Part shown: positions 1 to 64,000 of the stretch, piece after piece | Layout of the letters: each line of letters starts with the position of its first letter | How positions within the stretch are numbered: position 1 is the stretch's first letter | Assembly: GCA_020086605.1 (NCBI GenBank) | Contig: JACBWW010000008.1 | Coordinates: forward strand, 17,467,558 to 17,531,557 | DNA from: Lanius collurio | Taxonomy: Eukaryota; Chordata; Aves; Passeriformes; Laniidae | DNA length: 64,000 bases | Reading direction: 5' to 3' | Notes under the pieces: model-generated | Databases searched by the model: none | The model's input: only the letters and a program-made list of their open reading frames with translations | Told to the model about the DNA's origin: nothing | Position numbers and translations under genes: made by a program

Positions 1-180
1 TGATTCTGTAGTAGCGCGCCCCCCGCCCCGGGCGCGCGCAGAGTGCGCGGGCACCGCGGGCGGCTCCCGGCGGGTGCAGGCCCGGCCCGGCCGCGGTGTC
101 GCCTCCGCCCGTAGGCCTGCGACACACACACATCCCCCCCACACACCCACCCCCACCCGTGCCCCTGCGGCACCAGATGG
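1..180. promoter_or_regulatory. CpG-rich block, partial CpG island
   Basis: The first ~115 bases are almost pure G/C with many CpG dinucleotides (repeated cgcg, ccgg and gcgc words). They are followed by a short C-rich CACACA/CCCACC stretch, and then composition drops to the AT-rich background. This is the profile of one edge of a vertebrate CpG island, which usually marks a promoter or first exon. The window begins inside it, so the gene and its direction cannot be seen. A frame at 96-353 runs through it but shows no recognisable domain. A GC-rich repeat edge is the alternative. Confidence 0.5.
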
Positions 181-349
181 TGACCGAGCTGCTCTGGAGC
201 GTTAATGTAATAGCTTTATCTACCTGCCGCCTGCTCGTGCGGCTCCCATGTGCACAGCAGAGCAGCTTAGGAGCAGTCGTCCTCCTCCCCAGCCTGCCAG
301 CACCTCTTGTGTCCAAGGCACAGCGTTCCTGGGTATGTCCTGTGCAGGG

Positions 350-416
350 CTAAGAGCTGGTCTCGATGATCCTTGTGGATCCCTTCCGACTCAGAATACT
401 CTCTGATTCTCTGAAG
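350..416 (+). mobile_element. CR1 LINE, extreme 3' end
   Basis: The stretch carries the terminal CR1 signature: a 'gagctgg..tcgatgatccttgtgg' phrase, then 'cccttccgactcag' and an 'attctctgattct' tail resembling the CR1 terminal octamer repeat. It is a 5'-truncated copy on the plus strand. It is followed after about 60 bases by a second CR1 piece in the same direction. Confidence 0.7.
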
Positions 417-477
417 GCCACCCCGTCAACCGCATCCATCCATTTCGGCAGCCTATAGGGAAGCCAGGGAAGGCTCT

Positions 478-770
478 TTTGTCAGGAGCTATAGTGATAG
501 GGCAAGGATTAATGGGTACAAATTGAAAGAGGGGAAATTTAGGTTAGATGTTAGAAAGAAATTATTTGTGAAAGTGCTGAGACATTGGGACATTTACCGA
601 GGCAGATTGTAGGTGAGGCCCCAACCCAGTCGGTGTTCAAGGCCACATTGAATAATGCCTTGAGCAACCTCATCTAGTGAGATGTCTCTGCCCTATGGAA
701 GAGGATTTAGGACCAGATGATTTTTAAGGCTCATTCCAATTCCTTAACATTCTACGATTCTATTACCTTT
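478..770 (+). mobile_element. CR1 LINE, 3' UTR fragment
   Basis: A roughly 290-base CR1 3' region. It contains the recognisable phrases for the 'gggcaaggattaatgg' segment, 'gaaagaggggaaattta', 'ttagatgttagaaagaaatt', 'ttcaaggccacattg', 'gagcaacctcatctagtg' and the closing 'ttctacgattctatta'. It lacks coding sequence, as is usual for 5'-truncated bird CR1 copies. Confidence 0.8.
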
Positions 771-1249
771 GCCTCATGCTCTGTGTCTTTATACAGCTTA
801 AATAAAAATAAAACACACTCCATGTTCCACATTTTCCTATTGTGGTTTCTGCATCCCAGGCAAGCCACTGTATTACACACTGCCCCTTGGGATTCTCCTC
901 CAAGGGTGGTTCCACACACGATGAAACTGCCACCTGTTTAAAATTGTCTTTCCTGCACAGCTTCTGGTGACCTTGAACATCACCACAATAAACTCCTTAA
1001 TTACTTGCCAAGCAAAAGCCAGTCTAGTAAAAATAATCCTCCAATCCACACATCAATGGGTGATATGGAATGACAGCTGACACCCTGCCACTCCAGTGAG
1101 ACCGGTGCCCTCCCAGTCAGCCTGTCACACTCCTTGCCTCATCTCCTCCTGCAGCCTCCACTGTCAGTTTCATACGGAAATCAGTATGATACCTGGAAAG
1201 TCAGAGTCAAGAAATCAGAACTCCCAATTCCTACAGCCTTTGTTCATGT

Positions 1250-1640
1250 AGAGTTGCAGCTGTGGTGGTACAACTTCCCCCACCACACTATGATCTCAGA
1301 AATACTCATTAGGCCTTAATGAACAGCACCTGACTTAAGCTGTTCTTGAGCTTATCAAAAACACTGTCTGCTCTCAGGAACTTACCTGGTCTAGTGTGTT
1401 TTGATCAATAAGCTTGGAAACTTATTTTTATTGCCTGAAAAACAACCCAAGTCAAACAACACTTTTGTCATTGAACTTTCAAGGAAAGTTACAGACCTGA
1501 ATTGTGACCAGAATGGAAAATTGCTATGACTAAAGCCCACTCTCTTGTGATCCTATACACAGTGGTCATGAAACCCTTTGTGCTCACCTGCACTCTTTTA
1601 TTTATGATTAGTTTGATTAAGCCTTCCCTGTTGTTTCTAT
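1250..1640. repeat. Dispersed ERV-like repeat, copy 1
   Basis: This region aligns by eye with about 15395-15800 in the same orientation. Shared landmarks are 'attaggcctt', 'gagcttatcaaaaa', 'ctctcaggaact', 'atgactaaagccc' and 'ctctcttgtga'. Divergence is substantial. I see no clean TG...CA ends or target duplications here. LTR or ERV-internal origin is my inference from context and composition, not from a recognised consensus. Confidence 0.5.
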
Positions 1641-4600
1641 ATAATGTGAAAATAAAACCATTCAGATTCTCGGGTCAGATGCAGAGTAATGGAAAAATGT
1701 CTCATTTGAAAAAGTTAAATATGAAATGATACATTATTTTTCATATTATGTGCTTTGTGTACTCCCTAAATGTTAACATGTGAGTGGTAAACTATGTGTG
1801 CTTTTCTGGAAAATTATTTGACTCCTGTCATTGCAGAAATAGATGACTACTTTTACAAACAGATCATCCCACTGAGGTAACAAAGCTGTATCTTAGAAAA
1901 ATATACACAATTTTAAGTGTTTAAAAAATCAGGTTCTACTCTTAAATAAAATAGGTCTTAAGCAGACATAGATCTGGACGTAACCCTGAAATCTCTGAAA
2001 CACTTTGACCTTAGTCCAGCAGATCATTTTAAAATATTCTAAACTTTTAACACATACTTGAATTTGACTTATGAAAATAAGACCCATAATTACTGTTTTG
2101 CTGTATACACTGTGTTAACTGAGATTTTTTTGTTGTTGTTGTTGTCATGAAATACACATAGAAGCTGTCATACAGCAATTAAGCAATGTCCAGAAAACTA
2201 TTGGTTTGTGCCTGGAAAATGAAGAGGGCTAATAGTAAATAAATTCGAAATATTTTAATTATATGACAAAGCATTATAGGAAATTTTCTTGTGGAATTAA
2301 AACCCTACCTGGTTGGGGTTTTGTAAAAACGTGGGTTTTTTTGTTTTTGTTTTTTTTTTTTGTAAGAAAAAGCTTCTTAAACTTACTCCTGAGTACCAGG
2401 TCTTTCTTACATAGTATACTAAATACATAGCTCTTCAAAATTTCTATAAATACTAATATATATTCAATCCAGTGTTAAATAGAAGCCTGAAAGCTTTAAG
2501 TTCCAAAATCTAGTTACATATTTTTAATTGAGGTCTAGGAAAATGTTTTTATGTAGAATATAGCTTTTTATTGGCTTCCAACGTACAATTACTCGGATCA
2601 ATTTTTAGAAGGCATATTCATGGCTTTTAAAGTAATGTTTACAGAATTCCCAGAGCTGTATGTGTCTACTTTTTATGCATAAAGAGCATCAGTACATACT
2701 GCTCTTGCCAACACAGAAAAAATAATACAATTACTGAAGCTTTGTCATTCCATTCAAAACTTTGGCTGCTGGTGGACTAGTCATCCAAAGCAGTGGAAAA
2801 CGATCATGCACCAGTTATGTTTCAACTGTTAGCAGGAATTCTTCAGTCTTTAACAAACACTAGTATTTGCTTGCATTTCACACAGACACAATTAGAAATT
2901 TTAATTTACTGTATTCATTATAAAAATTGCTTGATAACTTGGAAATAAATTATTATTAACTATTTTAACTATTTCACAGCACTAATGAACAAATATGATT
3001 TATCACAGTACACATTTATAATCATACTGATATGAAATTATTTCTTTTTAAAGATCAACTCTGAAAATATTTTTGTTTCTATTGATGCATCTGGTACCAA
3101 ATGTGTGTGCAGGGCAGCCAACAGTCAGGTGGTCACTTGTAAGATTAAAAAAACAAGTCAACATATTTATTATACAGAAACAAATTTTAAAAGGAGACAC
3201 TATACAACTATATCTTCTCAGGTCATCATGAGAACCTGTCACCAAAAAAAAAAAAAAAAAAAGCAAATTTAATGATAATAGAGGATTTCTTCCACTTAAA
3301 GATAAGAAAATATACAAGAAGAGCCTGAAATAGTTTGCCCAGTTGCCCACTTAGACAGATTGACTCTTCTTGTCCACTTCCTTACTTTGGTAAAAACAGT
3401 TCAGCTGAGCTGTCTCACAGATCCCTTCCTGCTCTTTTTTCCTTTTAAACATCTCTTCATCTATATTGTATCACTGTTTAAAACCACCCTCAATGGACCC
3501 AGCACTTCCTGATTAATTGCACTATACAAGAATATCAGAAAGTCATAAGAAAACTGCCTCACTTGAAGACAAAGTATTTCAATATATTTCCCACTGCATT
3601 ATTAGATATAAAGATCTGATTTTCATGTAACTAATATTCATTATTTTGCATATCTGCCTTATTGAGAGTCAGAATATTTTCAACTGGGCACTCAAAGTTT
3701 AATAACTAACCTTTTGTCTTCCACACATGCATTCTAGATTCCATTTTTAAATGTCTACAAATCTGCTTGCTATCCTCAACAGGTTAACTGATGACTCATT
3801 TGAGTAACAATGCTTTTGGGATTATAATTAACTACTTATATATTAGAAACAGCACAGATTATTAGATTATCAGATTTAAACAAATATTTCTAAGCATAAT
3901 AGCTTTCTCTGCATAGAGAATGTAGGTGCTCAAACCATTGTTGTAAGGCTCAAACATGCTTGTCATATGTCTAATTTAATAGAGCTGTCAGTAAACTACC
4001 CAGGATCTCTGCTCTTGCAAACATCGTCACTCCACATGTGCAAAGACCAACATTCCACAAGTTTTAGTACACTTCTACTGGTTTGAATGGTCAGCCAAAA
4101 CTGTGGAAAAAGTAATTACCGAGCAAAGTTGTCCCCAAAGCAAACACAACGATAGAAATAAAATTGTTATTTCACTTACTGCATTATTATTCCAGATTGA
4201 GCTGCACTCTAAAGAGCTTCTGCATGCAGAAAACCAGAACAGTGCTAAGTACTGGATAAGGGAGTCAAGAAGTGAAAAGAGTGTGAACGTATTTCAATCT
4301 CTTCAAACTAGGACACATGAGAGAATAAAAGTGCTTTTGGGAAAAGCATACCATGCCCTTCACTCCAGCTTTGCATTTGCAGTAGCAGTGGCAACATCTT
4401 TTGCTCTTCTCTGCATTCATAGCTACTTGTGCACTTGGTGGGATTAGTTATAATATGTCCCTAAGGTGAAAATGACAGTCCAGGAAAAAACTACACTAGT
4501 TCAAAAGTCACAGAATAATAGAGGAAGCGCTGAAGAATAAGAAAGCTGGTTGTGCTTATTGCAGTAGACAGCAATGTGTTCATTATGGCTGTGGCACATA

Positions 4601-6751
4601 CATTATGTATCCTCTTACTCATTCCATATGCTTCTGCTGAGTGTTTGGCCCAAGGCAGCTATGTATCAGGGGTCATATTTCATTATGCTTCCCTACTGAT
4701 TATACTACAGACAGGCAGAATTCCTACTAGATAGCAAACTGCTTTGGAAAAAAAGAGAGGATGAACATCTGTCCAGGCTTCTTGCTGCCTACAGGTTAAC
4801 CCAGAACAACTATACTGTGGATATTTGTATTTCGTCTTCACCCTCCTCTTCCTTCCTAATTTTCTCCCTTTTGCACTCCTCTCCAGGTCTTCGTGGGAAA
4901 TCTCAGAGTGATTGTGGTAAAACAGTGTTCTAGTCAAGCAATGTGACTGAGTGATAAACATACATTTCTTATATCCTTCTACAATATAATTTAAGTCTTC
5001 TGTCAGAAGGAAATATCCTGTTACATCTCACCTGTGAAAGCAACTTTAGCATGTATGCATCTATTTTACAGCTTCATCTAATATTTTCATCCCATTTTTG
5101 CACCACCAGTAAGGCTTCTGCAATAAATCGTGTACAACTATTCTGCCTTTTTAAAACCAAGGGGTTTCTTTACTTGTCCTTAAAGGTTATTCTATAGCTG
5201 TCTGTAGGTTTCTGCACTAGTAGCACACAGTGTTAGCAAAACCACATATTCATACATGAGGTACTTTCGTCTTAAAATACATCAGTTTAGTACATTATTA
5301 TGTTGAAATTTGAATTAATGTAGGTTATCAATGTGCTTGTTTTGTGGTTTCACCCCTTTTTGATGTCCTTTCATACATCAGGTGTAACATTTGTGTAACT
5401 AGCTAGAACTTCATGGCATAATAGTGTGTCAACACCCAGACACTGGGCTTGGTAATATGCCCAGAGGATACAGGGCTCTATCCTGAAAATGCCTGTTCCT
5501 CAACATTCAAGTGAAAATAGTGCAAAAAGGGCTATTTGCAGTTCCTCAAGCATATGATAGTCAGGGCCTAAATTCAAGCTAAAAGTATTCAAGTTCTAAA
5601 GGAAGATAGGCAGTGGATTTGGTTACATGAATCCTGGAAGACAGAAGCATTTAAATGAGTATCATGGTGCAGCAATCCCAAGGTTTCTTCCAAGTACAAG
5701 CATAGACCTCTGACAGTAGATATCCTTCTAGTAGTACAGTGACTGTGCAACTGGAGTGCATTTGTAACTATAATGATATATAATTTTATGAAGTAAAAAT
5801 CATGATAAAACACTTTTTAAAATCAAAATAATAAAAACAGAGCTTTTCATCCATACTCTCTTACAGAACAATCAGGCGTGTCTCTGTTCCCTGTGTTTTT
5901 TCGTATAGCAAACTTTCATCAAGTCTTCTAAAAAAAAAAAGAAAAAATAGTAAAAGTTACTTTATTAAAAAAAATTACTGCTACATAAAATTATTTTCTT
6001 AAAATGCATTTGTTGTCTAATAATTTGACAGATTCATTGGATAAAATAATAAATTTGCATGCAAGTGGATTCATGCATGTTTTCTTCATTAATTTCAGAG
6101 AAAAAAACCCTGGAAATATTTATTAACTTTTATACCATTGCAAATGTCACTTCATTTCCTATTTATTCATCTTGGAAACTAGAGACAAATGATATGTGCT
6201 GACTATTCTGATCAGTTGTGCATTTGACAAATTCAGTTGCATATATGTATCAAAATGAAGACTTTTAGGAATATTGTAACAAATGTTATTTGTGTTGAGG
6301 GAGGTCTTATAATTTATAAGCACAGCAAGCATAAAGTTTCTGTCCTCAAAGTTTACAAAAAACTTAGGCATTGTAACTACTTCTTGCAACAACCACAAAA
6401 GCTGAAAATTATTAATGTCCCACATTTTTTTGTAAAACATCCCATGTGTTATTTTTTATATTAAAGGGTTATTGTTAAATTGTGTTCCTTTTCTCTGGGT
6501 TTCAGAAATGTTGAAACTTATAAAATTGAACAACTCTATTGTCTTCCAGTCCCTAGGCAAATGTCTTACCACATCTTACTTGCCAAAGCAATGAGAATGA
6601 AATGTTATGATCTGAAGAACTTACTGTAGTAAATTCCAAGTCAAAGCAGATGTTTACCTCAGTACACTTGCAGCTGAACTGCTACTTTGAGATCATTTAA
6701 AATCAAGGATTCCTGTAGATGCAGTGTGTAGGAGGGCAACTCTGAAAGAAC
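1641..6751. other. AT-rich DNA without recognisable genes
   Basis: About 5 kb of unique-looking AT-rich sequence. It holds short homopolymers, for example T runs near 2340-2361, a 19-A run at 3244-3262 and A runs near 5930-5946. The small frames (e.g. 3048-3350 minus, 4103-4447 plus) have no domain signatures, no codon-like composition and no flanking splice pattern that I trust. Confidence 0.5.
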
Positions 6752-7066
6752 ACAGGCTGTTGCAATGGGGATAACTTGCAGCAGGAGCTTTTCGGCAAGG
6801 CGAGTAGGAAGGAAATACAAAGCGATATTTTTTAGATGTTGATGGATGTTTATTTCCCTCCAGCCCCATCATGGCCAAGGTCCCATGGCCGACTGCCCTC
6901 CCAATCATGAGACTACCCCCTTCTTCCTGGGCCCAAGGAGCCCCCAGCAACCAGTCAGAAGACAGGCACAGGCCACACATGACTTGGGGACAGGGACAGG
7001 GACAGACCTGTACACTCCAGGGTCCCTCCCTGGGACCTTGGAGGGAGAGGTACGTCAGCAACAGGC
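6752..7066 (-). mobile_element. Solo ERVK-type LTR with 6-bp TSD
   Basis: The LTR itself spans 6758-7060 (303 bases) on the minus strand. It is bounded by a perfect direct repeat, acaggc, at 6752-6757 and 7061-7066. A 6-bp duplication is typical of class II (ERVK/betaretrovirus-like) insertions. It is plainly homologous to the LTRs at 46691-46979 and 49135-49440 and, in the opposite orientation, 15087-15381. Shared blocks include 'tagatgttgatgg', 'tgtttatttccct', 'gagactaccccctt' and 'cagaagacaggcaca'. The absence of internal sequence indicates a solo LTR left by LTR-LTR recombination. Confidence 0.88.
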
Positions 7067-8384
7067 ATTTTGTGGCAGTGAAATCGTACTGATTTTTAAG
7101 AAATAAACTGTACTGGAATGGATTCTGCTGCACAGACAGCTCTCAGGATCAAAACATAAATGGGGAGAAGCTGCACTTTTGTGTGGAAGGACTCCAGCAG
7201 GCATCAGTGCTTAGGCAACTCCTTTTCTGCTTGGATGAGGGGGTAGAGGGTCTCCATCTCTCTCAAGCTGGAGGCATAAAAGCTGTCACACTGAGATGTG
7301 GACAAAGGCACCTTCGAAGAAGATGCAGTGGCTGAAAGGCCTGGAAAGTCACAGAGAGCTGCTGGTGGCACAGGAGAGCAGTTATTTGAAAATAACAGCA
7401 TGTCTCAATACACTGTGAATCTGGTGTAAAGCTTTTTCACCTAAATATTCATAATTGAGTTCAAATGTTTCCAAGCTCACTACATCAAGTGCATGACAGA
7501 AGAAATACTTAGAAGATTTTTGGGTCCACCTAATGAAATATATTTAAATATATTTAAGCTTTTTATACTTCTACTAAGTAATATACAGATAGTGAAAATA
7601 TGCTGAGGAGAAAACTGCTTTTTATGTTTAGCTCTGAAAGTGGGTAGAGAATGTTTTGAAGTTGTGCTTCTCTTTAAGCTTAAAGAAATATATTCGTATT
7701 AAGTTCTGGTTACTAAACTTCCGATACAAACTTTTAAAGTGCCATAAAGCATCAGCTGAGTCACAAAGCTTACCCTAAGAAAGATCCTTTCTTATTTTTC
7801 CTATTTCTTCAGACAAAGGTATAACTGAATTTCTCTTTTTTAGTGCAGCATTGATGAAAATCCAGGCAAATGGCAGAAAAGATACTGAAAGATAAGCAAG
7901 TTTCATTTTATCTCCTTTGGACTTGCTAACAATGATGCTCTATAAAGTGCCCTCAAAAGCTCATTCACAGAATTTTTTTTTCCAAGTTGCATTTTAAAAG
8001 AGACATTTTTTCTTCTTCTTAACATGCTGTTAAGAAGAGATATTGGGCATGTGGAAGAAAGTTACAATTCCCAAAAATTAATATATCAGCAAGATTAAAT
8101 GTCATAATCAAAATATCAAACTCACAAATGAGAAGTAAAATATTGAAACGTGCGATAACATTGCCTTGAAAATTCCCATAATATATAAAATAACCATGTT
8201 TAACAGAACCTGGTGTCAAGCTGCTCTCACAGAAGCAATGGTCGGTTCAGGCTGGGTGTGTTCTTGAAGAATAGCATGGGGTACATTGTAGATTAAAAAA
8301 ATCCCTTTCTCTTTAAGTATAGTTAAATCCTGGATCAGATTATATGAAGTGTTTGTCATAATTTTCCAGTGAAGGTGATTCAAG
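7067..8384. other. No gene seen
   Basis: AT-rich sequence with only short frames, such as 7204-7401 minus and 8019-8219 minus, and no family signature. Confidence 0.45.
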
Positions 8385-8490
8385 AAGAGATTAAGTATCT
8401 CTTAGAGAGGATATATACCCTGTCTCTGAGCAGGAGGATGGGCTAGATGACCTCTTTCAGATCCTTGCAACCTTACATTTGTATTGTGAT
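8385..8490 (+). mobile_element. CR1 3' end fragment
   Basis: A degenerate CR1 tail. It shows 'gattcaagaagagattaa', a 'gcaggaggatgggctagatgacct' phrase and 'tcagatccttgcaacctta', the order expected at the plus-strand 3' end of CR1. The terminal octamer repeats are eroded. Confidence 0.6.
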
Positions 8491-9911
8491 CATGACAAAT
8501 CCTTTTTCTCCTGCTTAAACCTTCTCCCCCACCTGGATTAACAGATTTCATTTGAACTTCATGGCTGTTATAATTTTAGCAACAAGTTTAATGCTGTGTA
8601 TTCAACAACTGCCCAAACGATTTACTTAGTAGCTTGAGCATGCAGCTCAGGAATTTGAAGAGAGAATCCCTGCTTTTCAATATGCTGGCAGAAGAGGTGG
8701 AGGGTTTTTTTCTATATAATTATACACAAAACCATCTAAGTGCCCTTCAGTGGCATTAAAATGAACTTACTTAGTAATTACTGAGGTTGTTAGAGTTACT
8801 AGCAATTTTCATTTCTGATTCTGAGGTTATAACCTCCTCTAAGGAAATCAGAAACAGACAAAGCCAGGCAAACCCAGGCAATTCCAGGATATGCAGTACA
8901 TGTACACCTTTATCAGAAACTTCCCATACGAGTTGTTTTCTGTTGCTCAGATGTCAAGAGCCATCAATACAAAGCAAATTATAAGTAACAAGACCTAGTT
9001 AGGATGAGAATAAAATCCCTGTCTTGTAACTTTCCTGTCTTCATAATTTACATTTATTTTTATATTAATCCCCTTCTAAAACAAAGAGATTTAGACAAAC
9101 AGGTGATTTTTGCACAAATTTTTCATCCTCAGAGTAAAATAAATTAGTGAAATAATGCAACATATTGAGAAACTCTGAAATGGGGGACGTACAGGTTTCC
9201 ATTCTACAGGTTACAATCCATGAAGTTGACACACATTTTAGAGAATGGTGTTTAATTCACAGTGGCTAATTTACAGAAACTGTAACTTTTTTTCTCTCAG
9301 CTGTGATTTCTTATTTTAATTAAATATCTTTGAAGAATTTGACTTCATAGGTCTTATGGAGACAAGTGTTGGCACTAAACACTCTACAAATGAGGTATTG
9401 TAATTAGGTGCTCAATTTATGTGCCCCAGAGATAAAAGATCATCTCATAACTTCATTCTGTGACTATCTTATAGATTGTCACATATTTATTAAGCCATCT
9501 TTCCATGATTTCCCAGTGTTCACTAAATAAGAGGCAAACAGAATGACTCTGAGTGATGATGGCACTTAGTAGACCCAAGGTGAACAATATACAGCTCTTT
9601 TTGCATGAAGTTTTACTGTGTTCACAGAAATGTTTTTAATTTGTCATAATCCTCTTTAGTGACTTGTCACTGTACATCTAAGTGTGAAGTATTCACATCA
9701 GAATAATTGGTGAAGAAAACTTGCATCACTACAAAATACCTGCCACACTGGAAGACTGTGATAATAATTGTGTAAGACTGTGGGAAAGGCTTACTTTGAA
9801 TAAGCAGCAAAATGGCATATTGAAGCAAATTGTGTGAAGAGGATGGCTCAGCAATGCCTTTTCTAGGTGTTGCCTTTTTCAACCTGGAAATGAAAATCAA
9901 GATAAATTTAG
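8491..9911. other. No gene seen
   Basis: AT-rich, unique-looking sequence with no recognisable repeat consensus or coding signature. Confidence 0.45.
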
Positions 9912-10465
9912 TGTAAGAGGTAATAAAAAAGTGGATCTTTATTGAAGGCTTTCAGGGGCAGTTATGGAAAGATGTCCACAAAAGCTCAACCACACAGGGT
10001 GAGTACAGTTTTTATAGGTTTAGCAAATTAGCAGAATTGACTAAAAGCACCGATTAAGAGGACAAGTGCTGAGGAAATACCCCCCTGGGTCAAGTCCCTT
10101 CTAAGTCTTGCCCTCCTTGGTACTGGGAGCACTTGTTTATGAAAATGTGTCTCAAAGACCTTGTTCTCATCCTCGCTTCTCAGGAAAACCAAGATAGGAT
10201 AGGGGCCTTGTACCCCTTGGGCTCTGGAATTGGTCTTCTTGCCTAGGGAAAGGGCATGGAAAAGTACTGGGAAAACTAGCTAGAATACAATAATAGGCTG
10301 TAGAGCCCAAAATATATGTGCGAAGAGTACAGACAACATATAAAAGAAAAAATGGCAGAATCCAAGACAGCATCACAGGAAGCTGCCTGGTAGATAAGTC
10401 TAAATATTATTGCTGTGTAGAAAAAGAGTTCTCACTAGGCCTGGCTAAAATATTTTACTACGACA
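9912..10465 (-). mobile_element. Avian ERV LTR, minus strand
   Basis: The sequence starts 'tgtaagagg' and ends 'tactacgaca', so it has TG...CA ends. 'ggatctttattgaagg' near the left end is the reverse complement of a polyadenylation-signal region, which puts the LTR on the minus strand. The segment with 'aaagctcaaccacacagggtgagtac' matches my recollection of passerine LTRs. Flanking 5-mers (tttag and ttctt) do not form a convincing TSD, so the exact ends are uncertain. The DNA to the right (10466-10700) may also be ERV-derived. Confidence 0.6.
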
Positions 10466-12293
10466 TTCTTGGGATTAAGGCATCCTCTATAAGTTGATCT
10501 TTACTTAGGCCAATGACACTTAGACACCCTCGCTGGTGTTAGGACACCAGGAATGTGCAGAGTTATGCCCCGCAGCCCCCAACAAGACCATCAACATTCA
10601 GCAGACCTCCATGAAGCCAAAGAGACCATTAACCCTAGTGTTGTCTCTGATGTCCTATTTCTGCTAGAAAAGCTTGTCTTTCCAACCTACACTGGCATTT
10701 AAGAAAACAAAGCTAATTATTGAATTTGTTTCTAGGGTCCAAATTTGATTCTTGTATCCCAGGAAACTGGAATCATTAGGAGTCCTCCAATCCAAATACA
10801 CCTAGTAAGAAAAAAATACAAGGACATGCAGAAGGCCTTCACATAGTCCCTATTCTGTGGGGGCTTTTTCCCAGGGCTGAACAAACATAGCAGTCCATCT
10901 GACAGCTGGTATGTCTTTTGGTGTGGAATTGGTGCTATGCATGAAGCTGTATGTCAAAGACCAATCATCCTAGTGACGATATCATCTATTATTGCTGTGC
11001 AATCAATAATAGGTTTGGTACAGTGCAGTACTATTTGCTGAGATAAATACTCACATATCATAGTCTAGTGCTTTACTAAGGAATCTCACTAGTCCAAGTG
11101 GACAAACAAAGTACCTGTTGGCTCAAGGATGTGGTTTATTACCTGAGAGCTTTTCCAAAATTTTTATCTCTTCTTTTGCCATTTACAAAGCTCAGCAGTT
11201 TGCACTAAGTAATATCATATCATTTAGGTAAGATAAGATCCTTCCTTTTAATGAAATTCCATCAACACTTCAAAGATTTCTCTGAAAAATATATTTGTCA
11301 GATTGTAATTTTGGATATTCTTTCTTAACCCCTTTGTGGATATAAACCTTCAGTTTGATTTTCATCTGAGCTTTTTTTTTTGTGGCTTTCATCTTTTCTC
11401 TCTTCTTCTAGAGTACGTCAACAGGAATGCATTTCCAAATGATAACACTTTTATGCAGAAGATGTAGATTTCAAGTAGATAGAAAAATAACGATTTCTCC
11501 CTTGTAAGAAACTCTCTGGTTTTGCCAAAGGTATATATGATTCAATGACATGTTGCTTCCCAGTTTTTAGATCTTTACTTAATATTTTTTTAAATCATAC
11601 CTATCCAAAGTAAAGTGCAAACTTTTATCAATGCTCACAAAGCTGCTAGTATTAGACAGGAGAATAAATGTTCTAGGGAATACCAATAATAAAATTATTA
11701 TTAGAGATTAATGGTATGCTTCTAACAGATGAAAACATATGATCAAAAATTCAGTACATATGAATTCTCAGCTCTTACCTTCTTGTCTATCACCTTACAA
11801 GGCCCTTGACTTGTGAAGTGCAGCAGGCTCACCCTCATCCTGAAGTGCCCTGAAGTACCCTGTCCAGAAGTCAACCAAATAATTTTCTGTGATGCCTATG
11901 AGGAGCAATTCTGCGTTTTCATTGTACCCTCCTTATAGTCTGTAATTATTCCACATGCATTTAGAGCCTTCTCTCCCCGTGAAAAACCATAACTGAGATA
12001 TGGCAACCTGTCCTTTTAATAACTTATTGTATCACTTCATCACCTTTCCAGCCAATTTTGCATTAATTGAAGAAATAAAAGTCACTTACCAAACATGCTT
12101 TATCCAGGAACCCACTGGGATGACTAGTGTACACAATGTGCATACTGCTGTGGGCCAGCTCAGAGTTTTCAACTTCAGCAGCAGAGCTCCTCTTTCCAAC
12201 ACTTACCAGGTGCCTTTGAATCCCTGTTTGCACAACGGGCCTGTGCACAGTGAAGCTTCTTCTGGGGGAGCTGCAGCACTGTCTCCTCTCTTC
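10466..12293. other. Unassigned, possibly part ERV-derived at left
   Basis: The first ~230 bases (cccgcagcccccaacaag and neighbours) are richer in C and could be remnant ERV sequence. The rest is AT-rich without a signature. Confidence 0.35.
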
Positions 12294-13110
12294 ATAGAAT
12301 CATACAATATTCAAGTTGTGAGGGATCTTTAAAGGTCAACTAGTCCAGCCACCTTCAATGAGCAGGGAGATCTTCAATCAGATCAGGCTGCTCAGAGCCT
12401 GGTCCAGCCTGATCTTCAATAAGTCCAAGGGATGAGGTTTCTTCCCCCTATCTGAGAAACCTGTTCCAGTGTTTCACCACACTCATGGTAAAAAAATTCT
12501 TCCTTATATCTAGTCTGAATCTGCCCTCTCTAAGTACTAAGACAACAAATTTCTATTCTCCAGGCTGAAAAACCCCAGCTCTCAGCTTTTCTTCATAGGA
12601 AATGTGCTCCATCCTTCTGGTCATCCTCATAGCCCTGCTCTGTAACTACTGCAACAGGTCCATGTCCTTCCTGTGCTGGGACCCCAGGGCTGGATGCAGC
12701 ACTGCAGGTGGGGTCTCAGTAGAGCAGAGGGGCAGAATCCCCTCCCTGGCCCCGCTGGCCACGCTGCTTTGGATGCAGCCCAGGACACATTTGGCTCTCT
12801 GGGCTGGGAGTGCCCATGGCTGGGTCATGTCCAGCCTTTCACTCACCAGCACCCCAAAGTCCTTCTGGGCAGGGCTGCTCTGATCTGGTCATACCCCAGC
12901 CTGTGTTGATATCAGGGGGTGCCCCAACCCAGGTGCAGCACCAGCACTTGCTCTTATTGGACCTCATGAAGTTCACATAGGTCCACTTCTCAAGCTCTTC
13001 CAGGTCACTCTGAGCAGCATCACGTTGCATCTTCTATGACGAGGCTCCAGACACTGCCCAGACAAGCCCCTTTGAAAATCCTGATGGTAGTGCTTGTCAA
13101 AATCCACTGT
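12294..13110 (-). mobile_element. CR1 LINE, ORF2 C-terminus plus 3' UTR
   Basis: The longest CR1 copy here, on the minus strand. The left end carries the reverse-complement CR1 tail ('tagaatcatacaatattc', 'aaggtcaactagtccagcc'). Further right comes the 3' UTR ('ctgttccagtgtttcaccac', 'cctgctctgtaactactgc'). The minus frame at 12839-13030 resembles the CR1 ORF2 reverse-transcriptase C-terminal region, with a 'DLEELEKWTYVNFMRSNKSK' stretch. In intact copies this portion precedes the final domain of the LINE polymerase. It is truncated at its 5' side and not functional. Confidence 0.85.
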
Positions 13111-15080
13111 GATAATTGTTATAAATACTTTCCTAAAATTCCAATGTCATAATGTTCCTCAGTAACTTCATTTTTAAAGACAAGAGCAATGATTCATATT
13201 TCCTGTCATTTCAGAATTTTTCCATCTCAAACCTAGCTACTCAAAGCAAAAAAAATGTTTCCATTAGCTTCAGCTAGGCTACCATCAAATATTTTTTTTT
13301 TGAATAGGAGTCTTTCTGGTTAATCACTAACATGACAATGAAAGTCATAGCCACCCATCACATTCAAAATGAAGATGTCTAGTCCCCAGGATCAATAAAA
13401 ATTTTAAAGTCTGGTTTCCTGTATGATTGCACATTTCTGAAACACCCTAAATTGGTTCCTAAAACATGCATGTGGAGAAACGTATTTCTAGTATTTCCCA
13501 TAGATTCTCTTGAATTAGATTGGAAATTGCTCATGGTATAAGTAATCATACACAGAAAGCAACACCAGCTTTGCAGCCATATGTGGAATTTTCCTGATAA
13601 TATTTTTGAAACTGGGTCACTTTTATGCAAAGTGCTAAATATTTAAATTCAAACTTAATCCTTGAAGTGTGCTAATTCTGTCTTTTTAAGAATTTGATAG
13701 TACTTGAAAGGCAAAGTTTAAGGATTATTAAAGCTAAAAACTACCAGAATTAAGGAAAAAAAGAAAATAGATCCCTTAATATAAAAATAAATGGAATTTT
13801 GGCAAACTGAATAGCATCTTTTTACTCCAGTATAGAGTTACACTCAGCCCATACCAATAGGTTCATATTTGAAATCAACAGTGAATTCCATGCATAAAGA
13901 GAGATGAAGGATGAATTGGTGCTGTACTTCAATTGCCCAGGTTAAAACAGTAACATTCATAAAAAAAACATTTCTTGAGAACCATATTTTTTACACTGAA
14001 AGGAAGTGTTTAGATAAGTTAGATTAGATTTGACTTCAGAATATTATAGTATTGAAATCATAGTAATGAGGATAATTTATCTCTTGTGCCGCTCCTGACT
14101 GTGAATGCCAGTTCTCCTTTCACTTGGCAAAAATATTTGGCAGCAATGTAACTTAGGAAGTCACGGCATCTCCCAAGAGATGATTCAGAGAACCTCGAGA
14201 CAACCCACTTACTAGTTAATACTTTAGAAAAGGATTTGAGAGGTTTATTTTTTTTATAAGAAAAAGCTGTTGAATTTTAAAGCTGAAAAGTAGGGTATCA
14301 TCTTGGATGCATGAAAAGAAATCTTTTATAGATGGAGAAGAAACTGTCATTGCCTTGTAGCTTAAAGTTATTCTGAACATTCTTGTGCCCTAGATTTTTC
14401 CTCAACACTCAGTATATGTTTTGAGATTAAAGTTGTTCTTTCTGATAATCAGAAATAATGAATGCAACTGCAGTAACTTCATATAATGCAATTCTATGTG
14501 TTTCATCAGTACTTTGGCACTCCAAATACTAAAATTATTAAAAGACATAGGAAAAAATATCATGAAGGGTATAGATAAAGATTCCTTTCTTCCCTTTGCA
14601 TTTTGTCTGATAACTGGCTACATAGGCTTAGTTTTGTTTACTTTCCTACAGGAATGGTATGTATATACGAAGTGTAATTATTGGTACCTGGAAATTGGTC
14701 ATTGCTGTAAGAGCCTCTGTGGGACTTGTTCCAGCTGTGACACCTAGAATCCTGTGCTGTCTGTTCTTATGAAAGTCATCATAAGGTGTTCAGCTCAGGA
14801 TGGCATGGTGAGTGGAGAGCCTTCTGGGCTGGGTGGTTATGCCAGCAGTGTTTCCAGCAGGCACACTGGAGAACATCCTGGTGAGTACCCAGGAGAGCAA
14901 ATCCTGGTGCTTCAGAGTTTGGCAGTGAACTCGGCTCTCAGCCTTCCTCTCTGGGGCAGAGGGACTGTGTTTAGTCTGCTCCCTCACTGCAAGGTAAGAC
15001 TGGTCTCAAGGCAAGCTTCTTCATGGAGACACTCATAGAGTCCCTCAAGACATCCACATTTTTGTGGGGCTGTGGCGATC
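13111..15080. other. No gene seen
   Basis: AT-rich sequence to about 14750, then a moderately GC-richer stretch (14754-15080) whose overlapping frames on both strands suggest non-coding DNA or an unrecognised repeat. Confidence 0.4.
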
Positions 15081-15387
15081 ATGTTACGTGGAGGTGCCTC
15101 TCCCCTGCAATCCTGGGGGGAGGGACCCTGGAAGGTACGAGTCTGTCCCCGTCCCGGTTCCCATATCACATGTGCCCCATACCTGTTCCTGGTTGGGTGG
15201 TTTGGGTGCCTGGGGCGGGGAGGAGGGAGGAGGGTCCTGGGAGGAGTCTGCTTGGGAACTCCTGCCATGCGGCTGGAGAAATAAAATAATCCCTGAACAT
15301 CTACAAAAATACCGCTTCATCTGTCCTTCCAGCTCCATCACTGTCTTATATATTGTTGTAAGGATTCCCCGCACTACAACAATGTTA
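15081..15387 (+). mobile_element. Solo ERVK-type LTR with 6-bp TSD (plus strand)
   Basis: The LTR spans 15087-15381 (295 bases). Perfect direct repeats, atgtta, lie at 15081-15086 and 15382-15387. It belongs to the same family as the LTR at 6758-7060 and the provirus ends at 46691-49440, but points the other way. Corresponding blocks are 'gtacgagtctgt', 'gaaataaa', 'aacatctac' and 'ctgtccttcc'. The first base of the usual TG terminus is mutated to C. It adjoins the dispersed repeat that starts near 15395. Confidence 0.82.
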
Positions 15388-15394
15388 TATAAAA

Positions 15395-16200
15395 TGATCA
15401 CTCTACCAGTGTGGTGATGCATCCTCCGTTCCCCCCACACCCTCCTTTCCAGGCTACAGTGTGGTCTGAGAAAATGCTTGTTAGGCCTTGTCCTTGAAAA
15501 CACCACCTGGGCTCAGCTCTTTCTGAGCTTATCAAAAAACGCTGTCCGCTCTCAGGAACTCCTAACAAGCCTCCATTTTTCTTGTGACCAGCCTTGGAAA
15601 ATATTTCTGTGGCCTGAATGGCATAACATTCCTATTCACACACTTTCAAAGAAAGTGCTGGCCCAAACCGTGGCCAGGATGAAACATTGTTATGACTAAA
15701 GCCCGCTCTCTTGTGACCCTATGTACAGCAGTCCAAGATGAACCCTTTGAGCTCCCCTGGACCACAGGGAGCCTGCGACCAGCATCTCCCTCTGAGTGGA
15801 ACACCTCTCAGAGCCAGCACACCCTCAGGTTTGCTGTGCCTGGAGGACTGCTGAGACATGGCATGTCCTGGGCCAGTGCCCTCACTGATACCCCATCCTT
15901 TGCCTGTTATGAGATGCCAAAACATCCAAAGTGAATATTTTCACTGACTTCTGAGGGACATTTCTCCACAGGTACCTTATCTTGCAGTGACTCTTTCTGT
16001 CTGTGCATGCCCTTTGCACATATGCTGCAGCAAATCTGGAAGTTATAATTTAGGCTAAATGCTGTTAAGTGTTATTTCTCTGTTAGATTGTTAAGGTTAT
16101 GATATAAATTAAGGTATAAGTTGAGTTAAAGTACTGTTAATTTGATATAGTCCTGGCTGTGAAGTCCTGTCTTTCTGCGCTGGGAAATTCCCATGGTCCT
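15395..16200. repeat. Dispersed ERV-like repeat, copy 2
   Basis: The left ~400 bases align with 1250-1640 (see that entry for landmarks). The copy appears to extend further right, through 'cactgataccccatcctttg' and 'gagatgccaaaacatccaaa' to a T/A-rich part at 16080-16150. Its ends are not defined. Frames at 15478-15699 and 15692-15934 lie within it and are not evidence of a gene. Confidence 0.45.
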
Positions 16201-19200
16201 GCTCCCTGGGAAGCAGCTAACCCTTATATGCCCTGCCATATGTAGGGCACAAGAAACAAAATCCTTCTGAAATGCAGCTGTCCATCACTGGTCTGTGTCC
16301 AGCATCTCCACACCAGCTTTCTATCAGCTGAGGTATGACAAGACCCGTGTGCAGCTTGGTGACATCAAGCCCAGCACACTGGAAGGAGAAAAGGACTTCA
16401 CAGATTCACACATTTTTAACCTCATTTTAAATGACTGTAGCACTCTGATATGGTATTTTGTGAATGCCAAAGAAAATGGATTTGTTAGTCAGGGAAAAAA
16501 AATTTAGCATTCCTTTGTTTTTACTATCAGATTGCAAGAAGAAAACCCTAAGCATACCACAGACTTACATTATCAAAGCTCGGACAGAAATAAACCTCCA
16601 TGACAAAATCTCACAAAACTTCAAAAAGATTCCACTTGGAGCATTAAAAACCTGAAAACCTACCAAGACCTGCAGTGCATATTTTGTTTTTATGGACTAT
16701 CTCTGAAGTGTTCCACAGCACACCAGTGAGACCAGGGTTTGACACCAGTACAAAGGATTAAAGAGAGGCTGATTCCAGTCACTGGCTCCACAAGATTTAC
16801 ATTTTAGAGTGTGACAATTTACCATTTACAAAACCACAGAGGATCTCACTGTGGCTTCTCACATGGAATCAGCTCTGAGAAATGGGATGTAGGGGAACAT
16901 CCTTCTCACTCAACTCCTCATGGCAGTTCAAGGAAGATGGATGTGGTCCATCCTACAGCTGCCAAACACTAGTGCTGACTAGCAGGGATCCCGGCATGGC
17001 CCTGCTCTCATATCCTTCTTCATTAGGAAGTAGAGAGGTACGCTAGTGAACAATGCTGTCCTGCCATTTCCTGTTTGGACCCTTGCAAGAAGGCATAATC
17101 CAGCAGGCAAAGCTTTCCTCCCTGGATGCCCTGACCCAAAGGCAACTTCAGTCACAGGAGAACACTTCTGCTCATTGCAGTGAGTGCTGAATCACAGCAA
17201 GTGTTCTCAGGCACTCAGACTTCACTTCTTCTGGCTAGGGCTGAAACTGGGAAAGGGAAGCTGAGCATCAACCTTTTAAATGACTTGTTCTCTCCTAACC
17301 AAAGTACAGAACCATGCAGCAGACTTATACTGTTACAGCCAACAGAGGGAGTGCAGCTGTGAACTGGGAAGGAACAACTTAAATCTTTTTAACCACATAG
17401 GACTAAAATGTAATTTGGTAAACTCATAGCTTAATCCTCTCTACTGCAAAACCAGTCTGTCAGCAAGAGTTTTGGAGTCCTTTTACTTTTGTCATGAGCA
17501 GTCATTGCATTTTTTGGCATTTATCAAAAAGGTATTGCTATGCTCTATCCCCTCTTCAAAAATTAACCCTTCATTAAAAAAAAAAAATATCTGGCTGTGC
17601 CTGTGGTAATGATGTTTCCTGCATCATTAATGTGTCCTTCTAGCAGATTGCCTCAGCTATGAGGTAGCTCAGGCCAAGAGAAGCAACAGTAGTATAGTAC
17701 TCAAACAGATGAACTGTCATAGATTTCTTCTTCATTCCCTTATATTTATTAAATAATGTGGATTTTTTCCATATTAATCCCAAATCTGTCCCCCATTTTC
17801 CATTACAAAAAAAAAACCCAAAAAACCAGCACATCAGAAAAAGAGCCTGAAAGACATAGGTAAATAATCAGCCTCATTAAATATGTAAAAAATTAAAGGG
17901 GAAGAGAGGCAAGAGGGATATGAAATTTTGTGCTGGACCAAGCTATTTTAAAAGTCACAAGAGAGCAAAAGCTGTTAATTTCACAGCAAATTTCAGTGAA
18001 TCCAAATAGTAAATAAGCTGTAGATTACACTAATTATGAAGATGCTTCAAATACTAGTGCTGCAGCTGCCAAAACACTTTATAAAGCTCTGTTCTGTGAC
18101 AATGTTTTTATCAAGAGTTTGAAAGAAATAGCATCATTTCAACAAGCTGACTTATGTGTTTATGTGGCTATATTTAAACAGATACTGTCAAACTTCATTC
18201 CTAAAAAACTTCAAGAATACTACAGCCTTCTGAGTGAAAAAAAGTGGAACATCTAACAGAAGTCACAATCACTGAAGAAAATTAATTAAAAGATTCTTAG
18301 TCAACAAAGATCCACTGAGATATGAGCACACAAGCATATTTTTGTAATCCTTGGCCTAAAAAAATATCTGCCAGGTTTAAGTATTCTAACTGAGTCCACA
18401 CAAAACAGAAAAGTCATTGCAAAAATTCAGCTGCATAACTGGGGCCAGTTGATACTTCATGCACCCAGAAGTTAAATCATTTTCCTTCCTTCCTCAATCG
18501 TATTTCAGCAGCTACAGTGAGGTCCTACTTCTTTTGTGCATAAGATTTGAAGGTTTTATAACTGGTTGAAGGTTTTATAACTAATTTTTAATAATAAATT
18601 ATGTTTTTCAAAGTTGAAAGGGATAGAGTAGCATTTTTCAAAAAATGAATGCATTATCAAAAGTGATATATTACTGACATTAATCTATCACTGTAACTTC
18701 TTTCACTAAGCCATTATTTGTATCAAAGCACATTGGAATAACTCAGTGGCCTCTACTATTTACTGCATGGAATCCTGCCACTGTCTACAGAGAACACTCT
18801 TGCCCTAAAACTCTCCAGAATTTTGCAGCAAGCCCATCTTTTTCCAGACAATTATCCCCAGATATTTCAAAATCTATGGACAGACATTGCATAACTCCTG
18901 ATTAACTCTGGCAAGGGTAAAAGTTAATTTTTTTGTTTCCATATCCTACACAGGGATTGTGTTTTGGCTAATATTAGACCTATTGTAACACAGGAAAATC
19001 CAAGTCAATCACAGTGACAGTTTCATTACACTGATATTTAGTTTGGGTATTTGGTTCATTTGTTGTGAAATTGCTGTGTCCACTAAGTGATAATCTACAG
19101 AGTTTTAGAAAAGAAGGGATAGTGAAACCTTGAAAATGTTCTCCTGCTGCTTTTACAGGCTCCTTGTTTAATTTTTCTCATTTACTCTAAGCAAAGAAGT

Positions 19201-20837
19201 AATAGAAGCAAGCTCCTCAGAAAGTTCTTTATTGCATTTCAACAAGATATAATTAATGAAAAGTACATTTGTGGTGCACTGGGGAGATAGTTATTTATTC
19301 ACAACTATTGTAACTTGTTATTATGGGGTATCTATCAAAGGGCACAAAGCCGGAAATGGAACTTTCTAGGCTCCACTTTGAAGATTTTTTTTTCTCTTAT
19401 ATTGTACAAAACAAAGAAGGTTCATCATAATGGAAGCAAAAATACCCTCTTGACTATAGCAACCTCATTGTGCTGTGTTTTCAGGAGAGTTGTCAGTAGC
19501 TGTCTGATCAACTCTGATCTTGATTCCCACTGTAAACATCAAAGACATTTTTTGTGGTTTACCATAAAAAAAAAGCATCAGACTTCAACAAGGGCTCTTT
19601 TGGGTTGTTGTTTTCTGGGGACAACAAACTGCAGAAGTCCTGTCTGCAGGAGCACCAGAAGATATCCAAACAGTTTCTGCAGCTTCTGCTTTCCAACTAC
19701 CTTTGGTTAATGCTCTTATTTCTCTCACCAAAGTTGCACCATTTAGTCTTTTACACAGGCGAATTTTTGTCAAAACCTGTACAGTGGCTTGAGTGCCAAA
19801 CTTGAAATACTTAATAAACATCTGTCCAACTCTGCTTTTACATACAGCAGACCAGATCTTCAACAGACCCTAACAATACAATGTCTGCATGGATTTTGTG
19901 TGAGATTCTCTACTTGGTTACACTGGTAATGTTCACAGTGTTAACCTACCAACACAACAGAGTGGGATTTGTTCTGGTAAGAAAAGAACACAAACCCGCA
20001 TTTTTAGAATTTTTGAAAGCATCACAGCTTCCTTGAATATCTCTATAGCAAAGAATGCTCTCAATGCTATGCTTGATTTAGGCAATACTGACAGTCCCTA
20101 CTGCTGACATCAATTCATTCCTCAGAGAAGACAATTATAAATCTGCTTCAGCCACAGTAGAATTCAGTAGAATTGTATCTCTTTTGAAAGGTCTGTCTGC
20201 AAAAAAATTGTGAAGGCTGTGACATGCCCTCTGTGCAGTCACCATGAAGACACAAAGACCCATGACCTGTGTACAGGGCTGTTAGAACACCACATATATT
20301 AGTATCATTAGGCTGTTCTCAAAGTAATAGGAAAGCTCTCAATGTCACAGAACATCAAAAGCTTCTTAAAACATTAATGGAATGTGTGCTCCAAAGACAT
20401 GCTCCAAATCTGTCAAAGGTCAGTAAAAATTTAAGAAGAGATTACCTTTTTCTTTTAACGAACACTTCTGTGTAATCCATTTATTATTGTGATATAATTG
20501 TCACTTGGTTTAAAGAATCACATCCTGTGTTAAACAAATAAAATATCTATTTAATATATATTTTTATGCAAATTCGTTGAAAAAGTAGAGAGTGGAACTT
20601 GGATTGTATCTGGTGAGTTGTGACAGTGGCATACAAACATGACTGCATTTTATATGTGTAATGCATTGGCTGAGTTTGTATTTTCATAAAACATGGAATA
20701 AATAAGAACTGTAAATAAATGGTATAGCTTTTAGGTACTAGTGAGCATAAAGACCTTTAAAATAGACAGCATTCATACATAAAATAGACAGGCTAGGTAG
20801 TGCTTGTCTGCATGGATTAAAAGTCAGTGCACCTTTT
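16201..20837. other. No gene seen
   Basis: Mostly AT-rich, unique-looking DNA. A small 19-base tandem (ttgaaggttttataact, two copies) lies at 18547-18583. Frames such as 19315-19710 show no domain. Confidence 0.45.
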
Positions 20838-20842
20838 CTAGT

Positions 20843-21480
20843 TGTCCCAAATGAGTGTGCTTGGGATCGCTCAAAAAATCACTAGCAAGGGTGTGAGCAA
20901 AAGTCAGATTTAATATTAAACTACAAAGCACAAGAGATTCATTGGCAAGATTTACTCTACTTACAAAGAGCAACTAAGGCAAAAGAGGGAAAGCAAGCAA
21001 CAACAAAACCAAACAAAATTCAGGAAATCAAAACAGAAATGAATTGAAACTTCCTAGATATGTGTTTGTCTGTGTGTAAAGACAATGTAGACATGGATGA
21101 AAAGCCTAAAGCTTAGCAACACATAAATAGTGTGGTTTATCGATGCAGCAGGAAAGCAGGTTCAGGACTGTTGGTGATACCTGTACTAATTAAAGAGTGT
21201 TAACATGTGGCACAACAGAAAGCATAGTAAAGGAGATCTTTTAGCACTAGATATATGTATGCACAAATGCATATTTGTGGATCTACACAAACACAGTTGG
21301 AAGCAAAAAGCTCACCTAAAGGAGCCCCTTCAGAGGTAGAGGAGAGACCCAGCCCATTGACAGATCCCAAGGCAAGGAGAGATGTTTTAATCCTCCAGAG
21401 GTATTTTCCCCCTTCAACCTGTTCAGCTCTCCCCTTTTACACCATAGATTCTGGCCTATCTCAGGGGAGTAGGACAGACC
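20843..21480 (-). mobile_element. Probable avian ERV LTR
   Basis: The left end 'tgtcccaaatgagtg' is followed by 'tcaaaaaatcactagcaagg', 'gtgagcaaaagtcaga', 'atattaaactacaaag' and 'gattcattggcaag'. This series resembles passerine LTRs read on the antisense strand. The right end is not clear and could extend to about 21811, where a ctagt word matches the 5 bases preceding 20843. A 5-base match over 1 kb could be chance. Confidence 0.45.
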
Positions 21481-24400
21481 AGAATAATGCTTTTTGAACA
21501 ATCACATGTTATAGGTGGGGTTTGGTGATGAATGTTGTGCATGCTTTACGTGCCCCATGTTCTCCTTCAGTGCCTCCTGATGGATATGTAAATTAATATC
21601 TAAATAGGGCTAAATGAGTAACTCAGTTACTTCCACTCAGAAATTATAGTTGACAAAAAAATGTAGAGCAAACGCTTTGGTCCTGCTCCACATTCTGGAG
21701 TGGCAAGAAAGCCTTTCTCATCAGAGGGTCATTACATCTATCATTTTCTTCTTAATGAACTAGATTTACAGCAAGGCTTGTTTTTCATGGTGAAGAAAGT
21801 GTGGGCATTGACTAGTACAGAGGGCAGGGGAAACAACCTTGGGCTGTGAGACCTTGCTTCACTCCAGACATCATTCAGTTGATAGTCCTTGCTCAAGCCA
21901 GGTGCAAGGTAAACAAGGAGTCCAGCTCATGTTTTCTCAATCAGTCTCATCAATTCTTCTCTGTCTTAAAGCAACACTGAACAATTCTCACCCTTTACTG
22001 CAATTCCACAGCCAAAGAGCTGGGCAGGATGAAGGGACAGCAAGGCAGCCTTCTCCCTGGGCCTTGGGCATCTCCCTGGGGATGGGTTGGTATCCACAGA
22101 TGATTGCTGCAACTTTTTGTATATATATATATATATATAAAGCATGTGCTTTATTCAAAACTAAAAAGGCTCAGTTGACTTGAATTTTAAGTGTGCTACT
22201 TGCCCACTTTTACTGAACAGCACCACTACTGTCACTGGGAAAGAAGGAATCAGAGACCCTACAAAAACACTTTTGTAGCTTTACTGAAAGTAAACTGTGC
22301 CTTTTTCAAAAATATCTTGCTCCAGGGATTGTCTGTGACTTCAGAGATTCTGTTAAAGGCCACCAGGCCATGGACAAAGCATACTGTGCTTTAATAAATC
22401 AAGTCTGTTCCCATTCCTTATGACCATATATTCCCTGCCAAGCCCCTCAGGTGCTCTGCAGTTGGGAAGAATTCATTGTTGTTCTCTCAAAGGCTCTGAA
22501 GTCTCAATGGCCAACCCTCGGCTCTCTGAAACAGAGAAAAGATTCTGAAGGTGATAATATCAGAGAATACAAAAACTGATAATCCCAGAAAACGAGATGA
22601 CTATCAACAGCAATGGCCCGATAGGGAAGAAACATCCAGGAGTGCACACACACTCAGACTCATTGGAAGCAGTAACAAAACTCCATTGACTTGTAGCTAA
22701 CTGAGGTTTTAGCACTCATGTTTAGAAATTCAGCTGCAGAGTTAGTAGCAAAAAGCAAGGTATTTGTATGCAACACTGACTGCCCAAGAGATGGGACAAC
22801 AGCCCTGGCACAGAACAGTGAGCACAGAACAAAGGAGTGTTGAGCTGGGTCCACATGCGCTGCACAATACACTGGCTGCGTCTGTACAATTAGCCCATCA
22901 TGATGTAAGTCACGGGTAATAAAGAACTGTCTGTAATCCCACGCAGCAGCAACAAGGCATGAGGAGCTGTGGTTGTGGCTCTGCAGGCAGGATTCCTTAA
23001 AGAAGAATAATCAGGTCACTTGACATGTGTTTGGCATCTGTATGGCCAAGCAAATAACTCACCCAAACACCCGGGAACATCATGGGATTGGTAAAAAGAG
23101 ATGTGTGACTAACAGGAAAATCCTGCAAGCCCAGTTTACTTTTCATTGCTTTCAAAAGTGCCCATCATTTTCCTGTGTACTCACTGGTGCAGAAATACCC
23201 ATATAACTTATTTTGTAATTAAACTCATTTTTAAAAAATAAATGAAATGTTGTGCTACTCTCGCTGAGGGCCAGATGTGTATGGATTAATGTGAGCAAGA
23301 AGTTTGTCAGAAAATGTTATCTCATTTTATCATGACTTCAGTCTCAGCCAGCATATATTATCCTTTCATAGATGTATGAGAATGCTTTTTTGTTTAGCTG
23401 CATGCTTTGTTCTTTTGTGAATCCTTACAGAGGCAGATGTCATTTTGGCTAGCTTGACAGAAAATCAACAGCTCCCTCCTCTCTGCCACTCCTGTGATGG
23501 CTACCATGGCTTAGTGTGTTGCTGCAGGGTGACAGGCAGGAGGCCATGGAAAACAGGACAACAGAACTTCAGTTTCAGGTCCAGGAGACTGCTGTCAGTA
23601 GCTTGAAGCTCCCTGAGAGCTGTTGAGTATTGGTAATTCTCCATAACTTGAAAGAGATTGGAAATCACTGATCTGAAGGATTTAAACCCAGCAAAATCTA
23701 GAACCTAGGTCTTTGTTCTCTTCCTAGGTAGCTTGCTTAGTTCAAGCTCATAGTCCCTTCTGTAAAACTAGCTTGTGAAGGAGACCATCACTCCTTCAGC
23801 ATTCTGTGTTTTCAGTGATGGCTGAAATATTTCAGGCTAATGTTTTTTGAGCAATCCTACTTGCAGGAAATAACTGATTCTATGAGTAGGTTTGTATTAA
23901 TTCTCACAATGAAACAACAATTTCACTGAACTGTTAATTCAGCTATCATCCCTGTTGTCATTTGCCATTGTTTTTTAAGTTGTTTTGATAGGACCTATAG
24001 CGGTGACTGCTGATATCTAAAATATCCTGGAATTCACTTGTCTTTTGATACACACAAAGATTTTTAAATGAACAAGGAAAGATCTTTCTATCTGAAAAAC
24101 ATTGGCAAAATCTTCATTCAAAAGAGCTGGTGAATACAAAAACCACATTTATTGGAATGTCAATATTAGACTTGACACTCATTTTTCACTTGTCAATTGA
24201 GCTGGTTTTATAGGAATTTGCTTAAAGAAAGTACACAGGAGGGAGTTAATTGCTAGAAGTGTTCTGTGCTCAGCATCAAGAAAATGTCTGTAAGTCCAGA
24301 CAGGTCGGGCTGGAATTTTTATTGCTCAGTCTTATCAGACCCAGATTTAGAAAGAAACATTGTTTACATTTAAGCAGGCAGTAAATAAGCATCCCAGATT

Positions 24401-24940
24401 GTTGCTGTGCCAGGCACACTCTACTCCCATCCTATGGTGAGCAGAGAACACAGCAGCTCTGGGACTAGAGCCTGACCCTGGGATGGCTGCATTTTGTTGG
24501 AACTGTGGACATTGTCAAAATATATACATTCTGCATGAGATAAAAAGTAAAATAAAATCACCCCCTACAATAAGATTTCTTCAAGTCATACCCTTTAAAA
24601 TAAAATAAAAATTAAAAAAATCTATTCAATTTTGATTTAAACTTTTTAGTAACATGTATCACATCCTTCAAGTGCATTCTTTTGCTTTGAATAGAAGCAT
24701 TAGTCTTTAAATCCTAACTCTGTTGGGGAAAAATCATTTGTGAATTACAGTGAATAGTACAATTGAGTGAGAGAGGACACAGGTCACTAATGGATACTTA
24801 AAAGCAACTCCACCACTTGTAAATTGCCTCTGCTTGGACAATCCATCATGTGACATAACTTTTCTGACTATGACAAAAAATCACTCCTTTCTTTTCTTGC
24901 ACATCTATGGCTTATGAGTAAAGTGGAAATACCCCATTTG
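21481..24940. other. No gene seen; (TA)n microsatellite at 22121-22139
   Basis: Unique-looking sequence. A TATATA tract of about 19 bases lies at 22121-22139. Short frames (21839-22183, 22191-22394, 22660-22872 minus) lack signatures. Confidence 0.45.
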
Positions 24941-24990
24941 TGGACCCTATGATGTTCCTTCCAGCCTTACTTGTTCTGTGATTCTATGAT
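24941..24990 (+). mobile_element. CR1 3' terminal scrap
   Basis: 'atgttccttccagcctta' followed by 'tgtgattctatgattta' is the last ~50 bases of a CR1 element with its terminal octamer repeat. Nothing upstream is recognisable. Confidence 0.6.
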
Positions 24991-27900
24991 TTATGGTGGT
25001 ACATCTCTTCAAGAGAAAGGAATTAATTCTTTTCCTTCTGAACAAGAAAATAAAAATTGCATCCTTTTCTATTCATGAGCCAGGAGTCCACGGCTGGGTA
25101 CTCAAAACCCATGATAAGACTTCTTCAATGCTCAATTGTGTAATCATCCTCTTGGATTTGGGAGATGCTCCTGGTTCTGTGTCTGGCATGCAGAGCTACT
25201 TTTAGAGGACATCACAAGTTTTAGTCAGAATCTCAAATTAACACATCTTTACTTGCTTCAAACTCCTGCTTTAGTCCATTATCACTGTTTTATTTACATG
25301 TCTGCACTTGTAGTTCATCCAGCATGAGCCAGCTGACTCCCTCACCATGGAAACTTGGCTTTCTAGACTTTTTTCCCTTTCTGTATGCCCCTATACTGAC
25401 CACACTTCAGGGCTGAAAACCTTATCATTATACAGAACAGTCTTCTCATAAGAGGGAAATTCTGGCACCCTTCCTGGTGTATGGGGGAGTTCCTGCAGCC
25501 ATGTCTGTTTAGTTCTTGAAGGGTCAGCTACTTGGCTGACCAGGACACTAGAAGACACCAGAAAACATGAAGGTATACACTTTGAGATGAAGAGTTGAAT
25601 CATCCTTCACTGGCTAGAGGCCTTTTTCTGATATACATCACAACAATCCACTGAACCTTGCTCCAACACTGGAAAAGTCAAGTTTTGTGCCAGATAGAGC
25701 TATTGTAATTTGGCGGAGAACCTGGTCTAGAGACTTCTCTATTTGATTTTTCTGGACTTGAGCAGAGATGAGACCTATAAATAACAAGGTCTCATGGTAA
25801 CTTTTGTGTATCTTTGGCAGGAAAGTGCTATTGCCAGGCATCTTACATTAGGATACAGAACAATGGGAAACTAGCAGAGGGATCAACAAACTGCCAAAGG
25901 CTGGAAACCTGTCCTGTTTAAGTTCTTTGGGTTTAAACAAGGGACAAGAACCCTCTGTTTGATTTGTTTGGTCTTAGGTAAAATGAAGAATCTTTATTAG
26001 ATCTTACCTGAGCTATTAGAGGCAAGTCCACACTACTCATGTAAGTTCATGTTATTGACATGTTCTGCTGTAGTAGACAATATGTGGCCTCTTCAACCCT
26101 GAAAAATATATTCTCTGTAGCCTGGGCTAGTCATGGAAAGGGATAGGGCTTATTAACCTAGAAAATGTTTTTTTTCCTGGCTTCCTAAAAGGGTGTCATT
26201 GTCATCTTCTGGCCTTACCTTATTGCTAATACTTTGCCATGATGGCTTGTAATGTGCAAGTTACCCCAAAATTTCTTTATTGCTTGTCTCTTGGTCAACA
26301 GCAATTGTCTGACGAAAAAATGGTCAGTTTTCTAATATTCTTGAAGGAATCAATAAATTTGCGCCACCAGAAGCATCTATGACCTCTTGCCCATCATGAC
26401 ATTACTGGGGCCTTTTCTCCCCAGTGTCAATCTTATCTTCTGAAGGACTCCAAATGTAGGAAACTGCAAAGGTAATATGAAATATAGGAAAGAAGAGAAA
26501 ATGCTAGTGGAGTTGTGAAATTGTACTTTTGAGTACAGTCTATTGCAGATGGAGTGATGCTCTTCATTTGTAAGAAAGACACCATATGCTTTATTGATAT
26601 AACAAATTTCAGCAATAGATGTGACTGTGTTTAGCACAGAAGGTAGAGTCAGACAAAACTGTCAGGGAAGCCCATTCATTGAGCCATGAGTTTCAGACAG
26701 GGCCCCCTTGCTTTCCAGACTTCTCAGAGAGGAGTTTAGGTAGGGTTGGGTCCAATCCTAGCAGCCCAGACTTGGTCAGTGGTTTGTGTCTGAAGGATTA
26801 TATGTACATAATCAATCCTTTGTATCACTTAGCTGAGATGTCACAGTTTAGCATGTGGTTAATCACTTACTGAGGATGTGCTGCTGCAAGGGATGGCTCA
26901 CCCTCGAGGCGTAACCTGGACAGCATTCCTGCTCAGGAGGAGATCCTGGTGTGCAGCCCAGCAGCCTGCAGCAGAGCCCCCGGGCCCTGGGCTGCCCACT
27001 GTTTATGGGGCGAGGTGACTGCCTTACAGTCACAGCTGCACAGCAGCGAGATGTGTGGGTCACCGGCCCGGACAGCCCCGGGCTGCCAGGTTTCATCCAT
27101 GCCCCAAAGTCTAGAGTAAGCTGGATGCAGCCATCACAGCCCCCACTGGTGACCATAATGCCAGCTGGGGCTGGTGCTGAGAGGAGCACACTGCCACACA
27201 GACCAGGGAAAAGGATGGATTTTGCAAAAGGATGCACATGGGGGCTTGAGCAGACAGAGGAACAGTGTTAATGCCATGTGGGCTCATAAATCATGCACTG
27301 TGCTGCTGTGCACTGGAAATACAGATAATTCCAGACATGGTCTTCCCTCATAGAAGCTCTGATGTTTGTAGTGATGGTTTCAAGTTGGATTCACGAGATC
27401 CTGAGTATTCTCACCAGCATCAGATAAATCATGCAGCACGTGACAGGCTGTGGTTATGCACACAGTGCTTGGGGGATGCTGACAGCAGGCAGGCACCACC
27501 TGGCTCTGGTGTGTGCCTGGACACATGCTCCATACCTGCAGCAGCTGGGTGTGCTGGATGAGGGCTGGCATCAGGTGAGCAGAAGGAGCACAAGGATGGA
27601 CTGCCACTGGGTTTGTAGTGTCACCCACCATGTAGACTCCTCTTCATGAGAAGAAAGATATCTGGCCCAGGCTGAAAAGAGACACTATGTCAGAATTCAC
27701 CTGTACATCTTGTTTTCAACCTTATGGTTGTATTTTCTTCTGGAATTTTAGTCTATTAGTGTAATCACTATTTATCCTTAGAAAGAAAATATACTGAAAT
27801 AAACCTTTTTCATTTCTATAATTCCACGTTGTTTGCCAATTCAAGCCCATCCAGCAAGTTCAAGCTCAATAAGTTAAGCATTCTTGTGTTATTTTAAAGT

Positions 27901-30900
27901 AAGTTCTTCATGAACTAGTTGTATAAACCCTTTGGTTATTTTCCCCCTGCTTAATATATTCTAAGCCAAAGAGTTATAGGGCCAAAGTGACATTTAATGA
28001 GGGCAATTAAACTCTAGATGTTCAACCTTTACAAAAGCAGAGTAAAAGATTTGGTTCAAAGGTGCTCCAGGTTGCTTCCTCTTACAGGTACTTGCAATCA
28101 AAACAGAATTTAAGGGATAAGATCTATTTTTGGCTGTGCTGGTGCACAGCCATGGCAAAACAGTGAAAACTGTTTTGGAAATGGGAGTGGAAATGGGTGT
28201 GTTTCAGAGCCATTTCAATTGCTTTGTACAAACCTGGTGTCAAAGCAGGTGTCCGACCTCCCTTGCATTGGCTTTATATTTGGAAAGGGATGGCTCTTTT
28301 TAAGCATGTGCTTGCTTGTGGTATTCCACACCAGAGCTGAGAGAGGTACTGATTTCAGCTCTCAGAAACTCTTCCATATTTCTTTTAGGATAAGCCATTT
28401 TTCACAGCTGAATTCAACATTTGGAATGATAGATTTATAGACATTTCAAACCATTTCTTTATTTATATCTAAAAAAACCCATTACAGTGGGAATTTAAAA
28501 TATTTCAGGATCATAGGATATGCTGAGTTTTAAAGCCCAGTTAAGTAATTAATATTTCTTTTTTTGATGTAAGACCTAATAATATATGTCCTTTTTAAAC
28601 TAAATTTTTAAAGGTCAGAAATATTATTAATGTAAATGAAATAAATGAAATGTGATTTTATGCAAAATCAATTTAATTTTCAGATGTTCATTTCTCAAAT
28701 TCAGTTATTTTTCCTAAAATAAATTAAAAATATATTTTAAATGTTAATAATCTAAATACTCATGAGGAGTGCTATAATAAACCAGCCCTTTAGCAGGCTG
28801 CAGATGTTTACTATTTTAGTGAAGGAATAGATTTAAGCTTTGAGTCTCCAACAGGTCATGTGGAAAAAAAAAAAAAGGTCAGATTCAATGATGATTCAGT
28901 TGTGTTTTCAAGGCATTCATCGTCTCAGCACTGATTTATACCACATGAAACTTCATGAGATATTTTTTTCTGCACAAACCAAAGCTTCACCACCAACTTT
29001 ATGCAAAACCTAATGTCACAGGAAGGCTGTGGTCCTCCCTGGGGAGCAAGGCAGAACAGGAAAACTGTTGCATGCACATAAAGGCAGATACTGACTGAAA
29101 AAGGGACAGGCAAGCAATCCTGCCAGTGTGCCATGCAGGAGCCCGGCTGCTTGGCAGTGACTGTGTGCTGTGCCCACGTAAATCTGTGCCTGGCAGTGCT
29201 AAGTGCAGCCAGGTTAAATTAAAGGGCTCTGAGCAGTGATTAAACAAAGGGGCAGCCTGATTGTGTGAGTGATTCAGAGCAGGTGGAAGCAGCTGAAGGC
29301 GGGGACAGCATGAGGACACCATGCAACTTGTGGAGAGAGGCTGGCCAATCTGGGTTGCCATCTGAACCTTTTGTCCATGCTCAACATTAGGCCAAGGTAG
29401 ATGGTTTGGGGTTGCAAAAACAGTGTGGCAGACATTGCTGTGATGTGGAAGGAAACATCTTTAAAATGCAGTCAGGATAAGAATCCAGGGAGAAAAGAAT
29501 TGCTGAAAAAGTAAAATGCTATTTCATATTATATGTATGAACTCCTTCGAGGTAAAAGTCTTTGCTTCCCTCTCTCCAGTTTAAAAGGTCCTAGTTGAAA
29601 ACAGACATCCACTGCATTGATGAGAGCATATCCTAGTTAAGAATTATCATAGTTAAGAATTATTTAATATCTCCTGAGATTGGAACATCTATTGCTCCAT
29701 TAGAGAGGTCTCAGATCTGGATGAGATAGAAATACTCGTTCTCTAAACACACATCAGCTGCAGAGTGCCAAAGTGCTGAAGATGGGTCTGTAAAAAGTGA
29801 CTGCCTAACTGGCCAGTAGAGATTTTGTGAAAATCCAGATCCCTTCTCTGGAAATGGGTGGGATTACATCCACCCTCACATTCTTCTTTTCCAGCTGCAA
29901 GAGCACTGCCATCACCATGATGCTATCCAGCAAGAATAATTACAGCAGGCTCTGCAAATTGGCCATTAAGTAGCCTCAGGAGGTTGAAAGTCTAGAAATT
30001 AATAATACCAGTAAGACAAAAAAAAATACCCCAAACCAAACCAAAAGTCAACAGATGCAAGTTAAGCATCTTTCAAAATACTAAAATAATTTTGCATAAG
30101 GCTGAATAGGCACTTACCTCATTCTAGAGGAAATACATTTCAGTATTCCTAATAAAAACATTCTTAATTAAAGGTCAAGACTAGCTCTTTCTCTGAGTCC
30201 TCTCTGAGGAACATAATCATATCATACTTCTTGATAAGAACACAGCACCTAAGGGTATATTAGTCACAGCACCTGCAGTGATTTTTACCTACAACATTTT
30301 TTTTATTACAACTCCTTCTATTTCTATATTATTCTTCATTCTGTATTGTAAATTCAGAGATTATGAAGATGTACCAGTAGTAGTTATAAAAACATCCAAG
30401 AGTACTTTATATGCAGTCCATTTATTAAATCAATGAGAGTTTATTTTGGTAAATTGTCTCTCCCTAGATCTTTTGGTGTTATGTTTAGCGATTTGAGCTG
30501 CTTTTTTTTCATACTGTGAGCCTGTATGTATGACACTGGGAAGTCTAACAGCTTGTGTGTAGTGTCCCATAAAAAAAAATAAGCACAATCAGCTTTTACA
30601 AACTCCACCAGAGACTCAAGGATGAAATAAATTCGCATTAGTATGGTAGGTATATCTAAAACAACCAGTTTTCCTCTGCTGCAAAAAGTGTTGTAACTAT
30701 TGCAGGTAATTGATGCTTCAATTCGTATCCACTGAGAAAGACTATATTCCATCACAGTTGAATCACCCCATTCAGTGACATCCTTAAGAATTTGGACAAT
30801 AGTGATGTTATTATTTTGGGCCTTTCTATACTTAAGATTTATTTTATATTAAAGGAGGACATGGTATTTTCAGTGTTACAGATTAGTGTTCCCATCAGGT

Positions 30901-30992
30901 ATTGCTGATTGCTGAAAAACAAAAAGAGGAAAATGTTCCACTTTAATGTTTCCTACCCCAGAGTTCAAATCCATCATTTCCATATCATACTA
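24991..30992. other. No gene seen; GC-richer segment 26880-27640
   Basis: Mostly AT-rich. At 26880-27640 the composition rises (words such as cccccgggccctgg and ggcccggacagccccggg) and overlapping frames are open on both strands (26863-27237 minus, 26951-27271 plus, 27265-27561 plus). I recognise neither a protein nor a repeat family there. Another modest rise at 29000-29350 is also unassigned. Confidence 0.4.
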
Positions 30993-31035
30993 TGCTGGGT
31001 TTGGCTGTGCTAGAGTTAATTTTTTTTCACAATGG

Positions 31036-31948
31036 CTAGTTGTCTTGGTTTGAAAAGACCAAGTCTGCTAAGGAAGGCAGGAGCCTCCCTTGAAATGAAG
31101 GATGCAACCCCCTTCTCTCTGAATTATTATAATTTTGAAATTAAGGGGCTTTCAGGCAAAGATATAAAGAATAGGAATAACACTTCTTTACTAAAATACA
31201 GATATATAAACAGGCAAACAAACAACAATAACTACAGTGGTGACAACAAACAGAACCACAAACCCAGCACAGCCTCTCTCGGCTGTCAGGCCCTTTCCCC
31301 TCTGGTGCAGTTCCAGTCACAGCCGGCAGGGGCGCTGGCGGCTCCCGGTGAGCAGGGCAGGTGCGATGGTTCCCCCGCGGCTGCAGGGGGCGCTGTGGGG
31401 AGAGCTCGGGGAGCACGGAGCAATGGCGGCCTGGGATCCGGGAAGGGATGGAAGAAAGGCTTCACAAACCTCCCTGGGCAGCTGATCCTGGGGCCTATCC
31501 GGGCTCTCCTGTCCAGGCAGGCTGGAGCAGCAGCAGGAGCACAAATTCCGGGTGGCAGGCGAGATGTATTGAGCTGCGGAGCTGTGGTAGGGATCCCCGG
31601 AGGTCTGGGCAGGCAGGACGGGCAGGGCTGCAGAGCAGCGAAGGCTGAGGCAGCAGGGTCTGCAGCTCAGCTCCCAGCGAGGCAGGGAAGGACAGGTTTG
31701 GGATCCCGGGGTTTCTCCAGCCAGAAGGAAAAACAGCAGGAAACCCGCAGTGCTGACGAGAGGGGTCTCCCCGTCTCCGCACCAAGTCCCGGGTCCTGGG
31801 CACACACCCAGGTGAAAAAATGGGCTCCTCCCCTCCGTGTCCATTCTTTTGTTTCTCCCAAGTACCCAACAATTTGTTGTCTCGGTAACATATATGGGAG
31901 AAAATTCCTCAAGAGGAAAAAGGCAACTCCCAAAACCCCAACACTAGT
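31036..31948 (-). mobile_element. Nested 903-bp LTR with 5-bp TSD
   Basis: The LTR spans 31041-31943, from 'tgtcttggtttgaaaag' to 'aaaaccccaaca' (TGT...ACA ends). The direct repeat ctagt flanks it at 31036-31040 and 31944-31948. A 5-bp TSD fits class III (ERVL-like). It sits inside the ERVL LTR: removing the insert and one ctagt rejoins the older element. The minus orientation is inferred from the T-rich and 'tttagtaaag' part near the left edge. A related copy lies at 57153-58276. A GC-rich middle keeps a 175-codon frame open on the minus strand (31317-31844), and a 321-codon plus frame (31032-31997) simply runs through it. Confidence 0.82.
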
Positions 31949-31974
31949 ATATGACTATGTTTTGGATTTGTGCT

Positions 31975-32235
31975 TGTGGTGGTTTGATCCTGGCTAGAGG
32001 CCAGGTGTCCACCAAAGCCACTCTATCTCTGGCCCCCTCAAGTGGACAAGGTAGAGAAACTATAATGGAAGTCTCACAAGCTGGGAAAAAGACAGGGAGA
32101 AGTCACTCACTGATCACTTTTATGTGGAAAATTGGCCTGACTTGGAGTAATTGATTGATTTTTTTACCAACTAAATTGGAGTAGAAGGATATGAAGTGAA
32201 ATAAATCTTAAAAACACCTTCCCCATCCTTTCCAG
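31975..32235. mobile_element. Truncated LTR piece within the ERVL LTR
   Basis: 'tgtggtggtttgatcctggc', then 'ccaggtgtccaccaaagcc', 'gactatctctgg'-like and '...cttaaaaacaccttcccc', is the terminal ~260 bases of another abundant bird LTR family, as I remember it. It replaces about 100 bases expected in the middle of the outer LTR and stops abruptly near 32235. Insertion followed by deletion, or recombination between elements, would explain this. Confidence 0.55.
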
Positions 32236-32621
32236 GGGGCACATGAGAAGCTGGGATGGAACACAGCAGGGACAGTTGATCACAAGGATATCCCATTCCA
32301 TATGGTATCACGCTCAGCAGATAAAGCTGGGGGAAGAAGAAGAAGGTACAGTCAGAGGGATGCTGATTGTTTCCCTAGTCATTACCGCATGTGATGGGGC
32401 CCTGTTTTCCTGGTGAAGACCGAACACGTGCTTGTCCAAGGGAAATGCTGAATTAATTTCTTTATTTACTTTGCTTGAGTGCATGGCTTTTGCTTTACCT
32501 AAACAGTCTTTGTCTCAACACACAAGCTTTGTAGCTTTTACTCTTCTGATTCTCTTCTCCTTCCCACTGGGACTAAATGGCTGCATAGTGTTTAGTTGCT
32601 GACTGGTGTTAAATCATAACA

Positions 32622-35600
32622 CATCCCTTCACAAATACTCACTATTTAATCACCCTGGCTCTCCACATGAGCTGTGTGAGTAGGACATACTGTAATCTTC
32701 GTTCTACTGATGAAAAAAAATGCTATCAAATAAATAAATTACCCCACTGATGAAGTTGAGGAATGAAAATAATCACTATTAAGAACCTGCAGTTCAGACT
32801 ACCCAAGTGGACTACTCACCTGCAGCTGCTCTCTTGTGATCTGCCCAGGAAGACAGGCTGGCTTGCCTGGTCCTGCGCCATGCCAGCCAAGACACATCTT
32901 ACACTCTGGGTTGGAAGAGATGTGGGACAGCAATGCCTAGACCAGGTACAGGTGGGCAGGACCAACTGAGACACTCAAGAGGGTGACAGGAGGAATGGCT
33001 GCACCTGCTCCGGGAGCCCTTTAGGAGGGTCTAGGCTGGTCCACGACAGAAGCACTGCAGGAGCTTTTATAACAGCTAATAATTGCTGTGATGAACAGGT
33101 TTTGTGGTACTTCTGAATCCAGAACCATACCATGTAACTCATCCTCCAGAATCATCCCACTCACAGGCATTTAGACACTATAATGGTACATGACTGACAC
33201 TCTCAAGATTATTTAAACAACTAAAACCATAGAGGTTTATTTTCTTGATAGAGGGTTAAAAAGCCCCAGCAAACTGCTCCTTGACAATTTTGACTTATCA
33301 GAAGATAGAAAGCTCATGCATGGTGGCACAGTCTCCCAAAGGCATCCTTGGGATGACTGGGTGGCTGCATTGCTATCTGTCTGCCTATGCATAGGCAGCT
33401 GCTGGATGCTGTGGGGTTTAGACTTAATAGATAATGGACATATACAGCATAAGAACATGTAGGGTTTAAGGACACTCAGCTTACAATTTTGTTAACAGAT
33501 TGAAGACTGTGCATGCTTCATACAATAGACCAATAAATGAAAGAATTTTTTGTGGTTTTCCATTAAATACAAAAGCAAGATGCTGCCTTTAGTGCATTAG
33601 TAAGTGCAACTAATGCCTTGTATGGCATTGATGTGCTAAGTTTGAAATGTTTGCAAACTATGAAATGGGACTGTTTAAACATCCAGTGTACTTATGAGAT
33701 ACTAATGAAGTTATGTTATGCATTAAACCAATCAGTGTTGTCAGACAGTCATTCCCCCAGTGTCTGGTGATCTTATAATAGGAGCATTGCAGGCGAAGAG
33801 AAAAACAGGAGGATTAGCTGCAGGAAGTGCAGAGTAGTTATGACTAATACATATGTATGTAAATGCCACCACTGGGAATAAAGGCAACATCTTTGCAGAT
33901 TTGGTTAGAGAACTGTTTTCTTCCAAAAATGTATCTGAAATCTCTCATTCCCTTAGTTTCTCTTGTACAACATAGAGAAATGGCTTCCACTAGGCTTATA
34001 TGAATCCTTTTATGTTAGAAACAGGGTGAGGTACAACCACCAGGCATTTGGCCATCTGCAAGTTAATTATGTACTGTGTGAAGGGTATGCAGGCTGCGTG
34101 TAGGGCTGGTGGGGACAGACAGACTTTTCCAGAGGGTAGTTTGTTGCATGCATGAGGTTTAGGAAATTGTTGCAGGGGAAAGAATTCCAGCAGTGTCTCT
34201 CTGTCCCCAGTGATTACAGAGGATCTTACCTGACAAGCTTAGACTCGATGCATACTTCTCAGGTGGCCTAGGTTAGATAGGACAATAATAAGCTTTGATC
34301 CTGTTTTGCTTATTGCACAAACACTGTTTCCTATAATAACTTCAATGGCTTATATATGAGGAAGCTAATGATTAACAGATATTTAACTGTTCTATCTTTA
34401 TCTCTAGCTAACACTGTACTGTACTTTATATCCAAATTGAACAAGAAGAGCAATTATAAATAATAATAATATGTTGAACAGATGAAAGTCCTTCATATAT
34501 AGTATGAGTTCTAGCTGAAATTTATTCAGTTCCCTAAATGCATACCATAACTTCTGGCTGGGTTTTCATTTAAATTAAGAAAAGTAAATAAAAACAGTTC
34601 AAAGAATCTCAAATACATTCTGTAAAATCTGGCCAAGCATACAAAGTAATATGGCTGTGGACATACATTCTATCTGGTACTTTTGGATTTCAGAATAGAT
34701 AATTACTGTCAGGTGGCCCAGAGCTGAGGGTTGCAGGAAAAGGCCAGTCCTCACTTTCAGAGCATCTCAGTGATGGGGGAGAGGACACCAAGTGAGTTGA
34801 CCAGCTGTGCATGCCATGCACACCGTCAGGGTTTTTTGTAGTGAATATAACGATACATGTGATTGATTTTTAAAATGCATCTTCTTGCCATTGGCGTTTC
34901 TCAAACACAATTTGAATAGATTTTGTTATAAATGAAATGTCAATTTAGTCGAATTAATAATTTGCACAAGCCAAATTATTAATATAAAAATAAATAAAAT
35001 TTATTGTAATAAAATTGACAATCAAAATCAGCCACTATATAAGAAAGCAGGGCCAAGCCTAGGTTCTTGACTCTGGGCGTCACATACACAGCTCTGACCA
35101 CCAGCAGTTCAGAGAGGTAAGTGCACACCTTTGAGATGTTTGAGTCCAGTTTTTATACTGTTTTTCTTGCTCTTGGCTATGAAATCCATTGTCCTTTTCA
35201 TTCCTGATGATACTCGGGTCCGGTGCTCAGTGGTACATTTAGATGTTGATGTGTCCAAGGATTCTCTTTGTGCTCTGGTTGATGGTTTCCAGTAACTCAT
35301 CCTAGTATATGATGATCTTTCCGGGGAAATTCTTGTATGATGACAATGAGGTATCTTGAGTAATAGGTCCATTCATCAGCAATGTCCAGGGAGCAGCAGA
35401 TCCTATCTCTTGCTTCTTTCAGATGGAAAAAGATCTTTGTTGGGTAAGGTGAAATCATGGGTCTGAGGTCATCTCTTGAGCTTGCCTGTACTTCTTATGT
35501 TAATTAGTACCTTCCTTGAGCAAGATGTCATGAGACTTGCCAAGGTGTACTCTGAACACAATTTAAGTTTAAACATATATACAATTTGCAGGATATAGTT

Positions 35601-37439
35601 TATATTTTTAGATCTCACATAAATAACTTATTACATTTGTAGTGTTTTAATTTCTTATGAATTTTGACTCATCTATAACAGATTTCTATCCTTTTAACTG
35701 GAGTTTTGCCCAAGACTCAGCTGTAAATTTGTGGATTCAGTCTCAGCCGTCAGAAACTTGAAATCTATAGACAATATTGCTGCAACTCTCCAGGTGGTGG
35801 CACCACAGCCCTGCTTTTCTCTAATGCGAACTAGTGCCCTGAAAAGGCTATGGGAAGCAAATATTTTGTTTCATAATATTTGTCCAATTTTTAAATAAGC
35901 ATTTAATCTTCATTTTAAGAGCCACACTTAAATCATTAGTAAAATACAAAAAAAAAAAAAGACTTCTAATAACGGTTAACGATTGTACTTAATTTCTTTT
36001 CCTTGGGCTTTTAAAAATATTCTGTCATTCTGTGCATAAAGACTGTTTAATATTTCATGCACTATTTGCTCACGTTAAAAAATGAAGTGACAGAGAATAG
36101 AGGTAAAGGTTCCCTGCTTAAAAGCAACAGTGGATAAATATATTTGTTTGTAGTATGGGATTGCCATTCCACTGGAAGGAACACTTGACATTTTGATGAG
36201 TGCCTCCAGGGAAAATAGGTACTAACTTCAGAACGTAGTTTTAATTATACTAAGGAGATTAAATTATTCAAAAGCAGCCCACTGGTAAGGTGCAGCATTT
36301 CCTGAAATGGTTTAGTGGAAAATGCCACATTAATCAGTTCAGTATTTCACACAAATGGCTTAACAATGGGAAGGATTGCAAAGCACTGCAGTATGGCAAA
36401 AAAAAACAAAACAAAACAAAAAACCAGGAGATGTTTGTGTAAGGGACTAGGATCATGTTTTAACTTCCTCTTTCAAAATTTTTACAGAGGCAAATGACAG
36501 TGGGGAGAGGGCAGTACTGATTTTATTCTTGCTGTTGTACTGGTACCCACAGTGGCTGTAGTACCATGCTCAGTTGGACAAAAACAAAGCGTACCTGGAA
36601 AACTCAGAACCTCATGAGTTGTGCCCATGGTCTTTCTGACTAGAAGCAGCATAAACAGAATCCACTGTTCAAATGTTCTCATTTATGCTGGTGGGCTGAG
36701 AACTCCGTTAAATGGAAAAGGCAGATTAAGCATCTCCAGACCCACTTTGGTTTGTCTGCTGTTACTGTTAAGGCACAAGACCACATGGATTCATGGAAGT
36801 ATTTTCTCCTGTCTTCAGAAAGGTAAAGGCCAGACATTTGGGTACAGAATTTTTAAAATTAACAAAGAAATTAACATAAGTATGAATTATGGTTGTATTC
36901 ACTGCACTTTTGCAGTTCACACACAGATCTGGCCATTTTTGTCTTCTCATGTGCCCTCCATAGGCATTTGTGATATTTCTGTTAATGATGCACATTACTC
37001 GTGTTTTGCACATTCCTGTGCCTGAACATTTTACCATTCTGTCCTTTCTCCTCATACTCCCTCTTTCCCGTCTTTATCCCCAGACATCAGAAAAGAGTTT
37101 GCACAGATGGTTCAATTCCAACCAACATGAAGTTAAATGAAGTTGTCAGTCAAACAGTTATAAAACATCAGATTGTAGGCTGTGATTTTTCTGGACCAAT
37201 GATACATGAAAGTCTCTCCACACAGAATAGCAATGTCCTTATTATTACAAGTGACCCATGTGTGGGTGAGCACATTCAGCCAAGAGATGCAAGGGGTCAC
37301 ACTAAAATTTTTGGCCACATCACTTTTTTCTTCTTCAAGCAAGGAGAGGCAGTGCAGTCATGGGGCTTTTTGAGTGATGATATCGATAGAGATGACAAAC
37401 ACAGAAAAACAGAAGGATGCTGGAAGTCCTTTTTTGACT
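32622..37439. other. No gene seen
   Basis: AT-rich, unique-looking DNA. Frames at 33237-33458 minus, 35109-35372 minus and 36621-37025 plus have no recognisable domain. Confidence 0.45.
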
Positions 37440-37990
37440 TACTGCCTTTGTGCTATCAAATTGTGCTATCAGGATTTTGCTAATGGAAGTGGTAACTGGC
37501 AACATGGATTTGCCAAGAATAGACCGTGTCAGACCAGTCTAATTTCCTTCAATGACAGTGTAAGTAGCTTTGTGGTTAAGGGAGAAAGTGGAGATGTAAT
37601 ACCTTGGCTTTAGTGTGTTTATTTGCACTGTCACCATGGCGTGCTCATAGGCAGACTAGTGCAGCACTGTCAAGGGGAAACTACCAAAAACCATGACATA
37701 GGTCTTGAAAAAACCACCCACAGGGAATAGCAATCACTGGGTCACCTCCAGCTTGGTCACACATATTGAGTGGTATAGTATGGGTTTCAATCTTGTGCTA
37801 CCTATCATCGAATAAAGTCTTGGTTGAAAAATGAGAGGATGCCTGACATAATTTCATGTAAGTCTAAGATGGAAAGGATTGCAAATGCTTTAGATAACAG
37901 GGGTGGCATTCAAAAGGAACTCAATGAAAACGAGATCTAAATGAGTCTAAATGGACTGAAATAAATAGGCTGTGATTCAATGAGGATAAA
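37440..37990 (+). mobile_element. Ancient CR1-type LINE fragment (ORF2 region)
   Basis: 'ggatttgccaagaatagacc' followed by 'agaccagtctaatttcctt' matches the conserved CR1 ORF2 segment found in many amniote CR1 copies. Downstream, 'gatgtaataccttggcttta' and 'ggtggcattcaaaaggaact' sit in the expected order. It is heavily eroded, with frames broken, and looks far older than the other CR1 copies here. Confidence 0.55.
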
Positions 37991-39181
37991 TTAAAGTCTC
38001 TACCCACTGACTGAAAAAATCAACTGCAGTGCTGTGAGGGGGCTGGAGCAGTGAAACTGGAGCAGTACCACAGATAAGGATCGACAGCTTTAGCAGGTCA
38101 CAAAACAAATACAAATTAAGCGTGTCATGATGCTGTAGAGCACTTGAAGAAATCCTGCTTTTCCGCCAAAGCCTCAGCTGGACTTCCACTTGTACATGAT
38201 TCACATAAAGATATAGATTGAGAGAAGCATTTCTCAATCTGCAAAAGTAAATGCAAAAGCAGAAACAGTACAGAGATTTCACATTACTAGGACTCCCACA
38301 GTCAGAAATGTGTTTGTAGAATAGTACTGCATGCTCTCAAACAGTTGAAATCATTAGGGCTAACCTGAGAAGTAACGAAGGCAAAGGTGTTGGAGATTTT
38401 CAGGCAAGGTTAGTGGAGGTAAACGGGTATGATTTGCTTAGGCAATCATTACAAAAAAAAAACTGTGAAAAGTATGGTCATTGGGAAATGTTACACTTAT
38501 GTAAATAGAGAAGTGATGGTGACAGAACTGGAAGCTGAACTAGTAGTAGAAAGACCCTTGCACTTGTGAACATACAATATTGCTCAGCACTGTGCATCAA
38601 GATGTACTGAAAGCCCAATGTCTGCACTGGCCCCCTTCAGTGTCTCAGTAGGGAACAATCCCATCTTCACAGTTAGTGAGAAAGATAATACTTATGTCCA
38701 TCTTTCTCTAGTTTTTAAGATGCTAGGAAAAAACAAACAAAAGAAGCCCTAACCTAAATCTATTTGGTTTTTTTTGTAATCATGTTATTTACAAAGTCTG
38801 TATTACCCAGTAGGTTTATTCACTTGTTAGTCTGAATTAATACATGCACTTTTAAATACATATCACTTCAAACTGAGATCACCATATTGGATATTCTCAA
38901 GAAAAAAAAAGGAAATTGTTACATTTAAATATTCACAAAAGATTCCTGTTTGCTTCATATTACAGCTTGGCCAACTACTAATTTCTTGTAATCTCTAGCT
39001 TTTCTAGCTCATTGTTGCTGAAAAAGAGTGTGGGGCTCCTTTTTGAAGGGATGAGACCATGCACATCACCAATTGAAAGGCAAACTGTGCCCATAGGGTG
39101 CACAAGCTGACGGAACATGTTACTGCCATCACTAATAGACAATCACTCTCACACGCCAGAGTTAGCGCTGTGCTTGCAGAG

Positions 39182-39469
39182 TCACCGATGTGTCATCCAG
39201 AACATCATTCCAGATGCCTCTTCAGAGGTGAAGACATGTTCACGTCTGTCCAAAGCAGAATAACCTTGGTGTCCCTGAACCCCAATAAACAGTGAGTCAA
39301 GTAATTGAGATTCCACAAGGACCTTGCAGTACACCAGGCGATCTCGGTCACTGGTGCCTTTCCATCTGTTTTCTTCTTCCTTCCTCCTGATTTTGCTCTT
39401 GAGCTCTGCAGCTATGGGAGCGATGGGCACTACTCCTTCCTTTGCCACTTGCTGACACAGAATGCACAC
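39182..39469 (-). other. Unidentified minus-strand frame
   Basis: A 95-codon open frame with protein-like, charged composition (a 'KSKIRRKEEENRWKG' stretch, then 'REHVFTSEEASG'). I cannot assign it to a family. There is no clear start (the first codon is GTG) and no matched exon neighbours. Options are a chance frame, an eroded processed copy of a host mRNA, or an unannotated exon. Confidence 0.2.
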
Positions 39470-41859
39470 AACATGCTTGGTAGTGATTTGCTGTTGACAT
39501 TTAGGCCTTTTATACCTGTGGGATATCTTATTTTCTAGGGTTTAATTTTTGAGGATAATAACTAGTTTGGTCTGGTTTCTGCTCTAACTCCAATTACTGT
39601 TGGCTTTAGTGCTGTATCTATTTCCTCAGTGGCAGAGAAATATAAGAAAGATGTTTTGAAAGGACATTCCAGAGCTGGAGAAGTCAGTGTTTTGCTTTTT
39701 TTCTTCTTCTTCTCTTCTAACACTGCCCTTCAAATCTTTTCTTCAAACATTCTCTCAAAGTCTAGAAAAGAAGCCCTCACTTTTATCCTTAAAAAAAATC
39801 CAAAAAGAACAAAAATCAGCTTCCTGCCAGCTGTGAGCTGTTGCAGGTTTCTCTGGAACAGAGAGTTGTCTGGATTGAGCTGTGCTGGCACTGAATGGTT
39901 CCTCTGTGTAACCATGACTCCAGCCACAACCAGAGTTGCTGCTTCTTTGTGCAGCTTTACAGCCTGGAGCCTCAGTGCACCTCAAGGATTATATATCTTA
40001 TCCTTCAACTTATTTTCTGGGCATGTGAAAACATAAAGTTTAATTTATTTTTTATTTCAGCCACTTTTAATATGCTCAAATGTGCATTGTGATTATGAAC
40101 CCTTCAGAGCACTGAAAATCTATCTCACAGTAACAGAATTTTTTAAGATTTTCAACTGAAATTCTGTACATGTCTCCCTCGTCTTGACGTTTAGTATTCC
40201 AGTTTACTCAGATTATTCCTGTGGGTACCAATAGGCAGCTACACAGTTGCCACAAATGGTGCTTGGCTGCCACTGCTTTTTCTTGGTTATTAAATTCAAA
40301 AACTCACATGTGAAAATGTAGTCATTCTTTCCTTCGAAAATGTTGACAGTCAGAGGTTTAGCCATTGCAGCTACTTTGTAATGAGTATATCTACCTCCTG
40401 TCACTTCAAATAATGACCTAAACTCTCCTGTCAGTTTTCTTTGGAAACCTCCCCAGATTTTTCCAAGCTGACATCTCTTTAGGAGAGAGCAGGTTTTCTT
40501 CCATGTTCTTTGTCATGAATCCCAGCTGGATAAAATCTATAAGGGTACTGAAGACAGAATATTGACAGAACTGATGGGAAATGAAAGCAAAATAAGCTCA
40601 GTCTCTCACTTGACTATAATCTTGTAACACAACACTTGGTGTTAAACTACTACAGAATCACACTATGAAACCCGAGGATTTCACCTGGCCTCTGCAAGCA
40701 GATGTCACCAGAACAGGAGATAAATATGAAGGTTGGGAGTTTTTTTATGCTATATCTCAGTCATAATTATATCTTTTGTGGATTCAGCTGCCATTAAGGA
40801 TTGCAGGAAAGACAGCACACAAGAGGTAGACAGATGGAGAGGAAACCTAAGTTAGAACCAAAGGAATTGCAAGAGATTCAGGTGAGCAGCGTCTTATGAC
40901 TTCACTGTGGGGATTCTGAGAGCTGGACTTCCAGGACTGGTTATCAGTAATGTTTTTATATGGAAGTGGAGAGCAACTTCTTATCAAAATATGGAAGAAG
41001 GACAACTACTTAAAATGAAAATATTTAACTTACGGAAGCAAGCAAGTAAATAGACAACACAAAGTGAGGAAAGGGAGAAATCAGAGAAGTATTTTATGTA
41101 AAAAAAATCCTTTGAGTTGGACCAAGAGACAAAGAGTTTGGGTATCTGTTAAGATCCAGTTATTAAAATTAAATTTAATAAAGAGATGCTTCTAACCAAA
41201 TTAAGGTACAAATGAGATGTGCTGAAGTAAATAGCACAGCTTTTTTTTAACAGTAAATGTGAGGTAGAGGGAGAGATAGGCAAAGGGGTGGAGGGGAAAG
41301 AAAAAGAGCATGACAGAGAAACAGGGGAAGTAGAAAAAATATCATGACTCTATAGGTTCCAACAACATCCTACTGGTCCTCTTCCAGTTTTCTCAGTGAT
41401 TGCAGTCTTGGCCAGTGGTGATTGTAGACTGTATCTATCAAGTGGTGAGGGGAAAAGTCCGCAAAACACCATGTCTATGGGGCTTATTATGCTGAGGCTA
41501 GGTGGGAATGCCCTGTACCTCCCCTGGATAAGGTGACACTGGATCGCGGGACACTTCCTGCATATTTATATCTTCCTAGATATTGCTGCTGTCTCTTAAA
41601 TGAGTGCAGTTGAATCAATCATGGCCTATCAGCCGAGGTGAATCCTTCATCCCACCCAATGTCCCAGTACTTGGGAGGGGAGTTTTTACAGCTGAGTCAT
41701 CATGTAAGGGAGGACATTGGTGTGATAGGAAGGGTTTATCTCACCTTGAAGGATTTGCCTATCAGCCTTTTCCTTATCTGGAAATTCACTTTTCAGCCTC
41801 AGGCCCTTCTGCACCCAGGAGGCCACCCTGTGCACCCCCAGTAAAGCACCCAGTCAGTT

Positions 41860-41995
41860 GTTTGAATCATTAGCACTGACAGTCCAGTCTCTTACAGCAC
41901 CTGGGTGGTCACTGCAAGTAGTCCGAGGTTTGAATCATTTGGCACGAGCAGTTCAGTCTCTCACAGCACCTGAGGTCCCTCCCAGGCTTTCTGAC
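41860..41995 (+). repeat. Two-copy 68-base tandem repeat
   Basis: 'gtttgaatcatt' starts at 41860 and again at 41928. The following 'agtccagtctcttacagcac' and 'agttcagtctctcacagcac' parallel each other. The copies differ by several substitutions, so the duplication is not recent. Confidence 0.6.
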
Positions 41996-43281
41996 ACCAG
42001 GCAAAGTGTATATCCAGTCTGACCATGGGACTTCGGATCCCTTAGCCTGAGTTTGCCAGCAAACTGGATAAAATGCAAAACCACACAAACTCCCATGAAC
42101 GAACCAACCCAACACTCTCGCCTGCCAGTAATGTGCCTTTTCTGCAGTGCTACAGGACAGAATACACTGTCTTCAGGTCAGAGACTTCTCTATGGTTTGT
42201 TCATTGTGCAATTACTGAGAACAGGAGGGGATATTGCAAGGCAAGTAAATAAATAATAAAAATCTCCCTCATGTCAAGGAGAAAGCATTCAAGGACAAGA
42301 GTATCTGGCAGGAAATGCCACTGAAGAGAACACCAAGGTTCATAAACAGCTACTGCAGACAAGCTTTTAATTAAAAAGAAAATAAAAAGAAATAGCATAA
42401 GAAAACTGATCCAAGGAAAAAGAAAGAGAGGCCTGCATGATTTTTTGTTTTTTAGTATTTAATTTTACTGTTTATGAAGCAAATGCTAAAACAAGCAGTA
42501 CTGGTCTTGTCAGTAATATTGTAACATTTGCCTTGAGTTCCTTTGTTGCTCAGGGAGCATGTCAGATTTTCAGCACATTTAGCCTCACCAATTTCTTCAA
42601 AACCCACTGCTGCAGAATGGTGCAACCACACTAATTTTACTAGAAATGAAATGCTGACAAAATGAATTTTCTCCTGTGCTGTTTCCAGGTATTCTGAATT
42701 CAGGGGAATCTTTTTATTAACTTGGTTCAGCAAAAAGCTAAGCTATAAAAACACGATATTCCATGATAGGATTAAATATTAAAGATCAGCAGTGAAATAC
42801 AAAACATACAGCATTTGTACCTTTGTGGATTTTAGTGCAAGTTTGTGTCAACAGAATATAAGCACATAATATTAGCAAGGAGAATAACAGGAGATAAATA
42901 TTAAATGAAATGCCCTGTGCTAAATAAAATGCCTTTGGTCAAGGTATTTCTTGCTATATATGTTCTATGTTGGACAGTAATGACCAGCTTTATTTTTAAG
43001 GAATTTGCAGTGACCTCTGAGGCAGACAGTGGAAGAAAGCTGGTTGCATTGATTGAAATGTTGCTGAATTCCAGATGAGGGACACAGACATCTCATGCAG
43101 CTGTCTCTAGGTAATTCAGCAACTAGAAATAATGCTATGTGAATGTACCAATTTTTATCCCATGAGAATTTAATTTTATATGTTTCTTTTTCACAGGTGA
43201 AAGAACTCAAAGGAGAAGAAAATGAGAGCGGAAGCTTATTTCCTTCCTCATGTGTGAGAACTGGAAGTCATTCTAATAAAC

Positions 43282-43321
43282 TTGTCCATGACTCTTACAA
43301 CAGAGTAAGAGTCATGGACAA
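43282..43321. repeat. Perfect 17-bp inverted repeat, 6-base loop
   Basis: The left arm at 43282-43298 (ttgtccatgactcttac) is exactly complementary to the right arm at 43305-43321, around the loop aacaga. The transcript of either strand could fold into a tight hairpin. There is no T-tract or other context to support a functional RNA. Confidence 0.8.
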
Positions 43322-46300
43322 AAATACTCCTAAGCCATGGTGTTTCTGTAGAGAGATTGAGTAATTTGGAGACAGACACTTGCCTTTTTTCTTGTCCTAC
43401 TGAAATGGAGGTTCCTTTAAGTATTTTACTGATTTTCAAAATTTGATTTGGAAGTCACTGGGATACAAAGATGGTGAGAGACAATGTAAATCCTTCAGGC
43501 AGCTAAACTTGTGAGTAGCAAGGGAAATTAGCAGAGTGAAGGTACAGTGTTTTGCAAATCCATTTGAATTTTTCCAATGTCTTCTATGGAATAAGAATGT
43601 TGTCCTTCCTCACAGAATAATTAAGCAACTTGGTAGTAGAAAAATCTGTGCTTATTTGTGACTATGTTTTGTGTGATTTTGATGCTGTATGAAAGCTTGC
43701 ACAATATTAGGCTTATTTTAAAATGCTCATGTTTTGAAATGAAGTGAAGGTTACTGTATGAGAGAATCACAATAATAACTTGTCAGAGTCTCTATTCTGT
43801 GAAATTCGAAGTTTGAATTCAGATAAATATACACAATGAAATTTGGCCAGCCGTGCAGATAATTAAGCCAATTAGATATTGTCTCCCTGATCATTATTCT
43901 GTTAATTGACCTATAGTAATGGCTTTTATGTAACAGAGGAAGCAATTCTGAAGTAATAAATTTGTTTTAAATCATCTGAATGCTTAGGTGTAGGCTCAGT
44001 CCATATATGTCCTTTTGATCCTGTGGATCATGGGTTTCCATAGAAGCATTATAAACATTCAAGAATTAAATTTGGAAGAATAAGTTAGTCAATTACTTTC
44101 TTTCTTTATAAAATATTTACATGCTAATATTTATTAATATAAAGAACAATAATGTCTGTTGGCAAAATTTAGACTTTGAAATATATGTCTTTTCTGACTT
44201 TTTCCCCAGTTTTCCAATCTTGTTCTACTGTGAGGTACATTTGCCTTTCTACTATCCCATAATGCTTCTTTAGCTTAATTTTTATCTCAAATACACTCTT
44301 ATCATTTTGCAATTTCTTTGTTGACTGAACAGAAGGAGAAAATGCAAGAAAGTAGTAATTAAGAATAAAACAAACTCTGCTACATCCTACTTTTTCCTGC
44401 TGATTTCTTTCTAGGTCACCACCTCTTTTCATAAAACAACACACAAGTGCTCTCATCCTCAGAAGAGCAAATTAGTGGAAAACAGTTTCCAAGACATATT
44501 TTCTCCCTTATACCTCTGCCAGTGTCAGCAATAAATTTGCCTGGAAATGCAGCTTCTTTTCTCTGTAAATGAACAGGTGTTCTGCTGTTGAGTTCAGCAA
44601 GAGCCATTGTCCAGCTCTGCCTTGTCCATGTCTCCTATTCTGAATTATTACTCTGAACAGGGGACTATTAAGAAAGCAGAACCATGTGTACATAACTGGG
44701 GAATATCCTGCTTTAATAAGGCACTTTCTGGAGTGCTCAAGCCTCCCAGTGTCACAGCATTTCAGAAACACTGCTTGATCTGAGTTTAGTCTTAGTCACT
44801 TTCATGGCAAGGCTGGATCTCTTCATCAGCAGCTTTAGCTCTTCACACACTGATTCTGTAGCCACAGACAAACACATCATCTTGCATATTAGGTGTTCTT
44901 TGCATCAGCAGTCTGTTCACAAAGTTGTTGAATTATGAAGTGACACATCTGATTCACTTGACCGTTCCTTTTATGGCTGGGAAAATTTTGGGGAATGTAT
45001 GGAAGAGCACTAGCTGATGACAGGCAATAAGCAGAAAAATGGCACTGTGAGGCAACAGAAAGAGGTTAAACCAATTAACCATTAATTGTTAACCCTACAT
45101 CTCAGTAGAAGACCTGACAAATGGTCAATGTGTGGACACCTTCACAAGTTGAATATCTGTAAAAACACTCCTTAACATATAATTATGTTACCCAAAATTG
45201 TTCAATACCATTGAAAATATCCTACAGACGTTGAAAGAATAAGGACACCTGTCACTGTAGGGCACGAGAGCACACACGCATGAATGCCACAGCTGAAGGT
45301 GAGAAAAAGGAACAAGTTAATTTTCTGACTCCACTACTTATAGTTTTACAGAAGTGACAGTGGATTGGAGGGTGAAAGGGCCACCTCTCCAATGACACTG
45401 GACAAGTTACCAGTCCATCAACTTTCTCCACCTCTACGAAGGAATGCAAAACAACTGACTTGTTTACAGAAAGTGTGTGGGAAAGTGTGCAACTAGAATG
45501 AAAACATCAGACAGCTAAAAGATTTCTAAAAATCAGGGCGACAGACACCTTCTGCCAAAGAGTGAATTCAAATAATGTACACTTCAATATTTCCTATTGA
45601 AGTTGTCACATTATGTACAATTAATTAAATTATGTCAGTGAGTGAGAATCTCAGAAAGTTTAAAAATATGACCAAGCTGCCAGAGAAACATACCTGTCTC
45701 CAAGTGACTTTAATAGAAAGCAGTGGCAAAAATGGTAGACACTGCTACATGACCATGCTGGACAACAGAGGACCCATCAGGACATGAGGGCTCTGGACCA
45801 AGCAGGTTAGTCTACAATTCTGTCACAAGGAGCAAGAACGTGAAGAGCACAGGTAGTGGTACATCTGGAAATGGATTTATAAAGGCTTTTTAATGCCTTT
45901 TTAATGCCTATGAGTGAAAGCACCTGCGTGCTTAAAAATGGAGAAGCATACAGTGTAGGATGTCAGCAGAAAGCAAACTTCACAAAGTGCTTGTTCAGTG
46001 CCTCAGTCTTCCTGCCACCAGCTGGCATCTCACTGAAGGGGTGCAGCCTCCCTAACATGGTAAAGATTCAACTCTTATGTTTAGCTCTAGCCCTCATTCC
46101 ACCCTTCCTACTTGTGACTAAGGTCTGTATCAACCACCTCACAGAGAAACACCTCATCCTCTATCTGTATCTCTCTACTCTTTCTGCTGTTGCTGAATAT
46201 ACTCCACACCTGAAGCACTTGCTGACCCTCCTTTGCTGTGCTGCTGTCTTCTCATGTGTCTATTCATCCTTTGTAACACCAGTTCAAGATTGCTTTTAGG

Positions 46301-46690
46301 TAATTCCCCCTTTTTCTCCTTTGAGGAGCATTTTTTTGTCTTGTCCACTCTATGATCTTACCTTTGATGACATCCCCTGCCTAATATGCTAGATATACTA
46401 CATCTAACCTTAAAAAAAATGCAACCATTTTAAACTATTCCGTCACCCAAAAGTAGTCTCCTTTGATCAAATAAAATATTTCTCTATTCTTTTCTTCAGA
46501 TAGCTAATGATTAGCTTAAAATTAACTTGGCCAAAACTGACCTCCTTTCAATCCTTTGCTAACTTCCACGCTTTTCTTAAGTACTGATCACACCAGTACA
46601 ATTGTATTCTGTTACTCTGGTTCATAGCTGAACTGGAATTTTTAACACTTCTTTCTCACTTTCTCTGCGTACCTACCTTCAGCCATGTTT

Positions 46691-46979
46691 TGTTGCAATG
46701 GGGAATTCTTACAACAAGTATAAGATAGCAATGAACATAGGAAGGAAATATGAAGTGAAATTTGGTAGATGTTGATGGTTGTTTATTTCCCTTCAGCCCC
46801 ATCATAGCTGAAGTCCCATGGCCGACTCCCCTCAAAATCATGAGACTACCCCCTTCTTCCTGAGCCCCCAACAATCATTCAGAAGACAGGCACAGGCCAC
46901 ACATGACATGGGGACAGGGGCAGACTCGTACACTCTGGGGTCCCTTTCCCCTGAGACCTCGTGGACAGGTACCTCAACA
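46691..46979 (-). repeat. 3' LTR of the provirus
   Basis: 289 bases. On the plus strand it runs from 'tgttgcaatgggg' to 'acctcaaca'. 'tgtttatttcccttcagcc' marks the R/polyadenylation area in reverse. It pairs with 49135-49440 and is homologous to the solo LTRs at 6758-7060 and 15087-15381. Confidence 0.85.
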
Positions 46980-46984
46980 ATTCA

Positions 46985-46996
46985 CCCCTTCTTTTT
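46985..46996 (-). other. Polypurine tract
   Basis: On the minus strand this reads aaaaagaagggg, five bases before the 3' LTR. That is the expected place and composition for the plus-strand primer site of a retrovirus. Confidence 0.6.
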
Positions 46997-47205
46997 AAAT
47001 AAAAGGAACATTGGAAACAGCTGGATAAACATAACAAAACAATTTCAAAAGAAGAGAAGCCAATATCTTGAGTCCCCAAATGTCCAAATAGATTTTCTAT
47101 GAAGCATCTTAGGTCTGGCAGAACCCTCTGAACATGCTTTGTGGGGAAAATGAGGCAGGAAAGGGTTTCTTCCATCTGTACCTGTTGGACTCTAAACAAT
47201 AACAA
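46997..47205 (-). pseudogene. Possible env transmembrane-tail remnant
   Basis: Just upstream of the polypurine tract, a minus frame contains a hydrophobic, cysteine-containing segment (a 'VLLCLSSCFQC' core) followed by basic residues and running on into the LTR. Betaretroviral Env proteins end with a membrane anchor and a short Cys/basic tail in this position. The match is one of position and composition only, and nothing upstream resembles the rest of Env. Confidence 0.3.
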
Positions 47206-47834
47206 TTAATTTCTTCCCTCCCTCCTTTTTATCCCCATCAGCATTGCAAAGGGGTTCCTGGCAAACAGATGTGAGGAGAGCCAGGGATGCAAATACGCAT
47301 TGGGTATATAGTGGGGAGAGAAGGGCATGGGGTAAAAGGGAAAGGTAGGATGGGGAAAAGGACAGGGATTATGGGTATACTGTCTAGGGTTGCTGTGATT
47401 TGGAGCATATCTACTACCCTTCACAGGAACACCCCCAGGGCCTGTAACACATGCTGCTTATGGACCTTTTCTTCCTTGTACAATTTCAAACTCTACTTGT
47501 TCTCCCTCTCCTAAGCTTGGAACATGCTTTTTGGGGTTATTTTTTATAATGCTAGATTTCTGCACAAATATATCTTCCTTTGTATCATGTCTAATTATGA
47601 AACTGTAGTTATTCTTTATGTTGTACCATTTCACTGTCCCCCAAACTTTATCTATGATACTTTCTTCTTCTTTTTGTGTCACTGATGTTTGTTGCTTCTC
47701 TGTGTTCCTGCTTTCACTTTCAGTTTTGCTCACTCTCATGCCGGGGCTGCTGCTGTAGGGGTCTGAGCGCTCCCACCGCCTGGTTCTGGCTTCCCAGGGC
47801 TGCCTCTGGGGCTGTGTGGGCCAGGCCGCGCCAT
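47206..47834 (-). pseudogene. YBX2-like: Intronless Y-box protein-like gene captured by an ERV
   Basis: The minus frame 47458-47739 carries a cold-shock domain. 'DKVWGTVKWYN' is at residues 30-40, a degraded RNP1 (NYSFI; GYGFI in intact Y-box proteins) at 44-48, and TKEDIFV at 53-59, followed by the Y-box-specific KNNP at 66-69 and an EGEQVEFEIV strand. A TAA at 47458-47460 breaks the frame, and beyond it the same frame continues 'VTGPGGVPVKGSRYAPN', which from memory is the YBX2 form rather than that of YBX1 or YBX3. Upstream, an ATG at 47832-47834 in good context opens a Pro/Gly/Ala-rich stretch like a Y-box N-terminus, but in another frame (a probable frameshift near 47738). Y-box proteins bind mRNA and YBX2 stores germ-cell transcripts. 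Vertebrate Y-box genes split this domain over several exons, and here it is continuous. The C-terminus is short and proline/aromatic-rich, without the usual basic islands. It is probably non-functional. Confidence 0.75.
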
Positions 47835-48604
47835 GGCGCTTCGCTCTGCTGGCTCCTCAGCCGCCTCTGGCCACAGCCCGCCTGCCGCCACCTCTGCCAG
47901 GCTCCCACGTGGCTGCCTGGGCTCGATGCGGCCCCGTGCTGCACCATCCTGTTAACTGGGCTGCCCCGGTGGCCTCACATGGCTTCCCCTTGCCAGCACC
48001 GCTGCGGCTCTTGCGTGTCTCAGGGCGAACACCGACGGGCCCGCGCCACTGCGCTGCTCCTGGCTCCAATCCCGCCGCCACCGCTCTTGCCACCGGCCCC
48101 ACTCCCGCCGTGCCTGGCTGTGGGGGGTTATCAGCTGCCCACTGCTTAATTCTGTGGCGAGCTTGCTTCTTAAGCCTCGGAATATTCTAGACCATTCACA
48201 ACCAGTCTAATATTCCTTCGACTGAGCAGCCCCACCTAAGCCAGTGTTAATGACAGCTGTCCCCAGAGCAGAAGTTGAGAACAGAAATACAGCTCATACC
48301 TCCTTGATGTTAAGTCATTTATTCCCTCTGTCCTGGGGGGGAACAGAGCACCCGACCTGGGCAGCAGTCGGCGAGGTAAGAGGGCTGGGCTTTCCCCCCT
48401 GCTGGCTTTATCAGAGACAGGGGGAAAGGGGATACCAGGGGCGCAGACGGGACAAACAACCAACCACATCAGAGCCTGGGTGGCTTGAACCTAAGATAGA
48501 CTTGGCTCAGTCACATGACAGGGATCTGGCCCAGAGGGGCGGGGGCCCAGGGGGGTCCACCGCAACACCTGGCCTCACTGGCTCTCCCACACGCGGGAGC
48601 TCCC
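47835..48604 (-). other. GC-rich proviral insert of unknown origin
   Basis: This segment between the gag-like remnant and the Y-box part is much richer in G/C than its surroundings, especially at 47835-48120. Several frames are open on both strands (e.g. 47857-48102 minus, 48236-48469 minus, 48244-48849 plus) and none has a recognisable domain. The part nearest the Y-box sequence could be its 5' UTR, captured with the gene. 48180-48500 includes an aataaa word on the minus strand and may be from a different source. Confidence 0.4.
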
Positions 48605-49022
48605 TCACCACTGCCCGCAGTGCACTGGGTGCCCACAGCTGGGGCCGTGCTCTGGGGCAACGGAGGAGCCCACTGCAACTCGCGCACTGCTCAACAACAT
48701 GTTCGCTGCTAAAACAGCAGCGGGACACAGCCAGTATTGCTCAACAGTCTCTGAAATTAGGCAATATTCACGGAAATAGTTTTGCATTGGCATATATTTT
48801 GATTCAGGAATTAATTGTGTCCAAACATTCTTCCAAAAGTCTTTGGTAAGAATCAAATCCCAAGAAACATAGAAGAAGTTTTTAAACAACCATGCCAGGA
48901 AGTGTCTTAGTGTCTTTTTGAGCTTGAATTAAGCTAAAATCTAAATATCGCTGTTCAAGAACCTTTTTAAGTTTAAGGTAAGTGTCTCTTTGTAGTTCAG
49001 AGAGCCATGAGTCTTTCCATGA
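48605..49022 (-). pseudogene. gag-like (matrix region) remnant, frameshifted
   Basis: Downstream of the leader, two overlapping minus frames (one from about 49022 to about 48890, the other 48605-48889) encode lysine-rich and aromatic-rich stretches such as 'ELQRDTYLKLKKVLEQ' and 'KDFWKNVWTQLIPES'. Their spacing of helices and Trp residues recalls the N-terminal matrix part of class II ERV Gag. A frameshift separates them, and the second frame runs into the GC-rich insert. The identification is from position and general resemblance, not a firm motif. Confidence 0.4.
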
Positions 49023-49071
49023 ATCGTTCAGAGATGGGACAGAAAAACGAAAGCAAGAAGAGATATCCAGA

Positions 49072-49081
49072 GTTTACTCAC
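49072..49081 (-). promoter_or_regulatory. Splice-donor-like site in the proviral leader
   Basis: On the minus strand this reads gtgagtaaac, a near-consensus 5' splice site about 50 bases past the 5' LTR, where retroviruses place the donor for spliced transcripts. Use is not shown by sequence alone. Confidence 0.35.
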
Positions 49082-49114
49082 AAATCACCGAATCACTTTC
49101 TCCAGGGATCATTC

Positions 49115-49132
49115 ACCAGCATTCTCTGGCCA
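49115..49132 (-). other. Candidate primer-binding site
   Basis: On the minus strand the 5' LTR ends ...gcaaca, followed by two bases and then TGGCCAGAG. TGG is the universal start of a tRNA-complementary primer site (the tRNA CCA end). I cannot match the rest to a specific tRNA, and it may be mutated. Confidence 0.35.
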
Positions 49133-49134
49133 TT

Positions 49135-49440
49135 TGTTGCAACAGGCATAACTTGCAACAAGAGCTTTCAGGAAGACGAGTAGGAAGGAAATATGAAGCG
49201 ATATTTCTATAGATGTTGATGGATGTTTATTTCCCTCCTGCCCTGTCATGGCCAAGGTCCCGTGGCTGACTGACCTCACAATCACAAGACTACCCCCTTC
49301 TTCCCGAGCCTGGGGAGCCCCCAACAACCAGTCAGAAGACAGGCACAGGCCTGTGACACATGACGTGGAGATAGGGACAGGGGCAGACTCGTACACTCCA
49401 GGGTCCCTTCCCTGGCACCTCAGGGAGAGGTATCTCAACA
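49135..49440 (-). repeat. 5' LTR of the provirus
   Basis: 306 bases. On the plus strand it runs from 'tgttgcaacaggc' to 'tatctcaaca'. It shares 'tagatgttgatgg', 'gactaccccctt', 'cagaagacaggcacagg' and 'gcagactcgtacactc' with the 3' LTR and the two solo LTRs. Confidence 0.85.
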
Positions 49441-49446
49441 ATGTTT

Positions 49447-52400
49447 AACCTCCCAGTACTTTCTAAACTGTAGCCCTGCCTATCTGCTCTTCTTATTCAA
49501 CAATTCCAGTCAGATCATTACCTGCTTACATCTTGGATATACTCTGCTTCTTCTGGCCTTTCCTGAACTTAATAATACTGGCATAATACTTCAGCATTCA
49601 AAGAACAGACGAACTCATTTTCCTCAGCTGCAGTGAATCCTTTCCTTATCCTCCTATTAACCATCATATGACAGTTCTTTTTTAAAGTTCCTTTTTTTCA
49701 CATCTGCCTTATATTCATTGCTTTAGTGATGATTGCTTTGAAAATCCCATTTCTCGACAATACACAAGGCCCTTTACATTCTTGCTTCCTACTGCTTCTT
49801 GCACTCAAACTGCTGCCTTAAATTAAAGAGGAAAGCATAGCCGATACAACGACCACGATCTAAACAAAATCAGAAAAAAAGAATAGAATAACAAAGTCAT
49901 CTTCCATGGCTGCATCGGGATATAAGCTTTATTTATTTAATTTACCAAGGGATGTAAGGTTTTTGTACTTTAGAGATTTCAAATGATTCAGAGTGATGAG
50001 TTTGCAATCAAAGTTTTATTGCTACTTTTAAAGGCCATGTATTCTCCCACTCTCTGATGTGCCTCCATGTTTAACTTCCAAACATTTCACAACAAACCCA
50101 ACTGTGTAACCACCTATTGATGAAGTTAATTTTATTGAAAGTGGGTTTTAAGTTAAAACAGGGTGGCACTATTTGTGTCTGCCTGTTAAAACTGTGACGG
50201 TAACAAAGGGATGGGGGCTGAGGATGAAATGCTGCTGCTTTAGTTTAGTTTTGGGTTGTATCCCTTCTGCTCCTGTACAGTTAAAAGTATGCCAAGACTA
50301 TTATGAGTGTTTTCAGTATAAACATATTCAAATGAAAAAGGATTCTCATTCTCATTAATAAAGTCTCTTCTAGTTTCTAATACAGTTTCTTCTGGTTTCT
50401 AATAGACTGAAGCAACAACCAGAATAAAAAAGGGAAAGACAACCCCTTCTCTGAAGAGTTTATGACCTTAAGGTAAGAAAAGATGTGGCAGTTCAAACAA
50501 ACAAAATGAGGCTCAGGACATAAGGTATAGCCAGAGGTCTTCAGTAGCCACACAGCCAGTCTGGCTGATGATTATACCAGATAAAGGGCTTTTATGGTGT
50601 TGTTAGCAGAAACAAAAGGAACATGCTAAACATAGCTATTTCAGTTTATCACTGCCCAATTCAGAATGAGGAAGCTGTGTTTAAAGGTCATCATGCTATG
50701 TGAATCACAGGGGAAGATTTGAGGACTATCACCATGAATTAGGGTAAAACTGCTCTTTCAAACGTTATCTCAGACTCTTTCTTCTCACATGCTTTTTATC
50801 CCACTCACATTTCCTCCTTCCTCTGAAACAATCACATTTAACAATTTCTCATAAGCAGCAGCTGTATCCCTCATCATGGCTGCAAAGTCCTTAATACAAG
50901 GGAGGCCTAAGCAAGGTACAGCCCATGGTTACTAGGAAAACTATCATCACACCTGTTCTGCATTTCTGTGCCCTTTGCTTTGCTTGCGAAGTTTAATAAG
51001 AAATAAAAACATCAATATTCAGAGTGCTGAGATCTTTAAACCCTTGTGCACAGTGGATGGGACAGAAGCTGACAGAAAGGCTATATCTGGGCATAAAATT
51101 TGAACTGATGATAAAAACAATGAAGAAGACCAAGGATCTTTAGTAGTGGTACTCCCCAGTTTAGTGCTCCCACTGAGACTCTCCAAACCATGTGCCATTC
51201 GCTTGCGCCTTCTCCTCTCCCTCTCCCTCTCCCCTGGTCTGTGGAGGGCTGGAGATGAGAATTGGAGGCACAAAAAGTAAAAATCATGGGTTGAGATACG
51301 AACAATTTACTGGAAAGGGCACTGCACACTGGACACTACACACCATGTACCACACAGCGCACACCTGCACCACACACAGAGCCCACGCCAGAGCCATGCT
51401 CTGACTGTCTGCCCTCCTTGTAACACCTGTCTCAAAGGATAGCACTGCATGACTACCTTCAATTGGGTGTTTCACCTCTTGACTTCACAAATCTAAATGA
51501 TATTCACTTTTTCTATAATTTCCTTTTTATTCATCAGGCTGTTAACAAATTCTATGAAGTACACCAAGGACATTGACATGTATCTTCACTGTGTCTTAGA
51601 CCATAAGCTTTCACCACAGAGCTCCTGGCACTCTAAAAAACAAACAGAATTTCTGTTTCCAGCTCATGGCTTTACCTTTAGGGGATGACTGGCTGCTGGG
51701 AACCTGCGCTTGGTCCACAAGCTGATAATGGTAGCCCAGTGTCATTTCCTTCTGTTTTACTGTTTCTGCTTCCATTTCATCTCAGCAGGCTGTCAAGGTT
51801 TTCCTAAGCCAAATGAGCCAGAAAAGGGAAATTGGGACTTCTGACAGTCTGTATTGTATCCAAACCTTAACAGATTTCCTGGGGTGAAGTAGACAGTCTT
51901 TGCAACCTAGGGCTTTCTTCCCAGTATTAGAGGCTGGTGGGCCTGCTGAGAAAGCTTCCCCAGAATGCTCTGTTCTGTTATGCTAATGTTCCCCAGTTCT
52001 GCTCCCCTGGTTGGCTCTGTTGGTGGCTACAACCCTTCTTACTTGATACACCCTGGGAGTTGCTTCATCAGTTCCCTTACCCTGGACCCCTCATTGTTCT
52101 CCCCCAGAGACTTCCCCGAACCCTTGCAGGGGTGCAGATGCATTAAATCTGTCCTGTAGAACCCTATGCAAAGCCTCTTGCTGCTCATTTAACCATCGGA
52201 CTGTTTAGCCAGCTGTCTGGGCTGTGTGCAAGTGTGCTGGCTGCACCAGGCGGCTTGGTCCTGGAGACGCTTTCAGGAAGGTGGCGACACGGAACCAGCT
52301 GAGGAGAACACGACACCCAGTCAGTAACGTGATGCCTACAATGCTGTAAGTGGGTCAGAAACAGGAAATTATTGAGGTTAATGAATGAATGAATTGAATG

Positions 52401-52671
52401 ATACAGTCAGGGAGCCAGAACATACGAGTTAATCTAGACAATCACAACCGTAGATCAAATGAGTCATGGTTTGGCTAATTAATGTCATCCCACTCAAGAA
52501 TACAACAAGAACCCTTGGTCACTGGACAGTTAGCTCCATTCCTTCATTAGTTCCTAGATGGTGCACTGGCACTGTATTGAGGATAAAAATCTGAACAGAG
52601 CAGGATTCTTCACTAGATATTTGCAAACCATTTAAGAAGAAGCAACTGATACCTCTTTCCCAGTACTAAAC
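49447..52671. other. No gene seen; CT-rich and CA-rich tracts near 51200-51400
   Basis: Unique-looking sequence with a (CTCTCC)n-like tract near 51210-51234 and an irregular CACAC-rich region at 51330-51390. The words 'catgggttgagatacgaac' and 'aatttactggaaa' at 51285-51320 hint at a degraded LTR, but I could not define one. Confidence 0.4.
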
Positions 52672-52843
52672 ATATACTACTTCATCAAGTCAACATGTTG
52701 TAGGGGAGTATGGCTATACACCTCAACAAACAATTATTTAAGACAGGAAATGTAAAAATATACTACTTCATCAAGTCAACATATTGTAGGGGAGTATGGC
52801 TATACACCTCAACAAACAATTATTTAAGACAGGAAATGTAAAA
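52672..52843 (+). repeat. 86-bp tandem duplication
   Basis: Two adjacent copies of an 86-base unit (52672-52757 and 52758-52843) beginning 'atatactacttcatc'. They differ at one visible base (atgttg versus atattg). The near-identity points to a recent duplication, and possibly a length polymorphism. Confidence 0.92.
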
Positions 52844-53875
52844 ATATTTTATATAGTAAGAAAATTATAATGTGGTTGGGTGCTACTAGCAAACAACTAT
52901 TACATGACCCTGAGACCACGTATTCTGTTTCCTTTTACATTACTAATACGGAGGAAAGAACACGTCTGTGAGAGAAAGGGAGTATTTCAAAGGGTAAGAG
53001 ATTATAAATGTTTGAAGGGAGTAATCCAAATACAGACCTGCATTCAGTAGATGGGTGCTGCTAGTAAGTAAAGGGGAAAAACTTAGAGCTAACTGTACTC
53101 ACAGGGAAGTTATGCAGTAAACACTGGGATGAAGATAAATCTATAGGATTTACCAGATGGACTGTGTGGCTTACTGAAAGGGTCTGTCTTCTCTTTCAAC
53201 TGCCTCACTGTTTCTGAAATTTCTTTTTATGTATTGTGCTCTTTTGTGCTTACAAAAATGCACTCTTCCTTGTAGCTTGTCCTTATCAAGCCTGCTTTTT
53301 TAATGGAAGTCTCTTTAATGGCAGACAGACATAATTTCAATACTTTAGGGTCATGCCGCTCTTCTCAAAGATTATGCTGAAGTTAGGCTGTTTTTTATCA
53401 CCTAGTTACATTGTGGCTTTTAAGAAGGACTTGTAATGGGCAACATGTTCCTACAGAAATACCATATATTATTAAAAAATAATAGTCTGCAAGAAACTTA
53501 GTTTTATAGATAAATTATGAAGTATAATCTAGCTCTGTTTAGAGATAGGTTAGAAAAAACTTTGTTCTTTCTCACATTTATAACAAATGGCTTGTAACTA
53601 ATTAATACTAACAAGTTAGCAATTAACAGCTTCACAGACCAAACGTGGCTTTTCTGAAAGCTACAAAAAGACAGACTGGTGAGCAAACTGAGATTAAAGC
53701 TCTGAACAAGAACAAAAACAAGTCTAGAGCTGTCCAAAGCAAAATTTGAGTGGCTGGATAGGACTGCCCAGGAGCCAGCAGTACCAGCACTGGTCATGTT
53801 CTTGGGGAAGTGGCCTCCTGAGCCATGGCCTTTGCCAAGAGTTTGAAGGCCTAACATAATTTCATCTTTGTTTAG

Positions 53876-54071
53876 CTTTGGGTTGTTGGTTTGTTTGATT
53901 TTACTTTTGCTTGTTTGTTTGAGTTCATTGAGTTTTTTGGGGATTTTTTGTTTGGTTTGGGGTTTTTTGTTGTTTCAGTTTGGTTTGGTTTATTTTTTGT
54001 TTGTTTATTGTTTTGTTTGTTTGTTTGGGGGTTTTTTGGCTATTACTGTTTGCTTGGGTTTTTTTTTTTAA
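53876..54071 (+). repeat. T/G-only-like low-complexity tract (TTTG/TTTGG)n
   Basis: About 195 bases almost devoid of A and C on this strand, built of tttg, tttgg and gggg-ttttt words. Three overlapping Phe/Leu/Val-rich frames arise from it and are artefacts of composition. Runs of G separated by T could allow G-quadruplex folding. Confidence 0.8.
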
Positions 54072-55308
54072 ACTATATCTCTCTTCCATTTTGGCTTATT
54101 TATTTCCATATAAGTCCTTATGTTCAAAGACTCAAGTAGGAAATAGAAACTCCAGTCCAATATTAAGTAATATAAATAATCTAACAATAAAGATATAAGT
54201 AATTTCTAATATTTAATAAATATTTTTGAAGCCTTTCATATCTCACACTTGAGAAAGACCTGATTAATTAATATTTAGAGTCTCTTGTAATGTGTCACGA
54301 TCTGCTGTGATAGGATGTGGTTAGGGAAGTGATCTTCCATGATTTCAAATATTGGTTGGTCTGCAAGGCTAATCCCTCTTAGTAAGTCCAGTAAACATGT
54401 AAGTTAAAATATACAGCCAGAGAAGATTTCTCTGGTTTTAAACTCTAAATCATGCCAAAGGGAATTTCTCCATTTTGTCTTAGTTTACATTTCTAAGCAA
54501 TATTCTCCTGAAGCCTAAAAATGACTATATTGAATCTGTCCAGACTAGAGGTCACAAATTTACAGATAATTTCTAAGATATTTATACATATACACACATA
54601 TATATATATATATATACACACCTACCAGTTTAACACCAGCTTTGAAAAATAGCTGTTCTTTTCTTAAGGACATGGATATTTCAGAAACAAGCATATTTTT
54701 ACAAGTTTCTGGATTTCCACATCAGAGAATTTCCAGGGTAATTGTGCAGCAATCAGGATTATTCATGATTTATTGAATGTTTTTCTTGACCAACTGTAGA
54801 CAAGTGTAGCATTACAACAATCCAGAATCTGTGGAAGGCAAAGCAAGTAATGATAAAACTGTCAGATGCAAAAAGACACAAAGGACAGACACAAAAAGAG
54901 GTCTCTCACTCTGAGCTGTTCCTTATGTGCAAGCATAGATGTATCAGACAGGAGCAAGAGGATAAACCGAACTGGCAGTGTGGCATTGCTGGTTGCATTC
55001 CTTTGAGAATTAGCAATCTAGATACAGAAATAGGTCCAGAAAAAACACAGAGGAAATGCTGCAAAGAACAAACTTCAGGAGCTTGAGCTGTTTATCTTAC
55101 CAAAATTAATACTGAAAATTATTTGGTATAAAGTGCCTACAGGGGAGAAAATATAGAACATTATAAGTCCCTTGAGTTTCCCAGAGAAAGATCCAGTTAA
55201 AAGGTACAGTTGTCTTGCAACCAACTGAATTCAAATTACTTTCAGATTTTAATAGTGAGAAGGGTCAACAACAGAGTGGCATGGCTGCAAAATTTTGCTT
55301 CTCTACAT
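54072..55308. other. No gene seen
   Basis: AT-rich DNA apart from the microsatellite near 54600. The 78-codon frame at 54850-55086 is unrecognised. Confidence 0.4.
54589..54622. repeat. (TA/CA)n microsatellite
   Basis: A short ACACATATATAT...ACACAC tract centred on about ten TA units. Confidence 0.8.
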
Positions 55309-55705
55309 TTTATAGAATCACTGAATGTTCTGAGTTGGAAGGTACCCATGAGGATCACTGAAGTCCAACTCCTGGGCCTGTACAGGACAGCCCCATAAAT
55401 TACACCATGTCTCCAAGAGCATTGTCCAGATGCTTCTTGAACTCTGTCAGGCTTGGTGCTGTGACCACTTCCCTGGGGAGCCTGTCCCAGTGCCCAACCA
55501 CCAGTGGGTGAAGAAACTTTTCCTGATACACAACCTAAACCCCCCCTGACACAAGTTCAGGCCATTCCCTCAGTCCTGTCACAGCTCACCAGAGAGAAGA
55601 GATCAGTGTCTGTCCCTCTCCCCCTCATGAGGCAGTTGTAACTGCAGTGAGGTCTCCCCTCAGTCTCCTCCAGGTTGAACAGACCAAGAGGTTCAGAGAA
55701 GGGAT
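55309..55705 (-). mobile_element. CR1 LINE 3' UTR fragment
   Basis: Reverse-complement CR1 tail ('tagaatcactgaatgttctg', 'agttggaaggtacccatgag'), then 'tccagatgcttcttgaact', 'ggggagcctgtcccagtgc', 'caccctcagtctcctccagg'-like wording and 'ggttgaacagacc'. A clear minus-strand CR1 copy, 5' truncated, with better preservation than the copy at 478-770. Confidence 0.88.
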
Positions 55706-57147
55706 TTGATCAAGGGCGGCCCACATGCCTCTGGAGTTTGGGAAAAGTGGATCCAGAGGCACCGGGGAGGGTGAAGGGACCAGGCCCAGCTGCTGAGGAG
55801 AGAGCCGTGAATATGCTGAATCTGAGATGAGTCCCTCCAGCCTTGAAAAGTCTGTTACTAGTCTACGAGCTGAAATTCAGAAGCTGCATGAGGTACGAAA
55901 AGTTTCTTATTTAAACAACTCTGTACGAAGACATTTTCTATTCAGCAAAATAATTCAATATTCCAGGATGAATTTTCTCAAACTGGGCTCAGCTTCATGC
56001 ATAGTGGGTCACAAATCTTAGTTTACTCCAATAAAAACTGGTATGTTTTTACTCAAAGAAAATTTAAGCTGAATATTGTAGACAATGTGATCTATTCTTT
56101 TTGTATCATAACTACTATTGATATTTTTATAGTTGTTATTATTATGATATTTTTATTATCCTTTGCTAAATGCTCACAATGTGCTCCACACTGTAGAAGA
56201 TGCAGTAGACAACATCTGCCCCTGTATACATATAATTTCAGCCTCTGATCTGGTAATTTAAACTGCATGGCTGGAATTCACATTAAAGTTAACAGTGCTC
56301 CACTTGAGCACAGTGGTCTGCCTGAGCACTATAAACTGCAGGACTGGGGCTGTGAGGATTTTCATGGGGATATAAGATTCCCCTTAGTCTCGTAATCAAA
56401 GCTTATGGCTGATACAGACAGTGTGATTTTCATACCTTGGAAGGACAAAAGAACTGCCCTGAAAGCAGGTGCACAGCTTTATGGATTTGTAGGTGTTTTA
56501 CGTATTTTGAGAGAAAATCTTTCTCGGACCCAAATTTCATGTGAACCAGAGACTCCTTCAAGCCAGCAGCCTGCCACTGGAATGACTGTCACTGTGAATG
56601 AATGTCACTGTCAGCTTTGCTGTGGACAGGGGCTCTGGAAATCAGCTGTGGCTCAGGGGTAAAGCTGGAAGTTGCTGCCAGGAGATGCTGGGCACATCCA
56701 GCAACCCTTGGTGGGGATGGGCAGGCCAGCAGCACCTGTGGCAGGACTTGGGGCCTGGCTTCTGCATGCGGGCACCTATACTGCTCCAGGTTTCCTCACA
56801 GGAGCTGTTAGCAATGACAAATCTGTTTCTGGGGCCAGCAAAAGGGCCATCCTGAGATGTTTTGAAGGAAGCCATCTAGGTTCAGTTAACTGGCATTTCT
56901 GGTGGAAATTGTTTTCATCAATACAAATCTGATTCATCCTTAGATCTTCAGTCACTTTAATTACAAGTCTGTCTGAGTCTTGTTTACTTGTGAGCTTTAA
57001 ACTGAAAAATATGTGAATGAAACAGAAGAACACAGCCAGTGAAAATTAATTCCCTGTTGCAATTTTGTTTCACTATTAAAGAAGAAAAAACTGATGCAGC
57101 TGATGGTGAGGAAGGCTGTGAAAGTGATTTGCACATAAGGAATTTGG
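55706..57147. other. No gene seen
   Basis: The right part (56580-56830) is mildly GC-richer, with overlapping frames on both strands and no domain I recognise. Confidence 0.4.
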
Positions 57148-58281
57148 GAAGACGTCTCGGTTTGAAAGACAGGTGCTTGCTAAGAAAGGCAGGAGCCTCC
57201 CTTGGAATGCAAAATGTAACACCCTTCCCCCCAAATTATTAAAATTTTGAAATTAAAGGGCTTTCAGGCAAAGATATGAGGAATAGGAAAAACAGTTCTT
57301 TAGTCATATATATATATGACAAGGTAAACAAACAACAATAACTACAGTGGTGACAACAAACAGAACCACAAACCCAGTGCCAGCCTCTCTCGGCTGTCAG
57401 GCCCTTTCCCCTCTGGTGCAGTTCCAGTCACAGCCGGCAGGGGCGCTGGCGGCTCCCGGTGAGCAGGGCAGGTGCGATGGTTCCCCCGCGGCTGCAGGGG
57501 GCGCTGTGGGGAGAGCTCGGGGAGCACGCAGTGATGGCGGCCTGGGATCCGGGAAGGGATGGAAGAAAGGCTTCACAAACCTCCCTGGGCAGCTCCCGGT
57601 GTCCGGCCAGACCCTCGGGAACAGCGGGCTGGAACAGCAGGGATGGGCACAAATCCCGGGTGGCAGACAGGATGGATTGAACTCCGGAGCTGCAGTGGGA
57701 ACCCTGGGAGGTCTCGGCCAGCAGAGCATGCGGGGCTATGACATAGCAAAGGCTTGAAGCAATGGCAGGGGCAAGGTGGCAGCAGCCCCGTTCCCAGTGG
57801 GGCAGGGAACGGCAGGCTTGGGAACCCTGGGGTTTCTCCCTGAGGCACTTGAGCAGATGATGAACAGGTCCCTCTTTTAGTGAGGTGGGGTGGTAAATGG
57901 GGTCCCAGTGCAACAGCCGCTCCTGCAAGCAAAGCTCCACTCACGGTAGAAGGAAGGCAGCAGAAGGCAGAGCTCTGCAGTGGTGATGAATTCTCCCCAC
58001 AGCAACCACACCTTCTCTCCCCTCTGAACGCTGAGAGCACAAGAGAGCTGGAGGCTGCACCCAACCCCTACTTCCCAGTCCAAATTTTGCAGCATCTCTG
58101 CCCTACACGAGAAAACCCAGGTAAAAGAGGGTAGTCAGCGGAACCTCTCTCCCGGTGGCCAGGTCTTCTATCTCTCTTAAGTATCCAATTGCTATGGTCT
58201 CCTAGCAACACGTATGAGGGAAAGTTCCTCAAGAAGGAAAAAAAAAAACAAAAGCAGAACTCCTAAAACCACAGCAGAAGG
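57148..58281 (-). mobile_element. LTR related to the 31041-31943 element
   Basis: The element spans 57153-58276, from 'cgtctcggtttgaaag' (T lost from the terminal TG) to 'taaaaccacagca'. Near-matching flanks gaaga (57148-57152) and gaagg (58277-58281) are a plausible decayed 5-bp TSD. It is about 220 bases longer than the copy at 31041. The part at 57325-57595 is nearly identical to 31215-31485, while both sides differ far more. A minus frame of 170 codons (57428-57940) shares its last ~55 residues with the 175-codon frame of the other copy. Confidence 0.75.
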
Positions 58282-60637
58282 TCACTGGTCCCACACAGCA
58301 CTGTGAATCTGAACAGTGTGTGCAGCATCTACCACCAAATATGTACTTCTATATTTAGAGGAGCCTAGCAAAAAAGGTTGAGTATAGGATGTCAAACTGA
58401 AACAGTAATCAGAGTATTATTTTCCCCCTCTTTACACTGATTCTTCAGGAGCAAACAGACAGCTAAAGTCTAGCTGAGATTAGCAAAAATACCAGCAACC
58501 CAACTGGAAGTAATTTCACTGTTGAGTGCAATGCAGTGTATACAATAGATTTCATTCCAGATTCAGAAGAGAGCAACCATATCATGGCTGTTCTGTCTTT
58601 GACCTCTGCCAGGTGCAGCTAGTCAGCATAATACAGAAATATTTTTTTTTTTCCTTTCTGAAATAGCAAGTGGCTGTTTTAGATTTCTTCTTTCAGGTTA
58701 CATATGAATGTTCAAGCTTCTTCCAGAAGCTTAGTGGAACTGAATTAATAAATTGGGTGATCTTACCTCCAATGCAAGCCTGCCTTCCTTGTCTTTGCTT
58801 CAATTTCCATCTTGGACCAGAAAATGTCCTTCAAAGTTGTTGAGCCACTTTGGTTAGACTTAAAGATCATGGAAGTTACAGCTGGAGAAGAGCATGGTGC
58901 CCTCTTAAATGTTGGATGAGTACAGCACAGGGTCAGGTGCTGCCCTCAATTATAAATTTTGTTTTTTTCAATGACATTATTTCCTGTTAACTGAAAGCCA
59001 AGAACACCACCTTCACATTTCGATTTATACCTCTTCCTCAACTGCACTTCAGCTTAGAAATTATTTCTATCAAAGAGCATTTGGGGATATTCTGTATAGC
59101 AGAAGGTTTATAAATTGCAGAAGGTGTATAATTGCAGAAGGTGTACAATTGGCTGCATGGCATGAGACACAAGTCAGGTAGTCTGACATAGTTGAGAAAG
59201 AGCTTGTTTATTCACTGTGGGCACCACAAGCATGGCTGATCTGAGACAGCTTGAATGTATGAGGTGTAACGATTCCAGGGAGATAGAGGACCAGGTATTT
59301 ATTTCTTCCTGCATATCTACAACTGCCCTGATTCAACACAGTTCTTGATGTCCCATGTTAAGCTCATGCTCTCTTCAAGGAAATATCTTCATCAGAATTT
59401 TTAAACATGGAAGATGTGCCTTACCTCTTGCTTATCTTCATCTCTTCCCTCTTTGTGTCCTTCCTGTTCTCTGTGTTTTTCCCTTCTGCTCTCAGGCCCT
59501 TCTCCCTGTATCATTTCTCTCTGTTCTCCTCATTTACCCAGACCCTGTCTCTACTTCATCCTCTCTAATTTCTCTGCACATGAAAGAAACTCATGTCCTA
59601 TACACATTTTCAGGTTTTGGAGAGGAGAAATTTAGCTTAGATGCTTGTGTAATTACTTCACCTCTTTTGGAATAACAACTTGGAAAAACTACTCTATTTT
59701 GTATAATTTTTTTCTGGAATCATTCTAGCACAAAATCTGAGTAATTGGATTATACTTGTCAACAAAAAAGCTATCACACAGGATGCTTCTTTAACATTTT
59801 CTGTTTATATTTGGATAATTACCATTATCTTTATATTTACCTCAGTTCTGCTGTACAGTGTTTTCTGTGTAAAATTTCTGTGGAAACTTGGTCTGTGAAA
59901 ATAGCTGCAGGATTCTGCCTGAATGCTCAATGCCTGTGCAAGACCACTAGTGATGTTCTTATAAGCTGAATTGCTTCTTCATGGCAGCTGCCTCCCTTGC
60001 AGTCACAATCTGCAACAAAAATTCAGCTGTGTGTCAGTGCCATAAAAAACAATGAGGCTACAGCTATAATTAATGTCTGTAGTCTTCAGCAGAGCTGGTA
60101 TTGAATGGGAAGAGTAGGAAGTTATCTCCCATCCCTAATGAACCAGCATTAAACACAAAGTTGATGGAATATTGTTCTGTGGTTTGGGTGATAGTTTGTG
60201 GCCCATGAGTGTACAAAACTAAAGATAACTGCTTCTAAGACTTTTCTTTTTCTCAGAAGAAAAGCTCTGTCCTCCATCTATAAATACTTCTTGTCCATAT
60301 TTTGTCTTTTCCCATGTTATTGTTACATATGTGCAATTTCTGCTTGGATAAATACCAGAATTCTGTTCACTGGAGCAGGAGACAAGACTCAACATTTCTC
60401 AGGGGACCAAAGTCTATCCCTGCCTAACTCAAAACAGGTCACTTCAGAGCAAGCACTAAAATAATCAGATAAAACCCAGAACTTCTTGATCTCTAGATTT
60501 CAGGCAGGTTCAGCTGTGTTTTCCCTGAAGTTAATACTGATGTACTTTAATAGCCCAATTTATCTCCAGTTTTACACATCTAAACCAGGGACATTCAGTT
60601 TTATGTCAAAAACATTCCTGAAGCCTGGTTAGTGGCA
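58282..60637. other. No gene seen; possible LTR scrap and a small tandem repeat
   Basis: A three-copy tandem of a ~17-base unit (ttgcagaaggtgtataa) lies at 59099-59150. At about 59155-59345, 'gcttgtttattcactgtggg' and the following bases have the look of an antisense LTR 3' end but cannot be assigned. Frames at 59355-59675 are cysteine/leucine-rich by composition only. Confidence 0.4.
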
Positions 60638-61252
60638 AGTTGAATGTGAGTCAGCAGTGCCCTGGCAGCCAGGAAGGCCAAGCGTGTCCTGGGGGGCATC
60701 AGGCACAGCATGGCCAGCTGGGCAAGGGAGGGGACTGTCCCCTCTGCTCTGCACTGAGGCAGCCTCACCTTGGGTTCTGGGGACAGTTTTGGTCACAGGA
60801 TTGTGAGAAAGACACTGTTAGAAAGTGTCCAGTGGAGGGCATGAAGATAGTGAAGGGTCTTAAAAGGAACATCCAGCCTCTTCAGCCTGGGCTTCCCCAG
60901 AGGAGACTGAGGGAACAACTCATTGCAGTTGACAACTTCCCTGTGGGGGAAGGAGACGGGGCTCTCTTCTCTGTGATGACCTGTGACAGAGTCCAGGGAA
61001 ACAGCATGAAGTTATGTCAGGCTAGGTGTGGGTTGCCTATTAGGAAAATGTTCTTCACCCAGAGGGAGATTGGGCACTGGAAGAGGCTCCCCAGGGAAGT
61101 GATCACAGCACCAGCCTGACAGAGTTCGAGAAGCATTTGAACAATGTTGTCAGGAACATGATGTGATTTCTGGGATTGTGCTCTGTAGTGCCAAGAGTTG
61201 GACTTCAATGATCCTTGTGGGTCCCCTTTCAACTCAGGATATTTTATGATTA
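60638..61252 (+). mobile_element. CR1 LINE, end of ORF2 and 3' UTR
   Basis: A long plus-strand CR1 3' portion. It opens with 'agccaggaaggccaagcgtg', then 'tgaggcagcctcaccttggg', 'ggttctggggacagttttgg', 'cttcagcctgggcttcccc', 'gggcactggaagaggctccc' and the tail 'gatccttgtgggtccccttt' ending 'aggatattttatgat'. The first part corresponds to the C-terminus of ORF2. The 159-codon frame here is a by-product. Confidence 0.88.
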
Positions 61253-63252
61253 AATCTCCCTTTTACTTTCTGGCTTTTTGCTCAGCGATGGAGGTACTGA
61301 ACGGAGGTGGGGGTGCCTGTGCAGGAGAGCCTTACTGCAGGAATAGCTGGACATTATTTGGTTCCTCTGACCTTTCTGAAATGGCTGAAAGCAACCCACA
61401 CATGGAGCAGCAGTGATCCCACTATAAAATCTGTAGAATTACACTCAGAAAAATGACCCACCCTAGAATTTATGGAGCACAGTAGTGTGTTTTACTCCAA
61501 ATAAATAGATTTGTATTCTGGCAAGGGCTTTGCAAAAATGAATAGAACTGACAGTTGGGAAGCATTTTCCTTCTGCATCAGGATTCCAGGCACATCCTTG
61601 AGAATGACAGGGCTTTTCACAGCGGCTGGGTGGTAGACACAGCTGAAATCTGCATAACACGTCAGGAGAAACAACAAATTTGATTTTAAGATCATGTTGT
61701 TTTTTAAAAACAAAGATATCCTGGAAACTAGTGCTTCCATTAGCATTCCAAATAAATTGAGTAAGACAAGTCCTGAAAATGGTGGACACTAATTAGATTT
61801 GTTCAGTATTTTAGCAATTAGAGGGAATATCTCTATCCATTTGAAAAGTACTCTAAAGCTACTGAGAAATTTATTACCTCAGAAGAACAGTTCTCTAGGA
61901 ACTTCTCTCATATCTCTTGTGTAAAATGCAGCTGCTTTGTTGACTCTGTATGTATTTATGTATAACATGTTGCATTTTAAATATAAACCAGTGTGATAGA
62001 GCTTTTTTTTTTTAGTTCTTGTTTGCTTTGAGCTAACAGAACACACACCACCTTGCTCTTAGAAATCAGAAGTTCATTTAGAGAAAATAATTCTGTAAGG
62101 AAGCAAATAACTTAGAAATAAGCGAGGGACAAAGCCTTCTACATCTTTGGTCTCATTCACTGTTTGGTTTAAGTGTTCAATAATTCTGTCATTAATGAAG
62201 CCATTTGTGCATCAGTTTATTTTTCAGTTTATATGTCTGAAAGATATGATCTGATTTACCAACAGATACTTTTTACTTCCCCATAAATTAAAGAGTCCTT
62301 TACAGTGTCATTGCTGGACAAAAAAAACCCCAAAAATTAGTCTTTGTGCTCAGGCAATTACCACAGCTATGTCACAAAACAACTCAGGTAGAATGTTTTA
62401 GACTTATCAGCCTCGGGAGAAATATTAAAATAGCACTTAAGTAATGCCAGTTTACTGAATTTCCCAAATGTTTTACATAAAAGAACAAATCGTTTTAAAA
62501 TAAACATTATGACATCTCCACTGATCTGCTTCTGCTTAGAAGACAGTCAAAACTGAACAAAGAACCAGAAGAAAATCACTTCAATGCAGTGGCAAAATAT
62601 ACGCATCCAGAAACAGGTGGTCTGGACAATGGAAGGTAAAAGGATAAACAAACAGAGTTCATGCTAATTGAATACTCAGCTGTCTGGAGATTTATCAGAT
62701 GGGTTCTGCCTTAATATTTCTCAAAGTTTTTTGAATCTCTTTTCAAAGACTTTTCACTCTCATCTCTGAAATCAATACCTGTGCTCCTGATTCCTCTACC
62801 AATCATCCCAGGGCCCTGAAGCCTCTTCTGATTAGCCTCAGACTTTTCTTCGCTATTTATTTGCTGCCAGTTTAAACAACCAGTAACAGAGAGTAATCAG
62901 AAGGCCTTACTAGACTGGGAGGTTTTTCAGTAATGTCCCTTACCACAGGTCCTGGGAGACAGAAGACTTTCTTGTGACTTGGATCTGGCCTCCATTCCCT
63001 TTAGAAGGGAGATTCCCATTATAACTGCCCTTCTTTTCAACAAAGGAGGTTGATGCAGGGCACAGGTGATGTTGTTTTGGGACATCTCGTTATCTCAGGG
63101 TTGCAGCAGAATTCTCTGTTGCTCAGAGTGAAGTGAGCCTCGGTACTGCTCACATGGGAAATTTGGAGTAAGGGGAACTCCTTCATTTTTCATGCTTCTT
63201 TCTAGAGTTTTAGAGGGACCTTGCTTTAGCAAAGGGACTTACTACATCCTGA
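61253..63252. other. No gene seen
   Basis: AT-rich, unique-looking sequence. The frame at 61463-61789 minus has no identifiable domain. Confidence 0.45.
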
Positions 63253-63291
63253 ACTCCTGCTACTCCTGCACAGCAGGAGGCCAGCAGGAGT
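63253..63291. repeat. Nested inverted repeat built of ACTCCTGC
   Basis: Outer arms actcctgct (63253-63261) and agcaggagt (63283-63291) pair over 9 bases. Inner arms ctcctgc (63263-63269) and gcaggag (63273-63279) pair over 7 bases around an aca loop. The unit ctcctgc also repeats directly. Confidence 0.75.
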
Positions 63292-63347
63292 AATGATGCT
63301 GGAATGATGCAGTGACAGCAGTGGGAGTACTCAGAGGAGACATAGCC

Positions 63348-63388
63348 TGGACTGATGGAGGGGCTGGTAAAGCCCCTCCATCAGTCCA
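63348..63388. repeat. Perfect 18-bp inverted repeat, 5-base loop
   Basis: The left arm at 63348-63365 (tggactgatggaggggct) is exactly complementary to 63371-63388 around the loop ggtaa. It lies 57 bases right of another hairpin-forming repeat. Confidence 0.85.
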
Positions 63389-64000
63389 TTGTAATGGGCT
63401 GCCACAGTACTGAATTGTCTTGAATCTGCATCTGCTACTCAAAAAAAGGGTCTGGACCTATATCTATGGTATATAAATATGGAGTTACTCCATGGCTTTC
63501 AGTGGAGCTATTCTTCAGTTACTCTTCTTCCATAGAAAACAGAGTTCGACCTAGATAAATGGGTGGAAAAGGCACAGGCTTGGCAATTGGCTGGCAAATT
63601 CCATCATTCCATGTGGTTTTCTTATTAATTACAAAACACTGTGGTTGATTACCTCTGATTTTTTCCATACTTCAAGTCTCTTCTGTCAGAAATGAATTTG
63701 GGTAGGAAAAAGAGAGAATAGAGGAGATTTTGTTCTGTGTGGAAGTTCCATCTGTTATGGATGCTCTGTGCTTTATTTTTAATTGCATAAGGACAAGCCC
63801 ACTCAGGAAGTGACATTTGTAGAGTTAGCCCACCCCAGGATGTTAAATTTTTTAAAATGCAGAATATAGCCCATAAAACATTAAGGAGAGAAGATATAAT
63901 GGACCCCAAAGTGGTTTTTCGATTTAATCTGTGTGAATTAGTTCACCTTTCCTATGCAATCTACATTTTCCACTGTTTTCAAGCAAGCAGTAAATTGTGT
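63389..64000. other. No gene seen
   Basis: AT-rich sequence to the end of the window. The minus frame at 63649-63909 is not recognisable. Confidence 0.4.

What the first reader, a model, noticed from the sequence alone, without database searches (positions are those of the whole stretch)
47206..47834. A Y-box (cold-shock-domain) mRNA sequence captured inside an endogenous retrovirus
Seen: a minus-strand cold-shock domain, and beyond an in-frame stop a 'VTGPGGVPVKGSRYAPN' continuation, lie strictly between two LTRs that share a 6-bp TSD and point the same way. Known: vertebrate Y-box genes split this domain over several exons, so an intronless copy implies a reverse-transcribed mRNA. Bird LINEs (CR1) rarely copy host mRNAs, while LTR-mediated retroposition is documented in animals. 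Inferred: an ERV in the germ line packaged and copied a Y-box transcript, probably YBX2, which is itself germ-cell expressed. I know of no described Y-box-transducing bird retrovirus.
Basis: partly seen in the sequence, partly recalled or inferred. Interest (0 to 1): 0.9.

Follow-up and report, generated by a model that had tools for sequence, protein, structure and literature searches.

The report
Retroelement family carrying a Y-box gene
The window holds one decayed copy of a small retrovirus-like element that is repeated at hundreds of places in what is likely a songbird genome, and whose only protein joins an unknown front domain to an RNA-binding type (Y-box cold-shock) domain, likely captured from a host gene and likely used by the element to handle its own RNA.

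Summary
Window 46691-49440 is an LTR element (6-bp TSD ATGTTT, sense minus) with a Y-box cold-shock domain inside (PF00313, E 1.5e-14). It is one old copy of a multicopy family: two capped searches of the window's own 1.1-Gb genome give 259 distinct places (most not read one by one). 18 of 20 DNA-picked copies share one plan of about 2.3 kb: LTR, leader, N-terminal domain, linker, cold-shock domain, tail, LTR. 13 of 150 cold-shock places lie in open frames of 504-509 codons; the 7 I read hold all four protein parts in ONE frame. New Caledonian crow has the same fusion in UniRef. dN/dS of DNA-picked copies against a young copy is 0.18 (N-terminus), 0.22 (CSD), 0.32 (tail); shifted sense frames give 0.63-1.46. 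The 19 element CSDs tested form one clade apart from cellular Y-box proteins (support 97), so one ancient capture is likely. Most likely mechanism: a protein in Gag position whose Y-box domain binds the element's own RNA, helping a pol-less element use a helper. RNA binding, cis action and helper are inferred. Source paralogue: leaning YBX2, unresolved.

The parts
46685..46690 (.). target site duplication ATGTTT (copy 1)
   Evidence: sequence; (TG..CA ends with matching 6-mer)
46691..46979 (-). 3' LTR of the element (sense is minus)
46980..46996 (-). polypurine-tract-like stretch next to the 3' LTR
   Evidence: read; similar A/G-rich stretches stand before the 3' LTR of other copies
46997..47205 (-). 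3' untranslated stretch shared by the family
   Evidence: 'post' piece matched in 20 of 20 copies
47206..47397 (-). Pro/aromatic-rich tail of the fusion protein; the PTFPFYP core is shared with crow proteins P0002 and P0003
47398..47661 (-). Y-box homology: cold-shock domain plus VTGPGGVPVKGSRYAPN; in this copy interrupted by one TAA, and the residue at the RNA-contact position His87 is Gln
47662..48112 (-). GC-rich linker, part next to the CSD (frame broken in this copy)
48119..48567 (-). nested solo LTR-like insert of another family, TG...CA, 6-bp TSD CCTGGC (48113-48118 and 48568-48573)
   Evidence: read; the 48308-48570 piece matched 0 of 20 other copies
48574..48703 (-). GC-rich linker, part next to the N-terminal domain
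48704..49031 (-). N-terminal domain (about 110 aa, Gag position; approximate ends), frame broken in this copy
   Evidence: compared with the open copies
49111..49134 (-). primer-binding-site region directly after the 5' LTR, with a TGG start
   Evidence: other copies
49135..49440 (-). 5' LTR of the element
49441..49446 (.). target site duplication ATGTTT (copy 2)

Best explanation
The window copy is a decayed member of a 2.3-kb LTR retroelement family, likely without any reverse transcriptase of its own, whose single protein fuses an unknown N-terminal domain to a likely captured Y-box cold-shock domain, a domain that would bind the element's own RNA so that a still unidentified helper retrovirus likely copies it. 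Shown by calls: the common LTR-to-LTR plan, intact 504-509-codon frames, low dN/dS, one clade of element cold-shock domains, and presence of the four residues that stack on RNA in Y-box proteins. Inferred: spliced mRNA of a Y-box gene was joined behind a Gag-position N-terminus once, before the lineages of this bird and of crows parted. Inferred: selection persists because the protein acts on the RNA that encodes it (cis preference); a protein acting freely in trans would not keep its own copies' frames under selection. Inferred: the Y-box domain takes the place of a nucleocapsid, binding and protecting element RNA in germ cells and bringing it into helper particles.
For: Multicopy: 40 of 40 scored DNA hits, the window among them (1062 first-look candidates), 150 of 150 scored CSD hits over the Pfam cut-off (1213 candidates), 150 of 150 scored N-terminal-domain hits (1272 candidates); 41 of 150 CSD places have a listed N-terminal place 0.9-1.6 kb upstream on the same strand, wrong-strand or downstream control 0, union 259 places. 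Plan: 18 of 20 DNA-picked copies hold all parts in order between LTR matches, with the LTR directly before the leader, in loci of 6-9.5 kb; LTR pairs in 22 of 24 copies, K2P 0.029-0.147, strict 6-bp TSD in 10 of 24, plus the window's own. One frame: 13 of 150 CSD places in frames of 504-509 aa; 7 of these 13 read, 7 of 7 with N-terminus, linker, CSD and tail. Selection: omega in 7 open copies 0.33 N-terminus, 0.62 linker, 0.21 CSD, 0.50 tail; DNA-picked copies versus L030 0.18 (19 copies), 0.22 (21), 0.32 (21); shifted sense frames 0.63-1.46. Cross-species: crow proteins P0002, P0003 (24 members) and P0004. RNA contacts W65/F74/F85/H87: all four in 15 of 15 CSD-picked copies and 3 of 3 crow proteins and in 16 of 21 DNA-picked copies; residues named in PMC7226217 (passages). 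One clade, support 97.
Against: No RNA-binding, expression or mobilisation evidence. The N-terminal domain has no Pfam or PDB relative that I would trust, so 'Gag' rests on position only; the structure model was too poor to use (mean pLDDT 33.6). No helper was identified; a Gag_p10 search of the genome did not complete. could find LTR pairs only within about 3.7 kb, so absence of longer copies rests and 24 copies in all. The codon-position test on DNA-picked copies alone is mixed: internal branches p 0.0029 (N-terminus), 0.042 (CSD, position 2 low but position 3 not above position 1), 0.3 (tail), and terminal branches are non-uniform too (p 0.0065, 0.015, 0.02). The tail omega interval among open copies includes 1 (0.21-1.21). 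CSD-picked copies are biased towards conserved CSDs, the four contact residues included; in DNA-picked copies those sites are kept in 18, 21, 20 and 19 of 21, but 47 of 78 CSD sites are kept at least as often as the lowest of them. Reverse frame rc1 also gives low omega (0.30-0.35), probably because it shares degenerate sites.
Confidence: 0.6

Rival explanations
1. One reading: one ERV packaged and reverse-transcribed a YBX2 mRNA, leaving a single processed copy between its LTRs.
For: Spliced Y-box sequence between LTRs with a TSD.
Against: Same plan in 18 of 20 other copies, 259 places, in-frame fusion, selection.
Confidence: 0.03
2. The Y-box domain is kept for another job: packing element mRNA into silent, stable germ-cell mRNPs, promoting translation, or hiding it from silencing, with no role in particle packaging.
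For: Y-box proteins package, mask and stabilise mRNAs in germ cells (PMC7226217 passages); RNA contacts are kept.
Against: Does not by itself explain the retained N-terminal domain (omega 0.18).
Confidence: 0.25
3. The compact copies are internal-deletion descendants of a full retrovirus that carried the Y-box fusion together with pol and env.
For: LTRs, 6-bp TSD and TGG-start primer site look retroviral.
Against: In 18 of 20 loci of 6-9.5 kb the LTR stands directly before the leader; pairs found span at most 2896 bases, but that search reached only about 3.7 kb; 24 copies in all.
Confidence: 0.2
4. The frames are preserved because some copies were domesticated by the host.
For: Intact frames and low omega.
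Against: The signal lies between many dispersed copies; the other 6 read open copies are 90-96% identical to L030 in the N-terminal domain although they lie on different contigs.
Confidence: 0.05
5. A LINE-made processed Y-box pseudogene inserted into a provirus.
For: Intronless.
Against: No poly-A and no own TSD seen; same neighbouring pieces in other copies.
Confidence: 0.01

Closest known systems
Y-box binding proteins (YBX1/YBX2/YBX3)
   Same: Cold-shock domain with W65/F74/F85/H87 and a VTGPGG-type extension
   Different: No C-terminal domain with alternating charged clusters (described in PMC7226217, passage); instead an unknown N-terminal domain and a Pro/aromatic tail; intronless; element CSDs 50-72% identical to YBX2 while YBX1 and YBX2 are 92-93% identical there
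Acute transforming (gag-onc) retroviruses (recalled)
   Same: Host coding sequence fused behind a Gag-position N-terminus in a defective element
   Different: Germ-line family of hundreds of copies; RNA-binding type instead of signalling cargo; homology of the N-terminus to Gag unproven
Non-autonomous LTR retrotransposons with captured gene pieces, e.g. plant elements (recalled; rice/sorghum survey PMC3726574 seen only in the listing)
   Same: Short, pol-less, LTR-bounded, carries host exon sequence
   Different: One long fusion frame with the mark of purifying selection, shared by two bird lineages
LINE-1 ORF1p (recalled)
   Same: Proposed role only: RNA-binding protein acting in cis
   Different: No sequence relation claimed or tested; LTR element, different domain

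Membership tests
Y-box / cold-shock domain proteins (PF00313) | CSD above Pfam cut-off | tested here: met
   54.1 bits versus cut-off 27; 74.3 bits in L030
Y-box / cold-shock domain proteins (PF00313) | RNA-stacking residues W65, F74, F85, H87 | tested here: met
   15 of 15 CSD-picked copies and 3 of 3 crow proteins; 16 of 21 DNA-picked copies, window has H87 changed to Q
Y-box / cold-shock domain proteins (PF00313) | YBX-type C-terminal domain | tested here: not met
   A human YBX2 C-terminal query matched element places only within its first 47 residues; tail is Pro/aromatic-rich
ERVK-like LTR retroelement (class label recalled) | TG...CA LTRs, 6-bp TSD, TGG-start primer site, purine tract | tested here: met
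   6-bp TSD in 10 of 24 copies, primer-site and purine stretches
ERVK-like LTR retroelement (class label recalled) | encodes a related reverse transcriptase | tested here: not met
   no room between the LTRs of the copies read; helper relation not tested
gag-onc type transducing retrovirus | host gene fused to Gag sequence | tested here: inconclusive
   fusion shown; N-terminus has no Pfam or credible PDB Gag match
non-autonomous LTR retrotransposon | LTR-bounded multicopy element without pol | tested here: met
   for the copies read
non-autonomous LTR retrotransposon | mobilised by a helper | not tested
   no helper identified; the one search for it did not complete

The most novel reading that the evidence does not exclude
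A retroelement lineage replaced the nucleocapsid with a stolen germ-cell Y-box domain: a minimal 'cold-shock Gag' that acts in cis, letting a pol-less element outcompete for helper particles for tens of millions of years in songbirds, and possibly preserving the trace of a YBX2 gene no longer found in this genome.
Probability: 0.35. Interest if true: 0.93.

Novelty: new variant of a known kind. Interest (0 to 1): 0.85.

Why it matters
Host gene capture by retroviruses is usually known as short-lived oncogene transduction (recalled). Here an RNA-binding type domain became the core of an element's only protein, spread to hundreds of places and bears the mark of selection, which makes it testable how a pol-less LTR element can keep a protein for its own RNA. 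Crow copies lie in UniRef as 'Uncharacterized protein'. Eight library searches that could have met such an element in print showed none, judged by titles and beginnings of abstracts; the library lacks most subscription papers.

Tried and rejected
Related DNA in viral contigs: none by tblastn. Rfam: nothing in the window. G-to-A hypermutation as the cause of CSD divergence was considered by eye and dropped because many differences look like transversions; not computed. N-terminal domain identity: Pfam and PDB searches gave nothing credible; one search listed a weak Vezatin match (E 0.11) in P0004; one search listed 60 of 186 weak hits (best E 0.0086), nearly all on query residues 155-233 (linker), many of them tagged constructs, taken as chance. 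Structure model of crow P0003: pLDDT 33.6, not used, no fold search made. Host YBX2 search with a human C-terminal query: YBX1, YBX3 and other places, the ones I could match by coordinates being element copies. Gag_p10 search of the genome to find a helper: seven requests, none answered (79, 81, 83, 86, 88, 90, 93). Zebra finch LTR paper PMC6523648 searched for five terms, 0 hits. Paper search for YBX2 loss in birds: two papers listed, neither on that by title.

Full report
What is there. On the minus strand the window carries an LTR element at 46691-49440 with TG...CA ends and a 6-bp TSD ATGTTT. The cold-shock domain at 47458-47856 scores 1.5e-14, with YBX1/YBX2 as best solved relatives. The Y-box extension VTGPGGVPVKGSRYAPN follows after one in-frame stop. 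A second, unrelated solo-LTR-like insert (48119-48567, TSD CCTGGC, read) has since gone into the linker, which is why the window copy is 2.75 kb long.

It is a family. Searching the window's own genome (1.097 Gb, 2132 contigs) with the Y-box DNA returned 40 of 40 scored hits at 78-100% identity from 1062 first-look candidates, one of them the window itself. PF00313 gave 150 of 150 scored hits above cut-off from 1213 candidates. The N-terminal domain gave 150 of 150 from 1272. Cross-matching the two capped lists, 41 of 150 CSD places have a listed N-terminal place upstream on the same strand (median 1011 bases), with none in the wrong orientation; together they make 259 distinct places on 66 contigs. 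The lists are capped, so family size is underestimated; on the other hand most places were not read, and a few may be unmerged haplotypes. Of the CSD-picked places I fetched 15, and 15 of 15 carry further element parts.

Plan of the element. Of 20 DNA-picked copies, 18 have LTR, leader, N-terminal region, linker, CSD, tail, 3' stretch and LTR in order; L018 lacks the parts before the linker, L028 lacks leader and N-terminal region, and in L014 the 3' LTR is cut short. Of 24 copies tested, 22 have an alignable LTR pair, K2P 0.029-0.147, and 10 show a strict 6-bp TSD; the window's own was found separately. The region after the 5' LTR starts TGG in most copies and resembles the complement of a tRNA-Ala 3' end (tRNA recalled, not tested). 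The copies read leave no room for pol; could see pairs only up to about 3.7 kb, looked at whole loci of 6-9.5 kb.

One protein. 13 of 150 CSD places lie in frames of 504-509 codons and 16 of 150 N-terminal places in stop-free frames of 499-509. In the 7 that I read, the frame runs from the N-terminal domain (about 110 aa; helical in a model of too low confidence to rely on) through a GC-rich linker (about 240 aa) and the CSD to a Pro/aromatic tail. Only the CSD has a known family above its cut-off. Three New Caledonian crow UniRef proteins have the N-terminal domain and the CSD, two of them the tail as well; P0003 stands for 24 sequences (taxonomy).

Selection. Among 7 open copies omega is 0.33 (0.15-0.71) N-terminus, 0.62 (0.47-0.86) linker, 0.21 (0.07-0.54) CSD, 0.50 (0.21-1.21) tail. 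To avoid picking by protein score I compared DNA-picked copies with young copy L030: 0.18 in 19 copies, 0.22 in 21, 0.32 in 21, every copy at or below 0.52; among themselves these copies give 0.36, 0.45 and 0.53. Reading the same alignments in shifted sense frames gives 0.63-1.46; of the reverse frames, rc1 is low too (0.30-0.35), the others 0.52-1.67. A parsimony test by codon position on DNA-picked copies alone is weaker and mixed; with all copies, internal branches have few second-position and many third-position changes in the CSD (57, 34, 99) and N-terminus (35, 17, 55). Against host YBX1 exons 4-5 dN is 0.21-0.34 with synonymous sites near saturation or beyond. By substitutions alone a 504-codon frame would stay open by chance with probability 0.35, 0.095, 0.035 and 0.010 at 1.7, 3.6, 5 and 8% change, so openness of a young copy alone is weak evidence; the dN/dS is the stronger one.

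Origin. The 19 element CSDs tested (15 CSD-picked copies, the window, 3 crow proteins) form one clade apart from YBX1, YBX2 and an aphid Y-box protein (97% ultrafast bootstrap on 88 residues, LG+G4). Crow P0002 branches first (93), and crow P0003/P0004 lie among copies of this genome with moderate support (67-86). One capture before the two lineages parted is the simplest reading (inferred). Host YBX1 has introns between exons 3, 4 and 5 and YBX3 between exons 4 and 5, so a spliced transcript was copied. YBX2 is favoured by P0002 and by the APN end, opposed by the Tyr at position 99 in four rows; no YBX2 was found here with a human query.

Mechanism. The four residues that stack on RNA bases (PMC7226217, passages) are all present in 15 of 15 CSD-picked copies and 3 of 3 crow proteins and in 16 of 21 DNA-picked copies; 47 of 78 CSD sites are about as well kept, so these four do not stand out. 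A pol-less element that keeps its frame under selection must gain from its own protein; the simplest way is that the protein binds the RNA that made it. I infer that it helps that RNA into helper particles; stabilising or masking it in germ cells is the main rival. HIV and HTLV-1 are reported to use or be modulated by cellular YB-1 (PMC6040738, PMC10487795; titles and beginnings of abstracts in the listing), so use of a Y-box protein by retroviruses is plausible.

Age. With a songbird neutral rate of about 2-3e-9 per site and year (recalled), LTR distances of 0.029-0.147 mean roughly 5 to 37 million years. The window copy is at the old end.

Noticed in passing
window 48119-48567: Nested solo-LTR-like insert of another family (TG...CA, TSD CCTGGC) in the linker of the window copy.
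   Followed up: partly
window 6758-7060: Solo LTR of the same family, 6-bp TSD ACAGGC.
   Followed up: yes
window 15115-15382: More divergent related LTR on the opposite strand, about 67% identical; no TSD found.
   Followed up: partly
L029: Two element copies lie next to each other in tandem-like order, sharing an LTR-like stretch.
   Followed up: no
L034 and L035 (G000 C42 and C40): Nearly identical copies on two contigs, and twin hits on C45 and C46: possible unmerged haplotypes in the assembly.
   Followed up: no
G000: No YBX2 gene found with a human C-terminal query, while YBX1 (C64) and YBX3 (C9) are present.
   Followed up: partly
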